Source: Watersipora subatra (taxonomy: Eukaryota; Bryozoa; Gymnolaemata; Cheilostomatida; Watersiporidae). From it: a stretch of DNA of 64,000 bases. Below the pieces are notes generated by a model. The model was not told where the DNA came from. It did not search any database and saw only the letters and a program-made list of their open reading frames with translations. Below are positions 1 to 64,000 of this stretch, one piece after another. The translations under genes were made by a program, and so were the position numbers. The stretch's first letter is position 1, and each line of letters opens with the position of its first letter. The stretch spans positions 61,412,228-61,476,227 of the forward strand of contig NC_088716.1 of assembly GCF_963576615.1 (NCBI RefSeq), read 5' to 3'.

Positions 1-273
1 TTTCATATATTTTATTAAAAAATGGAGGCAATAAGTTATAGTACTGAAGCCTGTAGTATCTGAGCAGTACAGACTCAGGTACTCAAGCAGTATAGCAATT
101 ATTAAAATAAAATAGTTGTACCTTTATGAGTGAGCAGCCTTAAACACCATTATATCTGTTTTGTACTCCTAAACTCTCTATATAGACTTTCATAAGATGA
201 ATTGGACTGTAATTCAGTTTTTATCTGTTGCAATGTTTAAACTTGAGGCCATATGCTAAAATCTGGTGGCTAT
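1..273. other. AT-rich sequence, no feature seen
   Basis: No coding frame with splice signals or recognisable repeat was found here. It precedes the 34-bp minisatellite. Confidence 0.5.
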
Positions 274-511
274 AAAAGGTAAAGTTTAATGCATGTATGT
301 ACATATTAAAAGGTAAAGTTTAATGCATGTATGTACATATTAAAAGGTAAAGTTTAATGCATGTATGTACATATTAAAAGGTAAAGTTTAATGCATGTAT
401 GTACATATTAAAAGGTAAAGTTTAATGCATGTATGTACATATTAAAAGGTAAAGTTTAATGCATGTATGTACATATTAAAAGGTAAAGTTTAATACGTGT
501 ATGTACATATT
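274..511. repeat. 34-bp minisatellite, 7 copies
   Basis: Seven head-to-tail 34-bp units start at 274, 308, 342, 376, 410, 444 and 478. Each contains AAAAGGTAAAGTTTAATGCA followed by TGTATGTACATATT. The first six are almost identical. The last has TACGTG in place of TGCATG. Such homogeneity suggests recent expansion. There are no spacers, so this is not a CRISPR array. Confidence 0.95.
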
Positions 512-1013
512 AAACCAAATCAGCAACAATGTATATGAAGTTAGGTGAGCATGATAAAATGTTTTAGCGAGCAATTAACTCGTAGCGCAGTCTATTTTCT
601 GTAGGAACTCTAAACCGAATGATGAAATCTTGGTATATTTACAGTATCCTGTATTTCATGCTCGGCCGCCCTCAGTCAATGCGCCCTCTGCAGGGCTGAC
701 ATCAAGGGAACTATAAGGGTCCATCTACCTCAAGGCTAACAGTTGGACAGCATTCATTAAAGTGATAACTCGTAAGGAATTAATTATATTATTGTTATTA
801 TTATTGTGATTAATGTTGTGATTATTACTGGTTGATTATCTTTCACATTGTTAAGGGAGAGGTTTTGTAAATAATAAGTGTTTAATATTTACGTATAAGT
901 AATAATGTATTTAATTACAATTTATAGTTATAATTTTGATTGAAGTATATTTAATTATTTAATTTTTGTGGCAATAGTAATAATAAGGTAAAGCGTATTG
1001 TTTTGTGTGTTTC
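512..1013. other. AT-rich intergenic sequence
   Basis: No gene or defined element is visible. A short GC-richer stretch lies at about 660-720. The duplicated gene flank that precedes exon 2 in other copies does not begin until about 1,235. Confidence 0.4.
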
Positions 1014-1190
1014 CTCTGAGTGAAATACTATAATGGTTCTATGGTTCTATCTGTAATGGTTAGCATCTGGAACTCTGAGTGAAATACTATAATGGTTCTA
1101 TGGTTCTATCTGTAATGGTTAGCATCTGGAACTCTGAGTGAAATACTATAATGGTTCTATGGTTCTATCTGTAATGGTTAGCATCTGGAC
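1014..1190. repeat. 59-bp minisatellite, 3 copies
   Basis: Three near-identical 59-bp units begin at 1014, 1073 and 1132, each opening CTCTGAGTGAAATACTATAA and ending GGTTAGCATCTGGAA. It lies just upstream of the duplicated segment carrying copy 1 of the membrane-protein gene. Confidence 0.95.
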
Positions 1191-1409
1191 CTTGAGTTCA
1201 ATTTCTCCCAAGACAAACTTTGATCACAGACAAATCTTTTAAATCTATAGCTGAGTATCAATAGTATCAGCGCTGCTAGAACTATGCATCCATAGATGTA
1301 ATTCTGTCATAGTTGTTATCGTAGGCTGTCTTATGTTATGTTTACATGCATAGTTTGAGTATAATAGCTAACAATCATTAGTCTCTATGAAACTGATTGT
1401 TTGTTTTAG

Positions 1410-2097
1410 AGGAGTTTGTGGCGTTAAATAAAAACTGTGAAGAAGACACAACACAAGCCTCTGCACAAAGTCACTCAACAACCACAGTTATTCCTCTAAC
1501 AGTATTGAGAACTACTCTGTTTATAACCAGAGCATCAACTGTCATAACCAACACCTCAGCTGCTAAGTCTGTGAAAAATGAAGACAAGACACTATAGTAA
1601 TAACAGGACTCATCATTACCTCAGCTGTAGCAGGATTGATAATAGTCGGATCTATCGTTGGTATCATCATTTATTGTTGGAAGTGACAAGCTAAACAAAG
1701 GAATGTAGATGTGCCACTAAATGATGAGGTTAGTTCATTTGATACTGTCTAGTACTGGGACAATTGGGATACATCTAAAAGTTCTCATGAGGTCTGATGT
1801 GATATCAGTACGCAATATGACTAGCTGTACAGTTCCTATATATAGTAATTATCATAAGGTTGGATGTAATAATTAAATGGGATGTGTCAATTTACCTTTG
1901 CGAGATGTTGCTATGAGACTGAAGTTTTGGGAGACTTTGCGGACTACTTTGTATGTGAGTGTATACATACTCTCCCATACTTTTTGAGACCGTACTAGAA
2001 AATATAAAAAATTTTTATAATAATGTTGTAGGAAACTCATAGACTGCCTTTACATGAGTCTCCAACCAGTGGCCAGTACCAAAACACACCGGTCTAA
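1410..2097 (+). pseudogene. Copy 1 of tandem membrane-protein family (exons 2 and 3, frameshifted)
   Basis: Exon 2 (1410-1728) follows the acceptor TTTGTTTTAG and ends at GAG|GTTAGT. Exon 3 (2032-2097) follows GTTGTAG and encodes a 21-residue tail starting [11 protein letters not shown] and ending TPV. Both align exon for exon with copies 2 and 3 downstream. Exon 2 is 319 bp against 317 bp in copy 3. Two extra bases near 1592-1597 throw the frame into stops just before the membrane span. A TGA shared with copy 3 lies at 1684-1686. No exon 1 counterpart is seen upstream: duplicated sequence begins near 1,235, and the region before it is unrelated minisatellite. I read this as a dead copy, although exon 1 could lie outside the window. 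Confidence 0.8.
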
Positions 2098-4317
2098 ATC
2101 TTCCCGTCCATATTTGTAGAGAAGACGACTCATTATTAATGGGCCCTACTCAACACCGCTATTATCATAGACTCTTCACAGCAAATCTCCAACAGAACCA
2201 AAGCGCATTGCTTTTAATCTTCACGCCCACGCATATCAAAAATTTTATTTTGTAATAATGTTTATCAGCATTTGAATTTTTCTACAAATGTTTTTTATGA
2301 AGTTTTTTCCAGACAAAAGTCAAATTAAAGTGTTAAACTTGATGCATTGACAATCTCCTGCCTTCACTACTGGTGCTCTGTATATTATTTTTCTATCTCT
2401 TATGACATCCCATTGTCTTTTGTTCTATCAATTGTAAATAAATTATTTTTCTGTCTGTTTAAAGTTTTATGTTGCATATGTCCTTTGTATATTTGTATCT
2501 CATTCAGAATATAGACATTGAAATCTATTTAGCTTGACTCAACCATCCTTTTATCATTACCTTCCTATAGCCTCAATCTAATAGCAATCATAAGAGTCAT
2601 GTGTAATCAGAAGTATTTTGTTACCAGCGAAACTTAGTGAAATCACACCATCCAATGAGCACGGAGCATCAGTTAGGGCGAGCATAATCGGGCTGGAAAG
2701 AAGTTTATGATCGGACATGATCATAAACAAGACATGATCATAAACAAGGCATGATCGGAAGTGAACAAAACTGTTTGCTGCCATGTCAATGCTTATGCTT
2801 TCTCAACACACTGCAAAGAATCTCCTTCTCAAGGGATAGCAAATTTTACTGGCCTGCTTGAATGTCCTGACTTGAGCTTCATTAGTTAAGAATATTTGGA
2901 TGGTTTAAGACACTTTTAAACTCTCTACTCGAAGGCCATGAAGGTGTGTATGACAAAGTATCAAAATGTAAAATGGGTTGCACAGCCAGAGTTCGATTGG
3001 ACTTATCTTCAAATCGTCATTTTAAACATTATGAAATTGGCCTGGCAGTTACTCTGTTGTTGGACGTTTAATGAATTCAATGAAAGATTTTCAACCCAAA
3101 TCAAGCATATTTGTTATAATGCACAGATTTGGTAACCGTAACCTCAAAGTATTCTAAAAAGTATAAAGATCTCAGGCTGCGGTTTTGTAAATTATCTATC
3201 CTTTATCAATGGACCCTAACCAACGCCGCTATAGTGTCTCGCTAAGTACTTGAATCAAGGCAAATGCTAAGGTACCTCTCTTAACATATTAAACCTGAAA
3301 GTACCTTACACTGTTTCATAAGCACCTGACTCAGTCAGAACCACACCAGTTACCAACCTAACCTGGTATTCCCCATCGGTAACAAAATAGTCATGCTAAT
3401 AGGTTCTTCAGAGATTAGAACATTCTAGAATATTCTTATATAGGTCTCAGCGTCAGTTGGACGGTGTTTACTCATTGTAACGCAATAACTAAAACTACCT
3501 TTTATGGAAGTTCTGTTTAAGCTATTGTGTCAACAGTTCAAAGGTCATATTGCATCATGCTACAGTGACTGTGAATCATAGGGGTAAGAAGCATTTACAG
3601 CTGGTTGATACTAGTTGTCAGTCCAATCATATATGATGAACTAAATAAGCATTTAGTCAACAGAAAGTGTAATCAATCATCACACTTCTCAACAAGGGCC
3701 AAAAGAAGTCATGTTTAAAGTTCTAAAGTGTGAACTGAAATATAAACTATAAATATACATGTAGACTGATGGAACACGGCAAGTAAATGCTTATGAACAA
3801 CTTATAACAAGCTGACCACATTGAGTTACTTTAAGATGTTAATGTGTGCTGTCTTCATGAAAACAGTGATTAAACATATCTATTGGAAGTTCAATGAAAA
3901 GAACAATATAAATTGGTTATCTGGATAAAAGCTGAAAAGTACTTTTTATATACAAACTGTGATAATAGAAGGCTTTAATATAATAAAAACATTGATCACA
4001 ATAAGTTAGATATATTTATATAAAAACAGTGACATTTGAAAGTCTTTAATAAATACTAGTATATTATTGAGTAGATCTAAAATGTCTCATTTAAACTGAC
4101 TGACAATTACTCATATTATTCATATCCATCTACTTCTAGCCTTTGTGACAGAACATTAGACTACTGTAGTGATAAAACCTCTTCATCAACCTTCCAACCT
4201 TTACTTATCTAGTACAAAATGTAAAGTACAGGAATTCTCATGCATGAGCATTTAGATATTGTACAATCTAGAATGTACAGCATCTACTTTAATTACAAAG
4301 AGCGAAGAAAACATATA
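2098..4317. repeat. Duplicated 3' flank, copy 1 of the array
   Basis: Apart from the poly(A) candidate this is non-coding. It is collinear with 9291-11450 and with 18460-19969 plus 23340-24130. Shared landmarks are the block around TTTGGTTACC, GTATAAAGATCTCAGGCT, and CATGCTACAGTGACTGTGAA. It is a remnant of tandem segmental duplication, not a conserved gene. Confidence 0.8.
2437..2442 (+). promoter_or_regulatory. Candidate poly(A) signal, copy 1
   Basis: AATAAA lies about 340 bp after the exon 3 stop. It sits in the conserved context CAATTGTAAATAAAT found at the same place in copies 2 (9638) and 3 (18789). Confidence 0.5.
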
Positions 4318-4746
4318 CCCTACAGGATGAAAATATTCGTTGATTATAAAAATTCGCGATTTCGCGAACAATCAATTTTGCGAATTATTAAATTCCGTGA
4401 ATAATTAGTTCTATTTTTAATCACAAGGGAGAATAACTACTGCATCAAATTAAAAACTAGCCGCTAGGCATAAATCCTAAACGTGGTTGAGTTCCAAAAT
4501 ATTTTTAAAATCATTGCCTGGGCTTTAAGCTAACACCATTGCCAATGCATCACATTTCTTTACAAAATTATTCAAGGTTGTCACAAGATATGCAGAATGG
4601 CGTCATCGCAAAAATAGCCGCTAGGCAGAAGTACTAAACGTAGCCGAGTTCCAAAACTCCTTTAAAACCGTCGCTGGGGCTTCGAGTTTTATTGCCATTG
4701 CATCAAACTTTACAAAATTATTCAAGGTTCTCACAAGTTATTCGGC

Positions 4747-5061
4747 ATGGCTTCGTCTTTGCAAAAATCTCGTTTTACATTGAAATCAACTCCATCAATT
4801 TCTAATACCGAAATTGAGGACGATCATGATTCTGATCTGGACATTATGGTATGTATTTGATTTGCGGCGCAGATACGTTTTTCCATAATTAACTGCATTA
4901 GTTAATTCTTTTGTTTAAAAACTGATCGCTTTCGTTAAATACTTCAGCTATTGTTTTTGCACTTTTGCACCACAGCACGTTTTTGCACTTATTAATATTT
5001 TTTCTTTTTTTGTTTACTGCAGATTGAGAATGAAACAACCTATTCCGATTACGAAAACTAG
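4747..5061 (+). CDS. Two-exon acidic 46-residue protein inside the TA element
   Basis: Exon 1 (4747-4848) starts at ATG and runs MASSLQKSRFTLKSTPSI, then an acidic run EIEDDHDSDLDIM. It ends at ATG|GTATGT. A pyrimidine-rich acceptor TTTGTTTACTGCAG leads to exon 2 (5023-5061), IENETTYSDYEN, then TAG. The intron phase is 0 on both sides. The function is unknown. Short acidic Tyr/Asp-rich proteins are sometimes found in invertebrate DNA transposons, but I cannot assign a family. The splice signals are good and the length is small, so this remains tentative. Confidence 0.4.
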
Positions 5062-5327
5062 AGACAAGTAGTAATATTCATCAAGGCAGGAATATTGGCA
5101 GAGAAGCAACCAGTCATCCTAGACCCCCTTCATCGACAACAACTCTTTGATATCGCTGCAGCAAACATGATTATATTATATATTTTATTTCATGTATAGA
5201 TATATTATAATTTATTACAAACTTGACTGTACAAATAAAATATTTCAAATACAAATAAAATTTTACAAACGATGAATGGAGTAAATATAAACAGTTTAGT
5301 CCATACGGCGGTTGTCTAGCAATAAAA

Positions 5328-5597
5328 TTAAACTGGTACTTTCGATAAGTGAATACTAGCGTGTAATGGTGCTCTCTGACTAGTTATTTTGGTAATAGCA
5401 GCTCTGTCACTGTCTTGGGTAGATGTTAAAGGCGATTCTCTCGCTACTACATGACTGGTAAGAAAGTTATCATCAGAACTCTTTTCGTGGCTTACTATTG
5501 CAAAGTTCTGCCGGTTGGCCAAAAATTTGTGCTCGTAAAAGCATTTTTGTTCCTTTTTTAAAACAGATATATTCTCCTCATTAGCAGCTGCAGTCAC
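5328..5597 (-). CDS. Unrecognised minus-strand frame inside the TA element
   Basis: An 89-residue frame contains KKEQKCFYEHKFLANRQNF and an STQDSDRAAITKITS stretch. The frame is open upstream only to about 5,620, where a stop precedes a second short open piece (MTARVVDVILRR). Together these may be a decayed element-encoded protein. No motif was recognised, and it could be a chance frame. Confidence 0.25.
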   Translation of the reverse strand: MTAAANEENISVLKKEQKCFYEHKFLANRQNFAIVSHEKSSDDNFLTSHVVARESPLTSTQDSDRAAITKITSQRAPLHASIHLSKVPV

Positions 5598-5956
5598 TTC
5601 TACCTCAATTTCAAAATTTCCTTAAATGATTGGTGATCTTCTAAGAATGACATCTACCACCCTTGCAGTCATTGTGCTTCCGTGTATGATGAAAAATCTC
5701 TCTCTCACACTAAAACAAATAATGAAGCGGTAGGGATGGAAAAAATAAATATTGCGTTCTACCGAAGAACCAAAGTAAAATTCAATTAATTTAGTAAATG
5801 TTTTTGAAAAAACTCATTACTTACTACAAATTGTTGGTTCATCAAAGGCCTCCAAATCGATGAATATTCGTGAAAACCTCTGAACGCAGCAAAAATTTAT
5901 AGCTTAGCATGATCGACTCGTAGTTGCAAGCTGTGGTGTACATCGCGTTTCGGTGT

Positions 5957-6027
5957 ATGCGCACACCGAAACATGCGGTGTGCGCATGCGTAGGGTTAAC
6001 TCTATTGCTAGCTGCAATAGAGTTAAC
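5957..6027. repeat. Two subterminal perfect hairpins
   Basis: Hairpin 1 (5957-5987) pairs ATGCGCACACCG with CGGTGTGCGCAT over a 7-nt loop. Hairpin 2 (5995-6027) pairs GTTAACTCTATTGC with GCAATAGAGTTAAC over a 5-nt loop. Both lie about 80-140 bp inside the right end of the 4318-6102 transposon. They may be transposase binding or folding structures. Confidence 0.75.
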
Positions 6028-6104
6028 TCTTCATAGAGAGTGACAGTGTTCAGTCGCGAATAAATTAATTCGCAAATATGCGAATAAATTCATCCTGTAG
6101 GGTA

Positions 6105-7468
6105 CACTTGTTACCAACTGTGTCAGACCTTGGAATTTGAGCAACCCTTCTCTCTAGATGCTGGTACCATATGAACAACACATGTCTACTGCGTTATAGA
6201 GCTTTTAGTACATACATCTTACTCCCACAAACTCAACAATGTATGTTCATCATTTATATTACAAATTATTATCAATTGTTACACTAAGACTTGAAAGTTT
6301 ATAATTCCTCATAATTTTTAAAATTCCACAATTTTTAAAATTCACTAAGATGTGAAACATCTTATTGCTGATGTTTTAGTTTATGTTTATGTTTGTTTAG
6401 TTTGATAGAAACTAGTTATAAAGTTTTAACTTATTGTTTGCTTGTGGGATACTTCCACATGGCTGTCATCAAAATTGTAATTTTATACAGAAACCAGTCT
6501 ATTGAGTGGTGGAAAACTCAAATAATTCATGAGATAAGTTGTAATTGTGAAGTGGTTCTCCTACTAATGAATCATTGTAAGGAATAATCCTTTCACAGCT
6601 GTTGTTATAAATATGAGAAATATTGTAATAGATATATTGACCATTTCTTGCTTATGCACTGTTTATTTCTGTGTAAGGTATCTACAGAGTAGAACTGTAA
6701 ATTGTGGACTCTTTGTATTTATTACCTAAACAAACTAATCACATTATTATATGTAAGCCTTCAATAACTGGAAATATCTTGAGTATTCCAGTTTCGAGGT
6801 TACCCAAATACGAAGTGCGTTGCTGATAGTGTTGTGTTACCCAAGTGCAGTGCAGTCACGTGTTGTCATATGAAGGTTATGAAATCGTTGTTCAAATAGC
6901 TTTCCTGATAAATGATTTTATTCAGTTGGCAATCGAAATGCACAGGAAAATGTCAAATGGCGTTATTGAATCGTTTGGAATTCCAAATGCGAATACAAGT
7001 GTGGGTGTGGCTAATTGAAGGATTATCACAGAAACTGTATGCATAGGAAGATTCGATCTTTGTTCTTAAATAGTTGCCGCTGTTTCCGTCACAAAGCACA
7101 TTAAACCTCCTGCTCAAGGCAACAAGAGTAACTCTTCACAACAACTGACTGATCAAAGGCTGGGAAGGGAAGCGAGAGTGCATCAAATGGATAACCAAAT
7201 ACATGTAAGTAGACATTATCACTGTTTTGAGTGAGTCTTATTTAAGAGTAAAGCTTAGAAATCTGCTGTTACCAATGATACTGTCACCGGTTCTACTGTC
7301 ACCAGTTCTACTGTCATTACTTCTACTGTTGCCATTTCTACTGTTGTCAGGTCTACTGGTGTCAGTTACATTTTTGCCAGAGACACATATGCTAGAATTA
7401 AATGTAGTGTGGTACTCATAACATGGCCCCTACCCAATCAGTCTTAACTGACCTGCTCTTTGCCTCAG
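6105..7468. repeat. Duplicated upstream region of copy 2
   Basis: Collinear with about 11,460-12,260 and 24,130-24,830 (shared CATGGCTGTCATCAAA, AAACAAACTAATCACA, CAGTGCAGTCA). It should contain the promoter and a 5' untranslated exon. The pyrimidine-rich acceptor TGCCTCAG ends at 7468, just before the coding exon. No clear TATA box or initiator could be fixed. Confidence 0.6.
7280..7367. repeat. 15-bp tandem repeat, about 6 copies
   Basis: Degenerate units of the form ACTGTCACCAGTTCT run head to tail in the upstream intron of copy 2. The frame across it translates to a Leu/Pro-rich repeat, which is a by-product of the repeat and not a protein. Confidence 0.85.
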
Positions 7469-9290
7469 GTACTTCAAGAGAGAAACAAAGACATGATGAT
7501 TACTACAGTCATCACCTGCTTCCTGATAGCCTGTGCTCAGGGAATTCAACAAGATCTTAACCATAGAGTCTGTGATATGAACAGGAAGCAGTGCATAGAG
7601 AATTACAACCCTGATCAATGCTTGAAAGTATACAGTTTCTTTTCTGGAGAGGATGCCTTTTCCTGTGGAGAAGTCTGTGGCACTAACTATCACAAACAAC
7701 TATGCAATCTTTGTCCAAGTAAGTTAACACCTAACTTGTTAGATATACAACTAACCACTAAAAGCCTTATAGAACATCTAGCAGAAGATCTGACCATTTC
7801 TTACAAAAGCTTTATCAGATAACTCTATCTAATAATCTTAAAAACCAAGCTATATAAAACTGTATGAGAAAACAGAGAGTAGGTTTGTTTAAAACTGGAG
7901 AGTGGTTATCCACAAAGGGTGTGGTTGAAACTAGACAATGTTAATCATTGGCTAAATGCCTGTGTACTTCAGGGTTAGGTAGGGCCATAGTAGGTGAGTA
8001 GACACTCAAGTCTCTGGGTTATTTCTAGCAGACCTGTGTGTTTGTGAGTCTCTTGCTCTATCCTTATGACAAGTTTTGGTTGATGAAATAAAACAACTTA
8101 CATAAAGGAATAGATGCACCCTCTGGTAACACTTTTTAACCTTGTGACAATGCTGAATATCATAGATGTATTTCCACCCACAGTTTTAAGTCCATAGCTG
8201 AGTATCAATAGAATCAGACGCTGCTAGAGTTATTCATCCATAGATGTATTTCCGACATTGATGTTATCGCTGGCTGTCTTATGCTATGTTTACATGCAGA
8301 GTTTGAGTACAATAGCTAACAATCATTAGTCTCTATGAAACTGAATGTTTGTTTCAGAGGAGTTTGTAGCGCTGAATAAAACCTGTACAGATGGTACAAT
8401 ACAAGCCTCTGCACAAACTCAATCAACAACCACAGTTATTCCTCTAACAGTATTGAGAACTACTCTGTTTATAACCAGAGCATCAACCGTCATAGACAAC
8501 ACCACAGCTGCTAAGTCTGCGACAAATGAAAACAAGACACCAGTAATAAGAGGACTCACCATTGGCTTGGCTGTAGGGGGAGTGTTGCTAGTCGCAATTG
8601 TCACAGGTGTCATCATCTTACACCGCAAGCAAAAAGTTAAACAGAAGACTGCCGCTAAACAAAGGAATGACGGTGTACCACTAAATCGCATGGTTAGTTT
8701 CTTTGATACTGGCTAGTACTATGACAATTGGAATACATCTAAAATCCTAGTAATTCTAGTAATTTTAATACATAGTAATTCTCATGAGGTCTGATGTGAT
8801 ATCAGTATGCAGCATGACTAGTTGTACAGTCCATATATTTAGTAACTCTCATGAGGTTTGATGTGATACCAGTATACAGTATGACAAGTTGTACAGTCCA
8901 TATATTTAGTAATTCTCATGAGGTCTGATGTGATATCAGTATGCAGTATGAGTAGCTGTACAGTTCATATATTTAGTAATTCTCGTGAGGTCTGATATGT
9001 TATCAGTATGCAGTATGACTAGCTGTACAGTCAATTTATCTTTGTGAGATTTTGTTAGGAAAATTTCCGAGATTCTGTGAGACTTTGTGAGACTTTGTTA
9101 AGAGAATTGGTGAGATTTTGTGAGACTTTGTGATACTACTGTATATGTGAGTATATACATACTCTCGCATACTTTTTTAAGACCGTACTAGAAAAGTTAA
9201 TATTTCCTTATTATAATTTGGCAGGAGAATCAAGGACTGCCTTTATATCAATCTCCAACCAGTGATCCGGACCCAGACAGCCCGGTCTAG
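7469..9290 (+). CDS. Copy 2 of tandem family: intact three-exon type I membrane protein
   Basis: Coding exons are 7493-7718, 8358-8692 and 9225-9290. Together they make 627 nt, or 208 residues plus stop. The 5' exon begins after acceptor TGCCTCAG, and ATG ATG at 7493 opens a signal peptide ([17 protein letters not shown]). A roughly 55-residue ectodomain with seven cysteines follows (VCDMNRKQC ... [13 protein letters not shown]). Intron 1 is phase 1 (CCAA|GTAAGT to TTTCAG|AGGAG). Exon 2 gives a Thr/Ser-rich stalk with N-glycosylation sequons, a membrane span ([20 protein letters not shown]) and a basic tail. Intron 2 is phase 0 (ATG|GTTAGT to TTGGCAG|GAG). Exon 3 encodes [20 protein letters not shown] plus V. 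A surface receptor or ligand-binding role is inferred from layout only. The ectodomain is too short and divergent to place in a named family by eye. It has lost one Cys that copy 3 keeps. Confidence 0.8.
8773..9040. repeat. 67-bp minisatellite, 4 copies, intron 2 of copy 2
   Basis: Units start at 8773, 8840, 8907 and 8974 with TAGTAATTCTCATGAGGTCT. They continue through GATATCAGTATGCAGTATGA and end near the next TATATTTAG. The same unit occurs about once in copy 1 (from 1786) and eight times in copy 3 (17771-18306). Confidence 0.95.
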
Positions 9291-12200
9291 ATCTTCACAT
9301 CCATCTTTATACAAAATGACCCATGTGCTTCAGGTGCTCTGTATACATGTAGCTTCTCGACTACGCTATCATCGTAGACAATCTCCTCAGCAATCGCCCA
9401 TCAGAACCAAAGCGCATTGCTTCAAATCTTCACGTCCACGCATATCAAAGATTTATTTTGTAATAATGTTTATCAGCATTTAAATTTTTCTACAAATGTT
9501 TTTTATGAAGTTTTTCAGACAAAAGTCAAATTAAAGTGTTAAACTTGGTGCATTGACAATCTCTTGCCTTTACTACTGGTGCTCTGCATGTTATTTGTTC
9601 TATCTCCTATGACATTCCATTTGTTTTATCAATTGTAAATAAATGCATTTCAGCCTGTTCGAAGTTTTATGTTGCATATGCCTTTCGTGTATTTGTATCT
9701 CATTCAGAATATAGACCTTAAACATCTATTTGGCTTCACTCAACCATCATTCAATCACTGCCTTGTTTTGGCCTCATCTAATAGCAATCACAAGAGTCAT
9801 GTGCAATCAAGAGTATTTGGTTACCAGTCAAACTTACTGAAATCAAATCATCCACTGAGAACTGAGCATCAGTTAGAGTACAAGCTGGCTGAAAAGAAGT
9901 TTATGATCGGACATGATCATAAACAAGACAGGATTGGAAGCCATAGACCTATTAACTATACTATTAGTATAGCTAATAGGTTTATGTGGGAAGCAAACTA
10001 AACTGTTTGCTACTATGTTTGCTATTAGTTAAGAATATTTGAATGGCTTAATACACTTTTAAACTTTCTACTCGTAGGTTATAAAAGTACAAATGACAAA
10101 GTATCAGTGGTAAAATAAGTTGCACAACCAGAGATCCATTTTAGTTATCCTCTATGTGCGACTTTAAACAATATGATATTGACCTGGCAGTTACTCCATT
10201 GTTGGACTTTCAATTAATTCAATGAAAGATTTTTAACCTAAATCAAACATATTTGTTATAACGCATGTGTTTGGTAACAGTAACCTCAAAGCATTCTAAA
10301 AAGTATAAAGATCTCAGGCTATGGCTTTGTGAATGATCTTATCCTCTGTCAATGGACCCTAACCAACTCCGCTATAGTGTCCCCTCAAGTACCTGAATCA
10401 AGGCAAATGTTAAGGTATCTCTCCTAAAATATCAAACCTGAGAGTACCTTACACTGCTTCACAAACACCTGACTCAGAGCCTCATCAGCTATCAACATAG
10501 CCTGGTAACCCTCATTAGTAAAAAAACTTGTCATACTAATACATGTAGGTTTTTCAGAGATTAGAAAATTCTAGAAAATTCTCATATATGTCTCAGCATC
10601 AAAATTTTCTTATCGTAATTCAATAACTAAAGCTACCTTTAGCGCAAGAGTTGTTTAAGCTATTGTGTCAACAGTTCAAAGGTCCTATTGCATCATGCTA
10701 CAGTGACTGTGAATCATAGGGGTAAGAAGCATTTACAGCTGGTTGATACTAGTTGTTTGTCCAATCATATATGATGGACTAAATAATCATTTAGTCAGCA
10801 GAAAGTATAATCAATCATCACACTTTTCAACAAGAGCCAAAAATGTCATGTTTAAAGTACTAAAATGTGAATTGAAATGCAAGCTATAAATGTACTTGTA
10901 GACTGATGGAACACGGCAAGTAAATGTTTATGAACAACTTATAACAAACTGACCACTCTGAGTTACTTCAAAGTGTTAACATTTGCTTTCTTAATGAAAA
11001 ATTGTGGTTTAAACATATCTATTGGAAGTTTAATGTAGAGAACAAGAAGTGAAACTATTTTTTCACGTAGATAAAAGCTGAAAAATACCTTTATATACAA
11101 ACAGAAATCTTTAATATAATAAAAGCATTGGTCACAATATTGTAAGTTAGGTATATTTGTATAAAAAAATGACATTTGAGAGTTTTTAATAAACTTTAGT
11201 ATAGGCTATTATTGAGTCGATCTAAAATGTCTCATTTAAACTGACTGACAATTATTCGTATTCATCTACTTCGAGCCTTTGTGACAGAACATTAGACTAC
11301 TGGAGTGATAAAACTCCTTCATCAACCTTCCAACCTTTACTTACCTAGTATAAAATGTAAGTACAAGAAGTCTCATGCATGAGCTACAATCTAGAATGTA
11401 TAATATCTACTGTAACTATAGAGAGTGAAGAGAACATATATACCTTTGTTACCAACTGTGTCAGACCTTGACATTTAAGCAACCCTTCCTTCTGGATGCT
11501 GGCACAATATGAACAACGCATGTCTACTGTGTGATAGAGGTCTCGGTACAGACATCTTAGTTTAGTTTCTGTGATGTGAATATGTGTAAAAATGTGTAGT
11601 ATATTATTGGTGATGTTTTAAATCTTTGCTTTTTGTTACTACATCAGTTTCCCTCCGTCATTAGTTTGAAAGACACAAAACTTTAACTTATCGTTTGCTT
11701 GTGGAATACTTCGACATGGCTGTCATCAAAGTTGTACCTTTATATTAGAGCCAGATTTTTGAGCAGTAGAAAACCCTAATAATTCATGTCATAAGTCATA
11801 ATTATAAAATGGTTCTCCTACTAATGAATCATTGTAAGGGATAATCCTGTCTCAGCTGTTGTTATAAATATGAGAAATAATACGTATATTGACCATTTCT
11901 TGCTTATGCACTGTTTATCTTTGTGTAAGGTACCTACAGAGTAGAACTGCAATTGTGGACTCTTCGTATTTATGCCCTAAACAAACTAATCACACTGTTA
12001 TATGTAAGCCTTCAGTAACTGGAAACACCTTGATTATTTCAGTCATGAGAACGACAGTGTTATGTTACCCAAGTGCAGTGCAGTCATGTGTTGACATATG
12101 AATGTCAGGCAAACATTGTTCAAACAGCTTTCCTGATAAACGTTTTCATTCAGTTGGAAATCGGAATGCGCAGGAAAAGCTACATGATGTGCTTGATTCG

Positions 12201-12617
12201 TTTGGATTTTCCAAAGCGACTAAAAGAGTCATGACCACTTTTTAGGGTGTGACCATGAATAATTGAGACATTATAAACAAACCAACCTTCCGGTCGGCTC
12301 CGGAAGGTCAATATGGTTCAATGAGGTCGATAAGGTCCAACCTTCCATTGAGCACCGAAAGGTTGGACCTTATCTCTGTTCTTAAGTAGTCATTAAGTTA
12401 TCATGATCACAGGCTAAATTAGTTATTTCTGATGTTATCGTGTTTATCAATGTTTTTATATCTCAGTTGCATTTTATTCTCAGATTTGGAAGATTAGTTA
12501 ATAAATATACACATGCATATATATGGTAATAAAGATAAATAAAGATATTAGAATGAATAAATATATAATAAAGTTCTACTGTCACCTCGTGTATCTTTAT
12601 GTACCTACTGTCACTAG
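9291..12617. repeat. Duplicated 3' flank of copy 2 and upstream region of copy 3
   Basis: Non-coding and collinear with the flank of copy 1 (2098-4317, 6105-7100) and of copy 3. It keeps the uninterrupted form of both transposon insertion sites: TTGTCCAATCATATATG at about 10,756-10,772, and ACATATATACCTTTGTTACC at about 11,434. Confidence 0.75.
9638..9643 (+). promoter_or_regulatory. Candidate poly(A) signal, copy 2
   Basis: AATAAA in CAATTGTAAATAAATGCATT, about 350 bp after the exon 3 stop. The position is conserved in all three copies. Confidence 0.55.
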
Positions 12618-12621
12618 TTAA

Positions 12622-13131
12622 GGCCCGGGCACACTATTGCTCAAATCAGCGTCTAGCTGTGCGATGTATCACAACGATTAGCTGTTTGGCGCCATCACCA
12701 GCAATAAGGTGTACACCTATGAGGGATCAACTGTAGGTGACCGCTAACCAACAACCAATAGAAATTATGAAATCGCATGCGATATATTGCAGGTCTTTTT
12801 GTTATCTTTTAATTACCTAATTCCGCAATTTATCACGAGCGTAGTGTAGTAAATTCTTTGCCATACTCGCAAATATGAATTGTCATCGATCTTTACAACT
12901 GTTGAAATTGGACCCCATGCTGTCAACAAATACCCAATTAAAATGCTAACAGTTGCGATCATCGATGAAAAGATTCGGCGTGTTGGAAGTCCATCGCATT
13001 GTTGCTAGCAACAATTACGTTAGCCGCTCATCGCAAAATGATGTCATAGCAGCCCAATGTCGCTGTCCATCGCACAGCTAACTGTTGATTTGAGCTATAG
13101 TGTGCAGTGTTAAGTGATAGTGTTAAGTGGC
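12622..13131. mobile_element. Non-autonomous TIR element (MITE), about 510 bp
   Basis: The left end GGCCCGGGCACACTATTGCT is mirrored by a right end with TGAGCTATAGTGTGCAG and a terminal GGCC. Subterminal TCTAGCTGTGCGATG is mirrored by CATCGCACAGCTAA. TTAA lies outside the left end and TTAG outside the right, so a TTAA target is likely but not exact. There is no coding capacity. Confidence 0.65.
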
Positions 13132-13846
13132 CTTAGATTAGATTGTAGCTATTAACCAATATAAATGCACACATAGTCTGCATAATAGCGCAAGAAGGGC
13201 ACAACGGTGGCCTCCTTACTTTCAATATCTTCAATTAACTTGCCTAAATACCTTCCTCAGATAAAAACCCGCTAGTAGTAAACATGTGTAAGGATTACCT
13301 ATGTTTTTAGTAAAGTATATTACTTTAGAACTTGTATGTTCATTGCAGCAGTGAGTTGTTTGCTAATGCAATGAAATGCTACTCATGCAGCAATCTGTTG
13401 CGTGTGATGAGTTTTTTAGTATTAAACATTTGCTGGTGTTGTTCAGTTAGAGAGAAGTTTTTAGCAGTTGGCTAAATTGTAGGAAAATATTTTGCTTGAC
13501 CAGAAGGATGTTATTAGCAACTTTGTGTTGGGCTCGCTAGGCTTATTATAATATAGGCTTAAATGTAACGTCAGCTGCAAATTCTTTAATATGGAGTTTA
13601 CTCTCTAAAACTCTCCTAAAAGCGAACTAAAATTAGGCTTTCTGAAAGAAGGAATACTATGTAATGCATGATGAGTTGAAACAAAAAAGACGGCTTAACT
13701 AACAGGTGTCTGCAGGTCTTTAAAGTAATTGGTGTCAGTACTATCTATATTCAATATAACGGTGAACATTTGTCATTCAATGCAGTAGGATACTCATACC
13801 GTAGCCCACACTCTATCAGCCTTGACTGACCTGCTCTCTGCTTCAG

Positions 13847-15236
13847 GTACTTCAAGAGAGGAACAGATACATGAACGTGATGCTCACTGCAGTCATCACC
13901 TGCTTCTTGATAGCCTGTGCTCAAGCCATTCAACAAGAGCTTAGCCATATAGTCTGTGACATGAATTGGAAGCAGTGCATAGAGAGCTACAACCCCGATC
14001 AATGCATAAAAGTATGCAACATCTTTTCTGGAGATGATGTCTTTTCCTGTGGAGAAGTCTGTGGTACTAAATATCATAAACAACTATGCAATAAATGTCC
14101 AAGTAAGTCAACACCATATGACTAACCACTAAAAGCCTTATAGAAGATCTAGCAGAGGATCTTACTATGTTTTACAAAGGCTGTATCAGATAACTCTACC
14201 TAATAATCTTAAAAACCAAGCTATAAAAGTGTATAAGAGAACAGAGAATAGGATTGTTTAAAACTGGGGAGTGGCTATCCACAAAGGGTGTAATCGAAAC
14301 TAGGCAATGTTAATCATTGGCTAAATGCCTGTGTACTTCAGGGTTAGGTAATGCTAAAATAGGTGAGTTTCTGGGTTCTTTCTAGCTGACCGGTGTGTCT
14401 GAGAGCTTCTGGGTTCTTTCTAGCTGACCAGTGTGTCTGTGAGTTTCTGGGTTCTTTCTAGCTGACCAGTGTGTCTGTGAGTTTCTGGGTTCTTTCTAGC
14501 TGACCAGTGTGTATGTGAGTCTCTCACTCTATTCTTATAACAAGTTTGTATTGATGAAGTAAAACTACTTCACTTGCAAAAAAGCATATATGTTGTCTCT
14601 GGTAAGACTTTTTAACCCTGTGACAAAGCTGAATACCATAGATGTACTTCCTGCCACAATTTGAAATTCATAGCAGAGTATCAATAGAATCAGGCGCTGC
14701 TAGAGCTATGCATCCATAAATGTAATTCTGTCATAGTTGTTATCGTAGGCTGTCTTATGTTATGTTTACATGCATAGTTTGAGTACAATAGCTAACAATG
14801 GTTAGTCTCTATGAAACTGATTGTTTGTTTTAGAGGAGTTTGTGGCGCTAAATAAAACCTGTGAAGATGATATAACACACGCTTCTTCACAAACACACTC
14901 AACAACCACAGTTACTCCTCTAACAGTATTGAGAACTATTCTGTTTATAACTAAAGCATCTACTGCCATAGACAACACCTCAGCTGCTGAGTCCGTGACA
15001 AATGAAAACAAGACACCAGTGGTAACAGGACTCATCATTACCTTGGTTGTAGAAGGATTGATAATAGTCGGATTTATCATTGGTATCATCATTTATTGTT
15101 GGAAGTGACAAGCTAAACGAAGGAATGTAGATGTGCAACTAACTGACGAGGTTAGTTCCTTTGATATGGGCTAGTACTAGGAGTATTGGGATACATCTAA
15201 AATTTCTCATGAGGTCCGATATGATATCAGATATAC

Positions 15237-15334
<98 letters not shown>

Positions 15335-15862
15335 TACAGACAGTACTGTTTCGGCTATTGAAGCCTCATCAGTGCAGCTCAGAGCTTAGGCAAGGGACAC
15401 AAATCCCATTACCAATGAGAGTTGACTTTCTGCCACGAAACAACTAAGTTGCCTCGCAGACTTTAAGAAAGTCAATGTGCTGGCACCAGAGTGCTCAAAT
15501 CACAAAAGTGATGAGCTTTGCACAAAGGCTAATAGTGCCGCACCTCTCACAGAGTGCTCAACCAAACCGAAGTAAGGGAGCATATACTCATGCTACAGAC
15601 AGTACTGTTTCGGCTATTGAAGCCTCATCAGCGCAGCTCAGAGCTTAGGCAAGGGACACAAATCCCATTACCAATGAGAGTTGACTTCCTGCCACGAAAC
15701 AACTAAGTTGCCTCGCAGACTTTAAGAAAGTCAATGTGCTGGCACCAGAGTGCTCAAATCACAAAAGTGATGAGCTTTGCACAAAGGCTAATAGTGCCGC
15801 ACCTCTCACAGAGTGCTCAACCAAACCGAAGTAAGGGAGCATATACTCATATATAGCATATG

Positions 15863-15915
<53 letters not shown>

Positions 15916-17339
15916 ATATATATATACATATATATGTATATATATACATATATATGTATATATATACATATATATATATATACATATATATATTATATAT
16001 ATATATAAAATTGTTTCCTCACCCCGGATACCCCGTATGGGTGGTAAATTCTGCTCTAACTCGGGTCTCCTACCAGAGACCTGGGAGTTTGAGCACTCGC
16101 CTCAAGATCTTAGCTGTTCCCAATGGCGCACTTTTCTGCAACTCACCTGAGTTGATTGTTGTTGGTATTTGGGCAAGCCACATTTTATGCGCCGGTGTTA
16201 TTGCGCCCAGTGCCCCAATGACTACTGGGATTACAGTTGTTCTTACATTCCAGCATTTTTCAATTTCTTCTCCAAGAGGGAGATATTTCTCTACCTTTTC
16301 TTTTTCTTTGCTGGCTATATTGTAGTCATTGGGTACTGCTATATCTATTATAGTAGCCCTCTTGTTCTCCTTGTCTACCACCACTATATCTGGCTGGTTT
16401 GCTAGGACATGCTTGTCAGTTTGGATGTAGAAGTCCCAGAGGATCTTAGCGCGGTCATTTTCATTCACCTTACCAGGAGCTTCCCACCAGTGTTGTGGTT
16501 TATTAAGGCCATACTCATCACATAGACTTCTATACACAATACCTGCGACATGATTATGCCGCTCAGTGTATGCGTTCCCTGCTAGCTGCCTGCATCCACT
16601 GATGATGTGTTGGATGGTCTCAGGTGCATCTTTGCACAGTCTGCATCTAGGATCGTCTCTAGTGTTATAGATTTTCGTTTGGAGTTGCCTTGTTGGGAGC
16701 ACTTGCTCCTGGGCTGCCATGATTAGCGACTCTGTATTGGCCATTAGGTTTCCTTTGTTCAGCCACATATATGTCTGGTGAAGATCGCCAACCTTAGATA
16801 TTTGTTGGTGGTAAGCACCATGAAGAGGTTTCGTGTGCCAGTCAATTTCCTCATCATCAGGGCGTAGGTCCATTGTAAGAGCAGCCGATTGAAATTCAGC
16901 TAGCAACTTATCTGAGATGGCCATGGAGGCTGCATATGATTTGATGCTTTGCTCCTCCTCTTTCACTGTCTGCTGTACACTTTTGAGTCCCCTACCGCCA
17001 TCTTTCCTATCAAGATACAATCTAGTAGTATCAGATTTTGGGTGGAGTGCTCCATGCATGGTCAGCAGTTTATGAGTTGCTATATCTGTTTCTTTGATGG
17101 CTTCCTCAGTCCACTTTATTATGCCTGCTGGATATCTTATTACTGGCAGTGCGTAGGTATTTATTGCCATGATTTGGTTCTTGGCATTGAGCTGGCTCCG
17201 TAGGACCTGCCGAAGGCGTTTCTTGTATTCGGTAATGGCTTTGTGACGTACCTGGGCTTCGTGGTTGATGTTGCTTTGCATAATCCCCAAGTACTTGTAC
17301 CCTTCTTCTATATCTTTGATGGTACCATTTGGCATTTGG

Positions 17340-17428
<89 letters not shown>

Positions 17429-17687
17429 TATGTGTACTAAAAAAACTACAAGTTTAATTAAAACATTTTATTACTTAAAGTTTCGTGCGGTAGGCTTGCA
17501 CTCTTCAGATAAAATGTCATTTTATCTGAAGACATTTTATCTGAAGAGTGCAAGCCTACCGCACGAAACTTTAAGTAATAAAATGTTTTAATTAAACTTG
17601 TAGTTTTTTTAGTACACATAGTTTTATATCAGCTCTGTTTTTACTCTAAACATTGAGCACTCTTTTTACTAATGTGTATCAATATAA

Positions 17688-17773
<86 letters not shown>

Positions 17774-18459
17774 TAATTCTCATGAGATCTGATGTGATAT
17801 CAGTGTGCAGTATGACTAGCTGTACAGTTCATATATTTAGTAATTCTCATGAGGTCTGATGTGATATCAGTATGCAGTATGACTAGCTGTACAGTCCATA
17901 TATTTAGTGATTCTCATGAGGTCTGATGTGATATCAGTATGCAGTATGACTAGCTGTGCAGTACATAAATATAGTAATTCTCATGAGATCTGATGTGATA
18001 TCAGTATGCAGTATGACTAGCTGTACAGTTCATATACTTAGTAATTCTCATGAGATCTGATGTGATATCAGTATGCAGTATGACTACTTGTACAGTCCAT
18101 ATATCTAGTAACTCTCATGAGATATGATGTGATATCAGTATGCAGTATGACTACCTGTACAGTTCATATATTTAGTAATTCTCATGAGGTCTCATGTGAT
18201 ATCAGTATGCAGTATGACAAGCTGTACAGTTCATATATTTAGTAATTCTCATGAGGTCATATGCGATATCAGTATGCAGTATGACTAGTTCTGCAGTTCA
18301 TTTATCTAGTACTAGACCTTATTAGAAAAGTTGACATTTCTTTATAATAATGTTGAGACCGTACTGAAAAAATCAAAACTTTCTATAATAATGTTGTAGG
18401 AAACTCATAGACTGCCTTTACATGAATCTTCAACCAGTGACCAGGATACACCGGTCTAA
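13847..18459 (+). CDS. Copy 3 of tandem family: three exons, in-frame TGA after the membrane span
   Basis: Coding exons are 13871-14102, 14834-15150 and 18400-18459 (609 nt, frame kept across phase-1 and phase-0 introns). The signal peptide is [19 protein letters not shown]. The ectodomain has eight cysteines ([30 protein letters not shown]), one more than copy 2. The stalk is Thr-rich and the span is [20 protein letters not shown], followed by IIYCWK. A TGA at 15106-15108 would end the protein at about 168 residues, yet the frame beyond it still encodes a tail like that of copy 2 and splices in frame to exon 3 ([19 protein letters not shown]). Intron 2 is swollen by retroelement insertions (15,230-17,770). 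The product is either a tail-less receptor form or a gene losing its tail. Confidence 0.7.
14365..14516. repeat. 38-bp minisatellite, 4 copies, intron 1 of copy 3
   Basis: Units begin at 14365, 14403, 14441 and 14479 and contain GAGTTTCTGGGTTCTTTCTA followed by GCTGACCAGTGTGTCTGT. Copy 2 has a single related stretch (about 8008-8050). Confidence 0.9.
15231..15330. repeat. (TA)n tract
   Basis: About 100 bp of nearly pure TA. It interrupts a 67-bp minisatellite unit of intron 2 (GATATCAG at its left edge) and abuts the hammerhead dimer at its right edge. Confidence 0.95.
15333..15378 (-). ncRNA. Hammerhead ribozyme, retrozyme unit 1
   Basis: On the minus strand, helix I pairs GCUGCA with UGUAGC. 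The core CUGAUGA is followed by helix II (GGCU, loop UCAAU, AGCC) and GAA. Helix III is ACAG/CUGU with a 2-nt loop, and the site is GUC. Cleavage is predicted between 15339 and 15338. All invariant core residues are present. The very short helix III suggests cleavage as a dimer, as in other tandem hammerheads. Confidence 0.85.
15592..15637 (-). ncRNA. Hammerhead ribozyme, retrozyme unit 2
   Basis: Exactly 259 bp from the first. The only change in the motif turns the last helix I pair into G.U (GCUGCG/UGUAGC). The core CUGAUGA..GAA and the GUC site are kept. Confidence 0.85.
15857..16006. repeat. (TA)n tract with TACA variants
   Basis: About 150 bp of TA with interspersed TATACATATATATG variants, between the hammerhead dimer and the 3' end of the truncated LINE. 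Confidence 0.95.
16007..17344 (-). mobile_element. 5'-truncated LINE with restriction-like endonuclease, inserted in TA repeat
   Basis: The segment is bounded by (TA)n on both sides. Read on the minus strand, it starts abruptly inside a reverse transcriptase thumb region and ends in a short 3' untranslated part (GAGGAAACAATTTT) that runs into TATATA. A second, much shorter fragment of the same 3' end occurs at about 62,411-62,576, again between TA tracts. LINEs with a C-terminal restriction-like endonuclease (R2, R4/Dong, NeSL groups) are typically target-specific; some Dong-type elements use TAA repeats. A TA-repeat preference is my inference from these two copies. Confidence 0.8.
16070..17335 (-). 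CDS. C-terminal part of LINE polyprotein: RT thumb, CCHC finger, PD-(D/E)XK endonuclease
   Basis: The frame is 421 residues, uninterrupted to its natural end (VLKLPGLW). It opens with the thumb-like region ([10 protein letters not shown], residues 12-21). A zinc knuckle follows at C231-C234-H243-C248 ([10 protein letters not shown], then IQHIISGC), and a restriction-like endonuclease core at 315-350 ([20 protein letters not shown], downstream Lys residues). The fingers and palm of the reverse transcriptase, including the YADD box, are missing because of 5' truncation. The frame is intact, so insertion is probably recent. The first ATG is internal to the parent protein and is not a real start. 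Confidence 0.85.
17345..17421. repeat. (TA)n tract
   Basis: Nearly pure TA between the truncated end of the LINE and the hammerhead palindrome. Confidence 0.95.
17464..17516 (-). ncRNA. Hammerhead ribozyme, left arm of palindrome
   Basis: Exact mirror of the right-arm motif at 17533-17585, read on the minus strand. Cleavage is predicted after GUA. Confidence 0.7.
17533..17585 (+). ncRNA. Hammerhead ribozyme, right arm of palindrome
   Basis: Helix I is a perfect 8-bp pair (CAUUUUAU with AUAAAAUG). The core CUGAAGA fits CUGANGA. Helix II is GUGC/GCAC with a 9-nt loop, followed by GAA. Helix III is ACUU/AAGU, and the site is GUA. Cleavage is predicted between 17577 and 17578. It is distinct in helix sequence from the 15.3-kb hammerheads. 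Confidence 0.75.
17692..17770. repeat. (TA)n tract
   Basis: Pure TA closing the retroelement cluster. The 67-bp minisatellite of intron 2 resumes immediately after it. Confidence 0.95.
17771..18306. repeat. 67-bp minisatellite, 8 copies, intron 2 of copy 3
   Basis: Units start at 17771 and every 67 bp to 18240 (TAGTAATTCTCATGAGATCT). It is the same unit as at 8773-9040. Copy number across the three gene copies is about 1, 4 and 8. Confidence 0.95.
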
Positions 18460-19969
18460 ATCTTCCTGTCCATCTTTGTAGAGAGACGCTAAATGGGCCT
18501 AAGTGTTCGACACCGCTATTCTCATAGACTCTTCACAACAATCTTCTAACATAACCAAAATGCATTGCTTTAAGTCTTCACATCCGCCATGTCAAAATAT
18601 TAACTTTTAATATAATTTACTGGCATTTAGATTTTTCTACAAATGTTTGTTACGAAGTTTTCTACACGATAGTCAAATTAAGGTGTTAAACTTGGTCCAT
18701 TGACAATCTCATTTTTACTACTGGTGCTCTGTATATTATTTTTTCTATCTTTCATAACATTGCATTGTTTTTTATTCCACCAATTGTAAATAAATGTATT
18801 TCAGTCTGTTCAAAGTTTTATTTCGCATATGTCTTTCTTTTTTTGTATCTCATTTAGAATATAGACCTTAACATCTATTTGGCTTGACTCAACCATCACC
18901 TAATCACTGCCTTGTTTTGGCCTCATTCTAAGAGCAATCATAAGAGTCATGTGCAATCAAGAGTATTTGGTTACCGGTGAAACTTACTGAAATCACACCA
19001 TTCAATGAGCACGGAGCATCAGTTAGAGCAAGCCTAATCTGGCTAAAAAGAAGTGAATGATCGGAAAATGATCGGATCATAAACAAGGCATGATCGGAAG
19101 TGAACTAAACTGTTTGCGGCCATGTCAATGATTATGCTTTCTCAACACACTGCAAAGAATCTCCTTCTTGAGTGATAGCAAAATTTACTGGCCCGCTTGA
19201 ATGACCTCACATGAACTTTCTTAGTTAAAAATATTTGGATGACTTAAGACAGTTTTAAACCTATTCGGAGGCGATAGAGGTTTGCACGACAAAGTATCTG
19301 TTGTAAAAATTAATGGGTTGCACAACTAAAGTTCGATTGGGGTTATCCTCTAAGAACTACTTTAAACAATATGATATTGACCTGGCAGTTACTCTACTGT
19401 TGGACTTTTAATGAATTCAATGAAAGATTTTTAACTTAAATTAAACATATTTGTTATGATGCACGCGCTCAGTAACCGTAGCCTCAGAGTATTTTAAAAT
19501 GTATAAAGATCTCAGGCTATGATTTTTGTAAATGATCTTATCCTGTCAATAGACCCTAGCCAACTTTGCTATAGTGTCCCATCAATTACCTGAATCTAGG
19601 CTAATGCTAAGGTACCTCTCTTAAAATATTGAACATGAGAGCATCCTTACACTGCTTCGTAAACACATAAACACCTGAGTAAGTCATAACCACACCAGCT
19701 ACCAACCTAGCTTAATAATCATCATTAGTAAAGAATTAGTCATACTAATAGGTCTTTCAAAGATTAGAACATTCTAGAATATTCTTACATAGGTCTCAGC
19801 ATCAGAATTTTCTTATCATAATTCAATAGCTACAGCTACCTTTTAGGGAAGATTTGTTTAAGCTATTGTGTCAACAGTTCAAAGGTCATATTGCATCATG
19901 CTACAGTGACTGTGAATCATAAGGGTAAGAGTCATTTACAGCTGGTTGATACTAGTTGTCTGTTAAATC
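18460..19969. repeat. Duplicated 3' flank of copy 3, part 1
   Basis: Collinear with 2098-3620 and 9291-10770. It contains a candidate poly(A) signal AATAAA at 18789-18794. Its last 8 bp (19962-19969, GTTAAATC) are one half of the target duplication of the P element. The flank resumes at 23332. Confidence 0.8.
18789..18794 (+). promoter_or_regulatory. Candidate poly(A) signal, copy 3
   Basis: AATAAA in CAATTGTAAATAAATGTATT, about 330 bp after the exon 3 stop. The position is conserved across the three copies. Confidence 0.55.
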
Positions 19970-20270
19970 CATAGATATATAAACCTATATTGGCCAAGAA
20001 TAGCTATTCTCACTGGTTGCCTTGTCAGACTTAAATAGCATGACGTTGGGTCATTGTATTGTACCTAATGCTTGGCTGCACTGTTGTTTACAATGGAGCT
20101 TATGAGGAGAAGGTGACAAAATCACATTTATTTTCACATAAAAACCTTCTTGGATACATAATCCAGTAAGCCAAAGCGATTCTGTGATAATATCTGATAA
20201 CCACCATAGATTAAAACTACAAAAGTTATGAGATGTTGCACACAAATCATGAGCCATCAGGGCTTTATTT

Positions 20271-20368
20271 GCCACCCCCTCTCCTATCCCCCTTCTCTCT
20301 TCTCGCCTTTCCTCTTCTCCCAAGAAGAAGTGGGAAAGGGAAAAGAGAGAAGTGGGAAAGGAGAAGGG
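20271..20368. repeat. Pyrimidine/purine fold-back inside the left TIR
   Basis: A C/T-only stretch (CCCCTCTCCTATCCCCCTTC onward) is followed by its near inverse G/A stretch, so each arm of the P element has its own internal hairpin. The mirror copy lies at about 22953-23040. It could form a hairpin or triplex. Confidence 0.75.
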
Positions 20369-20474
20369 GGAAAATAGCCCACCCACCCTGGGCCAGACCC
20401 TGGCTAGGTAAATAGACCAATATCATGCTGGACTAAACATGACTAAATATGATAAGTATGCAAGTATCTTTTAA

Positions 20475-21348
20475 AGGTTGACTTGTAACAAAATTCACTT
20501 TACAGTTATTTGATATTAAAAGATTCACCATGTCCTACTCTGTTGTGTTGTAGGTGCAAAATATGTGGAAAGGTGATTACGAGCTCTTAAAAGCTAAAAA
20601 AACGAACAGAATATCGCAGCCACATGAGACTGCCGTAGTTTGGATTCTCTTTCCAAAACAGTTCAAATGTGACGCAGTTGTGAGAGATGGTTTCTGTTTA
20701 CACTTTCATGCAACCTTATTCGTTGAAATATTTACACAAATATCCTTCACACATTCACTAAAACTATGTCTATTGTTTTTACGCGTCTGTTTTATCGTCA
20801 TCGTAATGCTGTCACTTTTAGCAGTGATATCTTATAACTTACCGTAAAAAGTCGTGTAATTTTTTCGCCTTAGCTTGAAGGAGTACATATCATTGTCTGA
20901 TAATCATGACGAGCCTGTTGGTCACTTGTGTTAATCGAAAAGGGCTGCAGAAATTATTTGCGAAGTATTGGGTCACATGATTAGATTACGTCTTGCCAAT
21001 TAGACCAAACCGAAACAACACTGTTAAGTAGCGAGCATCTATATTTGGTACGGGTTTTCGGTAAAACTTGAAGTGTTTGTCATAAACTAGTGCTACGATA
21101 AGTTTATATTGAGCTTTTTATTGGCCTTTCAATTCACGCGAGAACATCCGTGACAAGACAATAAATAAATTTCATGACTACACCAGAAAAATAAAGAGAT
21201 TCCAGCCTACGGCGGCTTTTCGTTTTTGAGCTTTTAAGAGCTTGTAATCACTTTTCCACACATTTGGCACCTACAACACAGCAGAGTAAGACAGGGTGAA
21301 TATTTTGATACCAAATAACTGTAATGTGAATTTTGTTGCAAGTCAACA
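20475..21348. mobile_element. piggyBac-like non-autonomous element, copy a (nested in P element)
   Basis: Ends AGGTTGACTTGTAACAAAAT and ATTTTGTTGCAAGTCAACAT, with TTAA at 20471-20474 and TTCA at 21349-21352. The 874-bp length and internal sequence match copies at 41037 and 58940. It interrupts the P-type transposase region, so it inserted after the P element. No protein is encoded. Confidence 0.8.
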
Positions 21349-21360
21349 TTCAAGTCAAAA

Positions 21361-21855
21361 ATGAGACAGAATGATTATTTTACAACTGGCTATGTATCTC
21401 GGTCGCTAAAGCTGAAGTGTAATGATGGTATCACTAGCATCGTGGATGTTACCAACTATGATGTCAACCAAGCAACAAATTCCCTAATCAGAGTTAAGAA
21501 TCGTGGTGGCTTGACTTTGTCTTCACCTGTGGTGATTAAGGTTTGCAACCACAGTGAGAAAGCGGTGAGAGTTTTGCTTAGTAGTGCTGGGTTGGTGACA
21601 AACTTGCCCAGGCTAGCACTAATTGCCACCATGGAAAGGTTGCTGGGGTTCAACATCATGCTACTGTCTAAGTGTAGTCTTAATGCTAGTAGCCTAGATA
21701 GTGAGATAGCAAAGAGATATATTTCGATTAGAGCACATTATGAAGCTAAGAATAGAGCTGGCACGGGTAGCTCGTCTGGTCTTGACCCACCGGGTCAGAG
21801 GTGCCCTGGTCGGTCCACCCGACCTTCGGGTCTTCTTATACAAAGACACAGGTAG
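21361..21855 (+). pseudogene. P-element/THAP9-like transposase remnant, C-terminal region
   Basis: The frame contains TTGYVSRSLKLKCNDGITS and LIRVKNRGGLTLSSPVVIK, then VCNHSEKAVRVL. This matches the Tyr-Val..Cys-x2-C-like block and the (K/R)xRGGL..PS..V..(I/V)C motif of P/THAP9 transposases. Similarity ends near 21,750; the last 30 residues are unrelated. The N-terminal THAP and catalytic regions are absent and the nested element at 20475-21348 abuts its 5' end. A related remnant is at 52,400-52,709. Confidence 0.65.
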
Positions 21856-22042
21856 GTTTATGGCTAAATGAGAGCGATTGTATGTCATTTTTTAAGTGCG
21901 ATTGAAATCGAGTCGCATATAGTCCTAGCGCGAAAGGACCAGGCAAAATAAAACGAGGTGAGTTCAGACTATATTTTTACGTCTGCGACAATAGTCTTTG
22001 GACTATAGCTTTCACAAAATTTATCGGCAAGAAATAATCAAC

Positions 22043-22198
22043 ACGTCGGTGGTCTGGGAGTTCATGAAGAAGCCGGTCAAGAAAGGGAAATATCAAGTTA
22101 TTTGTACAATATGCGAAAGCAAGTTAAGTTAAAAAGAAGGGTCCACCTCAATATTATTGAGGCATTTACAACGAAGGCATCCTGAGGAGCTTAAAAGC
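22043..22198 (+). pseudogene. BED-type zinc finger fragment (hAT-like)
   Basis: The frame reads VVWEFMKKPVKKGKYQVICT, then ICESKLS, an in-frame TAA, then KEGSTSILLRHLQRRHPEEL. Aromatic residues, C-x2-C and H-x4-H are spaced as in BED fingers of hAT transposases. The stop and the absence of a downstream transposase mark it as a fossil, possibly another nested insertion. Confidence 0.65.
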
Positions 22199-22602
22199 GT
22201 ATCTAAGAACCTTCAATCCAGCAAATTTATTTTATTTTTAATTTTTTTCACTAATACCAGAAGTTTTAGGGAAGTGATGGATTTTTGCTTTCCACTATGC
22301 TGGATTATCCATTTCTATATTTGCAAAGTATTTCTTAACTAATCTCTTCTTGTGGATTATAATAGCAGTTGAAAATAAACCCTGTAATAAAAACACAAGC
22401 CATATCATGCCATTAATCTATTACCCATTGAATACCATTGATCCACCAATGTCTAGCCATAAATTGTAAATTGCATCTATAAACCAAGCCACAAAATATA
22501 ATGATTGGTGTAATAATGGGTTCTTTTAGCTTAGGTTATTGATATCACAACATTAGGCTGTAATAGAACTATCTCTTAACCTTAAATGAATAAAAAAAAT
22601 CG

Positions 22603-22738
22603 CGCATGCTGACCCGGTCCGCATGCTGACCCAGTCCGCATGCTGACCCGGTTCGCATGCTGACCCGGTCCGCATGCTGACCCGGTTCGCATGCTGACCC
22701 GGTCCGCATGCTGACCCAGTCCGTATGCTGACCCGGTC
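22603..22738. repeat. 17-bp minisatellite, 8 copies
   Basis: Eight head-to-tail units of CGCATGCTGACCCGGTC with GGTC/GGTT/AGTC variants. It is GC-rich against an AT-rich surround. Open frames of the type GQHADRVSM on the minus strand are artefacts of this repeat. Confidence 0.95.
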
Positions 22739-23331
22739 CGACTCGGTCTTGGCCCACACTGCTGACCCTGAGTCTGGCGCGACCCTGCATTTCTTGGTCT
22801 CATTTCAGTTCTAGCTAAGAAAGCCACTGATTCCACTTCCCTGATCAGATCGAAACTTCACAGGTCCATCATATTCAGTCATGTTTAGTTCAGCATGATA
22901 CTAGTCTTTTACCTAGCCAGGGTCTGGCTCTTCAGGTAGGTGGGCTATTTGCCCCGCTCTCCTTTCCCCCTTCTCTCTTTTCCCCTTCTCACTTCTTCTT
23001 TGGAGAAGGGAAAAAGAGAGAATGGGGATAGGAGAGGGTGGCAAATAAAGCCCTGTTGGCTCATGATTTTTGTGCAACAATTCATAGCTTTTATAGTTTT
23101 AATGTATGGTGGTTATCAGATATTATCACAGAACCGCTTTAGTTTACTGGATTATGTATCCAAGAAAGTTTTTATGTGAAAATAAATGTGGTTTTGTCAC
23201 CTTCTCCTCATAAGCTCCATTGTAAGTAACAGTGCAGTCAAGCATTAGGTACAATACAATGACGTAACGTCATGCTATTTAAATCTGACAGGCTTTCTCC
23301 CTATTGGCCAATCTAGGTTTATATATCTATG

Positions 23332-25069
23332 GTTAAATCATATATGTTGGTCGATGGACTAAGTAATCATTTTGTCATTTTGTCATTTTGTCATTGCATC
23401 ATTTTCTCAACAAGAGCCAAAAAAATGTCATGTTTAAAGTACTAAAATGTCAATTGAAATGCCAGCTATAAATGTACTTGTAGACTGATGGAACACTGTC
23501 AAGTAAATTCTTATGAACCACTTATAACAAGCTGACTACTCTGAGTTACTTTAAGGTGTTAATGTGTGAAGTTTTTATACAAAATGGTAGTTTAACATAC
23601 AATGTATATATTGGAAGTTGGTAGTTTAACATACAATGTATATATTGGAAGTTCGTTGAAGAGAACAAGAAGCAAAATTATTGTAAAAATGTAAAGTTTT
23701 CTTCAAATACAAGTTATACGACCACAAGTTGTTTACCTGGATAAAAACTGAAAAGTACGTTTATATACAAACAGTGATAATAGAAAGCTTTAATAGAATA
23801 AACGCATTGATCACAATAAGTTAGATATATTTGTATAAAAACAACGATATTTGAAAGTCTTTAATAAACACTAGTATATTATTGAGTAGATCTAAAATGT
23901 CTCATTTAAACTGACTGACAATTATTCATATCCATCTACTTCAAGCCATTGTGAAAGTTTATATAGGACTACTGAAGCTATAAAACATGTTCATTAACCT
24001 TCCAATCTTCACTTACTGGGTCTGCTCTCACCAAAACTCAAGTACAGGAAGTCTCATGCATGAGCTCCAATCTAGAATGTATAATATCTACTTTAATTAT
24101 AAAGAGTGAAAAGAACATATACCTTTGTATCAACTGTGTCAGAACTTGACATTTAAGCAACCCTTCCTTTCCTTCCGTCTGCATGCTGACACAGTCTGAA
24201 CAACACACCTCTACTGCATGATAGAGCTCTCGATACGGACAGCTTACACTCACAAACTCTACAATATATGTTCATCATTTATATTATAAATTATTATCAA
24301 CTGATTATCAATTATTATTAAAATTATAATTTCCAAAACTCACACTAAGATGTGTAATATATTATTGGTGATTTTTTAAACCATTTTTTTTGTTACTACA
24401 TCAGTTTCCCTCCATCATTTGTTTGATAGGCACAAAAGTTTAACTCAACATTAGCTTGTTGAGAGCAGTGGAAAACCCAATAATTCATGAGATAAGACGT
24501 AATTCTTAGATGGCTTTTCTACTATTAAATCATGGTAAGGGGTAATCGTGTCTCAGCTGTTGTTATAAATATGAGAAATATTGTAATAGATATATTGACC
24601 ATTTTTTGCTTACACACCGTTTATCTCTGTGCAAGGTACCTACAGAGTAGAACTGTAATTGTGAACTCCTTGTATTTATTACCTAAACAAACTAATCACA
24701 CTATCATATGTAAGTCTTCAATAATCAGTAACAAAAGCCAATGCGCATTTATGACAGTGTTATGTTTACCCCAGTGCAGTGCAGTCATGCCTTGACATAT
24801 GGAGGTTACGAAAACATTGTTCCAGACAACAGTCAAGTTAAAGTATTAAACTTTGTGCATTGACAATCTCTTGCCTTTACTACTGGTGCTCTGCATGTTA
24901 TTTGTTCTATCTCCTACATCAGTTTCCCTCCGTCATTAGTTTGATAAACACAAAATTTTAACTCATTGTTTGCTTGTGGAATTCTTCCACATGGCTGTCA
25001 TCAAAGCTGTAACTTTATATTTAAGCCAGATTTTTGAGCAGTGGAAAACCCAAATAATTCATGTCATAA
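23332..25069. repeat. Duplicated flank of copy 3, part 2, and truncated upstream region of a lost copy 4
   Basis: Continues the flank interrupted by the P element (collinear with 3,640-4,310 and 10,760-11,450), then the upstream region up to about 24,830. A rearranged join follows: 24,839-24,900 resembles 3' flank (9,520-9,600) and 24,905-25,069 resembles upstream region (11,640-11,790). A 34-bp tandem duplication lies at 23586-23653. The array ends at 25,069 and no fourth gene is present. Confidence 0.7.
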
Positions 25070-26560
25070 CCCAACTAACAATTTTACGTTCCCAGAACGT
25101 TCCAGGGAGGTTCCGAAAAGTCCCAGAAACGTTACATCGTAACGTTGTCACAAGATTATTTGTAGACACATTTTCAACGTTCCAGCAACGTTGTGGGAAA
25201 AACATTGCTGGAACGTAACTCTCAAAACGTTCCATCAATGTTGTGGGAATTACTTTGCTGGAACGTATTTCCCATAATGTCCCTACAACGTTGTGGGAAT
25301 TACGTTGCTGGAATGTTAGCAAATGATCCTGCATAACATTCCCACAATATTGTGTAATATTCCATGAACATTTCTTACATAATATTGTCTCAAGGCTATT
25401 AGCTAACATCCCAGGAAGGTTACGCATAGAACATTGGTGGGACATTGATGCGTAGGGATTTCCATCTTTATTATACAATATTTCTAGCTACTGAGCATTG
25501 CTTTCCTTGCCGCGGTAATCTCGTTGAGCTAAAACGAAATATAATTATAAGGGCATACAAGTTAATGGGCATTGGCTTCGCTCTACTAACGAAATGATTT
25601 ACATACGCGTCGGCTTGTCAGACGACACGTAGCGTTAATCAATCGGTGATAGACTAGCACCATCCATCTGACACATCATGTACATGTGGCGACTTGGTCA
25701 GTTGCGATGAGTTCACACCGTCGCGTTTTACTTTGACCCGTCTAGCTAATGCTTTTGGAGTCAGAGCTAATAGACCCTAGTCATTTTTGCGATATGTCTA
25801 ATGAAGTGCGAAAATTGAAATTTGTAGTGACTTTTCATTTCATTTACATAAATCATTCAAATTTATCATTATTTCTTTTTCATTATTTTGTTTGTTTTTA
25901 TATCTGTGATGAAAAATCTATAACATTTTTAATTTGTTTCATTTTAAATAATTTTTTGTTATGAAAGGGGGACAACTTCCAAAAAATGAATCATGCGTTT
26001 TTGTACCATTCTAGCTAGAACGTTAGAACGAGGAAAAGGTTTGCTAACGTTATTATAACGTTGTTACAAAACATTGTTATCGAATGTCCTAGCAATGTTA
26101 CAGGATTGCTACTTTGAAATGTCTGGGTATAAGCATTCACATAATATTGTCTTCTAATATATTCGGAACAGTATGGCATTTCACCATTATGGAACATTCA
26201 GCAGATGATCTGGTGCAAAATTCCTGCGACATGGGGAGAATGTTACAGAACATTCCACAAGCATGCCTTTTATGATGTTGCCTCAAAGATATTAGCTAAC
26301 ATCACAGGAACGTTTTCGTGCAGAACATTAGTGGGGTGTAACTGTGTAGACAATTTCTAACATTTTGATGTTTCACAGAATGTTCCTCTAATGAATTGCG
26401 TACAATGTTACTATAATGTACCGAGCATAACCGTCGACAATATTCTTTCCTTAAGCTATACAACATTCCACCAACATTACGTCTCCGAAGCAACCTAATT
26501 TTTCTATAATGTGCCATGCTTAACCTTCACACAACATCTCTTCTCAAGGCTGACGGACAT
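25070..26560. repeat. Repeat region rich in AACGTTCC / GGAACGTT motifs
   Basis: Starts CCCAACTAACAATTTTACGT at the exact end of the duplicated array. It then carries many direct and inverted variants of AACGTTCCAGCAACGTTGTG and GGAAT.ACTTTGCTGGAACG (25,080-25,460; weaker at 26,020-26,540). The 25,480-26,010 interval is ordinary AT-rich sequence. The left edge looks like a transposon terminus; no right terminus was found. Confidence 0.5.
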
Positions 26561-28409
26561 TCAACAAATATTGCACCTTAGATATATACGAAGACTTTTA
26601 CTAGATTATTCTTAAAATAATCTTTGTGAGCATCTCAATAGTTAGGGCATGGTTCCGAAGCTGTATATTTTGGTACAAACAGTTGCATGATATAATAACA
26701 AAAAATAATATGAAACACAATAAAAATATAGCTATAAAATGACTAAACTCTATATATATTGTCATCATCAAAACATGGCAGAAAAATACCACAACCTTTA
26801 CACCAGAATAAATTATATATCAATGATACACAGAGACAAACAAGCAAAGCTATGATCATATTTGTGAATAATGCTACAGTCCACCAAATGCTTTACCACA
26901 TTAGACTAAAGTTTTTCCAGCTCGTCAGTCCTTGGATTGTGGTGGCGAAGGCTGTTCTTTCATCCAACAATTCAGATTACAGTACAATCCTTTAAGCCCT
27001 GAAATGTGAAGAAGCATTTATATTAGCAGATGAGAACTGCTAAAAATTACAGAATACAAACAAAGCAAATATGAGTATAAACTAAATATGGCAACAACCT
27101 GTTAACAAAGTAATTATGAACATCGAGGTTGATCTGCCACATCACAGTGTCACTTGCTAGATACATGAAATAGTACCAGCAATACTTTTCTTTTCACTAT
27201 TTGTGGGCACTCTATAATAAGGTAATATTGTCCAGTCATTCAAGTTTTTGGAATCGCGATTCCTCATAATAGGCACAGGTGGATACAAGAGTGCACAACC
27301 ACCATATTTTCAAAATCATCCTAATCAGCTTTTTATTTAATGGCTTCATAACCGAGCTTCCTATAAGGCTGCAACTTCATATTGGCATATTATGAAAAAT
27401 GCACAAGCATATCATATTTAGGGTTGCGCTAATAGTAAGTTTCTTCAGAAGCAACTAATGTCCTAGTCGCATTGTTCTTATGCTGAATTATCATTTTAAT
27501 AATTTGAAATTTAAAAAAGAGTTGTTGTAGAATAGCAATGCGGTAAATTAATTAGTAAATCTCATGTAGCCAAAAACACGAACTTGGACATATCCATTAA
27601 AAAATAATAACAAACTGTAAGCTAACAACTCCGCATTAGTCGAGTTATTCACTTGGAGTAAACCTTTCTGATGAGACGCTATATGTGCAAACAGCTATAT
27701 ACGCAGGTAAATGAGAAGCACTGTTAATGCTATTGCAGATTGTTCCAAAGTTTTAAGAAACGCCGTGCAGATATTTAATGAAAAATTAAACGATAAGATT
27801 TTGTAAGTTTTAGTTGATCTAGAAGTATGCGAGCAGCCTGCCTTTTCAATTTCCTTTATAAGCTTGTTTGAATTAGCGCGTACACTCTTTTAAAAATACA
27901 TAGTCAATCGGCTATTGTTGCCTCTTACATATTGTCAAATTCTTCAATCATACCTATCTTATATCACAATCAAATAGCTGAAAATCATGTCATAAAAAGA
28001 GAAAAAGAAATTACATCGCACTACTAGCTCTAAGTTGACATTTTGGTAAAAGGCAGCACGATTCTCAACCTAACATGCTTATCACAAGTTATACATAATC
28101 TAACACAATGCAAACTTTCAAGAGTTGCTTTCTTAATTATCTACACGTGCACACAACTCTTAGATTTCCATATTTTCTCTGCTTAAAATTCTGATGTGCT
28201 AGGTTGTTAGTGTTGAAATGTGCTTCCAATCTGCCAAAAAAATCTACGTTTTGTACTACAGCATTTCTAAATTTGAAACTAATTTTTCCAACTTTCAATA
28301 ACAAAAATCACAGTTAAAGGGAGAGTAACTATAGATCTATCGTAAATTCAAGAGTACAAGTCGAGATCTGAAGTTTGGTTCGAAAATCCTGGTTTTGACA
28401 TGTACATAC
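26561..28409. other. Non-coding, nothing recognised
   Basis: AT-rich with only short chance frames. No repeats or splice-flanked coding blocks were recognised. Confidence 0.4.
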
Positions 28410-28561
28410 CGTGACCTCTTCCATGGCCCAAATCTTTTATTCGCTAATAGTTCAATCGGGATCAGAGGCGGGCAATGCGTAGCTGAAGAAATGGCATTCA
28501 AAACATCATCAGTAAGGACGCCTTTTTTGGCGCCGTCGGGAATACTACAATTAACAAAAGC
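28410..28561 (-). CDS. Possible internal exon of an unidentified gene
   Basis: On the minus strand the acceptor CTACTCTCAG precedes a 152-bp open block encoding SIPDGAKKGVLTDDVLNAIS, then SATHCPPLIPIELLANKRFG and PWKR. It ends at CACG|GTATGT. Composition looks protein-like, but no family was recognised and no joining exon could be proven. Confidence 0.3.
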
Positions 28562-28943
28562 CTGAGAGTAGCATGTTATAGTGAAGATCACAGAGAACAA
28601 AAAACAAGCACTTAACCAACGTACCGGTTCACCTCAATACAAGAACAAAACCGCTACCTCGGATAATAGGTATTCAACAGTGTGGCAACGCCGCAAGACA
28701 GATTTCTGTCAGAAATCGTGATTCATGTACAAGAAAAAGGTGTGAATGCCCAATAGTGGATGTGTCAAATGGATTACTGAAGTGTGGCTTTGTAGGCAGA
28801 TACTACAAAAACCAACATCAAATTCAAAACATATCACATAATTCCAGAAGAGAATCCTAGTGATGACATTTCGAATGGTGAATAATGGGGACCTGGTGTT
28901 CCAATCAGCTCACATTGAGTAGGATTACTGGTATTGCACTATT

Positions 28944-29189
28944 TTATAAATAAATTCCTATATGTGATATCATGTAATTTTGATTCGCAACGGTTTTTTG
29001 AAGTTGAATTTTACTAGAAATCGTGCCATGAATTACATTACCGTCATATTTTTGTGCAGACACCGCAGCAATACTATTTAAATTCATGAAAGAAACGAAG
29101 TCACTGTTGGGATTCAAACACAAATGCTCTATGGTAACATCTTCCAGCGCAGCGAGCTGGAAGCTTGTAGGTGTAGCATAAATACACAC
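28944..29189 (-). CDS. Unrecognised frame, possible terminal exon
   Basis: An 81-residue minus-strand frame (TSFQLAALEDVTIEHLCLNP, NSDFVSFMNLNSIAAVSAQK) has balanced composition unlike the surrounding noise frames. It lies upstream of the 28410-28561 candidate exon on the same strand, but their relation is unknown. It may be a transposon fossil. Confidence 0.25.
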   Translation of the reverse strand: MCIYATPTSFQLAALEDVTIEHLCLNPNSDFVSFMNLNSIAAVSAQKYDGNVIHGTISSKIQLQKTVANQNYMISHIGIYL

Positions 29190-31041
29190 TGGTCAGTGCG
29201 CAAGGCGACATTGCAGTAGAAGGACTGGTCTTATGTACTGAATATTATATGGTATGTTTATCGAATTTGATATGGTTGTCACGACGTTAAGGGCTTAGGG
29301 CACAAATAAACAAACTTTCCATGTAGCTGAATTAAAGCATATTGATAACATATTAGTAAGCCTACAACATGTATAATAAAAACACAGACATGGAAAATTT
29401 GCAATAGTGATGGAAAAATGCAAGAAATATGTCTAGATCTCACCTGTCCCACAGTTATTGATACCGATTCAATTGGTTATGGAGAATTTACTGTTGAGCC
29501 GAACCGGTGTATGGTTGGCAAATTGACCATAGTAGTGGTGATTGACTAGATAGCGATTAGACGATTAGTTGCAAGGATAATGGCCAGATCTTGTGAGATT
29601 CATTCTAAAAAATCGCAAACAAACTACATTAGAGATCTTGCAAACAGCAAATCGATAAACTATCTATATGGTAAGAATCTAATGGTTATGGACTTGGACT
29701 GAGATTGAACCGATAACCTTGTAGTTGCAAACCCTAAATCTGGCCACTAAAAACTGCTGGTTGGTCACTACTAATATTGCTCAACATTTTCCAACTGAAT
29801 AACAAGTTTAGTAGCTCAGTGACTAACAAACATGTCTTTACTCATTTGATATATGCGTATAGATCTTCATCTTTATGAAATTTTGGAGACAAAAATAATG
29901 GCAAAGAAAGATTTCTTCAAATTAAGTTTAGGAAATGGCGTTCAAACTTGTATCAGAGTTTGTCACATCAGAGTTGTCTTCTCTATTTTATGGCAGTCAA
30001 AAACTATTAATGATTCACCATTACTCCGTTTGTACACAACACACAGTCACTCGCAATGATATTTATTATCAACAATGCCTCTGAAGTAGGTAATGAAATC
30101 AAAAGATAATGCTACTACTCAGTAACATGCTTTACACATTTTTCTACGCATATATGGCTTCAAAGCCATTTCAATTCTATTAGCAAAAGCTCGCTCAACC
30201 AGCAAAAGTGTTTTTATCAGTTATTAAGACATTCGATAACATCGCTGTGATACGTGAAAAAAATCATTTTAAAAGTTGTACTTCTCTTAAAGCACAGAGG
30301 TACAGTTAAAGAACGAAAGCAATATGTAACCCTTTTAGTGCCATAGGCCTACTCTTTTTAATGAATTCCTGTTTACAGAAGCGTGACATTTTAAAGACAA
30401 ATTATATCCATTCTATGACTCGCAAATGCTTTTCAAGCTGTTTTCCAACGTCAAACGCATCCAAGAACGATAATCCACTGCAGTTTACCACCATGGAGTG
30501 CAATTATTTATAAACACAGTCTTTAACACTCGGTTTTATTTACGGAGAAAAACTTGAATTTGTACCAATGCAAAAAACTTTACTCACCTGCAATAACGAT
30601 CACAAAGAGCGTCAATATCATTTATTACTATATTGTGAATTTTATTGTATTGTAAGTTGTAAGTATTGCAGATGAGTTAAGCATCGTTAAATCATTAATT
30701 GAACTACAACAACCGGAAAAATAAATTAGTATGGCGGATATTTCCTCCTCCTAGTTTTGCCTTGTCCGATATTTTCAGGCATAATACGATGTAAATGCAT
30801 ACCTTCGAAATCTTTCGAAGGAGTACGATGCGGATTTTTAGCTTTCCCACGCATCGAACTTCATAAATTCAGAAAAGTTATAACTGAATTCTATGTATAT
30901 GCCCACAAACAATCTCGGTTGATAGTTTGGTTCATTATACAGTAATACAAAAAAGCGTTTAATCTCTTTGTAAAGATTTAATAGACGTAAACTGACAAAA
31001 CGTCGTAAAACCACGGTTATGGAAGAGCAAGCGAGTCATAC
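29190..31041. other. Non-coding, nothing recognised
   Basis: No convincing exon, repeat or element terminus was seen. Confidence 0.4.
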
Positions 31042-31045
31042 TTAA

Positions 31046-31395
31046 AGGTTGACTTGCAACAAAATTCACATTACAGTTATTTGGTATCAAAAGATTCGCC
31101 ATGTTTTACTCTGTTGGGCGGTAGGTGCCAAATATGTGGAAATGTGATTAAAAGCTCTTAAAAGCTCAAAAACAAAAAGCCGCCGTAGATTGGAATCTCT
31201 TGATTTCGATGACGTATCCGCGCTGTACGGTTATTGTCTTGTCACGTGATGTTCTCGCGTGAATTGAAAGGCCAATAAAAAGCTCAATATCAAACTTATC
31301 GTAGCAATAGTTTATGATAATCACTTCGGGTTTTACCTAAGACCCCGTATCAAATATAGATGCTCGCTACTTTACAGTTTCGGCTTGGCCATTCC
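31046..31395. mobile_element. piggyBac-like non-autonomous element, copy b (left part only)
   Basis: Left end AGGTTGACTTGCAACAAAAT after TTAA (31042-31045), matching the other copies for about 350 bp and then lost near TTCGGCTTGG. The right end is missing. A short ATG frame just after it (31431, MSNSEELRPWRFEPDAL) resembles the N-terminal motif of P2X7-like transposon-associated proteins, but it stops within 29 codons. Confidence 0.7.
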
Positions 31396-32159
31396 GTTCG
31401 ACTATTCATGTCTGAGTTGCGATCATAAAAAATGTCAAATTCTGAAGAGTTAAGACCCTGGCGTTTCGAGCCTGACGCTCTATCTGAAGAAAATCCTCAA
31501 CAGAATAAAACCTCCTAGCAAGTAAGCACCGCCACTAGCCAGCTCTTATGTGCCAAGCTAGCTAGTAGTAATAGTTTTAGCTTGAGAGTGATAGAACGAA
31601 TATTATTATATATGATTTTAATGATGATAATTATCGCTTCAATATTGCGAAAAAATAATTACAGATTTTTCTCGAATGACAACATTAACAATTTTAATAT
31701 TTAAATCTAGTGCTGCACTGATATACTGTTGGATAACATCGACCTGATGTATTAGCTATGGTTGCATAGACATATCTGTTCATTTGGACTTCATTTGTTC
31801 AAAGTGGACTTCCGGTGTCATGGTGGACGGACGCGCTTTTTTGCCAAAAATACTTCTCTCACAAAAAATTACTGAATTCCTTACAGCACACAGCTCTACA
31901 TCATCAAAGAAGGCTTGCATCAGGGCTTGAGTAGGGGCCCAAGCATCTCTAGGCACCAGGAGCTAGACTCCGTCTGCGTAGATTGAGCCTTTGCTGGGTT
32001 GTCTTAGATGCCAGCTGAGTCTTGGTGATCTGCCATTGCTTACCATTGTTCAGGACAAATTGATTATTTTCTTTATTTATTTCCCATTTTATTAATAATT
32101 TTCTTTTGTCTTGTAAAATTTAATCACTTGTGTACTAATCATCTCTGTAAAAACTGAAA

Positions 32160-33095
32160 ATGCCTGTTAAAGTAAAAGATGCAAAAGATAAACCAAGATC
32201 GAACAGCGCATCCAGTGCTGATTCATCTCTGACTCATAGACGGGACTCTAGAAGGAGCTCCAACAAACTGCATCACTGTAAAATATGCAGCAAAATCATT
32301 ACTGACGCCTCTGAACCTGCTATTGAATGTGAGAAATGCTTAGCGTGGCTGCATGCGAAATGCGTGGCTCTTGATAAAGGTGACCTGATCACGGCCGGGA
32401 AGAAGGGGTTTCATTGGTACTGTAATGATTGTGACTCGGTCCAAGATTTATTTACTGCCAAAGTTAACACTATTGAGGACCGGCTAGAAGAGTCTATTCT
32501 TAGAATTGCCGAGTCGCTTGACTCTAGAATGGAAAACATTGAAACCCAAGTTAGAGAGCAGTTTCAAACGCAGTCTCAAAAACACGAACAAACGTATGCC
32601 CAGATAGTCCAAAAAGTCGACCAGTCTACAAGTGTGCTAAACAATCAGTTAAGAGTACAAGAAGTTCAAATGCAATCTCTCAAAACCGAAATCACCAGCG
32701 AATCCCGTGCTAAAAATGTCATTATTTTTGGAGTGGAAGAGGATAGGGACACTACTCTCGAGGCATCTATCGAGAGACTGTCCGACCTCTTTAGATCGGC
32801 GAGTCTCAACGTGGAGGTGTCAAAGTCAAACACCACCCGTTTAGGTGTTAAAAAAGAGAGCAAATTCAGACCTATTAGAGTGTGCTTGTCTTCTGAAACT
32901 CAGAAATGGGACTTATTGAAAAGAATCAATGCACAAAAAATAACTGGAGTTTTTGCTCGCCTTGATTTGAATAAAGAAGAGCAAGAGAGGGATTTTCTTC
33001 TAAGAAAGGAGTTAAGGGAGCAGAGAGATCAGGACCCGGAAAACAATTACAAGATTTTCAACAGCAAAATAATAAAGACAGGCCCCAAGATTTAA
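32160..33095 (+). CDS. LINE ORF1 protein with PHD-type zinc finger
   Basis: 311 residues from ATG. After a basic, Ser-rich leader (residues 1-37) comes a PHD-like finger (CKICSKIITDASEPAIECEK then CLAWLHAKC, ending WYCNDC) at about 39-93. A Gln/Glu-rich coiled-coil region follows (about 100-180), then an RNA-binding-like region with RAKNVIIFGVEED at about 182 and RPIRVCLSSETQ. This layout is typical of ORF1 proteins of CR1/L2-type LINEs, which bind the element RNA. Confidence 0.8.
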   Translation: MPVKVKDAKDKPRSNSASSADSSLTHRRDSRRSSNKLHHCKICSKIITDASEPAIECEKCLAWLHAKCVALDKGDLITAGKKGFHWYCNDCDSVQDLFTAKVNTIEDRLEESILRIAESLDSRMENIETQVREQFQTQSQKHEQTYAQIVQKVDQSTSVLNNQLRVQEVQMQSLKTEITSESRAKNVIIFGVEEDRDTTLEASIERLSDLFRSASLNVEVSKSNTTRLGVKKESKFRPIRVCLSSETQKWDLLKRINAQKITGVFARLDLNKEEQERDFLLRKELREQRDQDPENNYKIFNSKIIKTGPKI

Positions 33096-33124
33096 AGTTA
33101 TCAGATCAAATCAGACTCCTTTCT

Positions 33125-35854
33125 GTGAATTCCCGATCTATAAAAGGAAAGCTCACCGAAATCCAAGCTCTTTCTTCAGAATATGATATAATATGTATCA
33201 CTGAAACACACATAGATAAATCATTTTTAAATAATCAACTTTTCCTTCCAAATGATAAGTTAATTTACAGAAGGGATAGAGATGATCACGGGGGCGGAGT
33301 TCTCATAGCTGTGAAAACTGATATATCTCACAAAATCGTTGCCACAACTGTTGATGCAGAAATAGTATCAGTTGCTTTCCAAATACATGAAAAACAATTT
33401 TGTACTTTATTATGTTACTACCGACCTCCTACCAAAAACAGTATTGATGATCTTTTCTCTCACATACATAAGCTCAAACAAACATACCCAGCAAACAAAT
33501 TACTAGTCGTTGGTGATTTCAATTTGCCAGGCATAGACTGGAAACAAAAGGTTATAGTTGGGGCAAACCGGTCCCACTACAAAGACTTCCTTGACAATTT
33601 ATTTGACTTACAACTTGACCAGCTAATAACTGATCCCACTCATGTGGCTGGAAACACGTTAGACTTGGTATGTACAGACCTGTCTTACCGAATAACGAAT
33701 ACAAGCGTCATACAGCCTGGTCTTAGTGACCACTATATGATCGAAATAAACATATCCACTTCGCAGACAGCGGAACTTCAAAACAATGTAGACCTACCTC
33801 CTATTAGACTGTTCAAGCAAGTTGACTTGCCCAATTTTGAGAAGTCGCTAGCTGCAATTCACAAACGGGTAACGGAGTGTATAGGCATTGGAGGTACCAT
33901 AGACAACGTTTGGAACATTTTTAAACTTGGCTTACATAATGCAATAAATGATCATGTTCCTACCAGACAAAGACAGCCTAAAAGGCCAAACGAACCACTC
34001 TGGTTTAATAAATCTGCAAAGCGTGCATGTAACAAGCAACGTAAGTTATACTCCTTGTATAAGAAAAAAGGAGACAGTGAATTACTTAATAAATACAAAC
34101 AACTACGTCGAAGTAACAAAAAGTTATTTAAAAACCTCAAAAAAGACTACATGACCAATAGACTATACAATCCACTGGTAGAGGGTGACACCAAACCCTT
34201 CTATAGATATATAAAAGAATTAAAAGGAAATGCAAACAAAATTGTGTCGATGGAACAAGACAATGGAGTATTGACTGAAAATGATTATGAAACTGCTAAT
34301 ATACTAAATTCTTTTTTTCAGAGCGTCTTCTCGAAACCTTCCCCTCTACCTACACTGCCATTTATTGCCGATCCCCAAAATATTTCGATCTCAACCAACG
34401 GAGTATTAAAATTAATAGATAACCTGAAAACTGGTAAGGCCGCAGGCCCAGACAAGATTGGAAAAAATCAACTCACTTTAGACCCCGAAGGAACAGCCGC
34501 TATTTTGACGAGCATATTTGACTATTCACTTCAAACAGGTACCTTGCCCGAAGAATGGAAAATTGCCCACGTGACTCCTATTTATAAACAAGGTAGTCGA
34601 ACTTCACCATCCAATTATCGCCCCATTTCTCTAACTTGTATATGCTGTAAATTATTGGAACATATAATCGTTCACCAGCTAAATGCGCAGCTTACAAACA
34701 AAATTTCCTCAAACCAGCACGGCTTCAGAAAAAGTCTCTCGTGTTGTACCCAACTGATAACAGTAAACCATGACATACTCAAATTTAATGACTCCGGATC
34801 CATTGTACACGCAGCCATTTTAGATTTCTCTAAAGCGTTCGATGTAGTAAATCATAGCAAACTCCTAACTAAGCTTATAGGCTTCGGTATAAATCCCATA
34901 CTTATACGTTGGATAGCATCCTTCCTCAAAGGTAGGTCTCAGCGAGTTCTGGTAGGAGGTATGATGTCGGATCCAGTACAGGTCACATCAGGAGTCCCGC
35001 AGGGGAGCGTGCTAGGCCCTACTCTGTTCATCTTGTTTATAAATGATATAGTTGACTGTGTTGTCAATAGTTCTATACGCCTCTTTGCCGATGATACTCT
35101 AGTATATCACCCTATTACAGACTCGAACGACATGACACTATTACAAACTGACCTCGATAACCTATTTCAATGGGGACAGTCCAATGGTATGTTATTTAAC
35201 GCCAAAAAGAGCACTATTGTTTCATTCGGGAAAACCTCTCTTACAGACAAATACCTCATAAATTACCATCTCGGGAACACCCCTTTAATCACATGTGACA
35301 CTGTAAAATACCTTGGTGTGTACCTTTCAAAAGACAACAAGTGGAATAGACATATTGAATATATTTGTATGAAAGCATCACGCATCCTTGGATTGTTAAA
35401 AAATACTATTAGTGATGCCCCAGTCGCAGTGAAATTGATTGCTTATAAGCAGCTGTGTCGACCTGTTCTTGAATACGCAGCCGAGGTCTGGGACCCTCAT
35501 ACAGCCACGCATTCCGACATGCTGGAACGCATACAAAATAAAGCTGTGAGGTTCATTAAAAATATTAAAGGCAGAGATGTGTCCGTCTCAGAAGAAAAAT
35601 TCATGTGTGGCTTAAAGTCTTTAAAACACAGAAGACAGCAACAGAGATTGTCTTTGTACATTAATATCGTATCAAACAAAGATACGTTTCCATCCATCCA
35701 TGACACACTGACCGAAATGAACGCATCTACTCACTACATGACCACACGTTCTAACAATCTAAACGCCCTTTCCTGTGACTCTGGTCAGTTTTTGCAGGGA
35801 TTCATTCTCAGGACATCTCGGGAAATCCGCACTGGGGAGATTGTAGCGGACTAA
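33125..35854 (+). CDS. LINE ORF2: APE endonuclease and reverse transcriptase
   Basis: 909 residues counted from a GTG; the frame is open from 32975 and overlaps the end of ORF1 by about 120 nt in the -1 frame. Endonuclease motifs are VNSRSI at the start, ITETHID, VVGDFNLPGIDW (about residue 130) and GLSDHYMI (about 200). Reverse transcriptase motifs are LDFSKAFDVVNH, GVPQGSVLGPTLF and FADDTLVYH (about 654). It ends in a CR1-like thumb and C-terminus without an RNase H domain. No ATG exists before the endonuclease, so expression must use reinitiation, frameshifting or a non-AUG start. Confidence 0.9.
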   Translation: MNSRSIKGKLTEIQALSSEYDIICITETHIDKSFLNNQLFLPNDKLIYRRDRDDHGGGVLIAVKTDISHKIVATTVDAEIVSVAFQIHEKQFCTLLCYYRPPTKNSIDDLFSHIHKLKQTYPANKLLVVGDFNLPGIDWKQKVIVGANRSHYKDFLDNLFDLQLDQLITDPTHVAGNTLDLVCTDLSYRITNTSVIQPGLSDHYMIEINISTSQTAELQNNVDLPPIRLFKQVDLPNFEKSLAAIHKRVTECIGIGGTIDNVWNIFKLGLHNAINDHVPTRQRQPKRPNEPLWFNKSAKRACNKQRKLYSLYKKKGDSELLNKYKQLRRSNKKLFKNLKKDYMTNRLYNPLVEGDTKPFYRYIKELKGNANKIVSMEQDNGVLTENDYETANILNSFFQSVFSKPSPLPTLPFIADPQNISISTNGVLKLIDNLKTGKAAGPDKIGKNQLTLDPEGTAAILTSIFDYSLQTGTLPEEWKIAHVTPIYKQGSRTSPSNYRPISLTCICCKLLEHIIVHQLNAQLTNKISSNQHGFRKSLSCCTQLITVNHDILKFNDSGSIVHAAILDFSKAFDVVNHSKLLTKLIGFGINPILIRWIASFLKGRSQRVLVGGMMSDPVQVTSGVPQGSVLGPTLFILFINDIVDCVVNSSIRLFADDTLVYHPITDSNDMTLLQTDLDNLFQWGQSNGMLFNAKKSTIVSFGKTSLTDKYLINYHLGNTPLITCDTVKYLGVYLSKDNKWNRHIEYICMKASRILGLLKNTISDAPVAVKLIAYKQLCRPVLEYAAEVWDPHTATHSDMLERIQNKAVRFIKNIKGRDVSVSEEKFMCGLKSLKHRRQQQRLSLYINIVSNKDTFPSIHDTLTEMNASTHYMTTRSNNLNALSCDSGQFLQGFILRTSREIRTGEIVAD

Positions 35855-35976
35855 CAAAAAAACAAAAAAAAAAGACCTAGTGATCGGAGGGTCCCTCTCT
35901 TGCTTCTCATGAGGCTCTAGGGACTAAACATCATCCAGATCCAGATCCAGATTTCTTTAGGAGCTAATACCACCGG

Positions 35977-36210
35977 CTACAGAGTGGTGTGCCTGCGAGC
36001 GTTGTCAAGACATGCCATCTCTTCCTGAATGTTTGTGCTGCCATTATGCTGAGTTTGCGCATTGTCTCTTTCACCGAGGGGAGCATGAATGCCTGCGTAT
36101 GCATCCTGGTGTAAACGAATTTGTGGCGTCTGCACCCCTTGAGTTGGGGTGGAATAATTACCTGCGATATCATAGTGAGTTGGATATTCATTTAATGCCA
36201 ACAACACCAA
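35977..36210 (-). CDS. Possible terminal exon, unrecognised
   Basis: A minus-strand frame of about 77 residues is polar and rich in Asn, Gln and Thr (LNEYPTHYDIAGNYSTPTQG, LHQDAYAGIHAPLGERDNAQ) and ends at TAG at 35977. It may belong to the minus-strand gene at 36679-37708, whose last exons are otherwise missing. No family recognised. Confidence 0.3.
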   Translation of the reverse strand: MVLLALNEYPTHYDIAGNYSTPTQGVQTPQIRLHQDAYAGIHAPLGERDNAQTQHNGSTNIQEEMACLDNARRHTTL

Positions 36211-36473
36211 GGTTATGCTAATGTGTCAAGCATTATCTACAATTCTTGTGTTACACATTTAATGCATCGGTTGAACACACATATTTTGAACTAGTGGAAC
36301 ACAAGGAGAATTGTTATATTTGGCTTGTACACTTACTACAGTAGAGAGTGTATTAGTTTTATGATTTTATTATATAAAGATGAGATTATTTTGATGATCA
36401 GCAATTATTGTTTTTCAATAGTTGTTTTGGTAGATAATCTATTCCCATTTGGAGAGCCATCGCCAAATGCTCG

Positions 36474-36678
36474 GAAAAGGTTGTGTGCATACCGCAATCT
36501 TGTTTTGGTTTATGCCGCAAATCTTGTTTGCAAGTCTGCAAACTCTTCTTCATCATTCGTTGGTGGGAAAAGAGCCCGAATCTTAGACACCAAGCATGCA
36601 GGTAGAGGCCGTCGCTCACGGCGACAAATTTGCGGTATAAGCCAAAACGCAAGCTTGCAGTATGCACATAACCTTTGT
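36474..36678. mobile_element. Small fold-back element (MITE), about 205 bp
   Basis: Imperfect inverted arms: AAAGGTTGTGTGCATACCGC (left) against the reverse complement of GCATACTGCAAGC at the right, with CCGCAAA and TTTGCGG further in. It sits directly against exon C of the minus-strand gene and probably interrupts it after the residues ITTD. Confidence 0.6.
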
Positions 36679-37708
36679 AACAACATCCGTTGTAATGGAC
36701 CTCACTCTCAGGCCGTGGGAAATTAGATCGGACTGGCATCGCTTGAAGCCTTCCAGCTCCATGGTGTTAGAGCTGGTGGTCTCTGTTGACTGCAATGTAA
36801 AGAAAGTTACGACCAAAAATTACTTTCACATTATTTGAATGAACTATTTAGCTAGATGAGCAACTTCATGTTTATGTATTGATAACTACTAAAAAATTTG
36901 GGTTTTTGTCAGGCTGTGAAGTAAAAACTGTCAAAGTTTTACCTTGACAAGATGGCTGCTGACTATTAAACCGCAGCTCTGATCCATCATAGTGTAGGCT
37001 CTGTATAGTGCGCAATGCCCCGGACTATCGCATCTACCGTCACCTGCCAAATCAAGCTCCCAATCGATTGCTGCCATCAATCCCTCGTTATGCAGGGTGT
37101 ACTGCTCAGCAATACACTGTAAAATATTGTAAAACTTCATTATACAAGATTAATTTGTATCATTATCATTAGTCTAAGAATGTAGAATCTTCTTCCCCCT
37201 TTTTGTGCTATATTATGATGAATCAGAATTTTGAATTATAATATATTTTGCTTGAAGGATGACATATTTTCATTTCAAAAAAAAATTGTTTCTAAATGTT
37301 GTTATTCAATTAGTGTGCCAAGCTTTTACTCACATTTTCCAAGTTTATGAGTAAATATTAACACTCACACCATGTAAGTATTCTCTTTGTTGGTAGAGGC
37401 AAACGCTGTGGCTTGGTATTGCGATGTTCAGGAGCGACAGAAAACGGAGGTTCTGCGTAAGGCATCCGCCAGAAAAGAGTGATGCAGCTGCCAGCAGGGG
37501 GTTGATGACGTGAGCTCTGTTCACCCTGGCAGTTGTTTCCCAAGTGTACGATCGGTGACAGGAGGCACATGTAACCTTGAACTCTACCCATCCGCCTTCT
37601 CGCACCATCGTGAATGAGCAGGGGAGGGCGCAGGTGTGACAGTGAAATAGTCGCTGGAGTGCTGTCACACTTACTATTATTTTCTCCTCTTTGAAGGAGG
37701 ATTCGGTT
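36679..37708 (-). pseudogene. Three spliced exons of a widespread uncharacterised transposon-like gene family
   Basis: Exon A (37708-37369) follows GTGATTTCAG and encodes a Cys-rich block (LFHCHTCALPCSF, VTCASCHRSYTW), then NPLLAAASLFSGGCLTQNLR and YQQREYLHG. Exon B (37116-36943, phase 0, TTTTACAG to CAAG|GTAAAA) encodes AGDGRCDSPGHCALYRAYTM, then MDQSC. Exon C (from 36789 after CATTGCAG) encodes STETTSSNTMELEGFKRCQS and RSITTD before the fold-back element. The zinc-ribbon, SAAxLFSG, DGRxDSPGH and MELEGFxR motifs recur in many unannotated multicopy proteins of cnidarians and lophotrochozoans. DGR..D and the TD suggest an RNase H-like fold. All frames agree across the introns, but the gene is interrupted and its 3' part is unclear. 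Confidence 0.7.
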
Positions 37709-37911
37709 CTGAAATCACAACACAATAGTTGACTTGCAATAAGATTTGTACAACATCATTTCCTGTTATTATATCATATTTGCTTGATCAGAAAAAGAAT
37801 AAATATATAGCCATGCAATCATGACACAGATTTTACAAAACCCTATCAGAATCCATGATATTGTAAACATAAAATGTGAGTAATAACTCTATGGATATTT
37901 TTTATATTTTG

Positions 37912-38024
37912 TCAAGTTTGGTTTAGTTCAGCTCTATCTGACATGTAATTGGAGAGCGTTTGACGCTGGCCAACATAGCGCTCAAACTCTCCCCAGTCTT
38001 CAGTGGTTGGCACAAACTCTTTAT
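37912..38024 (-). CDS. Possible exon upstream of the minus-strand gene
   Basis: After the acceptor TTATTATTAG, the minus strand is open for KEFVPTTEDWGEFERYVGQR, then QTLSNYMSDRAELNQT and TGA. Composition is convincingly protein-like. No donor was found before the stop, so it would be a last exon of another transcript. Unrecognised. Confidence 0.35.
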
Positions 38025-38699
38025 CTAATAATAATCAACTAATAATATTAATATGCTATTAACGATGATACCAGAAAATGACAATAACTATTTTATATAA
38101 CATATCTATAAGTGAGTGGGGTTAAGAAATTTGGCGAAATTAATCGTGAAACAACATTATTTTATCAATTATATATTAATATATTACGTTTTACAGATAG
38201 ATATGTAGTATGAATTAGTTTTGTTATTATAATAAGAATAATACACGTAATTAAAAAGATAAAATACTAATAATATAATATTACAATTAAATGACATTAA
38301 TATTGTTATATTAAATATAGATTAATACAGTACTATTAGGAGAATACTAGATAATAACCCGAGTTACAACTACTAATACAAGTAGTTCATAAAATAAATT
38401 ACTCACGTGCTTTGGTGATATGTGGAGTATGCAAACAGGTTAGAAAACATGTCGTCTTTGAACTGGCGAAAACAAAGGTAAGAGTAAGCAGACGAATAAA
38501 TAAAGTTTGTCACATCCAGCTTCACCCAGTTGCTCCACGTCCGGTGAAGGTCTAGTCTTTTCTCAGCTCTTGGCCAAAAAAAAGGTGCTTCTCAGTTTGG
38601 CAGCTGCACAAACACTATGTGGCGCGTTAGACATTATGACGAATTGAAATAAACAAGTTTAATATGAGATAGCGTGTTTGCCATTTGCGATCGATCAAA

Positions 38700-39263
38700 C
38701 TTGAACTGAAACTAACATTATCTGATCATGTGACTTACAATTCCCGCTATATGGCGCGAAAAATTTCTACAGCATTTTTCAACCATCATAGCGGACCAAA
38801 AAGCTCATCATTTTTATCAGAGAATGATATGCAATCGTTCAAGCTAAGCATAAAAAATTAAACATATTTTTATGCTATGTTTTGAGATATCAGTGCTCAA
38901 AGTTGCAGCATTACGATGCCGATAAAATAGACGCGTAAGAACAATAGACATGGTTTTTATCGCAAGCGTGAAGTATATTTGTGAAAATAGTTCGACGAAT
39001 AAGGATGCATGAAAGTGTAAACATAAACTATCTCGCACACATTTTAGCCGTTTTAGCACACATACGTCACATTTTAGCCGTTTTGGAAAACGAATCCAAA
39101 CTAGGGCGGTCTCGTGTGGCTGCGATTTTCTGTTCGTTTTTGAGCTTTTAAGAGCTTGTAATCACATTCCCACATATTTGGCACTTACAACACAATAGAG
39201 TAAGACATGGCGAATCTTTTGATACCAAATAACTGTAATGTGAATTTTGTTGCAAGTCAACCT
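38700..39263. mobile_element. piggyBac-like non-autonomous element, copy c (right part)
   Basis: Right end ATTTTGTTGCAAGTCAACCT followed by TTAA (39264-39267). Interior matches copy e (TATCAG.GAATGATATG, AGCTTTTAAGAGCTTGTAAT). The left terminus could not be found, so the start is approximate. Confidence 0.7.
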
Positions 39264-41032
39264 TTAACGCCGAATACCTGTTGGAGATTCCGACAAGTTG
39301 GTGATTTTTTCTGAAACTACCGATGTGATTACCGCTGCCTATACTCATGATGTTGTGTTAAAACTGCTAAAAGAGTTCTGAATAAATATCGCCGAGTGAT
39401 TTATTCACTACTAATGGACGTGATTTGACGCTATTTGGTAAGAAACCTCAAATTGTTGATCAGTTACAAAACTGCCTTACACAAAGCCACTGCACACTCG
39501 CAGACCTGCGAAAATGGTGCCCGAAGGGTTGAAATCAACTTGATATCGAATAATGAATACCATATTTGCCTTGTGGTGACCGATTTAACTCATGCACTAC
39601 TATAAGCCCCTCTGTGGGGCTTACAGACAATTTAAATCAGACGGAAGCCCCTCACTGGAGCTTTTTTATATTATGTGGTTTGGTTCTCTTTTTGTAGCTA
39701 CAAGTGAATGGATTCAAATTTTCTTGGTTCAAATGCTTAGTATGGAGACCATTGTAGTGTGTGCTCATGTGAAACTGACAGTAAAGGATTCTTATAAGTA
39801 TTATATATATATAGCATTTGAATTCATTTCATGTGAAACGTTAACTGCGGATGATTCCCAACATCTATAAGCACAAAAGCTCTGAAACGCGCTCGTAGAG
39901 AGCATACGAATTTCATCGCATCTGACGAAGACTTGCCTTGTTTGGCCTGACCCATTTTGTGAGCAGCTGTTTGAATGGCTTTTGTTGACACAAATTAATT
40001 ATGTTCAACCTAAAATGAATTACGTAGTGAATAAGTTGAAGACTCTTTTATGAGAAAGAGATTTTGAGGTGATTTTTTGGTGAGCAGTACATCATGTTTA
40101 TGTTACAAAACTATTTATTGTACTGACTGAAAAGAAAAACGAAGTTGCAAGTTGTCAGTCAAGACTCAATAATCATTTTTTATTTACAGCATGAAACTTT
40201 GTTGAGTCCAAAAATAATCCATCAGACAACAAGCAAAGCAACCTTTTCACTTCTAACATTCCTTGCAAAAAACATAATTTTCAGTGATTTGTCTGCTAAT
40301 ATGTTACACAATTCTAAGAAAATTTATCTTTGCCAAAATTATTTAAGCATTGCCAAGTGTAACTTTATGCGGATCCATGGTCTATTCTAGCAAATACATG
40401 TAGACTAATTATTATGACATGACCATGTAGTAACTGTAATTTTTAATTTCTTTAATTTATCTAATTGTAATTTTTACAATTTGATATAAATGAGATAATC
40501 TCTCTTCGAGTTAAATTCAACAACAAGATTGCATAAAGGTTTGGAAATTTTTTTGAAGGTGCATCCCCCTTTTTCTTATTTTGTAAAGAGCAAATCTGAC
40601 AATACAACAATCATTTCAACGGGTATGTGAACTGACTGTTTGATATAGCCGCGTAATTGCCTTTAAGCTGTATAAATCATCTATGTGAGAATTTTCTGCA
40701 AGTTGACAGGCTCGGTTACGATGGTTGTTTCTTGTGTCATTACTGACCAATGCCCCAGATGGGCGCAAACTATTTTGTAATTGCAAAAGGAAGATTTGTT
40801 TAGTAAATTGACAATGTCATATAAGCAAGCTAATAACAATAACTGAACACTTCATTGTTTTGTTAATTATTTGTAATATCTACTGTGACAAGCAACAACA
40901 AAAACTGGGCCAAAGGTTTCAAAAGAACAGTGAATATCACACTGTATTATTTAACACTGTTTACGAAAACCTACAATAGGTGTTCTCGTCATTTCATGAA
41001 CAAAAAATAAGATTGTTATATATGACCTATTG
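39264..41032. other. Non-coding, nothing firm
   Basis: Only short frames with poor composition. The sequence may be degraded transposon, but I see no diagnostic motif. Confidence 0.35.
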
Positions 41033-41036
41033 TTAA

Positions 41037-41915
41037 AGGTTGACTTGCAACAAAATTCACATTACAGTTATTTGATATCAAAAGATTCACCGTGTCTTAT
41101 TCTGTTGTGTTGTAGGTGCAAATTATATGGGAATGTGATTAAAAGCTTTTAAAAGCTATAAAAACCAACAGTTAATCGCAGCCACATGAGACCGCCGTAG
41201 TTTGAATTCTCTTTCCAAAGCGGCTCAAATGGGACGTAGTTGTTACAGGATGGTTTCTGTTTACACTTTCATGCAACCTCATTCGTCGAAATATTTTCAC
41301 AAATATATTTCACACGTTCAATAAAACCAGGTCTATTGTTCTTACGCGTCTATTTTATCGTCATTGTAATGCAGTCACTTTTAGCTCTGATATATTATAA
41401 CTTACCGTAAAAGGTCGTTAAACTTTCTATCCTTAGTTCGAAGGCGTACATATCATTGTCTGATAATCATGACGAGCCTGTTGGTCACATGTGATATTCG
41501 AAAATTGCTGCAAAAATTATTTGCGAAGTATTGGGTCACATGATCAGATTACGACTTGACGATTAGATCAAGCCAAAACAAAATTGAAAGTAGCGCGCAT
41601 CTATATTTGATATGGGGTCTTCGGTAAAACCCGAAGTGTTTGTCATAAACTAGTGCTACGATAAGTTTTATATGGAGCTTTTTATTGGCCTTTCAATTCA
41701 CATGAGAACATCACGTAACAAGACAATAACCAAACTGTCAGAACTACGTCAGAGAAATAAACAGATTCCAATTTACGGCGGCTTTTCGTTTTTGAGCTTT
41801 CAAGAGCTTGTAATCACATTTCCACATATTTGGCACCTACAACACAACAATGTAAGACATGGTGAATCTTTTGATACCAAATAACTGTAATGTGAATTTT
41901 GTCGCAAGTCAACCA
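41037..41915. mobile_element. piggyBac-like non-autonomous element, copy d (complete)
   Basis: Both ends are present (AGGTTGACTTGCAACAAAAT and ATTTTGTCGCAAGTCAACCA), flanked by TTAA at 41033-41036 and 41916-41919. 879 bp, no coding capacity. This is the clearest copy for defining the family. Confidence 0.85.
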
Positions 41916-41919
41916 TTAA

Positions 41920-44900
41920 GACTAAAACTAAAGCTTTGGAGGCTAAGCTGCTTTTCATCAACAACAAAAACTTCAGCTTTTTAAAATTCACTCTCAGAGT
42001 CGTAGAGCTCACATGTGTGCTATACGGCTCTGTTCACGTCTACACATACTGTTGCAACAATAAAGCTATCTCTCCTTGGAGCAGACAATTCCACTTCTCC
42101 GGTAACTTTTAACTACTAAACAGCTATGGCATTCGTTAAAAAGTATTAGTCAGCCCAGCTTATAGCTCTATGGTGACAGTTTTGTCTTATTAATAGAAAC
42201 ACACATGCAATAGATTGAAGGGGAGTCTATGGGTGATCGATCCGCATGATGCCACACTATCACAGTATTATCCAAGAATTGTATTTCAATGGGATTATCG
42301 CTCAACTGAGCAGTTACCGGTGTATCTTAGACTCGCAGCTTACAAATTTCTTACTCATCAATACTCTTTAAGGGTGGTCAGTGGTCACGTGAGAGCCGAA
42401 ACGAACTAAACGACACAAAACAATGTCGCTGTCAGTTGTAAACTGTTCAGCCGAAGACATTTCTGGCTGAAACGAACCATTTCGATCCTGCTCGAAATTT
42501 TGTGGTCGAACCCTTGCGTTTATTGGCTGGTTAAAATTCTACCGAGCACTCGTCACATTTCTATTTACGTGCGTGTGAGCAAAGGTAAATAGAAATGGGA
42601 CGATCTTTTTATTTGGTTAAATAAACAACATCAAACAATTTATGACAAGGCTCTCCCGGACTTGTGATTGTGTTGCATGAATGTAAGATGTTGTGCTTGA
42701 GTTTTGCATAAATGTTAAAGAATGGTTGTGGTTTTATTTCCTGTAGAATATAAGTAATGTGTCATACTCATCCTGATGAATAATCGTTGCCTGTTTTGTT
42801 TATGTAAAACCACAGTACTATGATGAAGACTGTTTTTGTTTGTTATGTACTCAGCATAGAAAAACATTCATATATTAACAAAAAGTATAATTTTGTTGAT
42901 GGAAGGTTTGGCAAAATTTTTCTATCGAGTGATTTATTCTGAGCAGCTGAACGATCTTCTGATAAGTCTGCTGTGTAATAATAATTAATAATTGTTCCTC
43001 AAAGTTTTTTGTTTACAATAGAAATATTTAGTTTAAATACATAAAAACTACCAATGAAACAGTGTCCTGTCTCCATGCGTATGGTATCTAGGAGGCGAAC
43101 TGACTTCGGATGCCATGTGACATGTGGCTTAGCCGACCCAAAGTAAACTAACCTCCAAACCTAAGTCAGTTCGGTCATCGCGTGACCACGGCTTTAGCGT
43201 GTCACCTTTGCAACATTACTAAAAGGCTGTGTTTCAAGTAAGCGAATCTATTACTGGTGCACCTTCCATTACATCACGTGGTCCATACATGCATACATAG
43301 CTGAGAGGTTCTATAGAGGTCTGAAGGGCTATACAATATTACATAGCTTTTTGCAGAGGTATCTCCAAAGTCGTTCTGTTATCGAAGATGTCATTGGCAG
43401 CTGACCAAAATTAAAGTAAAACAACCATGATAGTTAGTGTAATTAATATAATTATTCAATAAGTTAAAGCAATGGTAAAATAAATTGTGGCAATATGTTA
43501 CCATGCAATACTGTTAGCAGCGGATGACATTCAATCTATATATAAATGTGAGCGTTTGTCGGTCGGTCCAGTTGTATACGGATAGTTTTAGTAATAAAAA
43601 ATTCGCTTCGCAGAGGATTTAAACTTGCGAAGATTGTAATCGCAAGTTTGCAAATACGCATAACTAACCACAAGATTGTGATTTTCGGCCATCTTTTTTT
43701 CAGTATCCGTATTGCGATTGTAGGTTACTAACTAAATGTATATGTAATTTTTACTATTAACTAATATTACCATTTGTTTCATTTTTATAAAGTCATTTTA
43801 AAATCCATTACCTATCTTTTAATGTGACGTTTCAATTTCAAATGTCCTGCTACACTCATATTTTCGGTTTCTTATAAAGCAATCGCTAAATCTACAAAGA
43901 ACCGTGGTGCGCTTCATTGCTATACATTTGTACTGGTATCGTCCATAAAAACTTTTTCAATAGTTTTTCAAAGTAGCTTCTGCTGCAGCAGTAACCTTTG
44001 TATACACACGTTTCTACATGTATATAGTCACTGTTATTAATAATTCAGCCTAGTCATGATTTTTATTTTATTTTTTCAATTAAATTGTGCAAGTGCTCTA
44101 GAATATCGAATATCAGAATAGGATGAGGTTAAGCACTTTACAAAGAATCACAGCCATCTTTGGTACTAAAAATGATCAGTGCTTGTCCAATTACTACATG
44201 AATTATGATGTTATACTTATTTCTTTGGCAATTAGGCTTATTTGTGCTGTTTGTCCGAGGTTGGAAGGAGCAGAAAAGCCTCTGACCTCTTGTATAGAAC
44301 GCACTAGAGTTTGCGCAAGCAGAGTGCCTCAATAGTTTAATAACCTAACCAGTATGGACAATCATTTGTGTCGCTTTGGTTGTCCACTAGTTTATTGAAT
44401 GATTCATAAGCAGTTTGTTTGTGTGTATGTATGTGTGCTCTGGTCACTCGCCTGTTCCCATACACGTCACAAAGTACTGGCGACAGCACCGCATGCTATT
44501 AGCGGTGAAATGGGAACCTATGCGCCGGGTACAGCCAAGGACCGCCGATAGTTGCAGACGGCCTCGCAATAGTTTAGGGCTGTTCAAATGTCGCAAAAGG
44601 CCGCAGGCAAAACCTTCATGTAATGCTCGTACAGGTGAAGGTCACCATTATAGAAACGGCATGGCGAGCGAACATTTTATGTGATTCCTCGATTATGTTT
44701 AGCGATGTAGCTTATATATGAACATATGCCACCGAGCCTAGTGCCGCAAGGGTTTTGCTGCGCAAGTTACCGCCAGAGTTTCGCAATCGATATGTGAACC
44801 AGGCTTTAGTATTAAGCTGCGTTCAGATCAGCCATTGTGCAGAGGCCAAGTTTGATCTGAGAGTGGGTGATTTTGTCCGTCTTTTATTTGCAGGGTCAGA

Positions 44901-45166
44901 TAACTTTAGCTGATATATTTTAGTGAGTCACTCCTTGAATTTTGCTGACTGTTTCCTACAATGTTTTTAGTGAACTTTTTTAGCAAGCTGCCCGATTATT
45001 TTGCACTGCTCATCGCTAATAATGGATAACCATAAGGAGGACGATCTTTTGCTAACATAATGTGCTTCAACTATTATAATAACAGCAGTTTTCCGGGTTG
45101 CTGTTACTCATGAGTGAAGCTATGACAATAGCATACACAGGTGTGAAGACAAATATGGTGTTCATA
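41920..45166. other. Non-coding, degraded repeats
   Basis: No gene was recognised. At 44,788-44,806 a lone ATATGTGAACCAGGCTTTA resembles the end of the TTAA element at 45171-45560. Near 42,373 and 43,180 GTCACGTGA / CGTGACCACGG motifs hint at another decayed inverted-repeat element. Confidence 0.35.
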
Positions 45167-45170
45167 TTAA

Positions 45171-45560
45171 AGCCTGGTTTCCATATGACAGCACAAGGCC
45201 GCGACGTCCTGCGTGCGTAGGCCAGCTGTGATATGGAAACTTCAACACACGACGATAGCGCGACGTGCGTACGCTAATCGCAAGGATCCAACAGAATGGG
45301 TCCTTGCGATGGGTGCTCACGATTATGTATCCCACAATACACCGCTAGACCTTGTCAACCCATCCCATAATTCAAACGGAGGGCTGTTTTCCGAAGAAAT
45401 CCGTCTCTCCTACGAAAAAGTAAGGAAATTATCCACTCTGTCCAATGCAAGCGTGGTGCCTACGCGCGATATGGAAACACCGCATCGCGGCCCATGAAAT
45501 GCATTGTGCACGATCACTGGGCTGCGCACGATCATTGTGCTGTCATATGGAAACCAGGCT
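45171..45560. mobile_element. TTAA-flanked MITE, 390 bp
   Basis: Inverted ends AGCCTGGTTTCCATATGACA and TGTCATATGGAAACCAGGCT with TTAA at 45167-45170 and 45561-45564. GC-rich interior with repeated CGCGAC/GCGCACGAT motifs. The TTAA target fits the piggyBac or Kolobok group. There is no coding sequence. Confidence 0.8.
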
Positions 45561-47089
45561 TTAATGACACTATGACTCACAGTAAAAAAGATGTCATTGG
45601 CTACTCAAATAGAATATCGGCTTTGAAAAAAAATTTTCTCTTTGGACTATATCGGTATCAGGCTTGTTTGCGCTGTTCACACGATACGATTCTCGGTCAG
45701 TAGAAAAAGTGGTCAGAGAATTGACCCAAAATCGGCTGCTGTGACCGCAGCTTTAGTCTGTTAGATTTAGCTTTCTGCTTTTAGGAGGAAACTTATGTTA
45801 TGCAAAAGCTATTATAACGAATATTGTTGGTTGGTCACATCGTGTATCTGCTCTAGTAGGGCAGTGGTGTCAGGTTTAATGCTTATTAGTTTGTTGTAGG
45901 GGCTTAATAGAAACTGATGTTTTTTTTTTCTTCTCTAGAGGGTATTCTCAGTAGAAGCATATATCTGACTTTCGTTCATTTTTGGCAATTGTTTCCAGTT
46001 CTAATTTATTGCAGCTTCAGTGGTAGTGTCTGCCTTTGAATTTTGAGCTAATATAATCGTGCATTGTGGTGCCATTTTGTGAAGCGACCAGCATTTGTAA
46101 TCTTTAGTTACACACCCCATGAATACCTGTCATTGTGAAACAAAGGAACTCATCACGTTGTTATTCAACTTCTATATTAGTATTTACGCATCCTGTCTTA
46201 AGAGTATTATACACATCTTACATAACCACTCATCCCCTTTTATTTAACCATTTCTGATGTGATTAGGAAACAGCTTTCTGGACTCTTGCTAGCTAGCCTG
46301 GGCATGGCTCTCGTGGTGGATATGGAGAGAGAGCCTGGGACACATAGCGAAAAAAAGGTAAGATAACTTCTGCAAAACGAGCGACATATGTTACATATGA
46401 CGCTCAGACTGATACTAATGGAAGCGTGTCGTTAGATTCGTATCTCACGATGTATTATAGTAGAGCAGGAGGGCATCAAAAAGCTGTCAAAAATAGTGAT
46501 TTATTCCTTTTGAAGGTGGGCTATGTAATAAGAGTGGCATCTAGATCAGAATTTCGAGCTGATTTCAAATATCTGGTTTCTACACTTCTCAGATTGTTCA
46601 TTTTTGAGCAATATAATTAATATATTATTTTAATTAAATAAATGTCTGTAATGTTATATGTGCTTCTACCAACAATGTGATAATGAAAATGGAATATAAA
46701 TACTAAATACTTAGCAGTAACCTAAGTTGGAATCAATTCTGATAATACTAAAATATTTATTCTGTAAATATTAGAATAATATTATATTTGTATTATATAA
46801 TATTATGTGTCCTCAGTTTGGTTGGTTGATATTGTGGCAGCTTTAAAGTTTGTCCTTGTTATTCCGCAACTCCGATATCATTTAAGATCTGCAAAAAAAG
46901 TGAAAAGTATTTTTAAAGACTCAAAGCATGTACATGTATATATAATATTTTAGTATACATATATTCATCATTAATGCTTATTATGTTGAGCCGTATACTT
47001 TATTATGCAAGTAAAATTGCAATGAGTCAGTCTTTCAGACGGTATGATACATACGTATTCTAATCAAACATGAAGCACACCTCTTGTTA

Positions 47090-49140
47090 GGCCTACAGTA
47101 CCACTCAAATACTAACCTTCTAATTCACAGTCATCCAAGTTCTCTGCACCACTACTTCCATCTCCATTCTCTTTATTTCTGTTGCTACAGCAGTTGCGTC
47201 TGCACATGTTTTTACATTTGAGATCTGTATTGTTGCACTGACAGCGACGAGACTGGCACCCAGTTTTGCATCGACAAAACATGTTATGAGCACATCAGGA
47301 GGTGCTGGTTGTTGTGTCGTCCATCTAGCTTTAAGCTCTCTACCTTCCATAAACCATCCATGTTGCTGGGGGATGGGGCATTGATGATGATTTGTATGAC
47401 TCTTCTCAATATTGCGGCCTGATAGGCAGCCCTAGATATATCGAGGTTTAACTCAGCTAGTGTGGGTGGTAAGTTTGATTGTGATGTGCGAGACGGTCAG
47501 CAGAAGATCTTATACAGTGCTTCATTGATGGAATTTGTCTCTTCACCATATAATCTGCATATGAATGTCTCAATAGATTCTCTTATTGCACCATCAACTT
47601 CAAAATCTGTTCCTAATGATTGCATTGTGTTACAGAATTCAGGATTGCTCTTTTGAAGCTTGAAGAAAGTTATCTTTTCTTTTGAATAGAATGCGCTTAC
47701 ACTGTCGCATCCACTTAGAGCATGGAGCCCGACCAGTGCTTTGCATCGGTTCGGGTGTGAGGACGGTAGACAGACAACCTATGTTTACATATCTCAACTG
47801 CTCCTTACTACAGCAGTAAATGAGCTTCTGTGATGGTAGCTCATCCGCTAGAGATAGACAGTTTAGAAAAACATCTGTGTCCTGGCACCCATCAGCAGCC
47901 ATCAGAGCCGATTTAGCAGTCTTCAATATAGAGCCATCAGAGTTAGCCAGGGACCAGCTGGTGTCGCCAAAAGAAAATAATAACACTTTTCTCAAATCCA
48001 TGTTACGCTGTTGGCTGATCACTAACAAATTCTCAAACAGTCTGTACAATCACTCTAGGACTTTTTCTTTTGATTTCTTCTTAGCTGATGGTAATGTGGT
48101 GAAGGTTTTGAGCTTGTTTAATTTGATGGATGCATTGAAATCATTTTTTGGGTGCTTAACATCTTCTGTAACAATTCTGAAAGCTCTTTTTCTCCTATCA
48201 CATTTGCTATTTCAAGATTCTGCTTCACTTCAATGGAGGCTTTTGCACCACTGGTAATATGTACTAGCTTGGTGGTTTGAAACGCAAACGGATTCTTGCT
48301 GTTATGAGTATTTCATGACTTCCCTCATTTCCTCATAAGCCTTCCATACCTTTTCACGCATGCATCGCATAACTTGCTGTATCCGAATCAACAAGCACTA
48401 GCATCTTCCTCATGTCTGTATGTACAGCTCTTTGTTCCGAGTGAGATAGAGTCCAGCGCTGAGAGGCCAATGACTTCCTGGTAAACCCTATGATTCCACC
48501 GTGAGACTTGAGTCTATTCTAACTGTTTGCTCAATAGATTGATCACAATCGATAGAGCTGAATGGACAGTGATGTCATGATTGATAAGTAAAATACCCCT
48601 TCTTCATAAGAGCCTCATACACCTTGCTATGCTATACTTTCAGATTAGTCATCTCTGCATAATACAGCATGTCATATCGAGCGTAGTTTGTGTGGTCATA
48701 TGCAAAAAACCAAGGAAGTATCATACGTGTAATTTATCTATACATTTATGTTCAAATTGTAGGCTATAACACTTCATGTAAACTGCAAAGTGTTAGTTTT
48801 GCTGCTCCCAAAAAGTGCCGACAAAAATGAAAATTTTTTCTTTTTCTCCCACCAACGTACCATCATCATGGAATAATCATCATGATTTTGTAAAGTTATA
48901 AATATCTAGTTTCACCTCTTCTGATGTATCACATTCTTTCTGTTTCTTCTCATGTCTTTTCTCAGCTCTATCCATAACAAGTTTGTTACAATAGTTTTTA
49001 TAACAGGAATAATGACATAACAAGTTTGAACTCTCATCAAAGTTCTCAATGCTTAGCACTTTTTGAGCAATTTCACATAGAATGCTCCTCTCTTCCAATA
49101 TCAACTATCTGCTTGAATAATGTTTGGCTGTCGCATATTG
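47090..49140 (-). pseudogene. Decayed transposon gene with LHALxGCD block and C-terminal CXC (tesmin/TSO1-like) domain
   Basis: Read on the minus strand: an N-terminal piece at 49,104-48,883 (SNLLCHYSCYKNYCNKLVMD) and a central piece broken by several frameshifts. A block at about 47,736-47,500 follows (VGLHALSGCDSVSAFYSKEK, then RESIETFICRLYG), and a C-terminal Cys cluster at about 47,295-47,170 (CRCKTGCQSRRCQC, CKNMCRRNCC). This order matches a large multicopy invertebrate protein family with a CXC domain. Adjacent pieces lie in different frames and stops intervene, so the gene is dead. Confidence 0.65.
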
Positions 49141-49653
49141 AAGTTTAGTCACTCTGACTAGGGTTTCATTCACAGACTGTTTAAGACAGTGAAACAAGCA
49201 GTCTTGCTGCATCCTTGGCAGGGATTAAAAATACTGAGAGTTGACTCACCAAATCTCAAATAAAATCATTTATTAATTTTCGATATTATAAAATAGTTTT
49301 CTTTGTCTGATATGTAAGGTTTTCCAAGCAAACTTGGAGTTGCCCCCTCCCATTTCAAAAGTGCCCTCTAGCTCGAAGATGTGCAAACACATAGGTGTAG
49401 AAACATTATAATTGAAATCAGCATAAATTTCTGACTATGAAACATCTTTGTTTGAGTAGCCCACCCTCTGAAGGAAAAGACTGAAAGATGAGTTTATGTT
49501 CCTGCTCTACTATTAGATGTGGCGCGTTTAAAAGCCTATTGTCACGGTAACGTGACTTGATCTAGTAAAAAGCGCTATTTTTTTGATAGGCTGGGTGGTT
49601 ACGAAATACCTCGTTTGATAATAAAACGATAGGAACCATAGGCTACTATTCTC

Positions 49654-49911
49654 TTGCGTTTTCACGTTAGCAGTTTCATTTCCTATACTGATAAAAATGG
49701 AGCCATTCAAAAATTACTATCAAAGCTAGGCATAGTCACACTGAGACCAGAACAGTCTCAAGCTTTACAACATATTATCGCAGGTTTTGACCAATTTGTA
49801 GTTCTTCCTACTGGCTTCGGGAAGAGTATTTGCTTTCAGATGGCACCGTTTTGCAGTGGTAGGTCCGAGTTGTTCATAATAACTGTCGCGAGTAATAATA
49901 CTCGTGAGTAA
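49654..49911 (+). pseudogene. RecQ-type helicase N-terminal fragment
   Basis: The frame contains LRPEQSQALQHIIAGFDQFV then VLPTGFGKSICFQMAPF: motif 0 (R-P-x-Q) and Walker A (PTGxGKS) of RecQ-like superfamily II helicases. A possible donor (AGTG|GTAGGT) follows. No DEAH box or later motif is found before the right TIR, so only the first exon or a fragment survives. Confidence 0.7.
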
Positions 49912-50364
49912 AATAAAACTGAGATTACTTTTTACCAGATAAACTTTTCTTTACTAGCAGCGTGCAATTCATTTTTGTTGTTCTATTGCTATTCGTTTGC
50001 TATGTTTGTATTGTTATTGTGAATTTTTTTTATTCAATTGATTCAAATTTTTATTATAATTAAATCAAAACATAATGAATTGAACATATGAAATAATAAA
50101 ACTGTCGTTATTGATTTATTATGCAACCAACATTTCATACTTACTAACCAGCGTTTGTTTGCTGCCAATTCAGATTGAAAATAATAGATAATACTCGCGT
50201 AGATCATAAATAAGACCGTCACATGATACTCCTTCGGAAATAATGATTGTGATATTAGCGACTTCAGAAGTCGGCTTTTAGAGTTGTCTTCCCCGCGTGT
50301 TGCGATGTGTCCCAGGCTCTCTCTCCCAATCCCCACGAGAGCCATGCCCAGGCTACTTGCTAGC

Positions 50365-52399
50365 CTGACACGCAGATTTATTATTCCAACTTCCTAGTAC
50401 CTGCTATTTTACTGCTTAGCATAAATGTTATCTGCTTCCTTGTACTTACTCGCTTACTGCCTAGGAAGCTTTGCAGCGCCCAATCGTCTGTGATCTACGG
50501 ATGTGACGATTGCCTGACTGATTAGGCAAACATATATAAGCCTGTGTAGATCAGAAACAATTCGAACTCCATATTTTACTCACGCTCTACATATCACTCT
50601 GCTCTTGTATCACTCTTTATATTTTTAGACTTGCGCAATGAGCATCGGCCATTGACTTGATTAGCCTTCATATATTTTATGTTTTTGCAATTGAAAGTTT
50701 GAATTTTTAATAAATATATTCTGTTTTAAAGTTTTTTAACTAAAACAAACCAGTCTAATTCTTGACATTAAATCTACACCTAAAATACAGTCCTTTATAA
50801 ATTCGCAAATCATAAACCCACTACTTGAACCACCAATCCAGCACTTATAGTTAATAATCCTTTAAACAGAGGGTCATTACAATTTCTATGTCATCAGTCA
50901 ACTATTCAATTGACAAGTTCATTACTGAAGCAGCATGTTTGTGCTGGTTGTAGATAGTAGTTTGTGATTTTGCTGCCAGCAACTTTCTAACAGCAAATTG
51001 TTTCCAGCAAAACTGTTGAAAATCTGAGTGTATTGATTTTAACTATATACATTGTATAATAACCGCAAGTACATCACTAACTTCCATACTATACTCCACA
51101 CAAGTTGCTTGTAAAACTGTGTATCTCATAACTGAATATTGTAAGATGGCAGATCTCTTCATGAGTGTTTCTATTGTATTCTCAAAAATCTGGTTAATCA
51201 TTGATTGGCTTGGTTTGCTGAGCATTAGTATCTTTGTCAGACTTATTATTGTTGGCATAGGCCTGAAATCCTCAATTGCTTTATTTGTTTTCTCTATAAA
51301 ACATGTTATAATGGAACTCTATACATAACAACCCAAAGGTAGACAAATGTATTTTATTTTATAATTTTAAAAGTATAGCACTATGATTCTTCGTCTTAAC
51401 TTATTAGTATGCTGGACTTGGTAGATGGCATCGAAATCTGCAAGCAAACACATTAACAATCAAATATATTACAGAATAGGAGAATGTGTTCTAAAAATGG
51501 TAACTACCCTTGTTGCTAAGCTCGCACCTATTTTTTGGATCAGCTTTAAAATGGCTTTTTTGCTAGAAAAACAGCAATACTGTTTCTAGTGTTTTTTGAT
51601 TCAACTTAACTAGCCCATGTTTATTACATTTACTGTGACTAGCATGCTCACTTATCACCACTTGCGACTCTACTACATGCCATTCAGTCACCTAAATGCT
51701 GAGTATTATTTAATGTCATACGGCAACCAGCTTTATGGATGCAAAGCTTTTATGTGAATTTAATAATATTTTTAAAATTAATTGCTATTAAATCTAAGTG
51801 GTAGGTACAATGGCTGGTTTGGAAACTTTGGATAAATTTTGGCACAGTATTCCGATGTCACTCATGAAAAGATCCCGAGACCTACCGAAATTTATTAAAA
51901 ATAGCATTCTTTGCAATTGTGTTATGCAATTAAAACTTGATTTTAATGACACAGATGGCTCCTGCCCCTACTTCTCTCATCTAAACCAAGAAAGAGTCAT
52001 GTAGAAGGTGACGATGACTTCCATGATGATTTGGAATCAAGCGAACAGCTGGAAATCAAACTGTCAAGGTCTGGCTCGAACATAGTGGAGTGCATCGGTA
52101 GGTAAATATGACCAATATATCCAGGTTTTCTACAAAACAAAATATCTGGCACACATTGCAGCCTTGCTGCATATGCTAAACTGCATGGCTGCTCATATTG
52201 TGGTGCATAATTTGGGTATATAAATGTATTTTGGTATTAGCTACTTTCACTTATTGTTAGTGTATAAAGCAGATATACAGAAAGCAGAGTGGCTTGAAAT
52301 AATACTGCAGCAGATCAGCGATATGTAGTTAAATTTATTTTATGGTTGATACATATGCTTTTTATACTAATATTAGCATATGGTATTTATTTAGCAGGT
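50365..52399. other. Mostly unrecognised; possible LTR-like segment at 50,370-50,760
   Basis: At 50,528-50,538 a TATATAAG box is followed about 170 bp later by AATAAA (near 50,710), a spacing reminiscent of a solo LTR. No matched target duplication could be found. The rest is AT-rich with an isolated frame at 51798-52004 of unknown nature. Confidence 0.25.
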
Positions 52400-52709
52400 T
52401 ATGAGGTACAGAGCTTAAAACTCAACTGCAATGACTGCACCAGCTTTATAGCCTCCTGTCCAGGTTTACGCATCAGGGGATGATGCGATACTAATCAGTG
52501 TAAAAGATAGAGGTGGTATGTTTCCACCTCATCCTGTCATCACAAAGATATGTCTAGGCTCAGAACTGAGCATACGGCAGGGTGTCGACTTACAAGGAAT
52601 CACTGCAGACATACACAAGCTGGTGGTCACTAAAACTCTTTCATCGGTTTTACAAAGCAATTTGCATCAGGGATTTCCATGCTCGTTCCACTGCACAGCG
52701 CAACGTTAG
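52400..52709 (+). pseudogene. P-element/THAP9-like transposase remnant
   Basis: Contains GYEVQSLKLNCNDC and, further on, LISVKDRGGMFPPHPVITKI followed by CLGSELSI. It matches block by block the remnant at 21361-21855 (GYVSRSLKLKCND, LIRVKNRGGL). It lies outside the P element at 53306-56119 and in the opposite orientation to that element's transposase. A short related piece may begin earlier, near 52,390. Confidence 0.6.
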
Positions 52710-53507
52710 TTAAAATATCACCTCCAGATATTTCAGGATTATAATTCATCAGGAGGCTACAAAGGTAGCAGCTAACAAGGGAATCTCAGATCATGGCTCA
52801 GCCGACTGGTCGTCTTTAGTCATGTGTAGCCTTTCACAGTATGTCTAGAAAAGTGTACCATTTGTCGCTTGTTTTCTACGAGTTTGCTGATGCTGTTTGC
52901 ATAACACCCAAGACCCAACATTTATATTCATGGCAGACTGCAATCAGCGTACGATGTACCAGTGTGTATGCATTTGAAATCAGTTTGTACACCTAGCTAT
53001 CTGACATGTTAGCCCATAGCATATGGCAACATTGATAATTTTGCAATATCTTTTGGAATACATGTGCATCAATATACACTTTTACTCGCACTTTTTATAT
53101 GAAATATTCAACTTTATGTTTATAAATTTGCAGGGTAGGAAATACATAGTGTATAAGCGTTGTATCTAAAATTTGAAACAAATATCTTGCGTGCTTTAGT
53201 AGTTATATCGAGTTACATGTAGCAACAAAAATGTCTCTTGATTCTTTCAGTGTAAACAATGATGACTCACTTGCCTGACCAGCTGCAAGTGAACAAAGCA
53301 TTGCCCATAGATATAGTAAACCCTAGATATGCGAATAATCAAAACAAGTGAGGCCTATAATTAGCATGACGCAACGTCATGGTGATGTGTAAAGCGAATC
53401 AGCTGATCTATTAACTCCTATTGACTTGGCACTAAAAACTGCTCAATTTTTCCATAGTTTGTGCATCTGAGACTGCATATTTTATTGAAAATATGTAAAA
53501 CTTATTT

Positions 53508-54758
53508 GCGGTAATACTTCAACTTACGAGTGCCCTAACGTACGAGAAACTTGAGGTACAAGCCAGCTTTTGAGCAAGTTTTAGCACTAAAATACGAGCC
53601 ATGTTTGAAATACGAGCACATGAGACAGTTGCGAAGTATGTCGGAGGTGTTTTATGAGAACAGCATCACTCTGTATTTTTCAACTGCTCAGATTATACTT
53701 TTGTACCATGTTTTTTGTGCGCGATTTTCAGTGCAGAATTATGTGAATTAAAAGTACCGTGCGTAGACCGAAAGTTTGCCAGTAAAAGGATAGATAATGC
53801 AAAGAAAAAGCGAATGATAACAATTGATATTAAATGGAAAATTATTGAAAAATATGCAAAAGATGTATGCGTGATTGAGCTTGCTCAACAATATGACAGA
53901 AATACATCCACAATTATCAAACACAAGGATTATATTCAAGGCATTTAGTCTGCAAAAGGACTAACCATAGTTTCTAAACGATGCAGCGATCTTCACGACC
54001 ACTGATGGAGAGACTGCTCAGGTTTTGGATAAAAGACAAACAATTGGCCGGTGACTGCGTAACTGAAACGATGCTACGTAAAATGGCCGGTGCTATCTAT
54101 CAAGACTATAAAAAATAGACATTCGGACAAGTTGGCTAGCGGTCGTGCATTAACCCTTGGTGACAACAACTGTGTTCGTCCTGATCGCAACACGTTGAAA
54201 GGGCGACAAAGGCAACCGTCCTTAGATAGGTTTCTCTTAAAACGGTCGGCTGGTCGTGAGAACGAAACAAAAAAAAATTAGCTAACCAGCGAGAAACTTA
54301 AAACTATGAACGCCGAAGAAATTTTAATTACGTTAAGTTAAAGATGAAAGTTTGCTTTTAAATTTGCTTTTAATTTTGTCTTTTAAGACTTGGATAAAAT
54401 CTAAATTTATCAAAGTCAACTGTTGTAATGGAGGATAACTTATCTCTCCCTCTCTGGCAAATGCTAGCGTTAGCCGCTATTGTATGTATTTAATTTTACA
54501 TTTTAATTAATCACATTTCCTTGCATTATTTTTATTTGTTGCTTTTTGAAAGCATGTGGTAAGTTAGGACAACAACCAACATGTTCTTTCTGTTACAATA
54601 TATTGTTTTGAGTGTTTTATTTGCATTTTCAGAGTATGAAAACCTATCAATATATATTTAATTGTTCTATATATAAATAAATTGCACCAACATGCGAGTA
54701 AATTGACCTACGAGCTCAGTCTCTGAACGCATTAAGCTCGTAAGTCGAAGTATGACTG
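53508..54758 (+). mobile_element. Tigger/pogo-like Tc1-mariner element, nested and decayed
   Basis: Left end reads GCGGTAATACTTCAACTTAC and right end GTAAGTCGAAGTATGACTG followed by TA, close to the inverted ends of Tigger elements. Inside, a CENP-B/pogo-type helix-turn-helix (KKKRMITIDIKWKIIEKYAK, ELAQQYDRNTSTI) at about 53,800-53,945 is followed by fragments such as RQRQPSLDRFLLKR (about 54,200) in shifted frames. No complete transposase survives. Confidence 0.7.
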
Positions 54759-55338
54759 TAATGACTTTGGATGAGAAAGGCAAGAATCTTACACACATGG
54801 TAATGAATAATACCAATGATTTAGAAGCTTTTATATTATTGATAATACAAAGAGTGACCAAATAGAAATTAAACTAATAACAAACTAATGAATCAAATGA
54901 GGTTTGGAAGGAGTTACGCTGGACCACTGTATTAAACACCCATTAGACATGACTGAAAATAACTAGACGAGATAGTTTTTGTCTAAGGTTGGTTGAACTA
55001 GATTCCTGCTTTGAAGCGGCATAGTGTTTTCTGATTTTAGTATAGCGATTTACTATAGTTTTGAGTAGACTGTTGGCATGCACTGTACATGTAAAACCTT
55101 GATGGAGGTTATGTAATAAGACATATATGTTACTGTCTGTGATGTTACTTGTTTAAAAGCTTTCTGTGTGATACCACAGCTCTCCATGTGTGAACGTAGG
55201 CACTTTTCTGCAGCAATTCATATTCGGCCTATCAATCTGGTCACCAATCCTCCTCTGTTTTTAACTGAGATTAGGGTTATGTCATCACTATTTCTACTTC
55301 CCACTACTTCGACATCGGTCAAGAACTTGATACGCTCA

Positions 55339-55755
55339 TCACATTTGAGTTAGAAAAAAATCCTCATCACCGAACTCCTCATCTTCACCTTCCTCAGCTT
55401 TTGTCTCTTCTTTCTTTTTCTTTCTAGCCAGAGAATGTAGCAGGAGCTGGCCAGTTTTTTTAGCCCTGCTCACATCCAGATCAATACAGTTAACATTGGA
55501 ACTTGGTGTGATATCTGCTTTTATGAATGGTGCTCGAAGTGCAGATCTAAAGCACTGCACATCCGGGTTATTGTTATAGCCACCCTTAGATCGTATTGTG
55601 GAAAACAGAATCTCAATGTGATCCTGGTTGATCTTGAAGGTTAGGAAGTAGTTGATGTAAGGGTAGTTGCTGAAAAGATATTGAGTAATGTCATGTACAG
55701 ATTTGGCTGCTGACTCAAAACCAATGACGAAATGATGATGATTTTCCTATTATTT
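55339..55755 (-). pseudogene. P-element/THAP9-like transposase fragment
   Basis: The minus-strand frame contains FVIGFESAAKSVHDITQYLF, then TFKINQDHIEILFSTIRSKG and GYNNNPDVQCFRSALR. The QDH(I/L)E..FS.IR..GG.NNNP block is diagnostic of P/THAP9 transposases. It then runs into a charged tail with KKKKEET and EEGEDEEFGDED. Upstream, frame breaks at about 55,760 separate it from further similarity. Confidence 0.75.
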
Positions 55756-56127
55756 TCCACTAGCAGCTTTCAGCTTGGTGTCCTTAATCGGCATAGATAG
55801 CTTATGATATTGTTGAGAACTTCTTGTTTTGAGTTGAAGTTCTATTATGTTATGGGCAATTCAGGATATACCTGGGGTGTTGTGGTCTCTTCTGATGACA
55901 TTTCACTAAGAATTTGGTCTTATTGTTATGTTTATGACTTAAAAACTAGCATACCAAGCGTGGTTCCACTACTAAACTTATTGCTCAATTGAAGGCTTTG
56001 ATGCTGTGATGCACATCACTACGACGTAACGTCGTGAAAACAACAGCCAATTATAGGCCTCACTTTTGCTCCATTGTATTGATAGCTATTCGCCAATCTA
56101 GGGTTTACTATATCTATGGCATTGCCC

Positions 56128-58404
56128 TTCTGTCACAAAGCATGCGGCTATTTATATAGGACATCACGGCTTTGCATTGCCCAGTCTCCTATAGCTAATA
56201 GGTCTTAAATAGGCTCGTAAATGTCACCTTCAAGAAAGGGTAGTGAGCTTCAGCCAGCGCATTGGCATTTAAAATACACCAAAGGTCAAGCTGAGAATTA
56301 AACATGAGTAGCAGTACGCAGACCAACACACACAGGCACACATACATATTGAGCTATCCCTGCTACTTCACTCTGTATGGGGTATAAGTGGTAACATCAC
56401 TTATGAGTTCAATATAGTGTCAGGGTCAGTCATGTAGTAGGACACTCCCCTGGTCATGAACATAATCTCCAACATATCTATGGCAAAACAGTCTTCAGCC
56501 ATTTTGCAGCTGTTTAACTATGTGAATACAATTGTGAGAACTTTGCAAATTTTATGCAATTCAAGTTAGTTTATTTTTATCCTATAAAGTTCTGATCAGA
56601 CATCAGCTGTAATCAGCAATTTGGATTTAAATGCTCTCTGTTGTGTCCTTATGAGGCTTACAGCGTACCCATACCCGTGGTTTTATAGGACTATTTTGAC
56701 TATTAGGACTAAAAATGGCTTGAGACAGCTGGAACAAACATTTACTGAACCAAAATGAATCGAACAATATTAGAGCATGAGCGTTTAATTAATCTAGCAA
56801 AAGGGCTACCCAAATATTGCAGCAGTAATATTAGGTGCTCAAAATTAGCCAGTTCAACCTTCTTACGAGGGTTTTTGACATACACTATTTTCCCATGATG
56901 GGCAGTGCTTCGGAGTTGCGCCCTTTCCGAATCATGGAAACGGCGTCTTCGCACTGAAATCACTGCGCACTGATCAGTGCGGAGTCTGTGCAAATTTGCA
57001 ACAAGGAAACAGCAACTGCGCAGTGGCTGCACATATCTCCCATGCCATGAAAACGGATTCTTCGAGGGCCATGAAATAGTACAAAAGCTATCCTGCTAAT
57101 CTTGTTTTTTTCTAATCTGATTTTCTTTCACCTATATTTAATTATGGTCTGCGCCCACAAGGATGAGGTGATTACTTTCCCAGACTTTGTTATCGATGCC
57201 AACACCTTTCGAGAAACAGGAGGCACGTCCTAAATAACGTTTAAATAATATATTGCTTAAAAAATTCTTATTAAAAATATATTACTTTGTAAAAATTGTG
57301 TTAAGTTTTGTAAAACATTGTGATTGTGTATTGTAAATAAAAGTATAATGATGACAGAAGCATAAAAAGACCTTTTCTGATGTTCGGTATCCATGATCGA
57401 TTCAATTTCTCCATCAGGCGATTCGATTTATACAATGTCTCTTCTCTGGCTAATTTGCTGAAAACCGTTGCGAAGCATGGTAACGTGTCAATCCTTTCGA
57501 CTTCGGAGGGGGCTGCATCGCAGTACTGCGCACCATGGAAACATAGTTATAGTCCTTTTAACATTGCCCTAACAATAGACCGATCTTTAAACAGAGCAGC
57601 TCGTTTATTGTGAACGATATTTGCAATAAGGTTTCCTTTTATACATTTGGAAAATTTGCAGGTATTTTATAACCATAAAACAGCTAAAGATTTTTGCTTA
57701 GATTTTAAAATAACCTATCTAAAGTTTTTTTTTAATTCTGCAACTGAATAAAGCATTGTTGCAGAAAACAGTGATATCTTGTAGAGAAGTTGTTTTCATT
57801 GCATGAAGCAAGACTAAAGCTGAATAAGGATACTTCATTAATAATAATTTTGTTTGTGTTTTAAAGAGCATTGTTAAATATTAAAATGGTTTTCTATTCT
57901 GTGCTAAAGTTTTGCATGCAAACAATAAAATAGAAGGAACTTAAATGACAACATAGGTGAAACAAATGCAGGCCTCGATTGAGTAAAATGTTGGTGTATT
58001 GTACCTAAGTTCACTTGAAATGTAGAAAAGAGTAAATTGAATGTAATAAAATCCTGCAAAAGTGCTCTCAACTTCGATGAGGAATTAGTACGAGTGACTG
58101 CGCGTTACAATCAGAGAATATGAATAATTAAGCATTGTGCTATGTACACACTGTACTCTGCAATCGAGCGTTTCAATAAACACTTGCTGATGTGGATTTA
58201 ACACCAGGCTTGACCTCATAGGTCAAGTACTAGCCTAATTGATGACTCAATAAATAGCCAAGCAATCTTGTCCCCGCTAAGCTTAGCAGCAATGATTCGG
58301 AAGGTTGGCACATTGAGACTGCTGAAATGGAAATAAAAACGACTGAATCGTGAAAATGTTTTTAATGTGATTGTCATCGATATTCTAATGCACATTAATA
58401 ACAC
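56128..58404. other. Mostly unrecognised, with GC-rich palindromic islands
   Basis: Islands at about 56,900-57,060 and 57,470-57,545 contain repeated CATGGAAAC / CATGAAAACGG motifs and CGCAGT palindromes like those of small fold-back elements. No coding exon recognised. Confidence 0.35.
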
Positions 58405-58560
58405 TAGTGCCGTTTCCATAATTGGCAAGAACAATGAATTCGATAATGTTTTGTAGATCGCAAAACTCGATTAGCTTGCGGATTTATGCCGTTTCTATGA
58501 CGCAGATAACTTGTGGATTGGCTCAGTTTGCAAATTATGAGCGTCATGGAAACGCAGCTA
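58405..58560. mobile_element. Small fold-back element, about 156 bp
   Basis: TAGTGCCGTTTCCAT at the left is mirrored by ATGGAAACGCAGCTA at the right. No target duplication was resolved and there is no coding sequence. Confidence 0.5.
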
Positions 58561-58939
58561 TTGTCTGTTAATTCTCTAGCATGTTGAACTCTTCTCTAGT
58601 TGAGCTCTAAGAGATGAGCGAATTAATCACATCCTTCAAATAGCACTACAGTAGACGGTCTCACTGTCAAGGACTGTTACACAGGCTGAGGATGTCTGTC
58701 TGCTAACACGAGCTCAGTCCGTTGACTATCTATGCGTTGACTATCTATGCCATCTCACCGTGCGACGCATGGGCCATCATCCTAACCATAATGTTTTGGA
58801 ATGTTGCATATATGTTACAGCCATTCTGAAAATAGAAATACACACAAATTTTTATTAATCATTTTGATACTTATTGTGGCTACAACATATAATGGCACTG
58901 TTTTGAAGCTGTCTTCCATTATAGTTGCAGCTGTGTCAA

Positions 58940-59814
58940 AGGTTGGCTTGCAATAAAATTCACATTACAGTTATTTGGTATTAAAAGATTCACCTTGTCT
59001 TACTCTGTTATGTTGTAGGTGCAAAATATGTGAAAAGGGATTACAAGCTCTTAAAAGCTCAAAAACGAAAAGCCGCCATAGCTTAGAATCACTTTATTTC
59101 GATGACGTAACCATGAAGTTTGGTTATTGTCTTGCCACGAATGTTCTCACGCGAATTGAAAGGCCAATACAAAGCTCAATATAAAACTTATCGTAGTATT
59201 AGTTTATGACAAACACTTTGGGTTTTACCAAAGACCGCATATCAAATATAGATGCTCACTACTTTACAGTTTTGCTTCGGCCTGGTCTAATTGGCAAGTC
59301 ATAATCTGATAATGTGACCCAACACTTCGCAAATAAATTTTGCAGCGCTTTTCGATCATCAAAGGTGACCAACAGGCTCGTCATGATTATCAGACAATGA
59401 TATGTACTCCTTCGGGGTAAGGTTAAAATATTTAATGAACTTTTGCGATAAGTTATAAGATATCAGTGCTAAAAGTGACAGCATTACAATGATGATAAAA
59501 CTGACGCGTAAGAACAATAGACATAGTTTGATTGAATGCGTGAAGTATATTTGTGAAAACATTTTGACGAATAAGATTGCATGAAAGTGTAAACAGAATC
59601 CATCTCTCACAACTACATCACGTTTGAGCCGTTTTGGAAAGGGAATCCAAACTACGGCGGTCTCGTGGGGCTGCGATTTTATGTTCGTTTTTGAGCTTTT
59701 AAGAGCTTGTAATCACATTTCCACATCTTTTGCACCTACAACACAACAGAGTAAGACATAGTGAATATTTTCATATCAAATAACGGTAATGTGAATTTTG
59801 TTGCAAGTCAACAT
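58940..59814. mobile_element. piggyBac-like non-autonomous element, copy e (complete)
   Basis: Ends AGGTTGGCTTGCAATAAAAT and ATTTTGTTGCAAGTCAACAT. The right flank is TTAA (59815-59818); the left has TCAA. 875 bp, same interior as copies a and d. Confidence 0.8.
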
Positions 59815-59818
59815 TTAA

Positions 59819-61129
59819 CAACTAAACACCTGGCCAGACATTTAGTTGTGCTGCCAAAATAGATGACTATGGTATATTTAAACCCACCAGTCTCATGTGC
59901 ATCGCATCTCCATCATTCGCTCATTGAGCAATGCTATGGCTGTCCCAAAGTAGGTATTATTCATGGAGTAAGCTCTATGACTGCATGAACAGTAATCAAT
60001 CAAAAGTTTACTATTTTAGTCATGTTTACCAGTTTGCTTCTTCGCTATGACATCACTCAATAGGCTTACAGTGGAAATGTCTTACGGTGTGTTTACACTG
60101 CAGCAACTACAATCAATTTTAGTTGCACATGAAATTGGCTGCAATCACATAGCTGCAACTTCCTACAACTCCACCGATGATTGCACAGTAAAATTTTAGA
60201 TTTACCAGACTTATTTGTTTTTTGAAACATGTAAACAGTTAGAATTTATATTTTCGAAGCTTGATGCAGTTGCACGAGTGCATTGGGCGGAGTCATTGAC
60301 TATCTTTGACATCAAACATCTTTGTAAGCTTTTGCCCTTACAGATGTTGTTACCCGCAGCTAAAGCTTGGAACATCAGCAGAATTTATAACAGAATCTTT
60401 GTGATTGCTTTTGTCATGTTATGGAGGATTTTGTTCACCCAACCTCAGACAAGCTGACTATTTTACAGCGCTTACTGCTTGCTGTTTGAATTTTTCACCT
60501 TTATTGCTCTTCTATATGAATAAACATGTTTCACCAATCATTGCAAATGCTAGTTGACTTTGATCATGTCTCATCGCTTTTCTTCTTTTCACAGTGTATG
60601 ACTTAGTATGAGGCTTCCTAGTTCATCTACTAGCAAAGTTATGGTAGGGATACTTAACAATCACTTTCAATACGTCTACTTCATTTAAAAGCTACAGAGT
60701 GACAAATCTAAACATCTGAGGTATGCATGAGTTGACATTAACTGACTTGCCCTTAATTTGATTATGGAGCAAACTTTGAAGGCATGGTATCAAATGAAAC
60801 CATATACATGTACCTCTGAAAGGTGTTATGAGGTCACTTAAGTTAAAGTTAAACTAAGCCAAAATAAATTTGGGCCTACAAAAACAACACTTGAGCTAAG
60901 GTTAAAATGGTCCGCTGCTTCTGTAAAAAGTATTCACAAAATTAGCCATTATTCTTCTTTGAGGTAGGTTTTCAGATAATATGTCACATATTTCAAACAT
61001 TCATCTTGTTCATTGCTAATAAGACTAATATGCTCATTGCTAATATGATTAATTTATCTCTGCAAAACATTCCAGTTCATTAGAACATTGTCAAGACATG
61101 CACAACGCTTCATTTATTACTAGGTGAAT
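59819..61129. other. Non-coding, nothing recognised
   Basis: AT-rich. A short frame at 60215-60457 has no recognisable motif. Confidence 0.4.
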
Positions 61130-61259
61130 GCCCTGCGTTGCAAGGGTAATAGAACTGCTTATAAACACTACATTACCTACTACATTACAATTACAGTACA
61201 TTATCTGCAACTGTTTATAAGTTGTTTTATTACCCCTGCAATGCCAGGCATTCAGCTAG
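61130..61259. mobile_element. MITE, 130 bp
   Basis: Inverted ends CTAGGTGAATGCCCTGCGTT and TGCCAGGCATTCAGCTAG, followed inward by GCAAGGGTAATA and TATTACCCCTGC. This terminal pattern is found in short elements of many animal genomes. The target duplication is unclear. Confidence 0.75.
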
Positions 61260-61329
61260 TGAGGCTATGAGCCCTGAAGCTAGATGGTAATTATTATCAT
61301 TGCTATAACAGGACTACACTTAGACACAG

Positions 61330-61332
<3 letters not shown>

Positions 61333-61368
<36 letters not shown>

Positions 61369-61375
61369 TATATAT
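61333..61375. repeat. (TA)n tract
   Basis: Short TA tract directly before the third retrozyme unit. Confidence 0.9.
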
Positions 61376-61641
61376 AGCATGAGTATATGCTCCCTTACTT
61401 CGGTTTGGTTGAGCACTCTGTGAGAGGTGCGGCACTATTAGCCTTTGTGCAAAGCTCATCACTTTTGTGATTTGAGCACTCTGGTGCCAGCACATTGACT
61501 TTCTTAAAGTCTGCGAGGCAACTTAGTTGTTTCGTGGCAGGAAGTCAACTCTCATTGGTAATGGGATTTGTGTCCCTTGCCTAAGCTCTGAGCTGCACTG
61601 ATGAGGCTTCAATAGCCGAAACAGTACTGTCTGTAGCATGA

Positions 61642-61646
<5 letters not shown>
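61376..61646 (+). mobile_element. Retrozyme-like monomer with hammerhead
   Basis: The reverse complement of the 259-bp unit at 15331-15849, present once. It begins about 4 nt downstream of the equivalent cleavage site and ends just past its own hammerhead, so it is close to one circular unit opened near the self-cleavage point. TA tracts lie on both sides. Confidence 0.8.
61592..61637 (+). ncRNA. Hammerhead ribozyme, third retrozyme unit
   Basis: GCUGCA / CUGAUGA / GGCU-UCAAU-AGCC / GAA / ACAG-UA-CUGU / C / UGUAGC: core and helices are identical to unit 1 of the dimer. Cleavage is predicted between 61631 and 61632. Confidence 0.85.
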
Positions 61647-61724
<78 letters not shown>

Positions 61725-61728
61725 CTGC

Positions 61729-61777
<49 letters not shown>
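61647..61777. repeat. (TA)n tract
   Basis: About 130 bp of TA with one GTGCTGC interruption, between the retrozyme unit and the LTR-like segment. Confidence 0.95.
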
Positions 61778-61780
<3 letters not shown>

Positions 61781-62399
61781 AATGGCTTGGCCCGGTAGCT
61801 GAGCCAGCCTTACTATCCTAACAAGCCGGTGCAGCCTGAACTCTGGGCCTTCCCCTCGTCGGCCTGCCTGACACACCTAGTGGTCTGATCAGGCCACGGC
61901 TGGTTGCCCCAATCTCAGGCTCACTTGGAACGCTAACACAGCCTGCTCTCTGAGACCCTATCTAGGCTAGTCTAGGTTCCGGGCTAGCTTACTGTAGGGC
62001 CTGATCTCTAATGCTATGGCATTTCTGATCAGGTCCTGTTGTAGCGTAGCCAACCCTTAGCCTTCCTTAGGTATCTCCCAAGCAGTCCTTACTTGAAGCT
62101 AGATCAGTTTTGGTAGAATGGTCCTGACTGAGCCACCCAGGCAGGCATAAACGTGATCAGTCGGTGTGAGTGAATTTAGCCTATTTATTATATATAATCA
62201 TGAATACATGTTGCACAGCGTCGCCCACTTACATAATGATTACATAACACCTAATTACGTTGCGGCAGGCCTGTAAGGCAGGCCTAGATATGCAGTGTTA
62301 CATAATAGGGTATAATAGAAAAGCACACATAAGGTTGTAATACAGAACATTGATATCTAAGGATAAGAGCATAGTTAATACATTTGTCTAGTCCTCCAC
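61778..62399. mobile_element. Probable solo LTR
   Basis: A GC-richer 622-bp block starts TGTAATGGCTTGGCCCGG and ends CTAGTCCTCCAC, between TA tracts. TATATAA lies near 62,190 and no long frame is present. The TG start, length and composition fit a Ty3/gypsy-type LTR. The target duplication cannot be read because the flanks are TA repeat, and no internal region or second LTR is present. Confidence 0.45.
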
Positions 62400-62410
62400 G
62401 ATATATATAT

Positions 62411-62576
62411 AAAAAAAATTGTTTCCACACCCGGATAGTTGATTGCTGTTGGTATTTGGGCAAGCCACATTTTATGCGCCGGTGTTATTGCGCCCAGTGC
62501 CCCAATGACTACTGGGATTACAGTTGTTCTTACATTCCAGCATTTTTCAATTTCTTCTCCAGAAAGGGAGATATTT
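62411..62576 (-). mobile_element. Second fragment of the restriction-endonuclease LINE
   Basis: Nearly identical to 16007-16030 joined to 16151-16290 of the longer copy (shared GTTGGTATTTGGGCAAGCCA and TTTTTCAATTTCTTCTCC). An internal deletion of about 120 bp lies after CCGGATA. It is 5'-truncated at AGGGAGATATTT and flanked by TA repeats on both sides. Confidence 0.85.
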
Positions 62577-62772
<196 letters not shown>

Positions 62773-62783
62773 AAATTAGATTG

Positions 62784-63102
62784 AATAGGAGGCCACTTTG
62801 AAAAATATATCCACGATATAGGGCTTTCGGATAATAGGAGGCTTCTGATAGGAGGCTTCGCTAGAAACATGCTTAAACAACTCTACTCGTCATGCTGATC
62901 GCATACGTATCTATTTTGCATTTTGCATAAATTTTGCCGGAGAGTTCAACATTTTGGAAAATTTTGCAGGTTAGGAGGCTCTGTAGTTTGAAATGGAGGA
63001 CCTCCCATTAGCGTAAAATTTGAAAATTTTTATACAAAATTCTGAGTTGTCTTCTCTTTTGCAAGAGAAGTTATCTTCTCATTAAATTCAGGGCCTCCTA
63101 TT
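62784..63102. mobile_element. Possible fold-back element
   Basis: AATAGGAGGCC near 62784 is mirrored by GGGCCTCCTATT ending at 63102, and further AGGAGGCT motifs lie between. No target duplication or protein was seen. Confidence 0.35.
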
Positions 63103-64000
63103 ATGTTTTTATATCTTGAATTAGATAGTCCTAGTTCCAAGCTCTACTTCTTCTTTTTATATAAATTTAGCTAACTATGATATTTAGTTTGGTTCTTTTT
63201 ACTTGTAATGAACCTTTATTGCATCATTTAATTTTCTATCAATTGGTTAAAAAGGCAAACTAATCCCTGAAACCCCATTTCAGGGATTTTGCCAACAGAA
63301 CCTAAGAAAACCGATTTGCAGGCACATCTGTGTGTGCTTTGATCTAAAGTTTATCATACGTATTATTCATAAAATTGAAAACTTATGCTTTCCCTTAATA
63401 CCTTGTTAGTGGGCATGCATGGCAAAAACAAGCACTTTGTCCATTTAAAAAAAGTTGTAATAAGTTGCAATAAACGCTAGGATGGTATTGACATCAAGTA
63501 ATTGGTATTGAAACCATCCTAGTTGTCAAATAGAAAACTTTTAAAACGTATATTAATTAAAACAGTGCATATATTCATGCTGCCAAATATGCCTGGTAGA
63601 GTCAGAGACACCCAATTTTTAAAACATAAATGTCAAACATGGGAGATTTGCATACCTGTGGCCACATTTATTACTTATAAAATTTGATTTAGTCAATTCA
63701 TTGCTACTGAGGCAAAGCTGGGAAATATAGCATATGTGGGGCCCTTTGGATTATAAAAGGTTTCAGATGAGAGCTTTCGATGAAACCATGCAGTAACATT
63801 GAACACACTGTGCAGATTGCATGCATGTATATCTAACTCGCATTTATCAACATTGGTCAGCATATTTCTTTAAAAAAGCCCAAACTTACTCAAAAGGAAA
63901 AAAATTGACTCTTTAAGCAACCCCGTCAAGGAGTTGAGTTTACAGAAAAGGAAAGCTCAATATAAGTACGTCAAACAAATTGCTCAAGTGAGTGCAACGG
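63103..64000. other. Non-coding, nothing recognised
   Basis: AT-rich sequence to the window edge, without exon-like blocks or element ends. Confidence 0.4.

Follow-up and report, generated by a model that had tools for sequence, protein, structure and literature searches.

We found that the 64-kb stretch of DNA analysed here (the window) carries two insertions of what we judge, with good confidence, to be a young, non-autonomous non-LTR retrozyme, an element whose circular RNAs would be copied at (TA)n tracts into tandem arrays; this confidence extends to the element and its route, the identity of the assisting LINE being considered separately below. Metazoan non-LTR retrozymes are known from coral, mussel and axolotl (as described in PMC7229834). 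Animal retrozymes themselves are thus not new; what is new here is a fixed 3' junction, 10 nt past the end of the unit and into (TA)n. In PMC7229834 and PMC7761336, the route by which retrozyme circles return to the genome, and the enzyme that carries them, are left open. A young and numerous family with a sharp junction makes both of them testable.

The larger of the two insertions is a dimer on the minus strand. A preliminary description made from the letters had proposed a tandem pair of 259-bp units, and this was borne out by TRF (15331-15850, period 259, 2.0 copies, 99% match) and by BLAST, which places the 5' unit at 15592..15850 and the 3' unit at 15333..15591, each one site off the family majority (219A>G and 163G>A, respectively). 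Using regular expressions and pairing, we also recovered on the minus strand of both units the hammerhead core CUGAUGA...GAAA, helices I to III and the GUC site that the description had reported. On the RNA strand, the 3' end of each unit reads GCUGC(A/G)-CUGAUGA-GGCU UCAAU AGCC-GAA-ACA GUAC UGU-C^UGUAGC, with 6 bp in helix I, 4 bp in helix II and 3 bp in helix III, the last carrying a palindromic GUAC loop. The inner hammerhead (15582..15647, minus strand) is complete, with its distal helix-I strand and the UAUAU; its core-to-cleavage part is 15592-15647, and cleavage is predicted between 15598 and 15597. The outer hammerhead (15333..15388, minus strand; predicted cleavage between 15339 and 15338) is followed by ATATAT, not ATGAGT, and is without the distal helix-I strand, so that only one of the two hammerheads first described as complete is so. 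The distal helix-I stem (GCUC with GAGU) is present in the inner hammerhead and wherever ATGAGT comes after the unit. The second insertion, a monomer identical to the family majority, lies on the plus strand at 61379..61637 with (TA)n on both sides; its hammerhead spans 61582-61637, with cleavage predicted after 61631. The features of a type I hammerhead are present, namely a conserved core, three helices, an opening through helix I and an NUH site.

Covariance models matched the hammerhead in the register of its core and helices, yet every match was sub-threshold, the best reaching 23.5 bits against a gathering cut-off of 52 bits for HH9, and no Rfam family attained its gathering threshold within the 64-kb window. 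When 15200-16000 (801 bp) was scanned, the inner copy matched Hammerhead_HH9 (18.9 bits, E 0.084), and the outer copy matched Hammerhead_3 only (16.5 bits, E 2), ranking under several low-complexity TA-repeat matches. Over smaller stretches, HH9 aligned at full length with 15575-15655 (18.9 bits, E 0.0085), core and helices in register, and within 61560-61655 it matched the second copy at 61581-61653, again in register (23.5 bits, E 0.00032). Genome searches with RF00008 and RF00163 returned zero matches, and their controls were silent too. We class the element as a predicted hammerhead by its core and helices, not as a member of an Rfam family. The unit RNA is strongly self-paired (z -3.97). 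Energy folding disfavours the hammerhead (-14.7 kcal/mol for the hammerhead fold vs -18.3 kcal/mol for the MFE) and gives helix III, which is very short, a pairing probability of 0. In amphibian hammerheads, according to the account in PMC7229834, helix III is very short, its tetraloop is palindromic and the ribozymes may act as a pair; since the short helix III and palindromic loop found here recall the axolotl hammerheads that act as dimers, paired (dimeric) action is plausible. The GC content of the unit, 47.1%, is below the 50% given in the text of PMC7229834 and not below the 45% given in its legend.

The preliminary description had placed this retrozyme inside an intron of a plus-strand gene. 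The ribozymes are indeed antisense to that gene, but the dimer lies beyond its stop codon and nothing shows an intron; the animal-type retrozyme is supported, the intronic location is not. The plus-strand exon 14821-15108 ends at a TGA (15106-15108) and is paralogous to 8345-8716 (80.6% over 744 bp), the TGA falling where the paralogue stays open. The paralogue's frame would end at 15172-15174, and homology to it extends to about 15203. Because the exon's stop, the paralogue's frame end and the homology end all precede the dimer, its predicted position is in the 3' UTR or 3' flank, in antisense orientation. Each of these two tandem paralogues, coding for a putative membrane protein, has its last exon here (8345-8716 and 14821-15174, plus strand), and the TGA of the second precedes a cytoplasmic tail that the first retains. 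Pfam searches with the neighbouring plus-strand exons gave nothing above cut-off.

The family is large. The exact core pattern occurs 1210 times (601 + 609) in the 784-Mb assembly, while the backward control gave 0, and a unit search listed 114 matches from the best 40 of 1353 candidates scored. We assembled 89 arrays from 78 fetched loci and the window: 38 top-scored loci, 40 loci of the exact-core list on one contig (C1, 1.3 to 67.1 Mb) and the window itself. The C1 loci were picked by an intact core, so that they offer no fair test of core conservation, and two C1 loci already in the set were left out. The near-duplicate loci L033/L034, L052/L053 and L095/L096 were retained in all counts. 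Arrays at most 40 bp apart were merged (L054 consists of two merged insertions), except that the count of rare variants splits them into 91 runs. The divergence between units of one array is 0.41% in one sample and 0.69% in the other, and that between units of different arrays is 1.5% and 6.2%; many units of the top-scoring set equal the majority or lie one or two sites away from it, and the C1 sample is more diverse. Changes in helices I, II and III amounted to 18, 11 and 5 cells, respectively, with 6, 3 and 1 still paired, but the copies are too alike for covariation to be informative. Among the marks of a metazoan non-LTR retrozyme are tandem units of roughly 150-450 bp that all carry a type I hammerhead, and many dispersed copies; both of these were found. 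Compared with the elements in PMC7229834, and as judged from the letters, the animal-type identity is supported by the size of the unit, its type I hammerhead, its strongly self-paired RNA, the tandem arrays and the young copies scattered over the genome. The two units of the window differ by A/G on the RNA strand, and we considered RNA editing as the cause; it was rejected, as private variants show no A-to-G excess (A>G 11, T>C 25, C>T 25, G>A 12) and instead an excess at pyrimidines.

Tandem structure and similar units within arrays would likewise result if the family were a DNA satellite growing by unequal exchange, its hammerhead having no role in spread. We consider this very improbable. 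The arrays are short and dispersed, those of the best 40 of 1353 loci being spread over 11 contigs; among the 43 C1 arrays, which range from 0.2 to 6.74 units, 22 are shorter than one unit; and a 3' end in (TA)n is common to the arrays. Single arrays may still have grown in place by unequal exchange. Elsewhere in the window, TRF reported a 67-bp satellite at 8773-9039 (4.0 copies) and 17763-18311 (8.2 copies), to which a stretch immediately 5' of the TA tract of the retrozyme is related, and a GC-rich 17-bp minisatellite at 22603-22740 (8.1 copies).

The ends of the arrays hint at the retrozyme's route into the genome. In 85 of the 89 arrays the last unit extends to position 255 or beyond, and ATGAGT-like letters come next in 78 of these 85. 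In 62 of the 85 the match to a following unit stops after exactly 10 nt, ATGAGTATAT, and gives way to (TA)n. This exact junction into TA repeats recurs 629 times genome-wide (323 + 306; control 0). Tracts of (TA)n of at least 10 bp lie within 50 bp on the 3' side of 80/89 arrays, and tracts of this kind within 40 bp on the 5' side of 67/89, against a background of 141 in 19553 random 50-bp stretches of the window outside the two elements. Eleven of the 89 arrays end differently: L033 and L034 (both at position 77), L051, L059, L076, L083, L092, L099, L103, L108 and the dimer of the window. On the 3' side of the dimer, (TA)n lies at 15231..15332 (TRF). The 5' ends of the 89 arrays are variable.

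The usual 3' end lies 16 nt beyond the predicted cleavage site, so the inserts span a site that was uncut or resealed. It follows that a cleaved linear monomer could not be the template, as priming there would yield a mere stub. The templates that remain are circles or uncut multimers, of which circles appear to fit best, and the predicted 259-nt circle, which agrees with the junctions, is a sound prediction. If instead a linear transcript escaped cleavage and ran through the array into the flanking (TA)n, its UA tail could anneal to new tracts and the 3' end would simply be inherited, with no circle involved. The near-constant 3' end and the TA flanks throughout the sample would follow from such a transcript, and so would the starts of three arrays (L033, L034 and L087), which fall precisely on the cleavage site at position 254; these starts point to a cut, linear 5' end, and not a circle, in some of the templates. 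We nevertheless regard the linear transcript as unlikely, since it requires transcripts that escape cleavage at every site, and since rare variants shared by all units demand that one unit was copied repeatedly at some point in its history.

Such variants were present in every covering unit in 18 of the 55 multi-unit runs; across these runs, 25 rare variants occur in all units, 82 in one unit and 7 in some. Common variants were uniform within runs in 52 of 67 cases and mixed in 15; these mixed cases, and the preponderance of one-unit variants, count against the model. A variant confined to one unit would fit later mutation; for one carried by all units, a single unit appears to have been copied repeatedly, as would happen over laps around a circle. 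Judging from the scattered starts, copying would stop at variable points, with an apparent preferred stop at unit positions 61-75 (19/89 arrays vs 5.2 expected). A stop after one lap was considered and rejected: starts at positions 240-259 and 1-10 (30 positions) numbered 21/89 vs 10.3 expected, and TA microhomology may account for this excess near the unit boundary. Twin priming was likewise rejected. Nine close opposite-strand pairs occur in seven loci, 7/9 of them head to head, and the variants of the members differ in 6/7 loci, the pair in L065 sharing 39 bp, too short to judge; these pairs look like separate insertions into one TA tract. In L082, the 5' junction (near 1282) includes 11 bp that repeat unit positions 11-21 in inverted orientation, as though the newly made strand had doubled back.

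A neighbouring repeat is a possible source of the enzyme. A 5'-truncated LINE lies between (TA)n tracts at 16010..17344, on the same strand as the dimer and 159 bp from it, the two being separated by (TA)n at 15864..16007 (TRF); a fragment of the same LINE family, at 62437..62584 (minus strand), lies near (TA)n. The C-terminal frame of the LINE beside the dimer contains a zinc knuckle of the pattern C-X2-C-X8-H-X4-C, its first C followed by R, a spacing that satisfies the rule for RLE LINEs given in PMC5678591 (CX2-3CX7-8HX4C). The frame also matched an R2 protein weakly (E 0.0015) and zf-RVT at 7.4e-5, under its cut-off. From a different copy (L010) we read the upstream part, which encodes a reverse transcriptase (RVT_1, 1.4e-27), for which R2 proteins were the best among solved structures (1.2e-22; LINE-1 2.5e-15). 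The LINE may also encode a restriction-like endonuclease, a possible motif of which we spotted by eye. We name the element R2/R4-type, provisionally, by its R2-like reverse transcriptase and knuckle. It is abundant: apart from the window's own copy, the best 99 of 9736 candidates in a protein search are 96-98% identical, and an open frame of 1123 aa is present in 12 of these 99. A further LINE, apparently APE-type, is recognisable by eye at 32151-35854 (plus strand) from two overlapping frames (314 and 959 aa) resembling an ORF1 and an endonuclease-reverse transcriptase ORF2, with no adjoining TA tract in the TRF list.

The R2/R4-type LINE shares with the retrozyme a 3' end in (TA)n. Its 3' end, GGGGTGAGGAAACAATTTT, occurs 1549 times in the genome (769 + 780), and (TA)5 follows within 6 nt in 428 of the 769 plus-strand occurrences; the plus strand alone was used here, as the minus-strand tally contained repeats of one place. 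LINE sequence is present in 23/78 retrozyme loci, and of the 19 LINE 3' ends in the window and these loci, 16 are followed by TA repeats; among the three misses, one is cut off where its locus stops. From these flanks, (TA)n would be the LINE's target. Among the 39 retrozyme 3' ends on contig C1, four have one of 57 LINE 3' ends less than 1 kb away, compared with a mean of 0.05 and a maximum of 2 in 2000 circular shifts; both sets were selected for exact ends followed by TA, so that the proximity shows shared tracts, and a shared enzyme would be a further step. As the enzyme's likeliest source, the LINE is a tentative candidate, in our estimate a little short of an even call. The window holds seven (TA)n tracts of at least 16 bp (15237-15332, 15864-15912, 17345-17424, 17692-17770, 61333-61364, 61643-61777 and 62661-62769), six of which adjoin a retrozyme or LINE piece; perhaps the elements help to make or lengthen them. 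The retrozyme family also suggests a role for (TA)n tracts as landing sites shared by two kinds of element.

The same retrozyme could instead be moved by Penelope-like elements or Terminons, which have hammerheads of their own. These are the mobilisers favoured for retrozymes in PMC7229834 and PMC7761336, and the Penelope-like enzyme, as characterised in PMC11167929, cleaves AT-rich DNA, with both strands opened, and begins copying at an internal point of its RNA; such behaviour would agree with a start within the unit at (TA)n. Our searches covered the endonuclease side of these elements, with a GIY-YIG profile (PF01541) and a Penelope-like endonuclease query. The profile had one match in the genome, a 92-aa frame resembling SLX1, and the query had zero, in both cases in searches with no Penelope-like positive control. 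We regard mobilisation by these elements as a serious possibility that falls short of being probable.

Our model suggests the following sequence of events. Transcripts of tandem units would cut themselves at the hammerhead, and a host ligase, as the literature on such circles leads us to expect, would close the 259-nt monomers. Judging from the junctions, an enzyme that opens (TA)n would then let the TA-rich end prime on UAUAU, at unit positions 6-10 immediately 3' of the hammerhead. The circle would be copied, sometimes for several laps, with stops at variable points. The outcome would be arrays such as those sampled, whose 3' end is fixed in (TA)n, whose 5' end varies and whose units are nearly identical. 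The enzyme would come most readily from the abundant R2/R4-type LINE. Taken further, the model would mean that animal-type retrozymes can parasitise an R2/R4-type LINE and not Penelope-like elements, the UA site priming and the laps building an array in one step, a reading that we put forward as possible, though doubtful. The start point within TA repeats, shared by most of the copies examined, hints at the copying-back route and at the neighbouring element responsible.

For retrozymes, our searches of the open-licence literature turned up neither a (TA)n target nor an RLE-LINE partner. The individual parts have counterparts in known systems. Like the metazoan retrozymes in PMC7229834, the family consists of tandem units that are a few hundred bp long and all carry a type I hammerhead, and it is dispersed and noncoding, with strongly self-paired RNA; unlike them, as described there, it has a sharp (TA)n 3' junction and is found together with an R2/R4-type LINE. 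Its helix III, very short and capped by a palindromic tetraloop, is like that of the newt and axolotl hammerhead repeats, although its unit is 259 bp, compared with about 330-350 bp in those repeats. A type I hammerhead, tandem copies, AT-rich targets and an internal start of copying are also found in the hammerhead-bearing Penelope-like elements as presented in PMC11167929; in contrast to these, the retrozyme has no protein-coding unit. Finally, its neighbour resembles the RLE LINEs with microsatellite targets, as they appear in PMC4640811 and PMC5678591, in its R2-like reverse transcriptase, its knuckle and its microsatellite end.
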